Assembly: GCF_026210795.1 (NCBI RefSeq)
Contig: NC_089441.1
Coordinates: forward strand, 2,356,001 to 2,420,000
Length of the DNA stretch: 64,000 nucleotides
Reading direction: 5' to 3'
Source of the DNA: Rhizophagus irregularis
Lineage: Eukaryota; Glomeromycota; Glomeromycetes; Glomerales; Glomeraceae
The translations under genes and the position numbers were made by a program. This document shows positions 1 through 64,000 of this stretch, piece after piece. How positions within the stretch are numbered: position 1 is the first letter of the stretch; every line of letters starts with the position of its first letter. The notes below the pieces were generated by a model that searched no databases, was not told the DNA's origin, and saw nothing but the letters and a program-made list of their open reading frames with translations.

Positions 1-2624
1 GATTTTATTCTAAATCTCCTGATCGCAGGTGAGATATGCAGGTTTTGTCTGTTCGATGTACATTATATTTGGTAGACATCTATTTTTATCGCAAATATAA
101 TATGAAATCGCCACGGAAACTCATGATTCAGATGGAATGCAATAATTACAAGATTTTTTTTTTGAATGTCTTTTTATAACATAAATATGGATTTTTTTGA
201 CTTGCTGAATGCTAGCTATTGAAATTCCGAAGCTCGGAGAGATTTTAGCTTTCAAATCCACTGAAAAAGCGCGAAAGTATAGTTAGTTAATGTACGGTGA
301 ATGTAACGAAGCATTGATCACATTATGTACTCACATCCTTTTTAGAAGTATCTCTGACATCAATCTTATGAATTGCATCTTCCCATGAATAAAGAATTTT
401 CTTCCTGGCATCTATCTATTTATATATATATATGAACTAGATCCACTTTAGATTCTTCATGTAGCAAACCTAAAATGCTTTATTACCTTCTTCACGATTA
501 ATGTAGTAGACAGAACAGATATCGAATTATCATTCTGATTGAACTCCATGAAAGGTTTTTTCGGGTGTGCTTGGTCGCTGGGAAAAAGATCTGCAACATT
601 GGAAGTATTACTTCCATCATCATCTTTAGGTGATATATTTGTTAAATCTTTTCGCTTGATTGTATCACATATAATATGTCAATTACACAATACAATTTGT
701 GTTACAAAGCTTATCACCCTTTTGGTTGCGTCGCTTCTTCCTCTACGTTGATTTTGTGCTTGGATTTCCATGATTCTAGCAGGTGATGTGGCTAGACCAT
801 ATCATCTTCTCTCTTACAAACTCGTACTATGAAATAGTTCATATCGTTAGAATAGATTACCAGAAAGTTGATGTCATATTCCTGAGCTCTTCATTTTTTG
901 CTAATTTATTAAGATTCTCCTTCATTTTTTGTCAAAGCAAGATAAAGATAAAATTAGTTACCGGTCCGAATAATATATATATATATATATCAACAATCTA
1001 TCGTACGACGAGGAAACCCAGAGTGAGGAAACCCCGTATAGTATCGATGCTTTGTCTAATATAGTACAACAGTGGCAACACGCTAAGGAAACCCAGTGGC
1101 GCGTGAGCAATCCGTATAGTATTGACGTGGCTTAAAGCCAAGCTGTGTTGTTAACAAGTTGTGCTCATTTGCACACAAAATGTACTAACCTTGAACGATG
1201 TCTTTAGTAAAATTGCCTTTGAGCACTTCGAAAAGCCGTAGTTTTGTTAGATAAACTTATAAATGTACTTTTACGGGTTAGACGGAAGCAACTTTTGTCA
1301 AAAGCGTAGTGTATAAAGCTTAAGTAGGACCAAATATCAACCGAAATACTCAGAGTAAGGAATAGGTTTTTCTCGATATATGGTATACTCAGTTAAGGGA
1401 TGAAAAAATGGATCACTGAACTGAAATACATACGGTAAATAGAGTGTAAATAGTCACATCTATCGTTACACCGACATCATAGACATCAACCAACAACTAA
1501 ACAACGCGATTTTTGCAACTACTGCACCCGTGACATCTTCTCAAATATATCTTTGTATATATTAGTTAATGTTTAATTCTTCGAAACATCTAGAGTACGA
1601 AAGCTGTTAATGCAATTACTAAATTATTTGTTGAAAAATGAAAAGCTACAGTATATACAATACATTCTGGGGACTTTAGCTTTTAAAATTATATTTGTCA
1701 CGGTATTATTTGTCACGCGGTTAATTTCTTAATGCCGTGGCCAAAGTCACGTGGAGGTAAAAAAAGTGTTGGCACCTATTATGTGGATTTTTTTATTAGC
1801 TTACATAAACATGATTTTCAACGCCCAAATTTTTTTTAGAGTAGTACATTAGAAGTTAAAGTGCTAGCCTAATACATTTTTGTAATAATCATATTCCAAT
1901 TATTAATAAATTCATCAGATAATAATTTCAGCCTAAATATGTTTTCATACTTTAGATATTGAATTAAAGATAAATTAAAAGCAATTAATACAATTATTAT
2001 TTCTATTGTATCTGTTCTACTCTTAGAATTCGTATCAAATTTTTAAGAAATTAATTTATTCTTATTGGTAATATAGTTTTTGATCCTATTAACATATCAG
2101 ATAATCAGATATCTGAATCAGATATTCATCTATGCTGTATCACTTTTTTTTGTTATGAATGCTGTACCTAAAGTTTAATTACAATTTCACGTTAACTGTT
2201 AATTCTATTCTTAAATTATTATTAATCAAAAATCAGAAAGATGAGATTTATATTCATGATTACTGGGTAAAATACGTGAAATGCCGGTACTACATGAAAT
2301 AAATTAAGGTAGGAAATAATCTCGGTAACATTATCATTTTGCGTTTTACTTCATGATAAAATTATGTTCTGGAGAAAAAATATTCATATAGTTTTATTTT
2401 TTTCGCGTATTCGTTTGTTTTTAATATTAGTTATTTTATTCAAATCCAAGACTTACTTTTTTGAGTTAAGCAAGCTTGGCCATAAATCATACGAGTAAAC
2501 TCTAAATCACGTGTAATTGCTCAAATTGCTTTAAAGATGGACCGAAGTCGGGAATAGCCGGTATATTAACCGTTGTTGTCTAATATTTGTACGACTGTAT
2601 CATGTATATAAATAGCTTAACATC
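1..2624. other. Intergenic, AT-rich, with weak minus-strand exon candidates
   Basis: There is no convincing gene here. On the minus strand between about 480 and 1060 are short open stretches of protein-like composition. One reads ISPKDDDGSNTSNVADLFPS at about 590-650. Another at about 330-400 reads WEDAIHKIDVRDTSKKD and is followed by a GTGAGT donor-like site. I could not join them into one model with confident splice sites, and no family was recognised. Two imperfect copies of an approximately 40-bp sequence containing AGGAAACCC and CCGTATAGTAT lie at about 1012 and 1083, and an (AT)n run lies at 979-990. The rest, 1150-2600, shows only AT-rich sequence. Confidence 0.3.
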
Positions 2625-4104
2625 ATGTTTTTTTCCACACGGTTTTTTTTTAAAAAAAAAATGACAAACGTTAGTTCCGATTACGAATTTATATTTACAG
2701 CAGCGGATGCTCGAAGACAACAAAGAAGTTATTCAGTATTATCATGGTCACAAATATTTAATCCTTCATCCTATTACAGTAGGAATAATATAAATAGAGA
2801 AAATACTATAAATTTATCAAATACGAATAGTATTAGACAACAAAGTAATAATAATAGTCAACCTCCAAGTTATGAAGAAGCTATTCAACAATCTTTAAAT
2901 CCTTCTACTGTAAATATAGCACCTTTAGCTCGACCTACTGTAATTCATCATCCATTAGACCAAGTTATAATTCCTGATGAATCCCAACCTTTACTTTCTG
3001 ATCCTGAAATACTCGAAGATTCTAATTATTTAGAAAGAAGTAATAACAACATCACTACTACTGATAATAATAATAATGATATAATTAAAAATAGATTTGA
3101 TGACTCAAATCCAGATGATGAAATTCAAGAGTTAGGAGGTCCATCTTCTTCAGGTTCTAATTTACCTATTTCAAATGAAAGATCAATTCCTGGAGTTCAT
3201 TATGGAAATGATGGGATTCCTCCTCCACCTGAATATTCTTTGTCTGACGCTATTTATGAAAGAGATATTAATGGTGTTACAAGCCATGATCCTAAATTAA
3301 ATAGTGAGCCTGAATCTCTATTAAGGTTTTTTATGGAACATAATGATAAACCTGAAATGGCAATTAAAGTCCATGGTAATTATGAACAATATTTTATTAT
3401 TATTATTATTTATACTAATTTCATTTAATTATTCTTTAGGTTATCATACTGAAGTTGTTGATGAAAGTTACACGAGTACAGATTCTGATGGCAATAGAAC
3501 GGTTCATTATCAATCAAGAACTGTTGAAATAACAGATTTTAATTTCACTCTCGATTTAACTGAACATATTTCAACTAATGGTATAATTCGTACTATATCA
3601 AAAAATAATAAACAAAAAGATATTTTGGAATTATTAAATGAGTATGTTAAAAATGAAAATACGTTAAAAAATATTGAAATGAAAAAGGTATGTAAAACTT
3701 AAAATCTTTTTTAAAAAATCCTTTCTTTTTTTAACTAAAATATATTACGTGAAAATATACATTTTTTGTAGGTTGTAATCTGGGATTATGAATCTTTAAC
3801 AAAAGCAATATCAACAGTGATAAGACAACAAGGATATCGTAGTGATTTACGTATAACATTTCCACTACGTAATCATTTCGTACGCGTAGAATCTGATCAC
3901 AAATTCGCTAAATTTGCTAGAAATATTTGGACAAAAATTTTGTGCTTTATAACTTGTCTTTGGATAATTTTTTTCCCTATACTTTGGTTATATAGAAATA
4001 GTTTTAAAAATCAAATTAGAAGTGATTTTGTAATGAATATTAGTGAAAAGGATTGGTTTGATAGAAACGTTAATTCTATTGTTACTAATGTTAGATGGTT
4101 ATAA
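2625..4104 (+). CDS. PPxY-motif single-pass membrane protein, 3 exons, function unknown
   Basis: Exons are 2625-3375, 3440-3687 and 3772-4104. Both introns (64 and 84 nt) have GT..AG ends, and the model closes in frame at 443 codons. A second in-frame ATG at 2661 (431 aa) is equally possible, because the first 12 residues come from a poly-T/poly-A stretch. The N-terminal half is hydrophilic and rich in N, S and P, with two PPxY motifs (PPSY at residues 80-83, PPEY at about 201-204). PPxY motifs bind WW domains, as in Rsp5/Nedd4 ubiquitin-ligase adaptors. The C-terminal half is folded-looking and ends with one hydrophobic segment (about residues 385-407, with FITCLWIIFFPILWLYR) and a short polar tail. 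I recognise no named family. An Rsp5 adaptor or substrate role is an inference from the PY motifs plus the membrane anchor. Confidence 0.75.
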
Positions 4105-4341
4105 TATAGAAAGAAAATTAGCTATAATAGATTTTAACTAAGATCGTTTGTTCGAAATTATCGTTGTTGATGGCGATAAAAAAATATTTCCGGATTTAAA
4201 CAAATAACTTGTCCCCTTCCCTAATAATATCCCTCACGACACCCAAAATCCCACATGAATGACTAATAAAATGAATTATTCATTATGTTATTTTGTTTCA
4301 TTAAATATTCTATATAAATATTAAATAATAAAACAAATTCT

Positions 4342-4805
4342 TCAAAGATCAAATTTATCAAATTTCTTATCTTTTTTCAATTCTTCCTCTTTTTTAATCT
4401 CTTCCAAAATTTGTCTAGGATCATACACTAATTTTTTTTATAATACAAAAATCCGTATTAATAGTTATGATTTTTTTAAAAAATAATAAAATTTGGTAAA
4501 TAATTAACCTGGTTTATCGGATTGGGCAGTTCTTTTTAATACTTCCATTATTAATTCATTCTTTTTACGAGTTTCGGGAGAATTAATTTGTTCTTTAATA
4601 TCAGGAGGTAATTTCTTTTAATAATAGATAAAAAACTTTGTTTAATTTAAAAAATTACAAAAAAAAAAATTTAATGAATTTAAAATCTTACCGCATACCA
4701 TTCTTCTGTATTTGGCGTTGTAATTTTCATTAATCCATATCCTAATCCAATAATAAATCCTCCAACCAATAAACTTTTTGTATATACAACTAATGACGAC
4801 GACAT
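4342..4805 (-). CDS. Cbp4/UQCC3-like cytochrome bc1 (complex III) assembly factor, 3 exons
   Basis: Minus-strand exons are 4805-4692, 4614-4509 and 4427-4342, giving 101 aa. The exons are too short for a simple ORF scan. The protein starts MSSSLVVYTKSLLVGGFIIG, which holds one TM helix, followed by MKITTPNTEEWYAKLPPDI and a charged helix ending in KKDKKFDKFDL. The order of TM helix, (K/Y)TTP-x-EE, LPP-(D/E) and charged tail matches the small mitochondrial inner-membrane proteins Cbp4 (yeast) and UQCC3. Those act with cytochrome b in early complex III assembly. The family call rests on this short pattern and on the length of about 100 aa. Another small mitochondrial assembly factor is the main alternative. 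Two CCAAT boxes lie upstream on the coding strand. Confidence 0.6.
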
Positions 4806-5244
4806 TTATTTAATTAAAATGGTGTAAAAAAGCAGTAGCGCGTGAATTTTAAGAATTTATGCGAAGTATTTATAATTAGTACAATTTTGTAAGCACGTCA
4901 TTTGATTGGACGAAAAAGTGCACATGGAATTAATCAGTCATTTGATTTTGATTGGTTGACATCTTATCACAAAATTTTAAGAGCATTTGGCATTATGTAG
5001 TATGTACTGACATATCATATATATGTAAAACGTAATATTTAACGTCTATTATTTTATTGATAAAAATTTACAAAATGTTAAAATTCTATAACTATATACA
5101 AAAGAACTTATTTATATATTAAAAATGTGACATTGGTTAAAAAATCGTTTTGGAATTGTTTGTTGGAAATAATTGTATAGAAGAAAGAGAAGGGGGGAGG
5201 GGATCATAAATTTTTCCTTTACACGTATAACTTTTTTATATTTG
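4806..5244. other. Intergenic: Cbp4-like promoter and flippase 3' flank
   Basis: This 440-bp gap separates the start of the Cbp4-like gene from the stop of the flippase gene. Both run on the minus strand, so it holds the promoter of the former and the 3' flank of the latter. A purine-rich run lies at 5180-5205. Nothing else is visible. Confidence 0.6.
4905..4955 (-). promoter_or_regulatory. Two CCAAT boxes upstream of the Cbp4-like gene
   Basis: ATTGG occurs at 4905-4909 and 4951-4955 on the plus strand, which is CCAAT on the coding strand, about 100 and 150 bp upstream of the ATG at 4805. Fungal HAP2/3/5 (CBF) binds CCAAT and activates respiratory genes, so the placement makes sense. The motif is short and can occur by chance. 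Confidence 0.35.
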
Positions 5245-8200
5245 TCATAATTCTTGTTGATTTTGTGATGATTCTAGAGATTCCATATTAGTATCATTCG
5301 TATCTTCATTTTCTTTCGTTTGATCAATATTATTTGATTCATTATTGTTATTAATACCAAAATCAAAATCATTCATATCATCATCATCAACACTTTCAAT
5401 AATTTCAACATCAATATCTTTCAAATCTTCCATTTTATCATCATCACCAATTCCATTATTAAATACTTTTTTACTTCCTATTAACCTTCTTTCATTTTCA
5501 TTTCTTTCTTCAATAATTCGATTCAATAATTTATCATCTTTTTCAATTTGTTGATAAATATCCACATCATTAGGTAACACTATACTCTTTACTATTTTTA
5601 CTAAATAATTAGGTATCAAAGCTAAACTAACAGTTATTATAATGGTAAACCAATATTCATATTTAACTCCAACATTTGAAAATACACCTCTAACTTCATT
5701 ATTATTACGAGGATATAAATAATTATATAGAGTTTGAAATAAGAACCATCCAAATAATGTTAAAAATGATGTAAAATGTGTAATAAAAGTCCAATTATGA
5801 CATTCTAAATATGCTATTTTAATTGTTACAACAAATACAACGCAAGTATATACTGTCACTCCTAATTCATAAAGAGGAGGTGATCCAATTGCTCTTAATT
5901 CGAATTCAGTTATAACTTCATGTAAACAAAATGGTATTAAAACTATCATGACTGCGTGATATATTCCTGCACATACCCATGAGAAAAAGATTCTTAAATT
6001 AAATGCTGAATTTAATTGTCCCATTGTATGATATAATTCTGGAACTCCCATCAACGTTTTTTTGTTCAAATCTTTTTCAAACATACCAATAACTAATACT
6101 GGTAATGATGAAAATAATGTATTATAAGCGGAAAGTGTCCAATGTTCATATAAACTCGTTTCAGAAAATCCAGTGAAAAATTGGTATATACCCTGTGTAA
6201 TATAAAAACACATACACTTGTAAAAAGTTCCAAGAACAAATTTTGAAACTCGAATATAAGACCATCGTCCATGAACAAATAATAATGACATTAAATAACG
6301 AAATTGTGCTATTGAATAATCACTTGTTCTAGCAGCTTGTAAACCTTCTCGACCCATTATACCAATTCCAACATGTGCCTCTTGAATCATTGCAATATCA
6401 TTAGCTCCATCTCCTATCGCTAATGTAACAGCATTGGTTAATTTTTCTCTTATTTTACGAACTACAAGAGCTTTTTGACATGGACTTACACGACAGCAAA
6501 TAACTGCTTCACATAAAATACCTAAATTAATAAATAAATCCATGATTTCCGGATTTTGTTCAATAATCATTAAAGTAGCTCCATCTATAATTGCTACCGC
6601 ATGATTTGCTTTGCCTTTATGAATATTCTTTAAAGAACTTTGTAATTTCTTTTTTAAATCAACGTTCGAATCCACGATTATTATGGTTGAATATTCTTTT
6701 ATCAAAGAACATGAATGTCCTATATTAATCGCAGTCTCACGTTTGTCACCTGTCAACATCCAAATTTTAATTCCTGCTCTACGTAATTTATCAATCGTTT
6801 CAGGTACACCATTTTGTAATTTATCTTCGATCGCTGTTGCCCCTGTAATTTCTAAATCACGTTCAATCAATTCAGCGACATCTTCAAGTTTTTTTTGTCT
6901 ATCAACCAATGAAGTGGATGCTGATTGATATAATTTATTCCATGTGGTATATTCATCTTCATCAATAAATTTATGTCCATAAAGTAAAGTTCTAAGACCT
7001 TCTGTTGAAAATTCTTGAATATGTTGAATGGTTCTACTATAAAGCCACTTATCATCATGAATTGAAAACAAATCTTTCACAGGATTTTGATTCGTATTTT
7101 CAATGAAAAGTTTTTTATCTGTCATTGTTTTGGTTTGAGGATGTCTCAACCTATCAAGTATAACAGTATCAGCTCCTTTACTTAACAAACATATCCTTCC
7201 ATCAGGTAATCGATAAATAATAGACATTCTCTTTCTTTTACTTGAAAATTCGATAACATTCAAAATCTTATAATCTTCATAAGACACATTATCTTCATTA
7301 GGAACTTTTAAACCATCAGGTCCATCATTAAAAACTTGAAGAGATACAACACCCATAGAACGATTTGAAACTATATAACCTAATTCTTTTGCTGTAGTAA
7401 CTATAGCAAATTCATCTGGAGAAGCAGATTGATAAAAAATTTCTTGAGAATTTAAATCTACTTCAGGAACGCACGTGTGACATAAAGCCATGGCAAGTAA
7501 AAAAAATCTTGCCCTTTCTCCAAAAGGAGTATTATATTGATATTTAATTATGGTCAATAAATCAAGCGTAGATAGTATCTTTTGATTTGAAATAACTTTT
7601 TGAGAATTCATGGATGCAAATGAATTACATCTACTATTCGCTGATGAACGAGGAGCAATCATTGAAAAAGTACTAGCAGCAGAATTTTTTCTACATAATG
7701 GATCAATTTGAATACTTTGTTCTTCAATAATCTCATTCGAAACACGACCTGTTTGATTATTATGATTATTAGAAGAAAGTGAATATCTATTTCCTGATGA
7801 AGTTACACGATTTCGATGTTTTTGAAGTTTTAATAATAATTCATCATCCTGAAATTTACGAACACTTAAATCATGTAAAAATGATCTACCACCAACGCTT
7901 AACTTCCTAAATAACATAATATTATCCGTTAAAGTACCAGTCTTATCGGAAAATAAGTAATTAACTTGACCTAATTCCTCATTAATTGTAGAAGTGCGAG
8001 CCTCAGCAGGTGTATCGGTTTCTTCATGATACATATCCAAATCGTGATTAATGAAATAAACTTGAGCTAATTTAATAATTTCCAAGGTAACATATAAAGA
8101 TATTGGGATCATGGTATTATAAAGAATGATATAAGCGAAAAATGTGGAAACAACGTTATGTTTTAGGTGATGTCCCAAATACCAAAAATCTCCTGCATTT

Positions 8201-9591
8201 ACAGCCCAGTAATAAGCTAAAATTGTGTAAATCGTAGCCAAAATTATTACAAAGCAAAATATTATCATAACAACACGATTCATATATTTTTGTATACTAG
8301 GAGCTTTAGTACGAATATTTTTTGTCGCATTCATTCGTAATTTTGTTTCCCTCCCTGTAAAGATAACCAACCCATAAATCTCGGAAGTATTACGTAATAT
8401 TGTTCCTCTCAATAAGATTTGATCATTAGTTAATGGATAAGTTGTTCCATCAAATTCAATTGATCCATCAAAATTATATAAATCCTGATTCGGATTTTCG
8501 GTTTTGACATTTCCTGATTGATAATCAAAAAAAAAAAATTAATATTTAAATTTACGTAAGGATAAATATATATATAATATATAAAAATATATACCGGAAA
8601 AATTAGCAAGAGCCTCGGGTGAAGTTAAAGAATTTGTTTCTTTCAGTGCTTGTCGTTGTTTTAGGTTAGTTTCACCATCTAATGCAGCAGTTTCAACATA
8701 ACATATTCCTTCCTCTCCTTTTGAATGTAACAATAATAAATCAGCAGGAATCCATTCTTGAGCTTTTATTGAAACAATATCGCCAACTTGTAAATTTTTC
8801 CATTTTGTTTTTGTCCATAAACCAATTCGTTGAGATGAAACATCATTTGAATGATATACATGTAACGATAAACATTCATTGTTATTCTCAACTTTATCTT
8901 GTTTATGTCTTCGAATATCATCAAAACCTTCATGAGCTATAGATAAAGACATAAAACTTAATAATGGGATTAAAGTCGTAAATTGACCAGTAGGGGACCA
9001 ACCAGGAATTGTTTGTATAACAGCGACGAATAAGAAATAAAGATTAGCAATTTTCGAGAATTGAGCGTAAAGTTGTTTTGGAAGGAAATTATAAAATGTA
9101 TAACGGGAAGTTGTAATCGAATTATTAATAAAAGGTTTATTCGTTCTTGAATCTAAAAGAGGTTCCTTACGTTCAGGTAATATAAGAATTTCTCGATAAG
9201 AAATTTCAGAACATTGACCATATATTAATGTCCTAAATCTTTTTATCACGTGACATAAAGCCATTTTCATAGTATTTGGTATTATACAATTATTTATGGG
9301 AGATTCTTTTGATTCTTTTTCATTATTTTTCATATTAATAAAATTTCGAACATCCACCAAATCTAAAGAATCTATGCTAATCTTTGAAAAACAAGGATCA
9401 TTTTTTGAATTTTTATACATTTCCTCCATAACACCCATAGTTAAACCATTATTGTCTAATGTGCCAAGATATTTTGTAATCGGGACTTCTTGGGAACTTG
9501 TAAGTTCTTGGCGTAATGATTGACTATGTGAATTTGACAATGAATGATCACGTTCTTTCAATGAATTATATAAATTAGTAATATAATCCAT
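5245..9591 (-). CDS. P4-type ATPase (phospholipid flippase), Dnf3-like
   Basis: Two minus-strand exons, 9591-8595 and 8513-5245, are separated by an 81-nt intron (GTATAT..CAG). The start is the ATG at 9591; the open frame runs upstream only to a TTG. The product is about 1421 aa, a usual P4-ATPase length. P4-ATPases move aminophospholipids from the lumenal to the cytosolic leaflet of Golgi, endosome or plasma membranes, normally with a Cdc50/Lem3 partner. Visible signatures are FLPKQLYAQFSKIANLYF at TM1, the actuator motif LDGETNLKQRQAL, P4-specific PISLYVTLE, DKTGTLT with the phosphorylated Asp at about 522, KGAD, LTGDKRETAINIGHSC and GDGANDIAMIQEA, followed by about six C-terminal TM segments and an acidic tail rich in D, E and N. 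The TM1-2 sequence IPGWSPTGQFTTLIPL resembles Dnf3 more than Drs2 or Dnf1/2. That subclass is recalled, not searched. Confidence 0.93.
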
Positions 9592-10982
9592 GTCTATCAA
9601 AAATTATTTTATATATTATTATAAATTTATTATTATCTTTTTTATTACATTTTCACGAGGAAAAAAATAAAAAAAAAATAATGAATTAAAATTTCATTTA
9701 GGAAGGAGGAACAGGGGTTTTATTATAAAAGTTGAAGGTCAACCTTAATTAGAAAAATTAAAAATAGAAATTTCTTAGCTTATCTTTAAAAAAAATTTCG
9801 GTATAACATTAAATCATTTTATTTACCTTTTTTTAAAATAATTCCGATGAAATCGGAATTTTCTATTTTAAAAAATTTATAATTGTTTTTGAACCCGCCG
9901 TATTTAAAAAAAAAAATTAAAAATACAAAAATGTACAAGGCGTGTAACGTATGGAATGAATGGAATGATCAATTGGACCTACCGAGGTATCACCAAATCA
10001 TTGTGACAATGAATAAAAAAATGTCGAGAGATAAATAAAAAATATAGCGAATAAATAATTCGCCCAAATTTCGCGTTATTAATTTAAAATATGTTCTAAC
10101 AAGAAAAAGGCTTGGAGGCTTAGAAGGGAGAAAGCCGAGAAATGGATTTAAACTTTAAAGAGCCAAGGATTATTATAATTATGTGAACTCACGATATTTA
10201 TACGGATGAGGTGATAATTTTATTTATATAATATATAAAAATATAGTATAATGTGTTTAAAACCATACATGGGTTGAAAAACTGTATTTTTTTTGTCGAT
10301 AAAAAAAAAACTTTTTTGTAGTATTTAAATAAAATTAACCTTGTTTCAAGGTTTGTTTGGAAGTCGGAGTTATAAAAGCATTGTTTATATTGAAAATCTT
10401 AATCAAATGTAGTTTATAGTTTATACAATAAAAAGTCCATAGAAATTTTAGACTTTCGGATAAGTAAAATTTAAGAACGGATGTTACAATTGCTACATGA
10501 TACAGTTGATACACTATGGTAAACGTTTGTGAATAATCCTGCAGGTGGCAAAACCTGCAACCAATTAGAAAATCTTATTGGATTCACGCGATATACCGAA
10601 GTTACATTTCTATTAAAAAAGTATATCTTGGAATATAAAGCATAAAAAGCCTATCAGATCAAAGATGTTAGATTTTAGATATTTTAGATCATCGGATCGT
10701 CTTTATTCTTTATCAGAAAATGAGATAAAAAAATGAGATAATAAAAGGCAGATAAACAATATCTGAATGATCTGGATGTCAAATATGTCAAAAAGTTCTT
10801 AATTGTTAAAAGGATTCTAATTTTATATTTTACTTATTTGGATGGTTTCTAATTTTGTATTCACAACACAATCAACATGATTCAGTCCATTGGCTCCTTT
10901 TTGGCTGATCCCATCATGGCAACACTGATTTTTGTATTTAGATGCCATGTGACAAAGATTGATGGAAAAATTTTAAATCATA
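9592..10982. other. Intergenic, AT-rich, with a hairpin at about 9830-9871
   Basis: This is a divergent interval between the flippase (-) and the ankyrin gene (+). It is AT-rich, with poly-A/T runs and no supportable coding stretch. The main structure is an inverted repeat in which TTTTAAAATA and ATTCCGAT are mirrored by ATCGGAAT and TATTTTAAAA around a GAA loop. It could be a fold-back element or a 5' UTR structure. Confidence 0.5.
9831..9871. repeat. Imperfect palindrome / hairpin
   Basis: The arms TTTTAAAATA..ATTCCGAT and ATCGGAAT..TATTTTAAAA flank a 3-nt loop. The inner 8-bp stem is perfect and the outer 10-bp stem is offset by a few bases. It sits about 250 bp upstream of the flippase ATG. 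Confidence 0.6.
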
Positions 10983-12326
10983 ATGTCTTCTCTTACAAAA
11001 TATGTACGGAAAGGGGATTTATCCTCACTTCGTAATTATTTAACCACTATTCCTATCGAAGAAGCACGCAAAATAATAAATACTCCAGATATACATGGAG
11101 ATACACTTATACATTTTGCTGCTCGTTCTCACAAGAAAAATATTTTATCGTTTTTAATTGAAGATATGGGTGGTAATGCCATGGCGGTTAATATTCACGG
11201 TAACTTCACTCTTTAATCTTGTAATTTCATTGCTTTTTTCGTCATGAAAAATTTTTAATTTCTTTCATAAATTAATAAAATAAGGTATGCTAAAATAGGT
11301 CGTCAACCACTTCACGAAGCAATTGATGATTATGAATGTGTAAAATATTTATGTGATCAAAATATTGATGTTAATTGTATGAAACGTGGCGATTGGACTT
11401 CATTAATGATCTCTTGTAAGATATATTTTTTTTTTTTAGAATAAAAAATAAATCAGATAACGTAATTATTTATTTTATTTTTCTTCTAGCAATGAAAGGT
11501 GATCTTAATATAGTAAAAGAGTTAATTAATCATGGAGCTAATGTAAATTTCTTAAATAAAGATGGTTGGAGTAGTCTCCATCTTGCTGCAAAAGAAGGTT
11601 AAGAAATTAAAATAAAGTTAAAACTTCAACCTAATGCTAAGAAGTTTTCAATTATCTAAGATGAAAATATCATTCTTCTTCAGGTCATTTTGATGTTGTG
11701 ATTTATTTATATAATATATCACCTACTTTATCATTAACACCAAGTAAATCGGGAAGGCTACCTATTCATACAGCTGCATTATGTGATCATCATGAAATAG
11801 TTTTTCAATTACTTTCATTAGCATCTAACGAAGAAACCAAACAATATTTATTAAATTCAAGTGATAATGGAGGAACAAATTTATTACAAAATTTTGTAAT
11901 TTGTGGAAACGTTCAAATTGTAAAAAAATTAATTGATGAATATGATGTTAAAATTGATTATAAAGATAAACTTGGTAGAGAAGCAATTCATCATGCAGCT
12001 ATCATAGGGAATAAAGAAATGATAGAATTATTATTTGAAAAAGGTGCTAATATTAACGTACAAGATAATTGGGACAAATTTACTTCATTGCATCATGCTG
12101 CTAAGGAAGGACATGTTAATGTCGTTAAATATTTGATTAATGTGTGTCGTGCTAATGTAGATATTAAGGATAATCATGGGAAAACAGCAAAAGATATTGG
12201 TACGTTATCATTATTTCTTTAAAAAATGTGTGTGTATATATAATGCATCAATTTTAATTAATTTAATATAATTTTTGTAAATTAGCTATTTTATGGGATA
12301 GAAAAGAAATAATAGAAATATTATAG
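10983..12326 (+). CDS. Ankyrin-repeat protein, 5 exons
   Basis: Exons are 10983-11199, 11299-11415, 11490-11597, 11684-12199 and 12286-12326. All introns are GT..AG and the model gives 332 aa. The second exon must begin at 11299, after AAAATAG. The nearer AAG at 11284 would lead straight into a stop. The protein is almost all ankyrin repeats, about eight or nine units of 33 aa with consensus pieces such as GRQPLHEAI, DGWSSLHLAAKEGHFDVV, SGRLPIHTAALCDHHEIV, GREAIHHAAIIGNKEMIELL and FTSLHHAAKEGHVNVVKYLI. There is no signal peptide, TM segment or other domain. Ankyrin stacks are protein-binding scaffolds and no specific partner can be read here. Introns fall inside repeats at a similar phase (phase 1), as expected from growth by exon duplication. 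Confidence 0.9.
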
Positions 12327-12494
12327 TTTATTTCTGACGGTATTATCTCTATTAATCAATTAAGACTGAAAAAGAAATTGTTTACATTGTTGATGCTCAT
12401 TCTTTTGAATTTCATATTTTGTTTTTTTATATTAGGATAACAATGTGTAAAATATTAAAAAGAAATTTCTTTGTTGAATAATAATATAATTGAA

Positions 12495-12610
12495 AATCAG
12501 AGGTTGATTCAGTGGGACTGATAACTGATTCAATCTCAAAAAAATTTTTATTGTATATTATATTTGATAATCAGAGGCTGATTCAGTGGGACTTGATAAC
12601 TGATTCAACG
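12495..12610. repeat. Direct repeat, two copies of about 40 bp
   Basis: AATCAGAGGYTGATTCAGTG followed by GGACTKGATAACTGATTCAA occurs at about 12495-12534 and again at about 12570-12608, with one substitution and one 1-base indel. Each copy also contains the inverted pair TGATTCA/TGATTCA around its core. It lies in the 3' flank of the ankyrin gene. Confidence 0.75.
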
Positions 12611-12714
12611 ACGTATTTAAACAGATCATCTAATCTAATACTTTATCATTAAATATTCTTTTTAGTTTTTCTTATGTACTTTAAATTAAGTGATTAATCA
12701 AATACCACATGATT

Positions 12715-12903
12715 CTAATAAATCCAAGTACCGTTAGCTTGCAAGACAAGTTCGTTGGCTATTTTACTCATGGGAGGCATAGTAATAGTTCTGCAATTTA
12801 CGTAAGTCAAAGTTTCTTTAACATCCCAAAGACATCTGTAGGCATGAAGGTCGCTCCTTTTTACTGAATATTCTCGTATCTTGGATAATTCACAGAAGAC
12901 AGA
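12715..12903 (-). other. Orphan open stretch, possible terminal exon of an unrecognised gene
   Basis: A 62-codon frame without a start codon ends at TAG 12717-12715. It reads like real protein: SDLHAYRCLWDVKETLTYV, NCRTITMPPMSKIANELVL and QANGTWIY before the stop. Its base composition is less AT-rich than its surroundings. It has no partner exon that I could place, so it may be a relic of a lost gene or a terminal exon of one with degraded upstream parts. Confidence 0.3.
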
Positions 12904-13310
12904 TTACATAGAACTATGGTGGGAGAATACTGCGAGCATAATATCGGATCTCTTGCTCTTCATTCAACATTGAAACTTAGATTTTATCTACATTATTCCG
13001 TTATAATTGATTTATCATCTTTACATGATTGATAACAAGCTAAAACTATACAGTAACAGTAGAACAATAAAAAAATTGTTTTTTTCAAGTCATAAATTTA
13101 TTTATGAGGCTTCAATAATGTAATGATAATGTATGTATATAATAAAGTATGAAAATACAAAAATATTTAAGAAGGTTATTGAATAAATTTTTTAATAGAA
13201 AAGTTTATTATTAAAAATGTGTAATTTCTCGCCCACAAAAAAAATTAAATATTATCCCAATATTACTATGTTTTTGGCCACTAAAATATAATTGAAAAGA
13301 ATATAATGAA

Positions 13311-13974
13311 TTATTCCTCCACTAAAACGTTGTCAATCTTATAAATGATTCCATTTGCTGCTATTAAATTTGAAATAGTATTTACTTTTCCATTTAATTT
13401 AAAAGTGCCATCCCTATTCTTCTCAACTTTAATTTTCGTTTTGCTGTTTAAAGTATCTATTTCTTCACCATCTGGGAGTGTTGAATAAGCTTTAGGTACA
13501 ATATGTGCCAAAGCAAATTGATGTAATTTTTCTGTTGGATCTTCTGATTTATCTTTAACTTGACCTGGTTTACGAGTTAATTTACGAAAAGCAGAATTTG
13601 TAGGTGCAAATATAGTGAGCGACACAGTCAGATTTGCAATCAAATCAGACTTTTTTTTTTAAAAAAAGAATTAAAAATTAGTTTTTATTTCAAAGTTTCG
13701 TTAAAAAGAAATATTTGTGAATTATGTTACTTACAGTATCTGCAAACTTTCTCAATACGTCTACAAAAATTGTTAGATCCCTTTCTTGGGGTATTAAATC
13801 ATCTATAGTAGAAGGTCCTGTAGAAATTGTTACTTCGTCATTATCTTGCATATTAAATTTGTTTCTTTCGTCATTATTCATATTTCTGTAAGAAAATTCT
13901 GGTACTAATTGACCAATTGTACATAAAATCAATAATGAAACTATAAATGTAAAAGCGATTCTTTTTTGTCCCAT
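13311..13974 (-). CDS. Secreted fasciclin (FAS1) domain protein
   Basis: Exons are 13974-13735 and 13649-13311, with an 85-nt intron (GTAAGT..AAG) at phase 0, giving 192 aa. The N-terminus MGQKRIAFTFIVSLLILCTI is a signal peptide. The remainder holds one FAS1 domain: DLTIFVDVLRKFADT opening, the H1-type motif LTIFAPTNSAFRKL, an internal LHQFALAHIVPKAYS (the YH-region equivalent), and the closing H2-type NLIAANGIIYKIDNVLVEE. FAS1 proteins are adhesion or matrix proteins of the cell surface. No GPI signal or TM segment follows, so a free secreted form is likely. Confidence 0.9.
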
Positions 13975-14862
13975 TTTACGTTTTTGATTTAACCGTTAAA
14001 AAAGTGTCAAAAAGAAAAGAACACAACTATTAGTTTATATTTTTAGCCAACACGGCCAGTCGGCCACGCCCAATCGTCATATGGTTTTTCATTGATGTAA
14101 CACCGATCACTTGATTTTTAGCATATTCATTCTTTTAATTAAGGACAAACAGAACAGAAACAGAACGGGATTTTTTTAAGGAGTATTTCAAATATTTTAA
14201 AATACTTAAAAATCTCATTTTTTTTTCCGAATTATTAATTTTCCTTTACCTTTTTAAAAAATTATAATGTAACAATTGAGCATGTGATGTTAAATAGCAT
14301 ATGATAACAGGATTTTCTTTTGAAATTCAAATGAAAATTTCATAAAACAACACGAATTGGGAAAAAGAAGCGTAATTGGATGAAAGAATATTTTTTCTTT
14401 TGGATATATTAGAAAGCAAAAAAAAAAGATTTTTTTTTATGATTATGCTTTCGAATAATTGTGTTGTTTGTTACACACAGCTGCGGACATTATTTATTAT
14501 TTTGAAACGTGAAATTTCGATTGGTTTTTCTCACGTCAAATTTACTTTTTGTACCGTTCGCCATATAACCATAAGGGTATTACATTCTCACATTCTCTGT
14601 TTTGATCCGATCAGCAATCAAATTTCAGCCAATAGTTAATTACTTTTTAGGTGTTTCTTTTAATATGCTTATCTGAAGATATTTGCCCTTTCAAAATCAA
14701 ATCGGAGCAAAAAAAAAATTTTTTCCACTTACCACAAGTAGATAGATGTGTAAATTAACGCCTCCCCTATATAATTTTCTTATATAAACCAATCGAGTTA
14801 CCATAAAAAATTGAAAAGCATTTATTTCAAATTATTTGCTTTAAAGGGGTTAACTCATAGTC
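13975..14862. promoter_or_regulatory. Shared 5' region of the fasciclin and SPX permease genes
   Basis: This is a divergent interval of about 890 bp. TATA-like CCTATATAA at about 14766 and TTATATAAACC at about 14780 sit 80-95 bp before the permease ATG at 14863 and are its best core-promoter candidates. A short open frame at 14376-14639 looks accidental. No CACGTG (Pho4-type) box is present. Confidence 0.4.
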
Positions 14863-17774
14863 ATGAAATTTTCGCACTCAATTCAATTTAATTCAGTCCC
14901 TGACTGGGCTGACCATTACATTGCGTATCCTTTTGTTTTTTTTTTTGTTGTTTTTGTTATCTTTTGCTGTTGTTAGTCTTTGAATTTCGAAATGAATTTT
15001 TAATTTTTTTTATATTTAGTTTCGATTAACTGATTTTTTCGATTGTCACATTATTACACAAAATGTTGATCCTTAATCTTCATAACTTGTGATCTAAATA
15101 GATATTCAAATCTCAAAAAACTTATCTATCAAATCGAAAGAGATATTTTTTCTCCAAATGCTGTTCGAAATGATACTGAGGCAGCAAATTTGGAGTCCGA
15201 AGAGTCTCCATTGTTGAATAATAAGACTCGTGCAAATGCAATATTTATGCCTGCACTTGATAAAGAACTCGCAAAAATTAATGCTTTTTATTTAAATAAA
15301 GAAAAAGAATTAATTGAAGAAGTTAGTAGATTAATTTCAGACATCGCTGTATTTGAAAATCTTGAAGATAATGTAAGTATTCGCAGTAATTCTATAGCTT
15401 TGAGCAGATCTTTTCAGTCTGGAGAAGGATCACATCCACGTAGAAGACGTTCTAATTCTCAACTTAGAAGAAATAGATCTACCTCTGATGCTGCTGTATC
15501 ATTCGTGAGCAGTGATGATGACGATGAAGAATTTAATTATTCACATCAAACAGATGGTGCAAGAAATTCAACTGATACTGACGTGATGGATAATCGACTT
15601 TCTTATTTATGGGCTCCATCGTCACTTGAGGAACAGAGAATACGATTAAAGAAACGCACAATTGAACTTTTCGTTTGGTTGTCAGAACTTAAATCATTTG
15701 TTTCTCTTAATTATACGGGTTTTTCAAAAATTTTGAAAAAATATGATAAAATAACTAATAGTAATATTAAACTTAAATCAACTTATCTTAATAATGTTGT
15801 TAGTGAATCTTATCCATTTAGACAGTCTAATCGTCAAAAGGTTGAGGAAAAAATTTCTAAAGTTCAAGAAATTTATGCAAACTTATGTACTAATGCTAAT
15901 ATGGACATTGCTATTAGTGAGCTCAAAGCTCATTTGAGAGAGTTCATAGTTTGGGAAAGGAATACAATTTGGAGGGATATTATTGGTTTAGAAAGAAAAT
16001 CTCATGCTGTTGGAATAAAAGAACCAGTTACTATAGATCATTCTGTAGGTAAAGGGTCTAATATTACAACACCTTTTGGTGAGGTTAATGTATCAAACAC
16101 CTTCTGGAAGAACATCTCTCTTATGTTAATATTTATTGGTGTGTTCATCTTCCTACTAAATATACGTTTGTTCGAAGGAGTAGAAGAAAATAATTGTTTT
16201 GCATTATTGGCATTTGCAAGTTTATTATGGGCAACTGAGGTAAAAATTTTACAACTTTTATTTGCAAAATTTTGAAATTATTTTTATGAATTGTTATTAT
16301 CTATTATTTGCTTACTATTTATGCGAATTATCCCAGGTTATACCACTTTTCGTTACTTCACTTTTAGTTCCTTTGTTGGTTGTTTGTTTACGAGTTTTAC
16401 GTGATGGTGATGAACGTCTTTCAGCACATGATGCAACAAAAAGCATATTTCAAGCCATGTTTTCACCGGTTATTATGTTACTTTTGGGAGGTTTTGCTAT
16501 CGCGGGCGCATTAAGCAAATATCATATTGCTAAAATGTTGGCAACTTACGTATTGTCTAAAGCTGGAACAAAACCTAGTTTTGTACTTTTAGCAAATATG
16601 TTTGTCGCAACTTTTGCAAGTATGTGGATAAGTAATGTTGCTGCACCAGTATTGTGTCTTTCAATTATTCAAGTAAGTTATTATGAAAGTAAACCTATTT
16701 CTTTATTTAGTAGTTATAAATTTTTATAAAATTAATTAATTACGAATAATTCCAAATAGCCAATCCTTAGAAATTTACCACCTAATAATTCTTTTGGACG
16801 TTGTCTAATTCTTGGAATTGCATTAGCTTCAAACGTTGGAGGAATGGCGTCTCCGATATCATCACCTCAAAACATTATCGCAATTGAAAATATGAACCCA
16901 TATCCTACATGGGGTCAATGGTTTTTCATAGCAATTCCTTTGTGTATCATTATTGATATTTTGTTATGGATCTTACTTCTTTGGAATTATGAACAAAGGA
17001 AAAGTTCTTTAATGATCCATCCGATCAGATCTTCTAAAGATCCTTGGACTGGAACACAAATATTTGTAATCATAGTAACAGTGGCCACTATTTTACTTTG
17101 GTGTGTAGAAAAAAGTATGGAAGATTTTATCGGTGATATGGGAGTCATCGCTATTGTGCCATTGGTTTTATTCTTTGGTACAGGCATTCTCACCAAAGAA
17201 GATTTCAACAATTTCTTATGGACCGTAATCATACTTGCTATGGGTGGTATAGCTCTTGGTAGGGCTGTACATAGTTCAGGGTTATTACACACTATTGCCA
17301 AGAGTATACAAAACGAAATTGGTGATCTACATCCATGGCACGTTTTGGTTATATTCTCCGTACTTGTGCTTGTAGTAGCAACGTTTATTAGCCACACTGT
17401 TGGTGCTTTAATTATTCTACCTATTGTTGCTAAAGTCGGTGAACGATTAAGCGATTCACATCCAAACCTACTTGTTATGGTTAGTATCATTCAGTGATTT
17501 CTAAAAAAAAAGAAAAAAAAAAGAAATAAATAAAAATGTATTAATAATAATTATTAATCATATCTTATAGGGATCAGCATTCATGTGTTCAGCAGCCATG
17601 GGCTTACCAGTCTCAGGATTCCCAAATATGAATGCAATTATGATGGAAGACGAAATGGGAGTAAGATATTTATCAGCAATTGATTTTATAAAATCGGGTA
17701 TCCCGGGATCAGTTCTTGCAATGCTTTGTGTTGTCACGATCGGTTATGTATTAATGTCGATTGTAGGATATTAA
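14863..17774 (+). CDS. SPX-domain phosphate permease, Pho90/Pho91-like (SPX plus DASS/SLC13-type transporter)
   Basis: Exons are 14863-14924, 15102-16239, 16337-16672, 16760-17479 and 17571-17774, giving 819 aa. The short first exon supplies MKFSHSIQFNSVPDWADHYI and joins in phase to AYSNLKKLIYQIERDIF, so an annotation starting inside exon 2 would lose the SPX start. The SPX domain (about residues 1-275) has the lysine cluster GFSKILKKYDK at about residues 227-237, the known inositol-pyrophosphate binding surface, and a low-complexity R/S then D/E insert between its helices. About 12 hydrophobic segments of the anion:Na+ symporter (ArsB/NhaD-like) fold follow, including ASNVGGMASPISSPQNIIAI and GSAFMCSAAMGLPVSGFPN, typical of the two substrate/Na+ loops. 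Fungal homologues are low-affinity plasma-membrane (Pho87/Pho90) or vacuolar (Pho91) Pi transporters. The sequence alone does not say which membrane. Pi transport is central to this symbiont. Confidence 0.92.
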
Positions 17775-17966
17775 CAAATTATAATATTATTTAATATATA
17801 ATAATAATTATAGTGTAACGGAAAGCTATATATAGATTGATCTACAAATTATAATTTTAATATTACTTTAAAGGTAGATTTAAAGTTCAGTTTCTTTGTA
17901 TATATAAATGAGATACTTTTTTTTTTTCCTTTTAAAAAAAAATTTTTTTTAAAAAAATAAAGAAAA

Positions 17967-19083
17967 ATGTCTTTTTACAAAATTTCAAGAACTTTGTTAT
18001 CCAATTCCCGAATTATTTCATTTTCAAAGACTGCTCATTTTAAGTTCTTACAACAACAACACGCATCTTTTCATAACACTCCACAACGTTATTCACATGA
18101 TCCATTCCTATTTCGATATTCAGGCCCTTATTGCGAAGCACATTCAACTTCACAACCTGCTCACATACAAAAAGCTCATGATAGAACTGTTAAAGAACTT
18201 AAAGGTGAAACAGAAACGTTAGAAATGTTAGCAACACCAATACAAGGATCTTTATTGACCTTTTTAAGTAAAGCAATGAACGCGAAAAAAATACTAGAGA
18301 TAGGTTGTTTTACAGGTTATTCAGCAATCTGTTTTGCCGAAGGTATTAAAGAAAATGGACCAGATGCTAAAATTATAACTTGTGAGAATGATCATAAGTA
18401 TGCAAATATTGCTTTGCAGAATGTGAAAGAAGCCGGTATGGATAATTTAATCGAGATTAAGGTTGGCGATGGTCTGGAAATGTTAGTAATGAAAATTTAT
18501 TTAACTTTTTTAGTTCATGCAATCCTAGCATATTTTTTTGATTCGTTAATTTCACGTGATTTTTTTTTTCAGATTACGAAATTTTGATAAGTCTACTGTT
18601 TTTGACCTAATCTATCTTGGTAAATAAACCAATTAAAATTGCAAGATTTTCATTTCTTTGTTAAAAATCATTAAATCGAATATATTTATAATTATTAGAT
18701 GCGGATAAAGCAGGATACCTAAATTATTATGAAACAATTCTCGAACGTAATCTTCTTGCTAAAAATGGATTGATTTTAGCTGATAATGGTATTGTTAATC
18801 GACTTTCCTTTTCTTTTTCCTTCTTATTTGAGACAAATAAAAAAAAAGGAACAATAATTAGAATTTAAAAATTATTATAGTTCTTTTTCGTGGATTTGTG
18901 CAAAGAATACCTAATTATGACCCAAACGCACCAGAAACAAGTGAAAATTATATACCAAAAAATTTTTACAAGCGTATTGTTAAGCCGTTGTATCAATTTA
19001 ATGAACACGTTAATAAAGATCCAAGAACTACGCAAGTAGTATTGCCTGCATTTGATGGATTAACGCTAATTCGCAAGAATTAA
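17967..19083 (+). CDS. Class I SAM-dependent O-methyltransferase (CCoAOMT/COMT-like), probably mitochondrial
   Basis: Exons are 17967-18481, 18573-18619, 18699-18788 and 18881-19083, giving 284 aa. All introns are GT..AG. The first 40 residues (MSFYKISRTLLSNSRIISFS onward) are rich in S, R and K without acids, like a mitochondrial presequence. The catalytic domain has SAM motif I ILEIGCFTGYSAICFAE, the acidic loop CENDHKYANIALQNVKEAG, the metal/substrate strand FDLIYLDADKAGYLNYYE, and LIADN-type ILADNVLFRG. This order is diagnostic for the Mg2+-dependent methyltransferase 3 family (catechol-type hydroxyl methylation). The substrate cannot be read from the sequence. Exon 2 is only 47 nt. Confidence 0.9.
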
Positions 19084-20239
19084 GGTATTTTTTTTTTTTA
19101 TTATTTGTTCTTTCTGCTCTTACATAAAATAGATAGATCTTACTTTAAAATCAATTTTGAAACATAATGAATATTATTTTTTTAGGATGATTTTCTTGAG
19201 GGGAATAATCATTATTAATTATACATAAAATTCGAAATTATAACAACTAAATTGGATTAGATTTTCATGATCAATTGTAAATCATTTCCTATTATTCCTC
19301 TGTTATTTGTCGTACTATTCGTTATAAAAGTTAATTCGCAATTTATTTTTCTAAATTTATTTTTAAGTAACATTTATTTATATTATTTTTAAAATTGTAT
19401 TACAAATGTGACAAGATTTTTTCTTTATGGAAATTTTTCAAAAAAAAAAGGATTTATTTTACTTTATTTTTCTATAGGAAAAAAGTTTCTGATTTATTTG
19501 ATTTATTAAATAAAAGATTATCATTTTAGTGCTTTATCGGAAAGGCTGATTATTCCGACAATTAAATAAAGCATTTATGTTTTTTTTTCAATTTGTTTTG
19601 TTTATCAATCGTTTCGAACTTTGTGTAATATCTCTCAAAAGAAGAAATTTTATTATCTGGACTTGCTATCCGGAAGGCGCTAATTTATTAATTGGTTGGT
19701 TTATATATTAAGAAAACAAAATATATTCCTAAACCTTTTTGCGATAAACCATATACTCATGTTACAATTGTTGCATCGTACAACCTTAATTTATTTTATC
19801 TTATCCCTTGCCTCAAAAATTTGGCTAAAAACTAAAATTAAAACAAACTTACCAGAATTTTATCATTTAAAAAGCTTTTTACGTCATTCTTTCTTACTTT
19901 TTTTGATGTACATAATTGCATGTTTGCATTATACAAATGGAAAAAAAGATCTATAAAAATAATATATAACAATTTATTAAAGGTGCGACAAAATAATATT
20001 TCATTGCATAGTGTGCAACCATATTTGTCTATAGCTTTTTTTTTCTATTGACTGTACAAACGGACGACTTAACTAAAATTTTTTTTTATTTTTTTCTTAT
20101 ATACGGCAATACTCTTTTTTCCCCTTTATTATCATTATTATTATCAAAAAAACAAAAAAAAAATTTCAGTTTATACCTTAAATATAATAAATAATATCTT
20201 CCTTCCTTACTTCCCCTTTATATAGTACATACAATAATA
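19084..20239. other. Intergenic, AT-rich; promoter of the proline-rich surface protein
   Basis: No supportable gene is present. An open frame at 19696-19956 begins with TTG, has no family features and appears to be chance. Immediately before the ATG at 20240 is a pyrimidine-rich tract (20100-20220) ending in a CCTTTATATAG TATA-like element, a layout common at highly expressed fungal genes. Confidence 0.45.
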
Positions 20240-21477
20240 ATGGCGTCAACACGACGCATCTATCTTTTACTTGTGCTCATTTGTCTGTCGCTTGTAATTA
20301 TTTCTCACATTCCAAGTGTAAATTCACAAGCACCAGGAGCACCAGCAGCACCAGCACCAGGAGGCGATGCACCAAAGGATGGGGGAAAAGCTGCAGACCC
20401 TCCAAAAGATGCACCAGCAGGTGGGGGCGACAATCAAAAGACTCCAGCAGGTGGTGACAATACAAAGAACCCACCAGCTGACGATAACAAGAATCCTCCA
20501 GCTGATAATGGTGATAACGGCAAGGGCGGTGATAACGGCAAAGCTCCAGATAATGGTGGTGGTGTAAGTCGGATTTTTATTTTACTTTATTTATTTTTTT
20601 TTTATTTTTATCTTTTTTTAAAAGGAACGTCTTGTGAAAAATTATTTGTTTTAGAATAATACTTAATATTTATATAGTAAACTATGTTTAAAACAAAATT
20701 AGATAATTGTTAGGTTCTAATTCGGGCTTTTATTGCTTTTATTATAACATTTATCAAATTATTGGAGGGAAAATTTTTCTAGATATAGTTTTTGGCGACA
20801 AATGCCACGCATTTAGTTATTTGAATTATTGATCAATTAATTAATCAATTAATTTATAATTTATTTTTAGAAAAATCCTCAACCTCAACCTCAACCTCAA
20901 CCCGAACCTGACCCACCAAAAAATAATCCCCAACCTCAACCCGCTCCGCAACCACCAAAAGATAACCCTCAACCACCAAAAGATAATCCTCAACCACCAA
21001 AAGATAATCCCCAACCACCAAAAAATAATGACCAACCCAAGAATCCAGCTAATCCACAACCCAAAGGTGGTGGTACCATTACAATTACATCAAGCGACCC
21101 TGGTAATGTTGTAACAATTACATCAACGTCAACTTCCCTTGGTCCTATTACACAAGCACCCGCAAAAAAACCAAATCAAAATGTTGCTCCAGCGGATGAT
21201 TCTAGTGGAGGAGGAAGTGTTGTTACTGCAGCCATTGTTGTGGGTACAGTTGTTGTTGCCGCTGCTATCGGAATTTGGATATTTAGAAAATGGAAACTTT
21301 CGGTATAGAAATATATTTTTTTTGTTAGTTGTGTTGATTTAAAAAAAAATTTTATTAACTTATCTCTAATTAAATTAGCCCTCGAGGAATTTCAAGGAGA
21401 AAATACAACCGGTTAACTTTACTCCACGAACACATGAATCGGACACAATGTTTTTGCGTGAGTTAAATGAACCATGA
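20240..21477 (+). CDS. Proline-rich cell-surface protein with signal peptide and one TM helix
   Basis: Exons are 20240-20563, 20871-21302 and 21379-21477, giving 284 aa in frame. Residues 1-30 (MASTRRIYLLLVLICLSLVI, cleaved near VNSQA) form a signal peptide. The ectodomain is low complexity. First comes a G/P/D/A/K-rich block, then PQPQPQP and three QPPKDNP heptads plus a variant, encoded by near-identical 21-bp units, then a T/S-rich stalk (GGGTITITSSDPG, TITSTSTS). A single TM helix (GSVVTAAIVVGTVVVAAAIG) is followed by a conserved-looking cytosolic tail, FRKWKLSPSRNFKEKIQPVN ending FLRELNEP. The architecture is that of Mid2/Wsc-like wall sensors, although no cysteine-rich WSC domain is present. 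The tail pattern recalls a fungal membrane family I cannot name. Intron 1 (307 nt) is the longest in the gene-rich half. Confidence 0.85.
20934..21028 (+). repeat. Coding 21-bp tandem repeat (QPPKDNP units)
   Basis: About four units of 21 bp encode QPPKDNP-type heptads inside exon 2 of the proline-rich protein. Third-position changes are few, so repeat length may vary between strains. Confidence 0.8.
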
Positions 21478-22812
21478 GGACGGAAGATGATTTTGGTAAT
21501 TTAGTTTATATAAAAAAAATTATAATTATATTTATTTGATATCTTTTTTTTAATTATTTGGAAATAATTATATATTTCACCAATATATACACCCCTAATT
21601 ATTTTGTTTGATCTTTTTTAAAATAATACATAAACATGTAGGATAACTTATATGGTCAAAGATTTTTTCTTTTTCTTTTTCTTCAGAAAAAAAAAGAATA
21701 AGATATTGTATTTTTGGTTTTTTTTTATTTTGTTCCTTTGTACTTTAATTTTTTTTTTTTTGTAATCTTTAAAACCCTTATATATACCGGCACAAGATTT
21801 TTTTTTAATAACACTATGTAGTTTATTTAATCACATAAACAAACATTAAATATGGGTGGTTTTTTAATACAAAATAAGAATGTCAATAATTTTGGCTTTT
21901 TTTTAAAAAGAAAAAAGCATATATAATTTTTTGAAAAAATGTAAATGCTTTTTTTTCAAATTATGTGGAATTATGGGGTTTAGATAAGATTGTCGGTATA
22001 AATAGGCAATAATAATAATACAGAGGAATCATAAATAAAAAAAACTAATGAAGAAAAAAAAAAAGATTCAAATATTTATTATTATACAATATTACATATA
22101 TAGTATATATATTCTTATAGATTCTAGGGTTGAGGTTAAAGATTACTTGGATAGTAGTCACTAAAAAAAAAAAGTAGTATTTTTTTTTTCATTTCATTAT
22201 CCTTTTTTTATTATTATTATTTTATTTTTTTTTAATTTATATATTTTTTTTTTATATATATAAAAAAAAAATTTGCTTCATTATATATATATTTACACAC
22301 AATTTACTTTACTTTTTACTTATATAAAAATAATATTTTGCCATCATTCATTCATATGTTAATTATTATTATTATTTTTTTTTGTTTTTGTTTTTAATGT
22401 TCAGTTATGATTAACAAAAATCTATGGAATTTTCTTTTTTTCTAGGTTGATTGGTTTGATTAGTATTTTAAAAGTAAAGTATATTATTAATTCTTTTTTA
22501 GGTATAATTATGTAATAATACAATGTACAACTTTAACAATTGAAAAGCTAATCCAAATTAATTATTAAAATTAAAATAATAAACAAAAAGAAAAAAAAAA
22601 AGAAATTATAAATTAGTTGATAATCCGATGACGGACATTAGACTAAATCCGGATGATTTCTATTCCCACCACTCCTCCCTTTGAAACATTTTAAAATTTT
22701 AAATGTTATTTTAAAAATCTATCAAAATAGTAAATTATATTACAGAATGGGTTAACACATTTAATCTATAAGATAACTAATAAATAAAAATAAAAATACT
22801 TTTTTTTTTTGT
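21478..22812. other. Intergenic between convergent genes, extreme A/T homopolymers
   Basis: This 1.3-kb stretch is dominated by poly-A, poly-T and TA runs (for example 22140-22290) and presumably contains the 3' UTRs of the proline-rich gene and the GH47 gene. No coding or structured feature is seen. Confidence 0.6.
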
Positions 22813-24909
<2,097 letters not shown>

Positions 24910-25282
24910 TCGTGTTTTCGAGGTTTTAGCATTGTCATAATCTATAAATAACAATTGACCAATTAATACAAATATACTTAATATACTTTGCCTATAAAAG
25001 AAATTTAACGGTCAAATTTACCATCCCGTGTTCTAGGTAACATTTTCTTTAAGATAAAGTTGATATTTTGTTAAAAAAAAAAGGTAATATTACTGATCCG
25101 ACATATTCAAAATCTCAGGGGGCCAAAATTGTTAAATTTGCTACAGGGATGACGTAATCAAAATAATGCGCAATTACATATTATTGCATAAGTCGGAAAA
25201 TTCATATAAATAGTACCGATTTTAAAGTTAGTTTAGATCATTGACAAACTTTAAATATTTAAATTATTTAATTATTCACAAT
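24910..25282. promoter_or_regulatory. Divergent promoter of the GH47 and SMG6-like genes
   Basis: A 373-bp shared interval. A CRE-like TGACGTAA lies at about 25149 and a TATA-like CATATAAATAG at about 25203, which is 80 bp before the SMG6-like ATG at 25283. On the GH47 side no clear TATA is visible. Confidence 0.45.
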
Positions 25283-28200
25283 ATGTCAAGACGTTCCACT
25301 AATAGAAAAGCTTCAATACAGCTTGATAACGATGAGTTTGACGAGTACAAGCGCAATGTTGGTCCTTTTTCAAGTGACCGTCGCTTGTACAGTCCGCATA
25401 AAGATCCGATTGCTTACATTTCAAAATCAACCGCCGAAATGCAGACAAAGAAAAGCTTAACTGAAACCGATTTCGTTCCTCGCGCAAGTGGAAAACTATA
25501 TGATCCTTATAGTGATCAAATGATTAACAGCTGGCCAGAAACTAGTTATGGACAAATGCAGCGAGCTATAGAAAATTCTGAAGTGAAATCTCGTGATTCC
25601 AAACATTTACGTACAAAAAGTGCCAATGGGTTACTTATGACCATTGGAACTGCGAAAGATAAAGAAATAGCAAGTAAAGAAACTACTCGTCAAGATTCTA
25701 ATATGAGAGCTTTAAAGTCACTTACAAAAGAATTGGTTCAATTGGAAAAAACTGTTTCTGATGCTTCAAGCCGATTTACCAAATACATTAACGATGACAA
25801 CAGCGATTCCGTCATCAATATTCATGATGAAAGCTTTTGGCAGAAAAAAATTACATTGCACTTATCGTAAGTTTTTTTTTTAACTTAAATTTAAATATTT
25901 AACATAATTATTTCATTTTACTTAATTATGTTATTTTTATTTTCATTTTTATTTTTTAGATTGGTTAATAAATATTTTAAATATATTCATCTTAACTGCT
26001 CGTCATCTGTCAAAAATGACATTGAGTCGAAATGTTGGAAACTTGGATTTTATTCTTTGATTGAGCAATTCCGCAGTGCGGTTAATCTTGATCGACGTCG
26101 ATCTAAAAATAGAATATCTTCATCATTTGTTATTTCGAATCAATTTAGTATATTTCTGGATGAAGCAGAGATCTTTTACAAACGGTTGTTAAAACAGGTT
26201 GCTGATGGTACAAAATCGATCGATAAATCGATCGAGAAAAACAAACCTCCGAAGTGGATTCGTTGTGTTTGCTGTTTGGGAGATGTTACTCGGTATCGTT
26301 GGACATATGGTCTAGAAGATAAAGAAAGAACCAAAGAATACTGGGCTGAGAATGCTTCACGATGGTATCGTTTGGGAATTCATCTCAATTCGAATAATGG
26401 TAGAGAAAAAATTATTTAACATATAATTTCTTATTTATTTTAATCAACTAATATGAATATATATACATATATATATATATATTTTTAATCTAAATTAGGA
26501 AAATTCTACCATCATTTGGCCATCCTGGCAAGTCAAGACGAACTTAAAGCACTTTATTATTATTGTAGAAGGTATATAAAAGTGTTGTATTTCCTTTTTT
26601 GTATATAAAAAAGAAATAAAATACTAAAAGATTCTATTCAAAGTCTCATGGTCAATACTCCTTTCATGAACACTCGCGAATCTCTCGTTGCGTTGTTTGG
26701 ACTGGACAACATGAGACAAAAACCAAAAGGAAACCGTGGTTATTTGCAGAGAGACAACTCAAAGCTCAAGAATTATTTGGATAACCAACCTGTTGAAAAC
26801 TTATTTGTTCGACTTCATGGAATGCTTTTCACAAAAATTGGTCTTGAGCACTTTGATGAAACTTTTCAAAGTTTTTTGGACAAACTATTAAAAACGAATA
26901 CTTTCCAACGCACAAGTAATTCCAATCGTCACTGGATGGAATTTTATTTATTCCTAGCAGTTATTAATTTATCAGGTTTATATAATTACGGTAATGAAAA
27001 CTTTATTATCGGCAAAGCACAAGCATCAAAAAACAAGGATGATATACAGTCTTTAGATGCTGATCCGATTTTCGCTCAAGAATCTAGACTCACTTTTATC
27101 ATTATGAATCATTTCATGTTGAAATATCTCGAGTCCGAAGCATATCAACCTAGACATGAAGTTTCCGAAGGATGGCTTTTATATTGTGAAATTATAATGC
27201 TTTGGATGGTAGCAAGCGGTATATTTGATGGTTTTGCTAATGGCAGCAATAATAGTACTTGGGAAAAAATAATGAGAAAGTCAGACTTTCCAGGATCTTG
27301 GGAAGTTTTTGCACGTTTCTTGACAAATATTACACATCAAATACCTTCTACGACGAAGGAGAAAATATTGGATTCCGTAAATAATGACATTGAACAAGAG
27401 TCGATTGTCCAAATTCAACCTCCAGCATTAGCCGAAGATTGGGAATTACGCGGAATTTCATTATTGCAGTCAATATATGAACAACATAATTTATTTGAAC
27501 GTGCAAATAAACCTAATATTAATTTTGCTGATTCCGAAGTGGAGGACATCATAAATGTCTTTTATAATGATGAACATAATTTTATTTTGGATCAGGATGA
27601 AAAGACTCGTAGAAGAGTTAGAATAATGGAATTGGGATACATATTAACTAAGGTATTTCTACAAATAATATATATATATATATATATATATATTGTTATT
27701 AGATTTGATTAATAATTGACATATATTTATTTTAGAAAATTACCGGATTGGATTTTGATGTTAAGAGAGATTCATTCACTGTATCTTCCGATTTAAATGC
27801 AAATGCGGAATCTGATGAAATTAAGGAAATAGAACAGCAGACTGCTGAACTGTCTATTGAAGAAGATGATGATGATGCAATTTTATCCACAGAACCTTCT
27901 TTCGGAGAAGTCGATGGAGAATATAGTGAAGATAACAATGAAGGCATTATGGAATTGAAAGTATGTTCAATTTATATATGTTATATAAAATAAATAAATA
28001 TATTATATGTATATATAACTCAATTAAAATTTCCATGTTAGTCTCGTCGCCAAGAATTAGAAGCTCTTTTAGCCGCAAGTCGAAATAATATGCACAGTTC
28101 TAAATCAAAATCTTCAGCAAAAAAACTCAAAAAGGTTAAACGAACAGCCTCAGGGAAAAATTTCCTCAATAGAATTGTTCCTGGATATACTTCAATTATC

Positions 28201-28763
28201 GTTGATACTAATTGCCTTATCGGAGACCTTGAAATAGTAAAAAAAGTCATTCAAAGTGAAAAATGGGTTGTTATTGTGCCTTCGATTGGTATCTACATTT
28301 GTTTAGTTACTCTTTTAAATTTTTTTAAACAAACAACTTACTTAAGTTGATTAACAATTTTTAACATTTCATTTCATTAGTCGTTACTGAATTAGACGGA
28401 TTGAAATATAACCCTCCACCTCTTGGGCATGCTGCACATGAGGCACTTGAATATCTCAATGAAACATTGTCGACTAAAAAAATTAGAATACAAACGAGCA
28501 AGGGCAACTACTTAACTGATATTAGTTTTAGCGAAGAATTTGACTTTGGTAATGGGGAAGACAAGAAGAAAAATTTGGACGATCTTATTTTGGGCATTTG
28601 TTTATGGCACTCGAAACATAATGAAAAAAATGGTCTTCGTGACAAATCTAACGAGAATAATGAAGTAACTGTGTTGCTTACAAATGATCGAAATCTAAGG
28701 GTAAAAGCTCGTGCCAGAGGAGTCAATGTAGTAGGCGTGAAAGATTTAACTGGAATCGTTTGA
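25283..28763 (+). CDS. SMG6/EST1A-like protein: EST1 14-3-3/TPR region plus C-terminal PIN endonuclease
   Basis: Seven exons, 25283-25866, 25960-26399, 26499-26571, 26644-27652, 27736-27960, 28042-28288 and 28381-28763, close in frame at 986 aa. The N-terminal 200 residues are polar and unstructured. About 200-390 is the EST1 TPR-like region (FWQKKITLHLSLVNKYFKYI), and GKFYHHLAILASQDELKALY plus YYCRSLMVNTPFMNTRES is the highly conserved EST1/SMG7 junction. An acidic linker (about 700-775) and a basic patch (KKLKKVKRTASGK) precede the PIN domain (about 820-986). PIN acidic residues are visible: Asp832 in VDTNCL, Glu863 in TELDGL, Asp926/927 in NLDDLIL and Asp962 in TNDRNLR. In animals SMG6 cuts mRNAs with premature stop codons. 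With the full acidic set this homologue should be active, in contrast to SMG5. A telomerase role, as for yeast Est1, is also possible. Intron 4 contains an (AT)n tract. Confidence 0.92.
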
Positions 28764-30529
28764 TAAGAAGGGTTACATATTTCATCATTTTTATTGTTAT
28801 TTAATGTGGATTAGGGAATATAGCACGAAATTTTTTAAGTTCGGTAAGTTGTTTATATCATTTAAAGTATTTTTCTTCATTCGATTAAATTCAGTGTTTT
28901 GATTTTTTGATTTTAATTTAGTTATTCCACAAGGGAAATCTTTGATTATAAGATTGGGTTCAGCGTCAAAGAGTTGATGGCATTAATATTTGTGTATTTG
29001 CTTCAACTTAACCCATCTAGTTCAAAGGCTTCGAATTATCCACATAAAAAAAATAATATTACCAAATTTTTTGAAATTTTGGTGCCAGTATTTCAAATAT
29101 GATAATGAAACCGCCAATATAACCTGTAGTTTATGCAGTTTATGCGAATGCATAATATTTTTTGATTATAATATTTATTATAGAACTGAAACTGTATAAG
29201 AAATTTTTTTTATCTTGATCATAATAAACAAAATAGTCTATTTATTTTATTTATTTCTTTTTTTTTCAATCTTAATCTTAATGATTAATCAATTGATATT
29301 TTTCATAATGATTACATTGTTGAAATGAGTTTATTTCTTGTTAAAGGATAGAACTCGATAATATTAAAGGAGTTCATTCGTTCACCCCGCTCAAGCTAAC
29401 ATATGTATTAAGAATTCTCTAAACAGAAATTTTGCAGTATAGTCTTCCAAGGTTTTACAATATCAAAAGAAGTTGATTAATTTACAAAATGAAAATATCA
29501 ATTAAGTTCTACTTCATATCAATTTAAAATATTGGATTCTAATATTACTGATTTTTTACTATTTAGATCCACTTGATTATAAACACTAACATCCAAGGAC
29601 TAAAGTAAAATCAATTTGATTGAAGTATCTCTGAATTATGCACGTATGAAAGTCAATCAATCCAAAATTAGTTATTTTGCACTTTTTGTATGTTTTCCTA
29701 TCTAATGATTTTACAGAAATCAAAATATCAAACTATTCACGTCACTAATATCAAGTAAAAAAATAATCTTTATTTACCTTTATCTCAATTATTAGTTTAA
29801 AGTCATCATCATCCATAACTTATAGGAAATGTGGATCTCTCAATATTCTATATAACTTGGGCTTGAATATGTTGACATTTCGAACATTATGTGAATTATC
29901 ATCTCTAACTTCTTAAATAGCTATAAAAACAAAAAAATCGGCCAACTTAATTTTGGCGGTTCCTTCATATTCTCTATAAATGCCAACAATCAACTTTTAA
30001 TATCTTTTTTGCACTCAATTCAATTTGTTGTTGAAAGTTCCTGAAAATTTATTAATCATTCTATATTTTTCACATCAGGATTTTTAAAAAGAAAGTGACA
30101 TGGTCTGAATCATAAAGTATTTTTTTCATTCAAGACTATAAATTAAGTCGCGTAAATTCCTTGGTTTGCATAATTTTTATTAATAATGTTTCTAAACTGA
30201 TATTTTTTTTATAAAATATTAGACATGATTCATATAATTTGAAATTAAATAAAATTTTTAATGCATTCAATACATTCTTCAAAAAATACCTTATGGAAAT
30301 TTTATTAAGGAAGAGCCAATTTCTATTTTACAGATCAACTTCCACAAATCCTCAGCAATCAGGATTATAAGTGTTACATAAATGATGAAGTTAAAGAACT
30401 AGAATATAATTCTGAAGTAATGAATTTAATAATTTAGGCTGTTCTTTTGTGTTACTTAAAATAATAAACGAACTATCAAAATTTGAAATTGTATCCATTT
30501 AGAATCCAGATCACAACAATAAATATATC
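28764..30529. other. Intergenic between convergent genes, no gene seen
   Basis: This is 1.77 kb of AT-rich DNA between SMG6-like (+) and the Lcp5-like gene (-). The open frame at 28990-29199 is interrupted in its context and has no recognisable features. Protein-like patches appear around 28990-29160 and 29370-29550 but do not assemble. It may contain old gene remnants that I cannot identify. Confidence 0.5.
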
Positions 30530-32206
30530 TCATTTACGCTTTTGTCTTTTAAAATTCTTTTTTGCCGTTTGAAACTTATTATTTCGCTTTCTAAATTGTG
30601 ATGGATCAGATATTAATCCGTCAAATAGTTCTTTCTTTTTTCCATTGCGCTTAGATGATAATACCTTTAATTAAAATTAAAAATTAGTGGATTATTAGTA
30701 TCATTGTTTTTTTGAAGAAAAACAGTGCAAAAATTAAAAAATCTTAATTACTTCGACATCATCATCATTATCATCAGAAATATCTTGACGACGAAATGAT
30801 TCACGTCTTAAGTTACGTTTATTAAGGACATTTGTACGTTCTTTCTCCGAAGCTTCGACATCTTTGTGTAAAATTGCGACATCATTAAAATCATTCAAAT
30901 TCTTTTTGGTTCAAAAAAAAAAATAATAATAATAATAAATTAATCATATAGACATGTATATTTTGAAAAAAAAAATATTATATATATATATATGTAAATA
31001 AATACTTCAAATTCATCCTCAAATGTTGTATTCTTTTTTAATCTCTTTAATTCTTTTTTAGAAAGACTTAATCTAATAAAATTTTCTTCTTCATAACGTA
31101 ATCTCTCTTCTAATTCAGTATTATCATCCTTTTGAGAAGAACCTACTAAAGTTGATTCTTCAGGACGATCATCGTATTCATCTATTAAATCTTTGATTAA
31201 TCGAGATTTTGATGCTCTTGACAATAATCTTAATTCTTCTTTTTCTCGTTTGAATTTGGCACCTAAAACCATAAAAATTCAATACATTTTAACTAAATTA
31301 TATTGTTTAAAGAAATATATATATATATTCTTCTTTCAATTATAATAGTACCAGTATCTTCCTCGAAATGAACGGGAGCCAATTTTGGTGCTTTATAAAT
31401 TCCATTATTGTTAACATCAGCAGCTAAATATAAAATTAATATTTGTTAAATTATATTTTTCATCCTTATATTTGATTACAAATAAAGTGTTACCATCATT
31501 TGAGTCTTCAGTTTTAGATACAAGGTCTTGTGGATTAGGCTTGAAGGACAGAGGATTCGATACTACATAAAAGACCTTTATTAACTTTCAATAATTTCTT
31601 CTAATCTCATCACTTTTGTTTAAACTTACATGCCAAACTGTTTCCACTAGTACTTGATAATTTAACATCATCATCATCATTAATAATAGTAGCTCTAATT
31701 AATTTATCAATTTGATATTTTAATTTTTGTTCTAAAGGTTTTAATTTTTCCAGAACAACCCTTAATTCAATTAAATTTTCAACAACTGGATGATTTTGTA
31801 TTGATTGACCATTTAATTTCATATAAATTATAAAAGTTAAAGATGTAATATATTCTAATAATGTATGATATTTTATTTCAAGTAATGATATTCCTTGATT
31901 CGTTTTTATTTCATGATTTTTTACTCTATTTAAAAAATAAAGAGTAAAGAAAATTTTTAACCAAGAAAATTTGATTAATAAAAATAATCTATTAAAAAGT
32001 TCAAAATAAAAAGTTACAAAATAAAATATAAATTTTTACCTTGATGTAATAGAAGAAAGTTGTTCTTTTACTTCTTTAATTTTTAATTTTAATTCATTTA
32101 TTAATTTAATAAATTTAGAAATTTCATTAATATTATTTTCTTGTGATGATGAGTTATTATCTTTAATTTCTTCTGAAATATTGTTAATTAAAGAATTTTC
32201 GCTCAT
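30530..32206 (-). CDS. Neuroguidin/Lcp5-like nucleolar protein (Sas10/Utp3/C1D family)
   Basis: Seven minus-strand exons, 32206-32040, 31925-31630, 31562-31494, 31423-31352, 31262-31006, 30901-30752 and 30664-30530, give 381 aa. ATG 32206 is chosen because the frame runs upstream only to a TTG. The Sas10/C1D domain spans about residues 30-140: GISLLEIKYHTLLEYITSLT, then YMKLNGQSIQNHPVVENLIE and KLKPLEQKLKYQIDKLIRAT. Downstream are LSFKPNPQDLVSK, IYKAPKLAPVHFEEDT, KREKEELRLLSRASKSRLIK and a basic tail with NKFQTAKKNFKRQKRK as a probable nucleolar signal. Lcp5 is a U3 snoRNP-associated factor of the SSU processome needed for 18S rRNA maturation; neuroguidin is its metazoan homologue. Several exons are 69-72 nt, so ORF scans find only pieces. 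It is divergent with the Pam18 gene. Confidence 0.9.
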
Positions 32207-32615
32207 TTTTTTTAACAAAAGGAAAGAAGATTTCGAGAAAAAAAAATTTTTTTTTTTGGTTAAAGTTTTTAATAATTTTTTTTTATTTTGTAATACAATG
32301 AATGATCTAATCGATCAACGTCTATTCATAATCTAAAAAGTATGCAATAATAGTTTTTATATTGTAAGTGATCGTAAATAATCGTAAGTAATCGTAAATG
32401 AATTTTAATAAATTATTCATACCTTCATCTTTAAGGGTGGGAGGAATATTTGTCAAAAAAAAAAAATTGTGGAAAAATGCGTTATGATATATCCAAATAT
32501 AACATAATCTAGAATACTCCTTTGTCACATGATCTGTCATACCTAGTTGATTATAAATACCACTTCAAATCGAAAAATCGAAAAACTTTTTTTAATCTTA
32601 AAAAATAAAAAATAT
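32207..32615. promoter_or_regulatory. Divergent promoter of Lcp5-like and Pam18 genes, with 10-bp tandem repeats
   Basis: This 409-bp interval holds four consecutive 10-bp units at 32361-32400 with consensus ATCGTAARTR (ATTGTAAGTG, ATCGTAAATA, ATCGTAAGTA, ATCGTAAATG). A period of 10 bp places each unit on the same face of the helix, as for clustered binding sites. No known factor site was matched. Poly-A/T tracts flank both ATGs. Confidence 0.5.
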
Positions 32616-33127
32616 ATGGTAAATATTTTTATCAAGACAAGACATATAAAAATTATTATTATTATTATTTTTTTATATTAATAATAATAAATTAATTTAA
32701 TTTAATTTATTTAGGCAACCCCATTTCTTATTGGAGTAGGAATAGCAGTAGCAGCAACAGCTGGTAGATTTGCAGTAAAAGCTGCACAGAAATATAAACC
32801 ATCATCAGGTCCTATTATAGGAAGTGTGGGTGGTAAATATTATAAAGGAGGGTTTGATAATGAAATCAATAAACGGGAAGCTGCTTTAATTTTAGGTTTA
32901 AGGTATGTTTTTTACTAAGAATTTTTTTTTTTTTTTTTTTTTTTACTTATAAATTTTTTTTTAAAAAAAATTTCATAAATAGAGAAACAGGTATTAATAG
33001 AGCCAAAATTAAAGAGGCTCATAGAAGAATTGTGTTGCTTAATCATCCTGATCGAGGTGGTTCTCCTTATTTAGCAAGTAAAATTAATGAAGCAAAGGAG
33101 TTTCTTGAAAAAGCTGTTAGATCATAA
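32616..33127 (+). CDS. PAM18: Tim14/Pam18 J-domain protein of the mitochondrial import motor
   Basis: Exons are 32616-32618, 32715-32902 and 32983-33127, giving 111 aa. The first exon contributes only the ATG, directly followed by a GTAAAT donor. The protein then reads [20 protein letters not shown] (inner-membrane TM helix), [20 protein letters not shown], and a short J domain with [37 protein letters not shown]. The HPD motif that stimulates mtHsp70 is intact. The size and the TM plus degenerate C-terminal J domain are typical of Tim14/Pam18, which drives presequence import at TIM23 with Pam16. The prohibitin-associated Mdj-like DnaJC15 type has the same plan. Finding the gene requires the ATG-only exon. 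Confidence 0.92.
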
Positions 33128-33791
33128 CGCAAAAAAAAAAACATTTGTCTTTTCACAAAAATTTTAATATTAATGTAATTGATTGTTATTTATCTCACAA
33201 GAACACACAAGAAAAAAAATAGAAATAGTTAAAATAAGTCATAAATTACAAAGAAGATTATTGATTCCAAAACATTACTTATAATGAATCTGAATTGATG
33301 ACCGATAATGTATTTATTTGTATTATTTTCCATATTTCAAAAAAAAAGAAAATTATCATTTCAACACAAGTAGTTGAAGCATTTTACATCATTTTCCACT
33401 CTAACTGTTAAATAACGGTAAAAATTGAGGATATTAATTTATTATTTGCACAGTTTATGAATTGGAGCAAATTGTATTAGATATGATCAATAAATAAATA
33501 TACCTAATTTCATGCTTAATATGTAAAATGTGATAAACATGTAGATTATTTAATAAAATGAACCTTTATTTCAAATAAGATAATAAAAAAATTGAAAAGG
33601 TCAGAAATAAATAAAATAATAATTATTTATATATTATTATTGGATGAGGGGACTGAGATATCAGTCGAAGACCAATATCCCCAATCCAATAACTGAGTTA
33701 TAGTTCGGTCTTACTAACATTGATTTCAATGGTGAGATGTCTAATAAAAATATCGGTCATTAAAACCCCGCATATAGCACACATTAGCGAA
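33128..33791. other. Intergenic; border of the gene-rich half
   Basis: AT-rich 3' flank of the Pam18 gene. At about 33640-33780 the base composition changes and repeats shared with the accessory region begin. No gene is seen. Confidence 0.5.
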
Positions 33792-34309
33792 TTAGCAATG
33801 AAAATTGTTGGAATTGGTAAACGATTCATTTGAATTTTGCTGAAATTGGATTTGCGAATTATCGATAACGACATTAGGAGAAGTAAAAGCTTGTTGAGAT
33901 TGATTTTGTATATTTAAATTATCTAAATTCGCATAAAGAGAAGAATGCGGTGAAGAATTTGGTATAATAATAATTTTGAATCCTGGAATTTCAAATCTGA
34001 AAACTTCAGAGTGACTTTGAGAAGAATTATAAATCATGTTGAGTGAACTAAGTGGGGAAGAGATATTGTAACTGTCATATGGCGCCGCGTGGTTCCAGTT
34101 GTAGTATTTTCATCACTTGCAAAAGAGAACATAGGTTGTTGTTGTTGAGTATAAGATGTTGGAACAATATCATTATTCATTGAAGAATAGTTGATGTAGT
34201 TGGAAGTGTTATGTAGCATTTGACGAAAATTGTTCCGTTTGGAATGATTGGGGTGATTGTAAGTTATTAGAATAACTCGCGTTATTTTCGTTATTTTGTT
34301 ATAATCCAT
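33792..34309 (-). pseudogene. Remnant of an unrecognised N/Q/S-rich protein family (copy 1)
   Basis: Two overlapping open pieces in different frames lie on the minus strand: 34309-34034 begins MDYNKITKITRVILITYNHP and 34037-33792 begins MIYNSSQSHSEVFRFEIPGF. The first contains NNDIVPTSYTQQQQPMFSFA. The frame of the second piece stays open upstream into KYYNWNHAAPYDSYNISSPL, so the present ATG is probably not its start. The C-terminal piece ends NLDNLNIQNQSQQAFTSPNV and QIQFQQNSNESF. This end recurs, more decayed, near 36.7, 52.4 and 63.5 kb. The low-complexity N/Q/P/Y composition could be a transcription-factor tail; R. irregularis has many expanded HMG genes, but no DNA-binding domain is seen here. 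I do not recognise the family. Confidence 0.5.
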
Positions 34310-35055
34310 CGTATATTTAGTTTATATTGAATAGCAAGAATGTTTCGATCCTTTAATGGTCTAAAATTTTTCAGAGGCTTATGAACAAATAATTTATATT
34401 GCTGTAGTTATGAAAAGATGCATTTTTTATATATTTTTTTTCGCATATTTCACAGTGTCGAACATTTTAACGAATTTAACGTGTCAAAAATGTAAATAAT
34501 GCAAATGTATCGTTCTTGACCTGTGCGACGGGTCTGACTTGACCCGCATAATATATTTTACAATAAGGGGGCCAGGTCCGATACTTTGCCTAAATAATAC
34601 TTATGACTAACCAATCATCGTCAAAGGGGGGGAACTTGTGAAAAAAAATCAACTGGTTTATTTTATAGAATGAAAAATGAAGAATATTTAGAATATTTAT
34701 AAATATTATATTAAATTCATTAAAAATAGATATATATTATTACGCAAAATTATCCAACTTTTAAAATGGTATAAATTGATGAATTTTCACTTTAAAAAGA
34801 AAAAGTAATCGATAACCTTTAAAGTTAAGATCAATATATAAAAATTCGATTAATTCGCAATATAATTTGGTTAGAAGTTCCGCACTATATAGCATACAAA
34901 AGTAAAAAAAATAAACCCATTTTTACATTCTTTAAAACACAATGTATGTCAAATAATTACGTAATATAATATTTCTAAAAGATTCGTTATTTATCAAGGA
35001 ACAGATGGTACAATTTATAATAGATAAATAATAATGAGCCGCATTTCGTCTTTAT
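34310..35055. other. Intergenic, AT-rich
   Basis: No gene is seen. A small GC-richer patch lies around 34510-34640. It is the 5' flank of the remnant at 33.8-34.3 kb and of the F-box remnant. Confidence 0.45.
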
Positions 35056-35370
35056 ATGATCACCGGATGCCGAAAATTTTTAAAAAATGCTAATACTTTC
35101 TTATATTATAATTCCGCTCTGCGATTGATCGAATTTAATTTATTACGCTCCATTCAACAAAAAACCAGCCAGCCGATCTTTAAATACGTATTGTATTTAC
35201 TGAGATGTAAAATATTGGTTAAAAAAATGTGTAAAAAGACCAGCTTATCTGGCGAAGCAACTTTTCATAACTACAATGATATAAGTTATTTGATCATAAA
35301 TCTTAATCTCGAAACATTTCTCTCTATAAAAAAAAAAATTTTTTACATTTTATATAAACATACACAAAAT

Positions 35371-36250
35371 AAATGCCTTCAAATTTTTGACGAAATTCTC
35401 GAATTCTTAGAAGAAAATAAAGCTACTTTACATTCATGTTTGTTAGTAAATCGTCTTTGGTGTAAAATTTCTGTTAGAATTTTACAGAAAGATGTTTTAA
35501 GTTTCAAATATGCATCGTATCAAAAATTCTTAAAAACGCTGATCTCTTGTCCAAAATGAATCAAAAAAAACAAGATTCTCTTTCGACGGATTCGACCCAA
35601 AATATCAAAATATCCGTTGTTTAATTACGTATTATTCTGCAAATATCTTTCAATTCATGAAATTGATCTGTTGATTCAACACGTTCTTCAAAATCAACAA
35701 ACTACTAATTCAAGAGATTAAATTATGCCAAATATTTATCACTTCAAGAAATATTAAAATGTTTATGAAGCAGATTCCCTCTTTAAAAGAATTAAAATTT
35801 TCAAGAGTGAATATCATTAATATTACTTTTTCACAAAATGGTTTAAAATATTTATCATTAATACAATCGTATGAGTACAGATAGATTATACCTTCATTAA
35901 CGAAACATTCAAAAGCTTTAATTAAATTAGAGGAGAAAAATTATGTACCACTATCATTTATTAATATGTTTAAATAATTTAAAGAATTCGGTTTAAATAT
36001 TCGTGAAAATAAATTACATTATGATACTTTCTCATTATTAAAAATTTTAAAATTTCAATATTATTACCCGAAATCGAGAATTTTGATCAAATTTTAGAAA
36101 ATTACGGAAAAAATATAAAAGAATTACATATCGGAAATTCTTATTATAATACATTTAACTTTGGCGATAACTAAATTTTATTTGTCCAAACTTGAAATCG
36201 TTACGAACAGAATTTATTGAATAAAAGAAAATTTCGGTAGTTTTTGCAAA
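35371..36250 (+). pseudogene. F-box protein pseudogene (Rhizophagus-type F-box/LRR family)
   Basis: The F-box begins near KCLQIFDEILEFLEENKATL and continues HSCLLVNRLWCKISVRILQK, the family's hallmark, then SFKYASYQKFLKTLISCP. The next family segments are present but in other frames: YPLFNYVLFCKYLSIHEIDL, LIQHVLQNQQTTNSRD, SLKELKFSRVNIINITFSQN and LKYLSLIQSYEY, NIRENKLHYDTFSLLKILKF. A full-length member is about 450-550 aa, with the leucine-rich part after the F-box. This copy has at least four frame changes or stops and is not a functional gene. The open frame extending upstream to 35056 is not typical of the family and may be chance. F-box proteins are substrate adaptors of SCF ubiquitin ligases. 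Confidence 0.8.
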
Positions 36251-36339
36251 ATATTCTAACACACAAAAAAAAAAAGAAAAATCTAGAATAACAAAAAACA
36301 TCACGCAAAAATCTTCTTCATATCCTTCCTAAATATGGT

Positions 36340-36490
36340 GTAGGCCGCCACTGTTATATTTCACTATACTTTATCCGTAATTTGTAAAAACTCAAACGAA
36401 TCATTTAATTCTTTAATAACTTACATGTCCAAAACTTTAGTATTTCTATAGTGAACATACGGCCAAATATTAATCATATCTTTATGGAGT
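36340..36490 (-). repeat. Inverted copy of the sequence at about 52090-52310
   Basis: Read on the minus strand, this segment matches 52090-52310: CATTGTTACTCC, then GTATGTTCACTATAGA, TGGACATGTAAGTTATTAAA and ACAAATTACGGATAAAGTAT. The flanking sequence (AGGCAAAATAGGACC) is in direct orientation at both places and also at about 63330, so a short segment of about 150 bp has flipped in place here. Confidence 0.7.
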
Positions 36491-36699
36491 AACAATGAAG
36501 GCAAAAATAGGACCAAAAATATATATAATGTATAGGACGATGCCTGAACTGGTATAATATTGGTAGATTCATTTGATAATAAATAAATTTATTTATTTTA
36601 AATAAAGATAATAAAGACAAAAATATCGTGAATTAATAAATGTAATAAAATATCCAAATAAATCTAACATTAGTAAATAACGTAAAAAACTACTAGTAG

Positions 36700-36780
36700 T
36701 AGTCATGAAATTATTAAACATTGATAAATAATTCGTTTGGATTTTGCTGAAAATGAGTTTGCGTGAACAAATGTAAGTTA
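36700..36780 (-). pseudogene. Short remnant of the 33.8-kb family C-terminus (copy 2)
   Basis: On the minus strand the sequence encodes THFQQNPNELF, matching QIQFQQNSNESF of the 33.8-kb remnant. Only the last 25 or so residues are preserved. It marks the left edge of block X. The same mark is present at about 52360-52420. Confidence 0.55.
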
Positions 36781-36839
36781 AAAAAAAAAGGAAAGTTTTT
36801 GAGGGTGTATATATACTACCTCATCGTAACTAATAAAAT

Positions 36840-37600
36840 AGACTCGGTGGCTTGTTATAAGTTTATTAGTAGCGAAAGAAATGAATGTTTTGACAAATGC
36901 TTTGGCGTATAGCAGGTTGATCATACAAATTGTTTTATAAACACGTATATTATTTTATAATGGGCAACCCTATGGAGAGCCAGTTCGTGGTCGTTGTCAG
37001 AAAACATAAAAGTGTCTATGGGTTTAAGAAAGCGACCCTGAAAGAAGCAAAGGATATATTTCAGAATATTGTCCATTGGTACTAAGTTATGGGCAGTGCA
37101 AGTTTCCCGAAACGATACGAGATTTGAGCAACTTTAAATGCTTTTATAATCTTTGATGCGGGATTTTTTAATTCTTTTCCATTTAACAGATGAATCAGCA
37201 CTTATCCACGTCGTTGTTCAAGGTATAAGGACTACTTTGTAAATCTGATGAAACTAATTCTATTAATATCGACAAAAATCTCAATTTAGGGAAACTCAAT
37301 TTAGGGAAAGAAAAGTGGTGTTTCGTATGTGACAAAACGTTCGAAAAAAATGATCATGTAAATAATGATCTTAGACACAATATTTTAGTAGACAATAAAA
37401 TATCGTAGAATCTTCTGGAGATATGATAGACGGTTATTATTATAACGATCAAGACTATTATGAATTTGAAAACGATGAAAATGAGAACGAAGCCGAAGAA
37501 ATTGAATCACCTTTTGATGATTACATGATTTTTACAATCAAGAAAAATATAATGAAAGCTTATAAAGTACTCTATGTATGAGAAGGCTAATTAATTCATT
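36840..37600 (+). repeat. Block X, copy 1 (segmental duplication)
   Basis: This aligns with 52470-53870 over most of its length, including GTTCGTGGTCGTTGTCAGAA, CCTGAAAGAAGCAAAGGATA and TATAACGATCAAGACTATTA. Indels are frequent, and copy 2 is longer because it has a MITE and extra segments that copy 1 has lost. Confidence 0.8.
36960..37585 (+). pseudogene. Broken gene with a C2H2-like zinc finger (block X, copy 1)
   Basis: Open pieces are in different frames: a start MGNPMESQFVVVVRKHKSVY continuing GFKKATLKEAKDIFQNIVH (36960-37085), a middle piece ESALIHVVVQGI, then KWCFVCDKTFEKNDHVNNDL and RHNILVDNK (about 37313-37400) and the acidic GYYYNDQDYYEFENDENENE. CFVCDKTF..H..H has C2H2 zinc-finger spacing (C-x2-C, then His residues). 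I do not recognise the family. The minus strand of 36960-37085 is also open, so the coding strand of the first piece is less certain than that of the finger. Confidence 0.45.
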
Positions 37601-37785
37601 TTATTCACTGCTAATAAAAAATTTCTTGGCACTTTTCCGAGACCGCTGGAGATTTCTTGGAAAAATGGATCGGCAGTTTATTTGTCAAAAAATGAGACTT
37701 AGGTACTAATAACACGTGAGGAGTTCGTGAACTGAGTTCAGAATCATTAACTATTATTCATAAATAGAAATACTAATTAAACTAA

Positions 37786-37955
37786 CCCTGTAATACGTAT
37801 TTTCTGGAAAACTCGGTGAATATGATACATTTATGAGAAAATAACTTAACTTGGATAATTTTCATGTTTGAGGCTATAAAGTCCGTGAATATGATACTAC
37901 ATTTACGAAAATAACATGGAATAAAAAAACACGGAATAACTAGTAAATTATTATA
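37786..37955. mobile_element. Truncated MITE with CCCTGTAA end, in block Y copy 1
   Basis: The left end is CCCTGTAATACGTATTTTC. The body matches the element at 53385-53582 (GAGGCTATAAAGTCCGTGAA, ATTTACGAAAATAACATGGA). Copy 2 of block Y keeps only the right half (about 44208-44285) and ends TTTTTTACTGT, while the 53.4-kb element ends TTTTTTACAGGG. It is absent from the fourth Y start at 54 kb, so the insertion predates the Y1/Y2 split but not the whole array. Confidence 0.6.
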
Positions 37956-38729
37956 TATGTATAAGCTAATTTTGAGTTGTGTATTGTAACGTGTAGTATG
38001 TCTCCGTAATTTATTACGGATTGTTATCTTAAAATAGATCGGTTTAACCAGTGATCATGGCAATTAAACAATAGGAATGTCTCATGTTAAAATGCTCCAT
38101 TTTTTTATTCATTGTTTACGCTAACTGAAATTAAGATATAAACTTTTATGAATATCTTCCATTCCCTTTCAGTTGGTAATGGTTTCATGTCTCTAGACAC
38201 AATAGATGAGGAATAATATGTCAAAATGTCAGCAAATTGGCTTGCCATATTGCATCCAATGATCTTAGAAAGATGAAACATAGCTGAGTGATAGACGAAG
38301 AGTAATAATACACCAAAAATGTCAAAATTTTCTGCAGCAGTGATACTAAAATTATGATAAATTTTAATAAATTTAAAAAATTTAAATATTATTTGTGTGC
38401 ATAATTATATGTTTAAGTTTATTGATCCTTAGTGCTTATGGTTTAATTGCTTCCAAAGTTTATTTGTACAAGTAATAGACGTTTTACTACTAACTTCTTT
38501 GATACCAAACGCATGTGCATACCAAATACAAGCTTTTAAAGAGAGAAGTAAACAATTAATTTTTCCATTTAAATTACTAATTAACTATTAATAGACTAAT
38601 TCAAATTTCTATAACATTCCTTTTACAGCATTTTTTTTACATATGTGAATAAAGCAAATGCAGATCAGTTTTTTGAAAGTAGTATAATAGAAATGCTTGA
38701 AATTGTATTACAATGAATAATCATTCTTC

Positions 38730-38880
38730 CCCCCCTTTTTTTTAATGTTTTGGTTTTTTTTAAACACGTTTGGTTTTTTTTTTTGAAATATGTTTTTTTT
38801 TCTTTTTTTTTATTGAAACATGTTTTTTTTTCTTTTTTTTGAAACATGTTTTTTTTTCTTTTTTTTTTGAAACATGTTTA
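38730..38880. repeat. T-rich minisatellite with palindromic AAACATGTTT cores
   Basis: About five units of 25-30 bp, each GAAACATG followed by long T runs broken by one C. The core AAACATGTTT (variant AAACACGTTT) is a perfect palindrome. Shorter versions occur at the same place in Y2 (45000-45130) and Y3 (50070-50130). Confidence 0.8.
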
Positions 38881-38929
38881 ATAAAAAGAAAAGTTATTAA
38901 TATTTAATAAATAATCAATATATAAATGA

Positions 38930-41028
38930 CGAGAAACATATATAAATGTTCTGTAATCCCCCAAGTAAAAAATTTAACATTTTTCAAGCCTCTTGGCAAA
39001 AATGTTCAATTTAAAGGTGTTGATCATTTTTATTGTTTAATATCCATTTTGTCTCATCTCATCGCGAGATATATCATCTCAAAATATATCAACCATTAAT
39101 ATGGATATTTTCCCTTAACTGATAATCATGTAATGATAGTTTATGTTAAATCAACAATGATGTTAAGGGAAAATATAACATAATAATTAATTACAGCAAT
39201 GAGTCTTTAAAGTAAGTTTAAATGATAGTATTTTTTTAGTGAAATATATTTAGGAAATACTAATGGATTTGTTGAATATAACATATCAGATGAAGAAGAA
39301 GGAATAGCAGCAACATGGTGTCGGTGTAAGTATTTTTACAAATAACAATTAGTTTTTTTTTCAAAAATCTACACTAATAAACGTATTATCATATACCTTA
39401 ATACCAGTTGCAACATATAGTTTCGAGAATTTTATTTATAGGGATTTCTTGTGATTTACACAAATAAACTTCTAGTGATTTATCTTTTGGATGATAATAG
39501 AAATGATATGCAATAATTACGGGATCTTTCAGGCCAGAGTTTTTTCATTATAATACGTTTTGGATGAATATAGTACTATTTTTTGGAGTAAAGGAACAGA
39601 ATAAAAATAAATTAGAATTTTTATCTTTACCAAGATTAATATTCAGAGTAAGTTTTTAATTTCTTTCCTATCTTTACGTATATATATTCATTTAATATTT
39701 TTTTTTTATCTGTAGATACTGAATATAATTGACCCATAGTAACTGAACTGCCATTCAACAATTTTTCTGAAAATTCCATAAAAAAATTTGGAACACTCAC
39801 ACACACGAAAAAGGACGTTAGGAATGATCCGTTAATATTTCACAAACTTTCAAAGCTCAACCTCGGCCTTCTAATTTGCCAAAGTCTTCATACTTGCCTT
39901 TCTCTTCTTACCTCTGACCCAAAATGCGCTGTCACGTGATGCCAATGATAATTGGATTAGGAACTCAATTGTACAGGGTTTGAATTGGTTCAATCACTAT
40001 TCAGTCATCTAACGGTGCTATTAGAACAACAAAGCCAGCTGCTAGCTATCAATAAAGTTATTGATCTTTCAATCAAAAAAATAACGATCAAATATACCAT
40101 CCTAGTGAAATTATCTACTGCGAATGTTTCAGTATTTCAACTAAATTGTGATAAATATAAACCGGATCTATTACAACAAACGTTTTTGGGAGATTATAAA
40201 TTATGTACCATTTGATAACTATACAGTGCAAATATTTGAAAGCACAACCAACCCAATTCCTCCTATTATGTGTTAGTTGAAAATAATTTTGTCATATCTC
40301 ATGAGAGTGATGAACCTTTAATGGGAATTAAAGAGAATATTTGGATGCTTTCAACAAGTAATATACATTTTTTTTTTAAATTTTTAATGATTGAATTGAA
40401 AAATTTATATTCTGTTACTATATTTAGAACCATTTAAAATGGCACAACATTCTAATTCAGTTATGGGCTTACTTCGATTAAACAAGGAAGGAAGTTTGAA
40501 ATTTTCCAAACAACAAATCATTTCAGTATTTTTCAAGAATATGATTCAAGAATTTTCTAAAGTAATTCCAGTAACTGAACCGAGGTTATCAACAAGTGGT
40601 AAATGGCAATATGCCCCTACTTCTCCGAAAAAGTATTATTATCATTTAACATAATTGAAGCTAAAGATTATACAATTGAATCAAACCCCCCAAATAATAT
40701 TTGATAATGACCAGTAAGTGTGTTCATTAAATATTTTTGACATTTGTTATTTGTAAATGATTAATATTTAATTAAATTTTAATTCTATTACTTTACAGAA
40801 GATTATTTTGAAGAAATTTATCCGTTGATTACTATAGTATTTATAGTAGGTTTAGTAATATTAATAATATTCAAATTGATAAGAAAAAGATATGATAAAA
40901 AAATTAAGAATTTCCGGTTAAAAGAAAAAGTTTTTTTTAAGAAAAAATCGAATCGTTTATTAAACGTTTCTTTAATTATTAAGAAATTTATAGAAGGAAG
41001 AATTAGGAAGAGAAAGGATGAGGGATAA
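38930..41028 (+). pseudogene. Broken signal-peptide/one-TM membrane protein (family M, copy 1)
   Basis: This is a decayed multi-exon member of a family best seen at 50.2 kb. Preserved pieces are a start ATGACGAGAAAC (38926), INMDIFPL-type and NGVKGKYNIIINYSNES-type segments near 39090-39210, IKYTILVKLSTANVSVFQLN near 40086, KPDLLQQTFLGDYKLCTI, EPFKMAQHSNSVMGLLRLNK near 40430, and a C-terminal TM plus basic tail ITIVFIVGLVILIIFKLIRK (40825-41028). Relative to copy 3 the first exon has lost about 190 bp in its middle and carries an extra piece of about 85 bp after MTRN. Stops and frame changes separate the exons. The likely ancestral form is type I: signal peptide, ectodomain of repeated beta-rich segments, TM, Lys/Arg-rich tail. 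The family is not recognised. Confidence 0.55.
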
Positions 41029-42099
41029 GGAAGGGCATAGGACGAGGGAAAGGGAAAGTATGAAGGAAAGGGAAAAGTTTCGAAATTTTTAAAAGGGAGA
41101 AAAGTTTCGATAGTTTAAAATTTTATTTAATATTAATCACGTGATATACGTAATGACTAATTTAATATGATAAATAGCGAAAGGTTTCAAAATATGCTTC
41201 CTTTTGTAAGGGCCTAGCTCCCAAGTTTGTATGACTCCCGTCATTGTCTTAATTTTTAAAATAAATAAAATAAATATATGCAATAAGCCATAAAATTCCA
41301 TATGACCAAATTTATATACATTTCAAATACTATGTAAGCATTGCAAAATATATAAATTAAGAAATACATACAAACGTAACATATCCATAATATATATTTT
41401 CAAAATATGTTATTTATTATATTACAAAAATATTTGCTAAATCATTAGTAATTTGGAATATATTAGGAATATCATAAAGCTATTCTGTCTATACGTTATT
41501 GATATTACAAAAATATTACATAAATTAAATGTTAAATATATTATGAAAATCAAAGATTCAGCAAAGAAATAGACCGGCTATTATTTGTAAAATCGCAGAT
41601 AATTGACCATAATCTATAATCATCGATATTTACCAGTGTCAAAAAAAATATCTCTGCATACTCTTATGTAAGTTGTTAATTGACATTTATGACGAAAAAT
41701 TGTTAACTTATCATTGTTTTAATTATACTGTAGATATTGTAGACGTATTATATAAGTTTCATTTTTATAAGTAATTGTATTATTAGGGATGCGTAAAAAA
41801 AAAAAATATGTATACTCTGATAAATTTTATAAATTTTAGTAAAATTTCATATAATGCATCGCATATAATGCGTAAAATTGTAAATTTTTATAATGAATTT
41901 AATTTTATGCGCCCTTGCAATTTATGCAGTGTGTAGGAAAAAACTCCCAAATAAATTATCGTTAAATGCTTTATATCAAATAAAATTTCACTAAAAATTA
42001 AATTTATCCGAGGATTAACTGTAACATTTCTAATTCATGCGTTTTAAAATTCTAAATTGTCACATGAATTAATCAAATATTAAATTTACCTTAACTAAA

Positions 42100-42970
42100 T
42101 TAATCTAAACTAGGGAACGCAACAAGCATATCTAGCGAAGAGGATGTAAAAGCCGGGTTATAAACTTTCCTATATCTGATATCCTGAGGAAAGTTTGCGG
42201 TAGGCTTACTAGCCTCCAAGATAATATACCGAGATGATGGGAAAAGTTTGTGCAATCAACATTTCTTCGATCTCGGTAACTCATCAGGTACATTCACCTG
42301 AATCCATATTGTTTTTAGCAGAGAATTTTTTCACATCATTGTTTATCGCTATAACACCGATAACATTTTTTCATATTCACATCAGTACGAAATTTTCGCA
42401 AAATATTAGAATATTATCAGGAAAGGACCCGGATAATTATAATTGAGGTCATATCTAACTATGTTTTAAATTTTATACATTATTTATAAAATTAGAGATA
42501 AAGGCAAAATTCGGATCACTATGATCGGTATACATAGAAATATTCAAAAAAAAAACTATATCTGATATTATTAAATATTACTTTTTAAATTACAAAGTTA
42601 TAAATAGTAGGAAGACAACTATTTTATTATTTACATCTTTTAAATAAATTCAAGATCATGGCAATAGTAATAAATTTCTAAAAATTCTTAACATAGGGAA
42701 TATGATCTTGATTATGATTGTCCGGGTCCTATCAGGAAGCGGTTCATCCTGACGATTCAGACAAATACATCTGCAGTTTCTAAAACGCGACGGTATCTTT
42801 CTTTTTGTTTTTGTTTACAATTTCTAGCCAAACGGAATTCATGCTGCTCAGGTGTTCCTAAGGAATTATTTCTTTTTTCACTTTCACCGTCATTAACAAG
42901 ACGCATAGACGTTTTTATCATCTCTTTTTTACTTTTCCTAATTGCCTTTTACTTTGCATTACAGGCAAAT
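42100..42970 (-). mobile_element. Degraded Helitron-type fragment (Arg-rich N-terminus plus DUF6570-like region), copy 1
   Basis: On the minus strand, about 42960-42770 encodes SKKEMIKTSMRLVNDGESEK, then GTPEQHEFRLARNCKQKQKE and RYRRVLETADVF, like the EQR..RLARxREQYRRR repeats that open fungal Helitron proteins. About 42420-42120 encodes KKFSAKNNMDSGECT and TEIEEMLIAQTFPIISVYYL, matching the LTEIEEMLIARVFPVMSVYRL motif that precedes the Helitron helicase-like domain. Several stops and frame changes interrupt it, and no Rep or helicase core and no defined Helitron ends (5' TC, 3' hairpin-CTRR) are visible. It is a plain DNA-transposon relic, duplicated later as part of block Z. Confidence 0.65.
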
Positions 42971-43436
42971 AAACGAAATTCAATAAGAAAAACCACAATA
43001 AAAAAACACGACTTGATTTTTTTTTATCAAACGAAGCAAGCATGAACTTACACATTTAAATTTACATCACATGAAAACGTAAACGTAAATACAAAATCTA
43101 ATTAGTCGCGGGACAGAACGACATTATGCACGGTCCTACGCTACGCTTTGGACTAAAATAGTATTAGTTATCACTAAAGTATTCATCAGAAAATAATTAT
43201 AATTATCAATAAAATAAACTCTCTTAATTAATATCAAAAGAATTAGAAAAATTTTTGTAAATCGCTAAAGACATCATGGAATTTTGACCGAATATTATCA
43301 TGCAATCGATTTTAATAAAATTTGTTATTTAAACTTTTTAACATATTAACATATTAATTTATTTACGTTGTTTATCCTATAATTAATATTTTGTAAAAAA
43401 GATAAGCTAAAGACTGTTTTTAAATAAAATATAATC

Positions 43437-43682
43437 CTGCCCTATAAAAAATGTTTGTCTGATAAATATTCGGAATGGTGTCGATTTTCCGAACACTCGC
43501 ACGTTATTATACAATATTTGTTACAATTTAATACAAGATGCAGAGATTGAGAATTTTCGACCACATAAAAAACGTACAATATCATGATAATTGTCCAATA
43601 AATGTCAAGTAAATGTTCGGAACGGGGTCAATTTTCCGAACAAAAAACCGACAGTGTTTGGACAACTTTTTTTATAGGGCTG
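43437..43682. mobile_element. 240-bp MITE with CCCTATAAAAAA ends and 3-bp target duplication
   Basis: The element runs from 43440 to 43679. The left end is CCCTATAAAAAATGTTTGTC. The right end, read inverted, is CCCTATAAAAAAAGTTGTCC. CTG is duplicated on both sides (43437-43439 and 43680-43682). Block Z copy 2 has the unfilled site, ATAATCCTGGTGTAAC, with a single CTG at 48901-48903. Internally, two subterminal copies of GGAAYGGKGTCRATTTTCCG face the same way. It codes for nothing. A 3-bp duplication fits CACTA-like or PIF/Harbinger-like transposases, but the end sequence is typical of neither. Confidence 0.85.
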
Positions 43683-44040
43683 GTGTAACTGAACTAAAAA
43701 ACTGCAGTCATTCCTGTTAGTGCTTCAAATCCGGATGGGTTTTAACGGGTCAATCCAGGTTTGCATCGGTTTATTTAAGTTGGAGCTATAAGTTTCATTG
43801 ACCAAAATTAATAAAAATTGTAGAAGAAAAATTTTTTAAATCTGACAAAAATTATAGTTTGAGAAAATGTTGTGATGCTAATCAATGGATCGAAACACTA
43901 ATTCTTGTACTAGGACAGAGGCATTTATTCGATATGCGATCTTTTTTAAACCAAATCAATTACTATTTAACTATTTTTGGTTCTGTCAGTCTGTCACCAA
44001 AGTACTTTATGCGTTTCAAATAGCAATTCATAGGATTGTC

Positions 44041-46830
44041 TATGTATGAGAAGACTAATTAATTCATTTTATCACTGTTTATAAAAAATTTCTTGACACT
44101 TTTCCGAGACCGCTGGTCTGGGAAATTTCTTGAAAAATGGATCGGCAGTTTTACGGATTTTTGATTTGTCAAAGAATGTGACTTAGATCCTGAAGGTACT
44201 AATAACATTTGAGGCTATAAGCTCCGTAAATATGATACATCTATGAAATAACATGGAATAAAAAACACGGAATAAATTTTTTACTGTATATCTAGTAAAT
44301 TATTATATATTTAGATTACCCTGTATAAGCTAATTTTGAGTTGTGTATTGATTGTAAGTCTCCGTAAGATTGTTATCTTAAAATAGATCGGTTTAACAGG
44401 TGATCATGACAATTAAACAATAGGAATGTCTCATGTTGAAAATTTTAAAATTTAATATCATAATGCTCCATTTTTTATTCATTGTTTTATGCTAAATTAA
44501 GAAATATACTTTTATGAATATCTGCTTCGTCAGAGTTATCTCTAGATACAATAGATGAAGAATAATATGTCAAAATGTCAGCAAATTGGTTTGTTTATTG
44601 CGACATTTTGCATCCAATGATCATAGAGAGATGAAATATAGATGAGCGATAGAAGAATAATAAATAATACACCAAAAATGTCAAAATTTTCTGTTAACAG
44701 TGATACTAAAATTAAATATTATTGTGTGCATAATTTACTATATGTTTAAGTTTATTGACCTCAGTGCTTATAGTTTAATTGCTTCCCAAAGTTTATTTGT
44801 ACGTTATACTACTAACTCCTTTGATACCAATGATTTCAAAGAGTGTCAAACATAAACAATTAATTTTTCCATTTAAATTACTAATTAACTATTAATAAAC
44901 TAGTTCAAATTTCTATAACATACTTTTTACAGCATCTCTTTTACATATGTGAATAAAGCAATGCAGATCAGTTTTGAAAGTAGTCAATAATCATTCCCCC
45001 TTTTTTTTGGGGGATTATTTTCCCTTTTTTTTTTAAAACACGTTTCTTTTTTTTTTTTGAAATACGTTTGGTTTTTTCTTTTCTTTTTTTGAAACACGTT
45101 TGGGGGTTTTTCCTTTTTTTTTTGAAACATGTATAAAAAGAAAAGTTATTAATAGTTAATAAATAATCAAAATATAAATTACGGGAAACATATATAAATG
45201 TTCTGTAATCCTCCAGTAAAAAATTTCACATTTTTCACGCCTCTTGGTAAAAATGTTCAATTTAAAGGTGTTGTCACCTTTATTGTTTAATATCCATCTA
45301 TTGCTTTTTCATTCTATTTCAAAACATATCATCGTAAGATGATATTTCATCTAAAATATATCAAACAGTTTGCCCCTTTAATATGGATATTTTACCTTTA
45401 ATTTTTAATCATGTAATGATAGTTTATACTAAATCAATCAATGGTGTTAAGAAAAATATGGCATAATAATTAATTACAAAACCACCGAAAAAATTACAAT
45501 TAAATTATGTATTGCGACTTTATAATACTGAAGGATATATGTCATTAAATAATACAATGTAGATGATATGCGATCATGGGATCTTTTGGGCCAGAATTCT
45601 TCCATTATAATACATTTCAGATGAATAGTACTATTTTGAAGCAAAGGAACAGAACAAAAATAAATTAGGATTTTTATTAAATCTTTATCTTATCAAAATT
45701 AAATAATCAGAGTAAGCTTTTAATTTCTTTTCTTTCTTTACATATATATATATATATTTTAATATTTTTTTTTTATCTGTAGATACTGAACCAACAAAGC
45801 CAGCTGCTGGCTATCAATGAAGTTATTGATCTTTTAATCAAAAAAATAATGATCAAATATACCATGATTCCAGTGAAGTTATCTACTGTGAATGTTTCAA
45901 TATTTCAAATAAATGATTATCCGGATAAACCGGATCTATGATTTCAACAAACATTTTCGGGAGATTATAAACTATATACCGTTGGAAGTGATAACTACAC
46001 AGTACATATCCCAATTTTTGAAAGCACATTTAGCCAACCCAATTCCTCCTATTATGTGAGTTGAAAATAATTTATATTACATATTTTTTTTTAAATTTTT
46101 AATAATCAAATAGAAAAATTTATACTCTTTTACTATATTTAGAACCATTTAAAACGGCACAACATTCAGATTCAGTTACAGGATTACTTCGATTAAATGA
46201 GGAAGAAAGTTTGAAATTTTTCCAAACAACGAATCATTCAGTGTTTTTCATGAATATGGTTCAAGAATTTTCTAAAATAATTCCAGTAAATGAACAGAGG
46301 TTAGTTATCAACAAGTGGTGGATGGCAATATGACACTATTCTCCAAAAAAAATATTATTATCATTTACCTTGATCAAAAAAAAGGGTTTACTGCACTTTC
46401 ATTTATTGAATATACGTCTTTAATTGACGAGAGTGCACCTTTTACAATGACCCGTAAGTGTGTTCATTAAATATTTTTGATAACATTTGTAGTATTAATA
46501 ATATTCAAATTGATAAGAAAAAGAGTTGTTCAAAAAATTAAGAATTTACGGTTAAAAATTTTTTTTTTAAGAAAAAATCGAATCTTTATTAAACGTTTCT
46601 TTAATTATTAAGAAATTTATAGAGTGAAGAATTAGGAAAGAGGAAGGATGAGAGGAAAGGCATAGGACGAGGGAAAGGGAAAGTATGAAGGAAAGGGGGG
46701 AAAGTTTCAAAGGGAAAAGTTTCGATAGTTTAAAATTTTATTAAATGCAGAGTTTAATATTAATCACGTGGTATACGTAACGGTAATGACTAGACTAATA
46801 TTAATATAAATAGCGAAAGGTTTCAAAATA
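44041..46830 (+). repeat. Block Y, copy 2 (segmental duplication)
   Basis: Collinear with 37571-41110. It is preceded by a scrap of block X end (AAAGTACTTTATGCGTTTCA, also at about 53816), showing that X once stood before this copy too. Confidence 0.85.
45160..46660 (+). pseudogene. Broken membrane protein, family M, copy 2
   Basis: Recognisable pieces are the first exon with the same extra segment after the start and the same central loss as copy 1, IKYTMIPVKLSTVNVSIFQI near 45856, NDYPDKPDL, EPFKTAQHSDSVTGLLRLNE near 46142, and a TM/basic tail relic (LIIFKLIRKRVVQKIKNLRL) near 46500. It has many stops and frame changes. It is the most decayed of the three. Confidence 0.5.
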
Positions 46831-46859
46831 TGCTTCCTTTTGTAAGGAAGTTTGTATGA

Positions 46860-49150
46860 CTCCCATTATTGTCTTAATTTTTTAAATAAAATAAATAAAA
46901 ATAAAATTCAAAATACGCAATAAGTCATAAAAATTCCATGTGAGCAATAATTAAGAAGATAATTGACCATCATCGGTGTCAAAAAACATATCTCTGCATA
47001 CTCTTATGTAAGTTGTTAATTGACATTTATGACGAAAAATTGTTAACTTATCATTGTTTTAATTATACTGTAGATATTGTAGACGTATTATATAAGTTTC
47101 ATTTTTATAAGTAATTGTATTATTATTAGGGGTGCGTAAAAAAAAATATGTACACTAGATAAATTTTATAAATTTTAGTAAAATTTCATATTGCGTAAAA
47201 TTGTAAAATTTTTATAATAATTTAAATTTTATGTGCCCTTGCAATTTATGCAGGTGCGTAGAAAATAAAAACCTCAAATAAATTATCGTTAAATGCTTTA
47301 TATCAAATAAAATTTCACTAAAAATTAAATTTATCCGAGAACATTTCTAATTCATGCGGTTTAAAATTCTAAATTGTCACATGAATTAATCAAATATTAG
47401 ATTTACTAAATTAATCTAAACTAGGGAACGCAACAAGCATATCTAGCGATGAGGATGTGAAAGCCGGGTTATAAACTTTCCTATATCTGATATCTTAAGG
47501 AAAGTTTGCGGTAGGCTTACTAGCCTCCAAGATAATATACCGAGATGATGGGAAAAGTTTGTGCAATCAACATTTCTTCGATCTCGGTAACTCATCAGGT
47601 ACATTCACCTGAATCCATATTGTTTTTAGCAGAGAATTTTTCACATAATTGTTATCGCTATAACACCGATAACAATTTTCCATATTCACATCAGTACGAA
47701 GTTTTCGCAAAATATTATAATATTATCAGGAAAGGACCCCGGATAATTATAGTTGAGGTCATATCCAACTACTATGTTTTAAACTTTATACATTATTTAT
47801 CTTATCATTTTATTAATATTATAAAATAATATAGAAAAAAATGTTTCTTTTAAAGAAAATAATCTTTTGATACCAAAATTATGCAAATTTACTGATTAAA
47901 ATGGCAAAATTTGGATCACTATTGGTATACATAAAAATATTCAAAAAAAAACTATATCTGATATTAATAAATATTACCTTTTAAATTACAAAGTTATAAA
48001 TAGTAGGAAGACAACTATTTTATTAAGATTTTACATTTACATCTTTTAAAATAAATTCAAGATCATGGCAACAATAAATTTCTAAAAATTCTTAACATAG
48101 GGGATATGACCTTGATTATAATTGTCCGGGTCCTATCAGGAAGCGGTTTATCCTGACGATTCAGCAGACAAATACATCTGCAGTTTCTAAAACGCGGCGG
48201 TATCTTTTTTTTTTGTTTTTGTTTACAAGCAATTTCTAGCCAAACGGAATTCATGCTGCTCGGGTGTTTCTAAGGAATTTTTTCTTTTTTCACTTTCACC
48301 GTCATTAACAAGACGCATGTAGCATTTTTATCATCTCTTTTTTACTTTTCCTAATTGCCCCAGCAGTTTGGCTAAGCTCCTTTTTACTTCGCATTACAGG
48401 CAAATAAACAAAATTCAATAAGAAAAACCACAATAAAAAAACACGACTTGATTTTTTTTATCAAACGAAGCAAGCATGAACTTTACACATTTATAAAAAT
48501 TTCATTAGAACACGATTATTACTAATTTATTTCCATCACGTGACATATACATAAAAAGTCTAATTAGTCGCGGTTATGCTTAGAAGTAAACGGTCCTACG
48601 CTACGCTTTGGACAATTAAACTAAAATAGTACTTAGTTATCACTAAAATATTCATCAGAAAATAATTATAATTATCAATGAAATAATCTCTTAATTAATA
48701 TCAAAAGAATTTGTTTTGTAAATTGCTAAAGACATCATGGAATTTTGACCGAATATTATCATGTTACAATCGATTTTAATAAAATTGTTATTTAAACTTT
48801 TTAAGATATTAATTTACCCACAATTTATGTTATTGATTATACTATAATTAATATTTTGTAAAAGATAAGCTAAAGACTGTTTTTTAAATAAAATATAATC
48901 CTGGTGTAACTGAATTAAAAAACTGCAGTCATTCCTGTTAGTGCTTCAATCCGGATGGGTTTTAACGGGTCAATCCGCGGTTTACTACGGTTTGGCATCG
49001 GTTTATTTAAGTTGGAGCTATAAGTTTCATTGACCAAAATTAATAAAAATTGCAGAAGAATAATTTTTTAAATCTGACAAAAATTATAGTTTGAGAAAAT
49101 GTTGTGATGCTAATCAACGGATCGGATCGAAACACCAATTCTTGTTAGTA
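46860..49150 (-). repeat. Block Z, copy 2 (segmental duplication, Helitron-derived)
   Basis: Collinear with 41200-43990 and without the 240-bp MITE. The stretch 46980-47110 is nearly identical to 41640-41770 over about 130 bp, so divergence is uneven along the block. Confidence 0.85.
47430..48430 (-). mobile_element. Degraded Helitron-type fragment, copy 2
   Basis: This has the same content as the 42.1-43.0-kb fragment. Minus strand 48254-48063 keeps MNSVWLEIACKQKQKKKIPP in a shifted frame of the Arg-rich region. 47730-47430 encodes FSAKNNMDSGECT and TEIEEMLIAQTFPIISVYYL. Independent indels since duplication confirm that neither copy is under selection. Confidence 0.65.
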
Positions 49151-49163
49151 CTTACGTCAATAC

Positions 49164-49460
49164 TACAGTCAAACCTCTATGTACCGATGATTATAGGGTT
49201 ATTTATTACGACTACAGCAGGCTAGTGAGTACGGTTACGTTATTTGTCACACTATGTACTCACGTACTCACTAACATGTGATTACTGCGCCATTGCCTTA
49301 TATAGTAATTCCGCAGCAAGTCACGTGGTAATGAGTACGTGAGTACGACACGTAATCACACGTAGTCGTACTCACTAGCCTGCTGTAGTCGTAATAAATA
49401 ACAATTTACCGTGTACCGATCCCTGGTGTACTGATAATTTCCTGTACCGATAAATTTTCA
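49164..49460. mobile_element. Pogo/Tc1-like terminus remnant, interrupted by a MITE
   Basis: TACAGTCAAACCTCTATGTA at about 49164 is the kind of end seen in fungal pogo/Tigger-like elements (CAGTCAAACCTC). After the inserted MITE the sequence goes on with repeated GTGTACCGATCCCTGGTGTA and CCTGTACCGATAAATTTT. No transposase is present. It sits exactly at the junction between block Z copy 2 and block Y copy 3. Confidence 0.55.
49198..49402. mobile_element. 205-bp MITE with perfect 35-bp terminal inverted repeats
   Basis: The left end 49198-49232 (GTTATTTATTACGACTACAG, then CAGGCTAGTGAGTAC) is the exact reverse complement of 49368-49402. The interior is also largely self-complementary (TACTCACGTACTCAC and GTGAGTACGACACG), so the whole element can fold back. 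It lies inside the pogo-like remnant and is noncoding. Perfect ends indicate recent insertion. No clear target duplication is seen at these limits. Confidence 0.9.
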
Positions 49461-49479
49461 TTGTCTCGTTTTATGTATA

Positions 49480-51700
49480 ATAAAATTTTTATGAATATCT
49501 TTTCATTCCCCTGCATTACTGTTCTGCTTGTCTTACAAATGGTAATGGTTTCATATCTCTATGAGGAATAATTTGTCAAAATGTCAGCAAATTGGCTTGT
49601 TTATTGCACCATTTTGCATCCAATAATCATAGAAAGATGAAACATAGCTGAGTGATAGACGAAGAGTAATAATACACCAAAATTTCTGTAACAGTGATAC
49701 TAACATCAATTATGATGAATTTTTTACATAAATTTACTATATGTTTATGTTTATTGATCCCAGTACTTATGGTTTAATTGCTTCCAAGGTTTATTTGTAC
49801 AAGGTAATAGACGTTTTACTACTAACTCCTTTGATACCAAACACATGTGCATACCAAATACAAGGTTCCAAATTACTTTCAAAGACTGTTAGACGTAAAC
49901 AATTAATTTTTCCATTTAAATTACCAATTAACTATTAATAGACTAATTCATTTTTCTGTAACATACCTTTTACAGCATTTTTTTTACATATGTGAATAAA
50001 GTAATGCAGATCGGTTTTGAATAATAGAAATGCTTGAAATTGTATTACAATGAATAATCATTCACTCCCCCCTTTTTTTAATGTTTGGTTTTTTTTTTAA
50101 ACACGTTTGTTTTTTTTGTTTTTTTCACGTTTAATAAAAAGAATATTTATAAATAATCAAGATACTATAAATGACGAGAAATTACCTTTATTGTTTAATA
50201 TCCATCTATTGCATTTTTGTCTCATCTCAAAACATATCATCGCGAGATACAGTATATATATTAAATCTTAAAATAAATCCCTCCAAGATATATCACTCCA
50301 AGATATCATTCATTTATGAAGAACTGAAGGCCTTTGAAGATAAAGATTCAGCATGCATGTTACCTTATTTTCATCTACAATTGATGGATAAAACAGGAAA
50401 AATAAAATATATGGATTTTAATTACACTTTTCCTGAAGCAGTTTGTCCCATTAATATGGATATTTTACCCTTAATTGATAATCATGTAATAATAGTTTAT
50501 CTTAAATCAAACAATGGTGTTAAGGGAAAATATAACATAATAATTAATTACAGCAACGAGTCTATAAAGTAAGTTTAATCAATAGTATTTTTTTAGCAAA
50601 ATATATTTAGGAAATGCTAACAGATTTGTTGAACATAAGCTTATTAGTATTGAAAAATCAGATGAAGAAGGTCAGTATAGCAACATGGCGTTGGTTTAGC
50701 ATACTACCGTAAGTATTTTTACAAATAACAATTTTTTTTTTTGAAAATATTTTATTGTTCAGTCAATTAACTTTTTCATCTTATTTTAGAGATATTACAA
50801 CAGGAGAAGTGGTGGAACGTAAAAATGGTGATTTTTATACACCAAACCTATTATCATATACCTTGGTAAATGTGAATCTGTACTTCTCTTAGGAATGATA
50901 CATAAACTCTCCAGTATTGAAGATTTGGATCTTTTATTACTGATGATCCTTTATTTAAAATATACATAAAACCAAAACCTCCATCTATTAGATGAAAATC
51001 TAAACTATCTACTAAACTACCAAAAAATTAAATAATATAACAACTAAATTATGTACTGCAACTTATAATGCTGAAGGATATGTATGTATTATGATAAGTA
51101 ATACAATAAATTACTATCAGTTGAGATTTTTATCAACATATAGTTTCTAATCCAACAAATAATACGGATGTTGATTTGATTTCTTGTGGAACATGTAACA
51201 ATAAATTAGAGTTTTTATTAAAATCTTTACCAAGATTAAATAATCGGAGTAAGCTTTTAATTTCTTTTCTTTCTCTATATACTATATATATATATTTAAT
51301 ATTTTTTTTTTATCTGTAGGTACTGGATATAATTGTCCTGTAATTGAAACAACAAAGCCAGCTATAAATGAAGTTATTGATCCTTCAATATGATCAAATA
51401 TACCATTCCAGTGAAGTTATCTACTACGAATGTTTTGATATTTCAAATAAACGATGATATGGATAAACTGGATCTACTATTACAACAAACGATTTCGGGA
51501 GATTATAAACTATGTACCACTCAAGAGAGAGATGAACCTTTAATGAGAATTGAAGAAATATTTGGACGTTTTCAACAAGTAATACATATTTTTTTTAAAA
51601 AATTTTTTAATGATTAAATAAAAAAATTTATATTCTGATACTATATTTAGAACCACTTAAAACAGCATAACATTTAAATAATCAATTACTAAAGAAGAGA
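49480..51700 (+). repeat. Block Y, copy 3 (segmental duplication)
   Basis: Collinear with Y1 and Y2 from TTATGAATATCTTTTCATTC through the T-rich tract to the KLCT-coding segment, and more complete in its first exon. It ends before the purine-rich tract. Block Z does not follow. Confidence 0.8.
50171..51700 (+). pseudogene. Membrane protein family M, copy 3 (best-preserved first exon)
   Basis: The first exon is intact at 50171-50571 (about 133 codons): a signal peptide MTRNYLYCLISIYCIFVSSQ, then ISFIYEELKAFEDKDSACML, FHLQLMDKTGKIKYMDFNYT, CPINMDILPLIDNHVIIVYL and NGVKGKYNIIINYSNES, followed by a good GTAAGT donor. Later exon-like pieces are GNANRFVEHKLISIEKSDEE (50613), ITTGEVVERKNGDFYTPNLL (50794), GTGYNCPVIETTKPAINEVI (51320) and IKYTIPVKLSTTNVLIFQIN (51394). 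Stops and frame changes occur between and inside the later pieces, and no TM exon is found, so it is most likely dead, although a truncated secreted product from exon 1 is possible. The family is unrecognised; the beta-rich, Cys-poor ectodomain suggests a surface protein. Confidence 0.55.
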
Positions 51701-52089
51701 ATTTAATGGTATGTTTTAAATATTGTTAATATTATTGAATTTAAATGAAATATATATTTATTATATTTTAAACTGACTATTATTTTTATAGGTACGATTT
51801 TAGTTCTGGATCTCGTTTTCAGTAATACCAGAATCTTTCAATTTTTTTATCGCGATCATTCTTCATTATATTTACTTATATCGCTCATATCGCTATATAC
51901 AGTATCTATATAGTATACATTGGCAATTCATGCAATTTAAATCATGAAACCTTCTACCAAAATGTCAGACAATGTGCATTAAAAATTTATCAAAAAAAAG
52001 ATCAAATAGGTTGTTAGCACTTTTATACTATTTAACGCAATCAACTTTTCCATCTTCTTTATCATATCCTAATTTAATAATAAAGAGCA

Positions 52090-52420
52090 TTGTTACTCCA
52101 CAAAGATGTGAATAATATGTTTTATTAATATTTTGGTCGTATGTTCACTATAGAGATACTAAACTGGATCATGGCACTTACAATGAACTTAGAACGTAAA
52201 TAATGATATATTTAAATGATTACTTTGAAGCTTTGGACATGTAAGTTATTAAAGAATTAAATGATTTGTTTGAATTTTACAAATTACGGATAAAGTATAG
52301 TGAAATATACACTATATATATTTAGGAAAAGGCAAAATAGGACCATAAAATATTAAAACTTGAATAATGATTCGTTTGAATTTTGCTGAAAATGAGTTTA
52401 TGTGAACAAATGTAAGTTAA
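52090..52420. repeat. Repeat R and remnant of the 33.8-kb family (copy 3)
   Basis: CATTGTTACTCCACAAAGAT through GGAAAAGGCAAAATAGGACC recurs at about 63245-63340 (direct, with an internal loss) and, partly inverted, at 36340-36500. It ends with minus-strand HFQQNSNESLF-type coding near 52360-52400. It again stands directly before block X. Confidence 0.6.
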
Positions 52421-53000
52421 AAAAAAAAGTTGAAAGGGTGTACTATATATACTCGTAAAAACCTCATCGTGGCTAATAAAATAGACTCGGTGGCTTGTTA
52501 TAAATTTATCAGTAGCGAAAGAAACGATAACTTAATTATGTTAAAGTGAGAAACAATATCTTTCAGATATGGCGCCATCATACGACATTTTCCGTGAGAT
52601 CAATTGTTCTTTCTCGATTCATATTTTCCTTTTAACCAGAATGAGGAGTTATGACGATCGAAATTTTTATCCAATCTGAACTTGCAAATCAAGGGACTGA
52701 GGTTTTCATACGAAATGATGTTTTTTGACAAATGCTTTGGTGTATAGCATGTTGATCATACATTTGAAATTGGTTTTATGAATACTTACGTATATTATTT
52801 TACTAGGAAACGGGAACCGTTGTAAGTCCGGAGCGAGGTATAATAAATAAAGATGTAGCGATATTCTACTAATTATTAGCAGCATAACGCCTTGGAATTC
52901 CTGGACAGAGAAACTCACGTGATTGAAAATTTACACGTTATTTCCATAGATCATCATAGTGCGTAGACATATATAGTCCTTCGCTTCGCTCCGGACAATA

Positions 53001-53805
53001 ATGGGCAGCCCTATGTATAACGAAATGTGCCAGTTCGTGGTCGTTGTCAGAAAACACAAAAGTGTCTATGGGTTTAAGCAGGCGACCCTGAAAGAAGCAA
53101 AGGATATATTTCAGAATATTGTCCATTGATACTAAGTTATGGGCAGTGCAAGTTTCCCGAGATTTGAACAAAAATGATTTTATAATATTTGATGCGGATT
53201 TTCTGATTCTTTTCCATTTAACAGATGAATCAGCACTTTAAAGTTGCTTAACGATGATGATATCCACGTCGTTGTTCAAGGTATAAGGATTACTTTGTAA
53301 ATCTGATGAAACTAATTCTATTAATATCGACAAAAATCTCTATTAGGGAAAGAAAGTGTTGTGCCGTATGTGACAAAACGTTCGCCCTATGAAAAATTTT
53401 TATCCGAATATTTCCATTATTCTCCGTGTCTTCCATAAAAATTCTGTGAAAATGATACATTCACGGATATCCGTGTTAGCGAGATGAAAATTTCCATGAT
53501 TTAAGGCTATAAATTCTATGAAAATGATATATTTACGGAAAAAACATGGAAAGTTAAAACGCGGATCAGATTTTTTACAGGGTCAAAAGTAAAAATGATC
53601 ATGTAAATAATGATCTTAGACACAATATTTTAGTTGATAATAAAAATATCGCAGAATCTTCTGGAGATATGATATACGGTTATGATTATAACGATCAAAA
53701 CTATTATAAATTTGAAAACGATGAAAATGAGAACGAAGCCGAAGATAGTGAATCACCTTTTGATGAGATTTTTTCAGTGGTCGTACAATCAAGAAAAATA
53801 TAATG
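53001..53805 (+). pseudogene. Broken C2H2-like zinc-finger gene (block X, copy 2), split by a MITE
   Basis: Pieces: MGSPMYNEMCQFVVVVRKHK continuing SVYGFKQATLKEAKDIFQNI (53001-53129), CAVCDKTF-type (CRMCDKTF) just before the MITE at 53385, then KNDHVNNDLRHNILVDNKNI and GYDYNDQNYYKFENDENENE after it. The MITE separates the two cysteines from the histidines of the finger. The fragment ends SESPFDEIFSVVVQS. The minus strand of the first piece is also open (53171-52938). Confidence 0.45.
53385..53582. mobile_element. 198-bp MITE with CCCTATGAAAAAT / ATTTTTTACAGGG ends
   Basis: The left end CCCTATGAAAAATTTTTATC and right end GATTTTTTACAGGG are imperfect inverted repeats. The flanks TCG and TCA may be a decayed 3-bp duplication. 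Block X copy 1 lacks it (ACGTTCGAAAAAAATGATCA at about 37347). The body is shared with the truncated element at 37786. The ends resemble the 43440 MITE, but the body differs. Confidence 0.8.
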
Positions 53806-54059
53806 AAAGCTTATAAAGTACTTTATACGTTTCAAATAGCAATTCATAGGATTGACTATGTACGAGAAGACTAATTAATTCATTTTTATCCCTGTTAATA
53901 AAAAATTTCTTGGCACTTTTCCGAGACCGCTGGTCCCGGAAATTTCTTTGAAAAATGGATCGGCAGTTTTACGGATTTTTTGATTGGTCAAAGAATGCGA
54001 CTTAGATCCTGAAGGTACTAATAACACGGGAGAGTTCGTGAACTGAGTTATCTTCAACT

Positions 54060-54760
54060 AAAATAAATAAAAACAATATTATTTCGTCAGTTAAACGCTA
54101 AAAAACTTGAATAAACTCAAATTATTTTTTTTATATTTAGTTTGTATAGCTTCTTTACCTGAAGGGCTATAATATTTTAATAAAAAATAACCGACTTCAC
54201 GAATAGATCTTTTAACTTTTGTTAGGAAACAACAGAAAAAATTGAATCAAAACGTTCATTTTAACCCAGAGAATAAAAAAAATTCTGCGTATTATGGTGA
54301 AATTTAGGTTTGCATATGACAGAAAAACCCTGCAATTTTGATCATACTGTAGTAAAAAAAAGTGATCGACAAGCTGCTAAATATGTGTTGTAGGGTTTAC
54401 GCGTTCGGTAGGTAGTAACAGAAAGAAATATAAGGATCGGTTAATAAATGGCAGGGTAATATAACGATATATGACGAGCGATAGGATAAAATTTTGTGCG
54501 GGTAAACGATAATAAACGATTGTAAACGACAATAAGTGATGTGATAGGTTTAAGCGGGTGGTGTGTTTAAAGACAATTAGTCAGTTATAAGATATATACG
54601 AAAAATCAACAATGTATGACAAAAGTTAACAAAGTGAACAATAATAAACAATAATAAACAAAAATAAACAATGTGTCAAAAAATGATAAAACGTATATGA
54701 ATAATGCGGAAACAGATCGGCAGGTTTATTAACAATTAAACAAAATACGATATTATTGCC
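54060..54760. other. Intergenic, AT-rich, unassigned
   Basis: No gene is seen. A short family of AAACGATAATAAACGA-like and AACAATAATAAACAA-like imperfect repeats lies at 54500-54670. It could be part of the retroelement remnant that follows, but no boundary can be drawn. Confidence 0.4.
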
Positions 54761-54769
54761 TCTCTCGGC

Positions 54770-55110
54770 GCTCTGTAATATCCGTATATCTATCGGTGAA
54801 AATAAAACCTAAACTAAACTTATTTCCTCTATTAATTCGGTTATTTCCTCCGTATGGTTTTCCTTGACTTTCTCTGTAGATTCTAGAAGTATGTCCTGGT
54901 TTTCCACATGTACAACAAGTCATTTCATTCCAATTAACATTATTATTTCTTTGATTATTATGAACTGAACTTATGTTGAACTCTGACTGACTTGAACTGA
55001 ACTATGAACTGCACCTCCAACAACGGTCCTTTTTATAACGTTAATATTTTGTGCAAATCTGTCTATTCGAACAGAATTGCTTATCGCCTCCCGGCCAATT
55101 GTGGCGATCT
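54770..55110 (-). mobile_element. LTR-retrotransposon gag fragment (fossil)
   Basis: On the minus strand, the sequence encodes a hydrophilic N/S/R-rich stretch (FAQNINVIKRTVVGG, NNQRNNNVNW) followed by a zinc-knuckle-like CCTCGKPGH motif near 54895-54925, the layout of the C-terminal part of a Gag protein. No protease, reverse transcriptase, integrase or long terminal repeats were identified nearby. It is a broken, old fragment. A cellular zinc-knuckle protein is the alternative. Confidence 0.5.
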
Positions 55111-56226
55111 GGGCTATACAGCCACTTGTATTCAGCCACCTTCTCACCACTATGCTTTCTAATCACTAAATATCTAAAAATAACTAAAAATAACTATACT
55201 AAAATAAAAAAATAAAAATAAAATATATATAAAAAAATTATCCCATGACAGTAACCGACAGTAACCATACATATATTGTATAGTTTGGATGACCTACTAG
55301 CATCACCATCTTTGTGGCGCATCAGCTTTTTGGCTTTTGCATAACATTTATCTTAGGAAATTTTAATGCAAATTTTTTTCGCTTCTCGCACTTTTAAAAT
55401 ATAAAGAAATTAAATTTTCATACTTTAAAGTATAAAAAATATTGATTTCATGCTTTTAAACTTTTATGTTTTTAAATTTAAAAAAAAAAATTTTTGAAAT
55501 TTGTCTGCTTATTTATTAATAAAATAATGCGTATCTCCTAATAAAATAATAAGTATAGTAAATAAACCTAAATAAATATAAAAACGCGTCTCTCCTAATA
55601 GATATAACAAGTACAATAAATAATACCTAAATAAATATATAAACGCACTCATATTACCTAAAGAGATTTAAAAAATGTATAATGCATTTAATATTGTTAC
55701 AAAATATAAAAATAACTCCACAAATATGTAAACAAACCAACAATAAGTTTTAAATTTTGTACTTAAATAATAAACTTTTATCTGACATTAAATAAAGGAA
55801 GAAAAAAAAGAAAGGAGAGTTTCGAAAGTTACAAAATCACTGCTGTTAAACGTAAATAAATTAAATCAATGAGGCTGATGTGGCACAAAATCACGCGGGG
55901 CAGAAGACTATACATGTATGGACTGTATGGTTACTAAAAATGGATGTATATCATACATGCGAAAAAATCAACTGTACAAAACATATTTAGCTAGTAACCG
56001 TTCAATACATGTTTTCTATACACCCGAAATCAATGCATCGGGTCCAGATATATTTGCGTAGCATTGATGAAACATATTGTTGTTACATTAATTCTGACTG
56101 TAATATTTAATACTGCTAAATTTAGAATGTTTAAAATTTATGTTAAAAATCCAGATTGTATTTAAACGAAAAAAAATTCTTTTCCTAACATTTGACATGA
56201 AATTGTTTATTTAAAAAAAAATCAAA
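55111..56226. other. Intergenic, AT-rich; 5' flank of the Sel1-kinase gene
   Basis: No gene is seen. A pair of approximately 60-bp direct repeats (CTCCTAATA..AATAAACCTAAATAAATATA..ACGC) lies at about 55535-55640. The 200 bp before the ATG at 56227 contain no clear TATA element beyond general AT-richness. Confidence 0.45.
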
Positions 56227-59200
56227 ATGTCAAGTAATAATATTAGTATTAGTGCACAATATGTTCTTGCATGTTTACGTAATCATATTACACAATATAA
56301 TCTTGCATTTTTTTATTGCAATAGTGAAAAAACAGAAAAGAATTTAAAAAATATCTTTTACTGGTTTCAAAAAGCAGCTGAAAATGGTAATGAGCTTGCT
56401 ATGTATAATCTTGCATTATTATATGAAAAAACAGAAAAAAATTTGAAAAATCTCTTTATTGGTATCAAAAATTAGCTGAAAATGGTAATGAACGCGTACA
56501 ATATAAACTTGCATGTATATACTACAATGGTGAAGAAACTGAAAAAAATTTGAAAAAAGCCTTTTATTGGTTTCAAAAAGCAGCAGAAAGTGGTAATAAT
56601 CTTGCAATGTATAATCTTTCATGTTTATATGACTATGGCGAAGGTACTGAAAAGAATTTAAAAAAAGCCTTTTACTGGAATCAAAAAGCAGCGGAAAATG
56701 GCAATGAGTTTGCAATGTATAATCTTGCACATTTTTATAACAATGGTAAAGGGACGGAGAAGAATCTAGAAAAAACCTTTTATTGGTTTCAAAAAGCAGC
56801 AGAAAATGGCAATGAAGATGCAATGTATAATCTTGCATTATTATATGAAGAAACAGAACATAATTTAGAAAAAGCCTTTTATTGGTATCAAATAGCAGCA
56901 AAAAGGGATGATGTCAAAGCACAATATAATCTTGCACATTGTTATGAAAATGGTAAAGGAACAGAAAAGAATTTAGAGAAAGCCATTTATTGGCATCAAA
57001 TAGCAGCAAAAAGAGATCACGTCAACGCACAATGTTATCTTGCACATTTTTATAAAAATGGTAAAGGAACAGAAAAGAATCTAGAGAAAGCCATTTATTG
57101 GTATTTAAAAGCAGCAAAAAATGGAAATATATCTGCAATTTATAATCTTGCATTATTATATAGTGAAGAAAAGAATTTAGAAGAATCCTTTTATTGGTAT
57201 CAAATAGCAGCAAAAAAGGATCATATTAACGCACAACATAATCTTGCATGTTGTTATTACGATGGTAAAGGGACAGATAAGAATTTAGAAAAAGCTTTCT
57301 ACTGGTTTCAAAAGGCAGCAGAAAATGGTAACAAACATGCAATGTATACTCTCGCATGTTTATATAACAATGGTGGTAAAGAGATAGAAAAGAATTTAGA
57401 GAAAGCCTTTTATTGGTTTCAAAAAGCGGCAGAAAAGGATCATATTAATGCACAAAGTGATCTTGCACATGTTTATAAAAATGGTAAAGGGACAGAAAAA
57501 AATTTAGAAAAAGCTTTTTATTGGTTTCAAAAGGCAGCAGAAAATGGTAGTGAGTTTGCAATTTATAATCTTGCATGTTTATATGATGATGGTGAAGGAA
57601 CTGAAAAGAATTTAGAAAAAGCTTCATATTGGTATCAAAAAGCAGCAGAAAGTGGTGATAAGCTTGCTATGTATAAACTTGCATTATTATATCAAAAAAC
57701 AGAAAAAAAATTAGAAAAATCACTTTATTGGTACCAAAAAATAGCTGCAGATGGTAACGAAGAAATTCAATATAAACTTGCCCTCTTATATTATAACAGT
57801 AAAGAAATAGAAAATAATTTAGAAAAAGCCTTTTATTTGTACCAAAAAGCAGCAGAACGAAATCATATCGATGCACAATATCATCTTGCAAGTTTGTATG
57901 ACAATGGCGAGGGAATAGAAAAGAATTTAGAAAAAGCCTTATATTGGTATCAAAAAGCAGCTGAAAATGGTAATGAACTTGCAATGTGTAAACTTGCATT
58001 ATTATACGAAGAAATGGAAAATAATTTAGAAAAAGCCTTTTATTGGTATCAAAAAGCAGCTGAAAATGGTAATGAATTTGCAATGTGTGGAATTGCATTA
58101 TTATATGAAGAAATGGAAAATAATTTAGAAAAAGCCTTTTATTGGTATCAAAAAGCAGCTGAAAATGGTAATGAAGGTGCAATGCGTAAACTTGCTTTAT
58201 TATATGAAGGAACAGAAAAGAATTTAGAAAAAGCCTTTTATTGGTATCAAAAAGCGGCAGAATTTGGTAATGAACTCGTACAATATAAACTTGCATGTTT
58301 ATACTACAGCAATAAAGATATAGAAAACTATTTAGAAAAAGCATTTTATTGGTTTGAAAAATCAGCAGAAAATGGTAATAAAATTGCACAACATAATCTT
58401 GCATCATTATATTACTCTGGTAAAGGAACAGAAAGAAATTTAGAAAAAGCCTTTTATTGGTATCAAAAAGCAGCAGAAAATGGACATGAGAATGCAATGC
58501 ATAATCTTGCATGTTTATATAATCATGGCGAAGGAACAGAAATAAATTCAGAAAAAGCCTTTTATTGGAATCAAAAAGCAGCAGAAAAGGATCATATCGA
58601 TGCACAATGTAGTCTTGCATATTTGTACAAAAATGGTAAAGGAACAGAAGAGAATTTAGAAAAAGCCTTTTATTGGTATCAAAAAGCAGCTGAAAATGGT
58701 AATGAATTTGCAATGTGTGGACTTGCATTATTATATGAAGAAATGGAAAATAATTTAGAAAAAGCCTTTTATTGGTATCAAAAAGCAGCTGAAAATGGTA
58801 ATGAAGGTGCAATGCGTAAACTTGCTTTATTATATGAAGGAACAGAAAAGAATTTAGAAAAAGCCTTTTATTGGTATCAAAAAGCGGCAGAATTTGGTAA
58901 TGAACTCGTACAATATAAACTTGCATGTTTATACTACAGCAATAAAGATATAGAAAACTATTTAGAAAAAGCATTTTATTGGTTTGAAAAATCAGCAGAA
59001 AATGGTAATAAAATTGCACAACATAATCTTGCATCATTATATTACTCTGGTAAAGGAACAGAAAGAAATAATTTAGAAAAAGCCTTTTATTGGTATCAAA
59101 AAGCAGCAGAAAATGGACATGAGAATGCAATGCATAATCTTGCATGTTTATATAATCATGGCGAAGGAACAGAAATAAATTCAGAAAAAGCCTTTTATTG

Positions 59201-61688
59201 GAATCAAAAAGCAGCAGAAAAGGATCATATCGATGCACAATGTAGTCTTGCATATTTGTACAAAAATGGTAAAGGAACAGAAGAGAATTTAGAAAAAGCC
59301 TTTTATTGGTATCAAAAAGCAGCAGAAAAGGATCATATCGATGCACAATGTAACCTTGCATATTTGTACAAAAATGGTAAAGGAACAGAAGAGAATTTAG
59401 AAAAGGCCTTCTATTGGTATCAAAAAGCAGCGGAAAGAAATTCTATTAATGCACAATATAATCTTGCACGTTTGAATAGTGAAGGAACAGAAAAGAACTT
59501 AGAAAAAGCCTTTTATTGGTATCAAAAAGCAGCAGAAAATAATGATAAATATGCGATGAATAATTTAGCTGTTTGTTATAACAATGGCGAAGGAACAGAA
59601 AAGAATTTTGAAAAGGCCTTTTATTGGTATCAAAAAGCAGCAGAAATGGATCATATTGATGCACAATATTATCTTGCACGTTTGTATGACAACGGTCAAG
59701 GAACAGAAAGGAATCTAGAAAAAGCGTTTTATTTGTATCAAAAAGCAGCAGAAAAGAATCAGATCAAAGCACAATATAATCTTGCATGTATATATTACGC
59801 TGGTGAAGTGATAGAAAAGAATTTAGAAAAATCATTTTATTGGTATCAAAGAGCAGCAGAAGGTGGTAATACCAATGCGATGAGTATTTTAGCTCTATAT
59901 TATGTAAGTGATGATGAAGGAATACTAGAAAAAAATTTAGAAAAAGCATTTTATTGGAATCAAAAAGCAGCAGAAAATGGTAATGAAATTGCACAACATA
60001 ATCTTGCATCATTATATTACTATGGTAAAGGAACAGAAAGAAATTTAGAAAAAGCATTTTATTGGAATCAAAAAGCAGCAGAAAATGATAGTGCTAAATC
60101 ACAATATAACCTTGCATGTTTATATTATAATGGTGAAGGGACAGAAAAGAACTTAGAAAAAGCCTTTTATTGGAATCAAAAAGCAGCAGAAAAGGATCAT
60201 ATTGATGCACAATATCATCTTGCAAGTATGTTTTACAATGGTGAAGGAACAGAAAGAAATTTAGAAAAAGCCTTTTATTGGTACCATAAAGCAGCAAAAA
60301 GTGGTAATGAAGATGCAATGGGTAATTTAATTATCTGTTATAAATATGCTATGGGAATAGAAAAGGATTTAGAAAAAGCTTTTTATTGGTATCAAAAAGT
60401 AACAGAAAATAGCAAAGTTAATAGTGGTAAATGTAAAGAATGCAATCAACTATATATTGGTTATCAATGGTGTCAACAGTGTAATTCTAAGCGATTTCAA
60501 CAAGACTTTTTAAAATGGACTAGTGGAAATAAATTTATTGATAAATTTATTCAAGATGCACAACTAAATGCTAAAAATATCAATGAAGTATTAGAATGGA
60601 TTCCTTATAACAAATTGAATAATATCAACTATTATGATAAAGGAGGATTTGGTACAATTGATAAGGCTATCTGGTTAGACGGACCTATTGATAGTTGGGA
60701 TTTCGACAAACAACAATGGAATAGATGGACTTTACAAAAAGGTTATGAAGTTATTCTTAAAAACCTTAATAATTTTTCAGATTTAGATGACGAATTTTTA
60801 AATGAATGGAAGTATAATTATAATTGTCAGAAAAAATCATTTTCAAAATTTGTTCGATTTTTTGGAATTACTCAAGATCCAAATAGTTTAAATTATATGA
60901 TAGTAATGAGCTATGTAAAAGAAGGAAGCTTGAGAAAATGTTTACCCAATATAGTTAAACTTAATTGGTATGATAAATTACAATTATTGAAAAAAATTAT
61001 TTTGGGACTTAAAATAATACATGAATCTGGTCTTGTTCATCGTGATCTTCATGATGGTAATATTTTGATATCAAATAATGAGATTTATATTATTGATTTA
61101 GGATTATGTAATTCTGTAAGTAATTTACAAAATTCTGAAAATATTTATGGTGTTATGCCTTATATAGCACCTGAAGTATTAAGAGGTAACCCTTACACTT
61201 CAGCAAGTGATATCTATAGTTTTTCAATGATAATGTGGGAATTTACATCAGGTGTTCCTCCATTTTATGGTGAAGAATATGATTACCAACTTAATCTAAG
61301 CATTTGTGAAGGAGAACGTCCTGAAATTATAAAAAATACTCCAGAGAATTATAAAGATTTGATGAAAGCATGTTGGGACTCAGAACCTACCAAAAGACCA
61401 ACTTTAAAAGCTATTGAAAGCACGATATCTGAATGGCTTAGTTTTTTTAATAAATATATAATAGTTGATGGAATTGAACATATGACAATGGGTGATACAG
61501 ATACTAATAGTTCCCAAGTAGTAAGTATTATGAGAGAATTTGCAAAAGCTCTAGAACGGAAACAATTTAATACTAGTACTTTTGCGATGCAATCTCATCC
61601 ATCAGAATGTGATAAAATTTATTCATTTGAAATCTTGGATGAAAATTTTATTTCTAATAACTCTGATTGCTTAGATTGTATAATTTAA
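56227..61688 (+). CDS. Giant Sel1-repeat protein with zinc ribbon and C-terminal protein-kinase-like domain; one apparent frameshift
   Basis: No intron is visible. ATG 56227 opens SSNNISISAQYVLACLRNHI, then about 38 Sel1 repeats of 34-36 aa (consensus EKNLEKAFYWYQKAAENGNE, then AMYNLACLYYNGEGT) run to about 60410. A ribbon CKECNQLYIGYQWCQQC (60430-60485) links to a kinase domain (about 60630-61445): G-loop KGGFGTI, beta3 Lys in VILKNL, HRDLHDGN, DLGLCN in place of DFG, APEVLRGNPYTSASDIYSFS, and CWDSEPTKRPTLKAI. Lys, HRD Asp, Asn and the DLG Asp are all kept, so catalysis is plausible; the type is TKL-like. Sel1 repeats form alpha-solenoids that scaffold complexes such as Hrd3/Sel1L and Chs3 activators. 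The frame slips by one base in an A-run near 56435-56450; restoring one base gives about 1820 aa, and the rest is open. It could be a sequencing error, a dead start with a downstream start, or a true frameshift. Sel1-kinase genes are a known expanded class in this genus. Confidence 0.88.
56427..56453 (+). other. Apparent -1 frameshift in an A-run of the Sel1-kinase gene
   Basis: Upstream repeats read in one frame and stop at TAG just after GIKN. The next repeat (SLYWYQKLAENGNERVQYKL) continues in the +1-base frame. By comparison with the sister repeat at about 57710, one base is missing within TTTGAAAAATCTC. Homopolymer context makes an assembly or sequencing error the first suspect. Confidence 0.75.
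58050..59313 (+). repeat. Recent in-frame tandem duplication of about 630 bp within the Sel1 array
   Basis: Six Sel1 repeats (about 210 aa) starting near NGNEFAMCG at 58081 recur from 58711 with, by eye, one substitution (I to L, AATTGC/ACTTGC) and one 3-base insertion (ERN to ERNN). Silent sites are unchanged, so the duplication is much younger than the surrounding repeats, whose DNA has diverged. Confidence 0.92.
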
Positions 61689-63139
61689 AGAACAAATTTA
61701 TTTAAGCTTTTTTATTTAGAATTTATAGTATTCATTAATAAGGATAATAATGATAACAGTAAATAATCAGTTAAAAAATCTTCGTCGAATAATGCAAAAG
61801 ATAAAAGTACCAATAAAAAATTATTTAAATAAAAAATTCCTCGACTTGTTAATCGATAGAACTACTACTACATTAAAAAAAGCCATTTACTAAGCCCAAT
61901 ACGTTGTAGTGTCACAAAACACATGATATGCCAAGTCACATGAATTATTGATAATCAAATAGATTGGTATATTGTTCTCAAAGTCGAAGAATCCCAATTA
62001 TTTTATTTTAATAATACCTCACTTATTTTGTTTAATTTTTGCAATGTTAATTAAATCAAGTTATTTCTTGTCGTGAAATAAGATGGCAGATTCTTTGGCA
62101 TAATAAAAAATTTTATCTCAAATAATAACAATTGATTATTACAATTCAAATTTAAAAAATAATTAAAAATTGTTTAATTATTAGCGCGTACGTTAATTAA
62201 TTTTAACGTTAAGTATTCATATATTAATAAAATTTGAATGGCCAATTAAAATAATTAAATTATTCGCGTGTATTCGAATTAAAGTAATGACTTTATACTA
62301 ATAAAATGCTATTTTTACAATTCAATTATAATATTGATATTTAATTTATTATAAATAACAGTAATCTAAATGATATTGATAATAGTTCCTGATAATATTT
62401 ATTGCAATTATTAACGTTTAATATATTTAATTATTATATAATAATGCATTCATAACGATAATGATAAACTGAAATATCTTAAGACACTTTATTAAACCAA
62501 AGGGAGAAGATAAAAAAAAATGAAAATTATATAGAGTTCCGCTAAAACTAAAATGTAACCTAAAAAAAATTAAATTTATAATTTTTAACTTTGGGAAAAG
62601 TATTTAATTTAGGTGAAGGGAAGGTTGAAAGAGAGGAGGAAACGAAAGAAAAAGAGAGGGAAGACGAGAGAGGGAAAGTAAAAAATATAGACTGACATTA
62701 TCCAGGTCCTGGAAAACTATATATAAAGATTACAGCCAATAAATTAAAATAAATACTGATGTTATAATAGTTAATAAGTAAATTAACTGTAAATAGATGA
62801 ATGAAGTGGAATAAAGTTCATTAGGAAACACAATTTTTCTTTTTTTTGGGCAGACTAAATATGCGGATAATTAATGTATAATGAAGAAATTAAATTCAGT
62901 ACCTTAAAAAATTTTTGTACATCCCATAAATACATTAAGGTATGTAATCTCTAGAATAAGAAAAACTTGGATTTTACTGCATATTTTGAAGATATGTATA
63001 ATATTTCATTATGACTTTATAAATGTTAAATTATTTTATAGTAAATAAGCTTAATAAAAAAAAGAGAGAGAGATTTTTAGTCACAAATATTGAAATTGGA
63101 TTAAAAATTGCATTGTGGTATAGAAGACTGTAGTTCAAA
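61689..63139. other. Intergenic, AT-rich
   Basis: 3' flank of the Sel1-kinase gene, with no gene seen. A purine-rich run (GAAGGTTGAAAGAGAGGAGG, continuing to 62680) resembles the tract at the end of blocks Y1/Y2 (41030-41100, 46640-46700). Confidence 0.5.
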
Positions 63140-63430
63140 ACAATATGCATTAAAAATTTATCAAAAAAAGATCAAATAGTTTGCTTAACACTTTTATACT
63201 TACTATATAACACAATCAACTTTTCCATATCCTTTATCATATCCTAATTTAATAAAAAGCATTGTTACTCCACAAAATTATGAATAATATGTTTTTATTA
63301 ATATTTGGTCGTATGTTCACTTAGGAAAAGGCAAAATAGGACGTATAATAATATATCGGCGATAATCCCGACGTATATTTATAATATTGGTATATTCATC
63401 TGATAATAATAATAAATTTATTTTAAATAG
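63140..63430. repeat. Repeat R, further copy
   Basis: GCATTAAAAATTTATCAAAA through CATTGTTACTCCACAAAA and GGAAAAGGCAAAATAGGACG matches 51975-52340 in direct orientation, lacking about 180 bp in the middle. The end (ATTGGTATATTCATCTGATA) matches 36550-36590. Confidence 0.75.
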
Positions 63431-63474
63431 ATAATAACGATAATACATAAAGATATAGTGAATTAAAATTGATA

Positions 63475-63770
63475 AAATTATTCGTTGAAATTGAGTTTGC
63501 AAATTATCGATAACGATACGATATTTGGAGAAGTAAAAGCTTGTTGAGATTGATTTTGAATATCTAAATTATCTAAATTCGTATAAAGAGAAAAATATGG
63601 TGAAGAATTTGAAAAAATAAGAATTTTGAATCTTGGAATTTTAAATCTAAAAACTTTAGAATGACTTTTAGAAGAATTGAAATCATGTTAAAGAGTGTAG
63701 TAATTGTTATACTGCGGCACGTATTGCGGCGCGTAGAGAGTGTGTATGTAGGGCAAGCCAGGGTTTGCAT
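63475..63770 (-). pseudogene. Remnant of the 33.8-kb N/Q/S-rich protein family (copy 4)
   Basis: On the minus strand a frame encodes PYIHTLYAPQYVPQYNNYYT, then HDFNSSKSHSKVFRFKIPRF, SNSSPYFSLYTNLDNLDIQN and QSQQAFTSPNI, clearly related to the 33792-34037 piece (SQSHSEVFRFEIPGF, YANLDNLNIQNQSQQAFTSP). Stops break it. The P/Y-rich upstream segment is lost or shifted in the 33.8-kb copy, so the two copies inform each other about the ancestral protein. Confidence 0.6.
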
Positions 63771-64000
63771 AGTTCAAGTTTAGTTTTCGAAAGTTTTTTT
63801 CCTTTTAGTCCTCAAGTATCATTTCTTTAATACAAATATTTGCTATTTTTTTTTCTTTAGTATTTCTTTTTCGGTTCGAAATTTTTATTCCGTTGGACAG
63901 CTTGCTGAATGACCCTTGCTGCCTTGTGGAAACAATAATCGACGTGAGAGTTTATAATTTTTTATATTAATAAATTTATATAATAATTTAAAATTAGATG
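63771..64000. other. Window end, AT-rich
   Basis: 5' flank of the last remnant. No feature is seen. Confidence 0.5.

Follow-up and report, generated by a model that had tools for sequence, protein, structure and literature searches.

Expanded sets of Sel1 and protein kinase genes, as class C genes of high copy number, are described in the arbuscular mycorrhizal fungus Rhizophagus irregularis in the consulted portions of two reports (PMC8647823, PMC6123716). In plants, the non-RD receptor kinases FLS2, EFR and XA21 carry Cys or Gly in place of the Arg of the HRD motif, according to the relevant part of a third report (PMC3411088). Here we describe a gene from R. irregularis, located in a window of 64,000 nucleotides of contig NC_089441.1, which joins a long Sel1 array, a zinc-ribbon-like motif and a kinase domain. 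The architecture of the locus is ordinary for this genome; distinctive in this gene are the absence of an intron in the αC region of the kinase and the retained Arg of the HRD motif.

The main open frame (56427-61688, forward strand, as are all features below) comprises 1753 codons and a stop and holds the Sel1 array, the ribbon and the kinase. For 1753 codons at the local base composition, the chance of such a frame is about log10 P = -68 (independent bases); thus, the frame is not a chance product. Profile searches recovered within it tandem Sel1 units (PF08238, a repeat of 36 aa; 998 bits in 32 stretches, above the Pfam cut-off) and the kinase (PF07714, E 2.6e-38; PF00069, E 2.6e-37), the kinase matches beginning at position 23-25 of the profile, a little ahead of the β3 Lys. 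The array (56445-60431) contains 38 unit anchors, 37 of which belong to complete units of 32-38 aa, in agreement with the approximately 38 units counted in the first-pass annotation, and despite the variation in unit length, no frame-breaking indel is present from 56427 to the ribbon. The recent internal growth suggested at that stage is confirmed by a tandem block duplication identified by direct alignment: copy 1 (58029-58658, 630 bp, six repeats) and copy 2 (58659-59291, 633 bp) are identical at 629 of 630 aligned bases and are further distinguished by one 3-nt in-frame insertion. The length of the array, which had been called extreme, is not exceptional, given that the Sel1-ribbon exon frame is longer in 6 of 92 relatives among the matches listed. 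The variable positions of the unit cluster in one part of it, which we take to be helix A, and this part is common to the array and those of the relatives. In four pairs only, pooled dN/dS was 0.83 at 8 variable repeat positions versus 0.27 elsewhere, that is, not above 1, with dS at the variable positions likewise raised in three of the four pairs, so that diversifying recognition, in the sense of positive selection on the repeats, is not borne out.

Between the array and the kinase, where a C-x2-C...C-x2-C ribbon had been read, lies the zinc-ribbon-like motif CKEC-x9-CQQC (CxxC-x9-CxxC, 60432-60482), all four Cys of which are conserved in 44 of 44 relatives, followed on its 3′ side by a WTSGN motif (60516-60530). 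The stretch from the ribbon to the N-lobe (60411-60806) had no Pfam match up to E 1. Genome-wide, the WTSGN pattern occurs 1345 times, and at least 92 other loci reach the ribbon, with Sel1 sharing its open frame in approximately 90 cases (among the matches listed). The combination of ribbon and very long array, earlier singled out as deserving attention, thus marks nothing special in this genome. The order of Sel1 array, CxxC-x9-CxxC and kinase N-lobe within one exon, by which we define the family, is found in this gene, and the ribbon and kinase parts were read in 46 distinct relatives. The locus is the sole match on its contig (C13) among the matches listed, and no relatives were found in viral contigs. 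On another contig, the run C2:2168589-2174137 holds 11 sites of the ribbon-adjacent motif. A second, N-terminal ribbon before the array was not found in 54001-56500; among relatives with their start covered, 9 have such a ribbon, but it may not define the family, because some other relatives likewise lack it.

The kinase core extends from the glycine loop (GGFGTI) to KRPT (60642-61403). The Gly loop, β3 Lys, αC Glu, HRD Asp, Asn, metal-binding Asp and APE (APEVL, 61167-61181) are all present by motif, with catalytic roles that we assume to be the usual ones, and every residue or motif previously listed (Lys, HRD, Asn, DLG Asp and APE) was found in the main frame. The replacement of DFG by DLG is indeed present (IDLGL, 61092-61106) but is no peculiarity of this gene, with Leu in 42 of 44 relatives. 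The catalytic loop, HRDLHDGN (61038-61061), retains the Arg, which 43 of the 44 relatives lack before the catalytic Asp (HGD in 33, HCD in 10, HRD in 1); the RD state in this family is therefore rare, not unique. Ser/Thr-type kinases have a catalytic-loop Lys (motif HRDxK); in this gene, as in 43 of 44 relatives, the position is occupied by His, so that kinase activity is not assured. Against three near paralogues, the dN/dS of the kinase was 0.42-0.55 (NG86). Most of six control pairs from within the family (0.16-0.49) do not exceed this level, and constraint may accordingly be relaxed.

At the GAA/TGG junction (αC Glu and Trp, 60804-60809), the gene is uninterrupted, whereas all 48 loci read (46 distinct relatives) carry a GT-AG intron of 62-88 nt in phase 0 (GAG/GT...AG/TGG). 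Exact-motif counts across the genome yielded 97 sites with the αC intron versus 1 without, and 0 in reversed controls. The site, one intron site only, is precisely empty in this copy. Across the ribbon-kinase part of the relatives, the αC intron was the only one seen. By eye, no long poly(A) tract was seen downstream of 61688, and comparison of the flanks with those of relatives, which might have indicated segmental duplication, returned short matches only, the longest being 126 bases at 72%. Judging from the sequences compared, intron loss via cDNA appears to be a more probable history than ancestral absence of the intron. Our preferred reading, which we hold to be probable though well short of assured, is that the gene belongs to a large amplified Sel1(n)-ribbon-kinase family and that this copy was made or rewritten via spliced RNA. 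Passage through spliced RNA would have removed the αC intron of the relatives; the subsequent evolution of the copy would have been that of an RD-type kinase, with an array that may still be lengthening by block duplication.

The opposite history, in which the gene is an early-branching relic that kept the ancestral intronless, HRD and GGFG states while the others acquired the intron in a single event and replaced the RD Arg stepwise (CGT to TGT to GGT), seems to us possible but doubtful. When the tree was rooted with the ribbon-less Sel1-kinases L042, L028 and L045, the gene branched first (support 87/30), so that the intron could be a later gain in other members; the subsequent order in that tree, from L012 (HCD, GGFG, intron) through the L002 group (mostly HCD, GGFS) to the rest (mostly HGD), points the same way, as do L042 and L028, both GGFG and HRD and both intronless at the matching αC site. 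However, the great length of the branch leading to the outgroup (2.45) makes long-branch attraction possible, and in the tree without outgroup, the gene is placed with L012 at a support of 95/76 and with the L002 group at 98/97. The likelihood was 4.4 higher when the gene was constrained with L012 and the L002 group (AU p 0.633) and 2.7 lower when it was constrained with L012 alone (AU p 0.317), with no topology rejected in the AU tests of its placement. Moreover, there is a second large group of HCD kinases, and HCD may be the ancestral state. A chimeric origin, through joining of an L002-type Sel1-ribbon-N-lobe exon to the C-lobe of another kinase, would account for the loss of the intron exactly at the exon border and for the difference in median identity to relatives between exon 1 (0.74) and the exon 2 core (0.68), but is very improbable: both exons have their nearest relatives in one group (L002/L007), and L065 displays a matching difference. 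The C-terminal ending, DCII-stop, is common to this gene, L002 and L007 among six tails compared.

The 5′ end bears on whether the gene is intact. In the first-pass annotation, 56227-61688 was treated as one unit, and nothing was said of the 5′ frame break, the missing intron, the RD/non-RD split or the catalytic-loop His. A single ORF over this interval is ruled out: the frame started by the ATG at 56227 differs from the main frame and ends with TAG at 56475 (82 aa, one Sel1 unit scoring 27.6 bits, below the Pfam cut-off of 30.7), and a stop at 56424 directly precedes the opening of the main frame at 56427. The break falls within approximately 56440-56475 and is compatible with a one-base slip in an A run there. 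A small GT-AG intron across the break is not favoured among the 40 shortest candidates listed, one of 89 nt (56387-56475) adding three residues to the repeat register and one of 32 nt being very short. It is quite possible, if somewhat less than an even prospect, that the break is a homopolymer assembly error and that the true gene encodes an unbroken protein from ATG 56227; a one-base change at the A run, where the frame shifts, preserves the repeat register by inspection, but breaks are also present in other arrays of the family. If the break is real, translation would have to start inside the array, for instance, at the first ATG of the main frame (56607), which lies within a Sel1 repeat, and the repeat design would be expected to cope with such a start. 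The frameshift, the array breaks of family members such as L003, L059, L067 and L069, and a kinase dN/dS toward the high end of the family could also be signs of decay; in that case, the gene would be a retrocopy that lacks the intron, has a damaged start and is by now a pseudogene, its long frame persisting because the copy is young. We consider decay unlikely, because the kinase part is 59-69% identical to 44 relatives, a separation long enough to gather stops at neutral rates, and yet is still fully open with its key motifs intact, and the array up to the ribbon has accumulated no frame-breaking indels.

With regard to function, the largest 19-residue hydropathy is 1.04, and in the lack of any strongly hydrophobic 19-residue stretch, we infer that the protein is intracellular. 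A partner may be bound by the variable side of the Sel1 rod, and the attached tyrosine-kinase-like kinase might be regulated when this partner clusters or is released. The earlier proposal of a scaffold that signals through the kinase is reasonable, in that a Sel1 solenoid with clustered variable positions is joined to a kinase. Should the family serve in recognition, it would offer approximately 100 paralogues with a natural non-RD/RD split and one intronless RD member for contrast, and the role of the expanded Sel1 and kinase genes in mycorrhizal fungi would become testable; if not, it would still illustrate clearly how an intron is lost or gained within a fast-growing family.

Among the best PDB sequence matches of the kinase domain are EGFR, RIPK1, SYK, CTR1, MLT and TAK1 (E ~7e-23 to 9e-20), which we take to fall in the tyrosine-kinase and tyrosine-kinase-like groups. 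We know of no Sel1 array or ribbon in these proteins, from whose usual motifs the DLG and HRDLH of this kinase presumably differ. The ribbon-less L042 and L028 of the same genome likewise have a Sel1 array followed by a kinase, but in the stretch read lack the ribbon-WTSGN module, and have DFG, HRD and introns elsewhere. As in FLS2, EFR and XA21, a repeat solenoid is combined with a kinase in which, in 43 of 44 relatives, the HRD Arg is replaced by Cys or Gly; by the portion of the source consulted, the plant proteins are LRR and transmembrane proteins, whereas the Sel1 protein has no evident membrane stretch and this copy is RD (PMC3411088). By extension of the analogy, approximately 100 intracellular Sel1-solenoid receptors, with binding faces that vary and with signalling through non-RD (HGD/HCD) kinases, might be a fungal counterpart of plant pattern-recognition kinases, with the intronless HRD gene as an RD partner kinase, as BAK1 is for FLS2 and EFR; we deem this improbable, claim no common descent for the shared non-RD trait and invoke an immune role by analogy only. 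Closest to the present family are the expansions in R. irregularis itself, where Sel1 repeats and PF07714-type kinases are likewise amplified; the consulted portions of those reports concern domain counts and methylation (PMC8647823, PMC6123716), and the Sel1-ribbon-kinase order, the common intron and the non-RD state come from the present analysis.

The first-pass annotation had treated 56227-61688 as one unit. However, the frame opened by the ATG at 56227 stops at 56475 after 82 codons, and the Sel1-kinase frame of the window gene occupies 56427-61688 (1753 codons plus stop; first ATG at 56607). The two frames join near the start of the Sel1 array. A difference of a single base within a run of A could account for the change of frame, which may be genuine or a slip of assembly. 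The probability of this open frame arising by chance at the local composition is negligible. A Pfam scan recovered both expected domains, Sel1 (998 bits, 32 stretches) and kinase (PF07714, E 2.6e-38). When units were delimited by an EKAFYW-like anchor, the array comprised 38 of them, the last partial, in line with the annotated number; 25 of the 37 complete units measure 36 aa and the remainder 32-38 aa. The proposed recent internal growth was borne out by a tandem duplication, 58029-58658 versus 58659-59291, in which 629 of 630 aligned bases are identical apart from one 3-nt insertion.

Genome-wide searches covered the window's own genome (146.7 Mb, 32 contigs). Two queries, one spanning ribbon and kinase and the other the final repeats together with the ribbon, each matched large families. 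Among the matches listed, at least 92 other loci reach the ribbon end, and in about 90 of these the open frame with the ribbon includes Sel1 sequence as well; at C15:471545 and C2:1532306, the listed Sel1 matches span few residues or none. Since further matches lie beyond those listed, these family counts are lower bounds. The median open frame of the 92 relatives is 923.5 aa, and 6 of them (1503, 1568, 1939, 1972, 2015 and 2447 aa) are longer than the window gene, which measures 1460 aa up to the GAA TGG junction, although such lengths may take in non-Sel1 ends. A post-ribbon motif was found at 1345 sites (reversed control, 0). Neither the order Sel1, ribbon, kinase nor the length is therefore unusual in this genome, and the suggestion that a ribbon joined to a very long array is a special arrangement is not supported. 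The window locus is a real gene-like locus with ordinary architecture. Long open frames at 5245-27712 look, by eye, like conserved core genes (P4-ATPase-like, transporter, methyltransferase, alpha-mannosidase); the window kinase therefore seems to be a neighbour of core genes rather than part of a Sel1 cluster.

The relative with the 2447-aa frame (G000:C4:456316-463700, reverse strand, far end approximate) has Sel1 matches extending at least to 461688 and likely contains many more units than the window gene. Frame breaks or stops were seen in the array of relatives L003, L059, L067 and L069 and in the kinase of L043 and L050, which suggests that family members often decay, or that the assembly slipped at these places.

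The four ribbon cysteines are invariant in 44/44 relatives. In 9 relatives with the start covered, a second ribbon, CxYCNKPF..[WY]CKEC, lies at the 5' end (WCKEC in L054, L062, L064, L066, L073, L074, L076 and L079; YCKEC in L070), so that the array is bracketed there by two similar ribbons; none was found for the window gene in 54001-56500. The stretch of the window gene from ribbon to N-lobe has no Pfam match and, given the abundance of its motif, looks like a massively amplified module lacking a Pfam model. On contig C2, sites of this post-ribbon motif, WTSGN..ID, form runs at 394378-399817 (reverse strand, 8 sites), 2168589-2174137 (forward, 11) and 420958-425308 (forward, 7), spaced about 470-550 bp apart with a few larger gaps.

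The annotation had also proposed diversifying recognition. Leaving out the duplicated block, we compared 22 units from the window gene, each 36 aa long, with 439 units of relatives. Positions 15-17, 20, 21, 24, 25 and 27 are variable in both sets, and position 13 also in the array of the window gene; Trp 6, Ala 11 and Leu 22, by contrast, hardly vary. By Sel1 anatomy, we take the variable positions to lie in and before helix A, placed as would be expected of a binding face. Positive selection was not found at the eight shared positions (dN/dS 0.83 versus 0.27 elsewhere, a weak test of four pairs only). Moreover, dS was likewise raised there in 3 of the 4 pairs, which points to repeat exchange or misalignment. 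The protein is probably an intracellular scaffold kinase, in which partner binding to the Sel1 rod would regulate the attached kinase. Sel1-like proteins are described in a review as acting in signalling and quality control (PMC11514114), and other papers report expansion of Sel1 and kinase genes in mycorrhizal fungi (PMC8647823, PMC9453076, PMC6123716, PMC7550596, PMC11075540), with raised CG methylation in both classes (PMC8647823).

In all 48 loci oriented and read (46 distinct), the alphaC Glu codon is followed at once by a GT-AG intron, 62-88 nt long with a median of 75, and the next exon opens with TGG or something close to it. In the window gene, GAA TGG is uninterrupted (60804-60809). 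The intron-bearing acceptor-side motif occurs at 97 sites and the intronless version at 1, the window gene itself (reversed controls, 0 each); divergent copies escape these counts because an exact motif is required. By these motif counts, no other copy was found to lack the intron. The gene could have lost the intron, most simply via cDNA, or have lacked it ancestrally. Without an outgroup (45 rows), the gene paired with relative L012 (95/76), and the pair joined the L002 group of eight rows (98/97). When three distant outgroup kinases were added to 27 ingroup rows, it branched first (87/30). The likelihood was 4.4 higher when the gene was constrained to group with both L012 and the L002 group (AU p 0.633) and 2.7 lower when it was constrained to group with only L012 (AU p 0.317); no placement is rejected by these tests. 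The L002/L007 group is the nearest for each of the two exons, and L002 and L007 have the same C-terminal ending. In our judgement, intron loss is the probable history and ancestral absence the less favoured one. The gene is the sole match on contig C13 among those listed, an isolation that agrees with retroposition without demonstrating it. Kinase dN/dS (NG86) was 0.55, 0.50 and 0.42 against L012, L002 and L007, compared with 0.16-0.49 in six within-family pairs, indicating a kinase that is conserved, though not tightly.

The Lys, alphaC Glu, HRD His and Asp, Asn, DLG Asp and Gly, and APE Pro and Glu are invariant in 44/44 relatives, and the APE Ala is present in 43. The noted replacement of DFG by DLG is genuine but no peculiarity of the window gene, the Leu being found in 42/44 relatives. 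Where kinases usually have the catalytic-loop Lys, the window gene and 43/44 relatives have His. At the HRD Arg, 33 relatives have Gly, 10 Cys and only L067 Arg; in the glycine loop, the third Gly is kept by 5 relatives and replaced by Ser in 39. The window gene reads HRD and GGFG at these places. Across the genome, H[G/C]D with the family's flank occurs at 221 sites and the Arg version at 5, one of which (C11:4148887) lies inside a family match (C11:4148331-4149149). Together with L067 and the window gene, this makes at least three RD members: RD is a rare, not unique, trait of the window gene in a mostly non-RD family.

Among the first 100 H[G/C]D sites, 38 of 51 HGD sites adjoin the intron motif and 48 of 49 HCD sites lie away from it, so a second large HCD kinase group probably exists. 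These HCDFHDGN kinases, represented by those 48 sites, may provide the nearest outgroup.

Of greater interest than the window gene itself is the non-RD state at the level of the family, which reaches beyond the coordinates of that gene. We found no report of a mostly non-RD Sel1-kinase pattern in mycorrhizal fungi in the portions of the open-access literature consulted, where matches were on plant subjects, plant NLRs among them, or were genome papers. Plant pattern-recognition receptors are described as having non-RD kinases in which Cys or Gly replaces the HRD Arg, and as being partnered by RD kinases such as BAK1 (PMC3411088). Nearly all of the Sel1-ribbon-kinase relatives share Cys or Gly at this position with the plant receptor kinases, whereas the window gene is RD.
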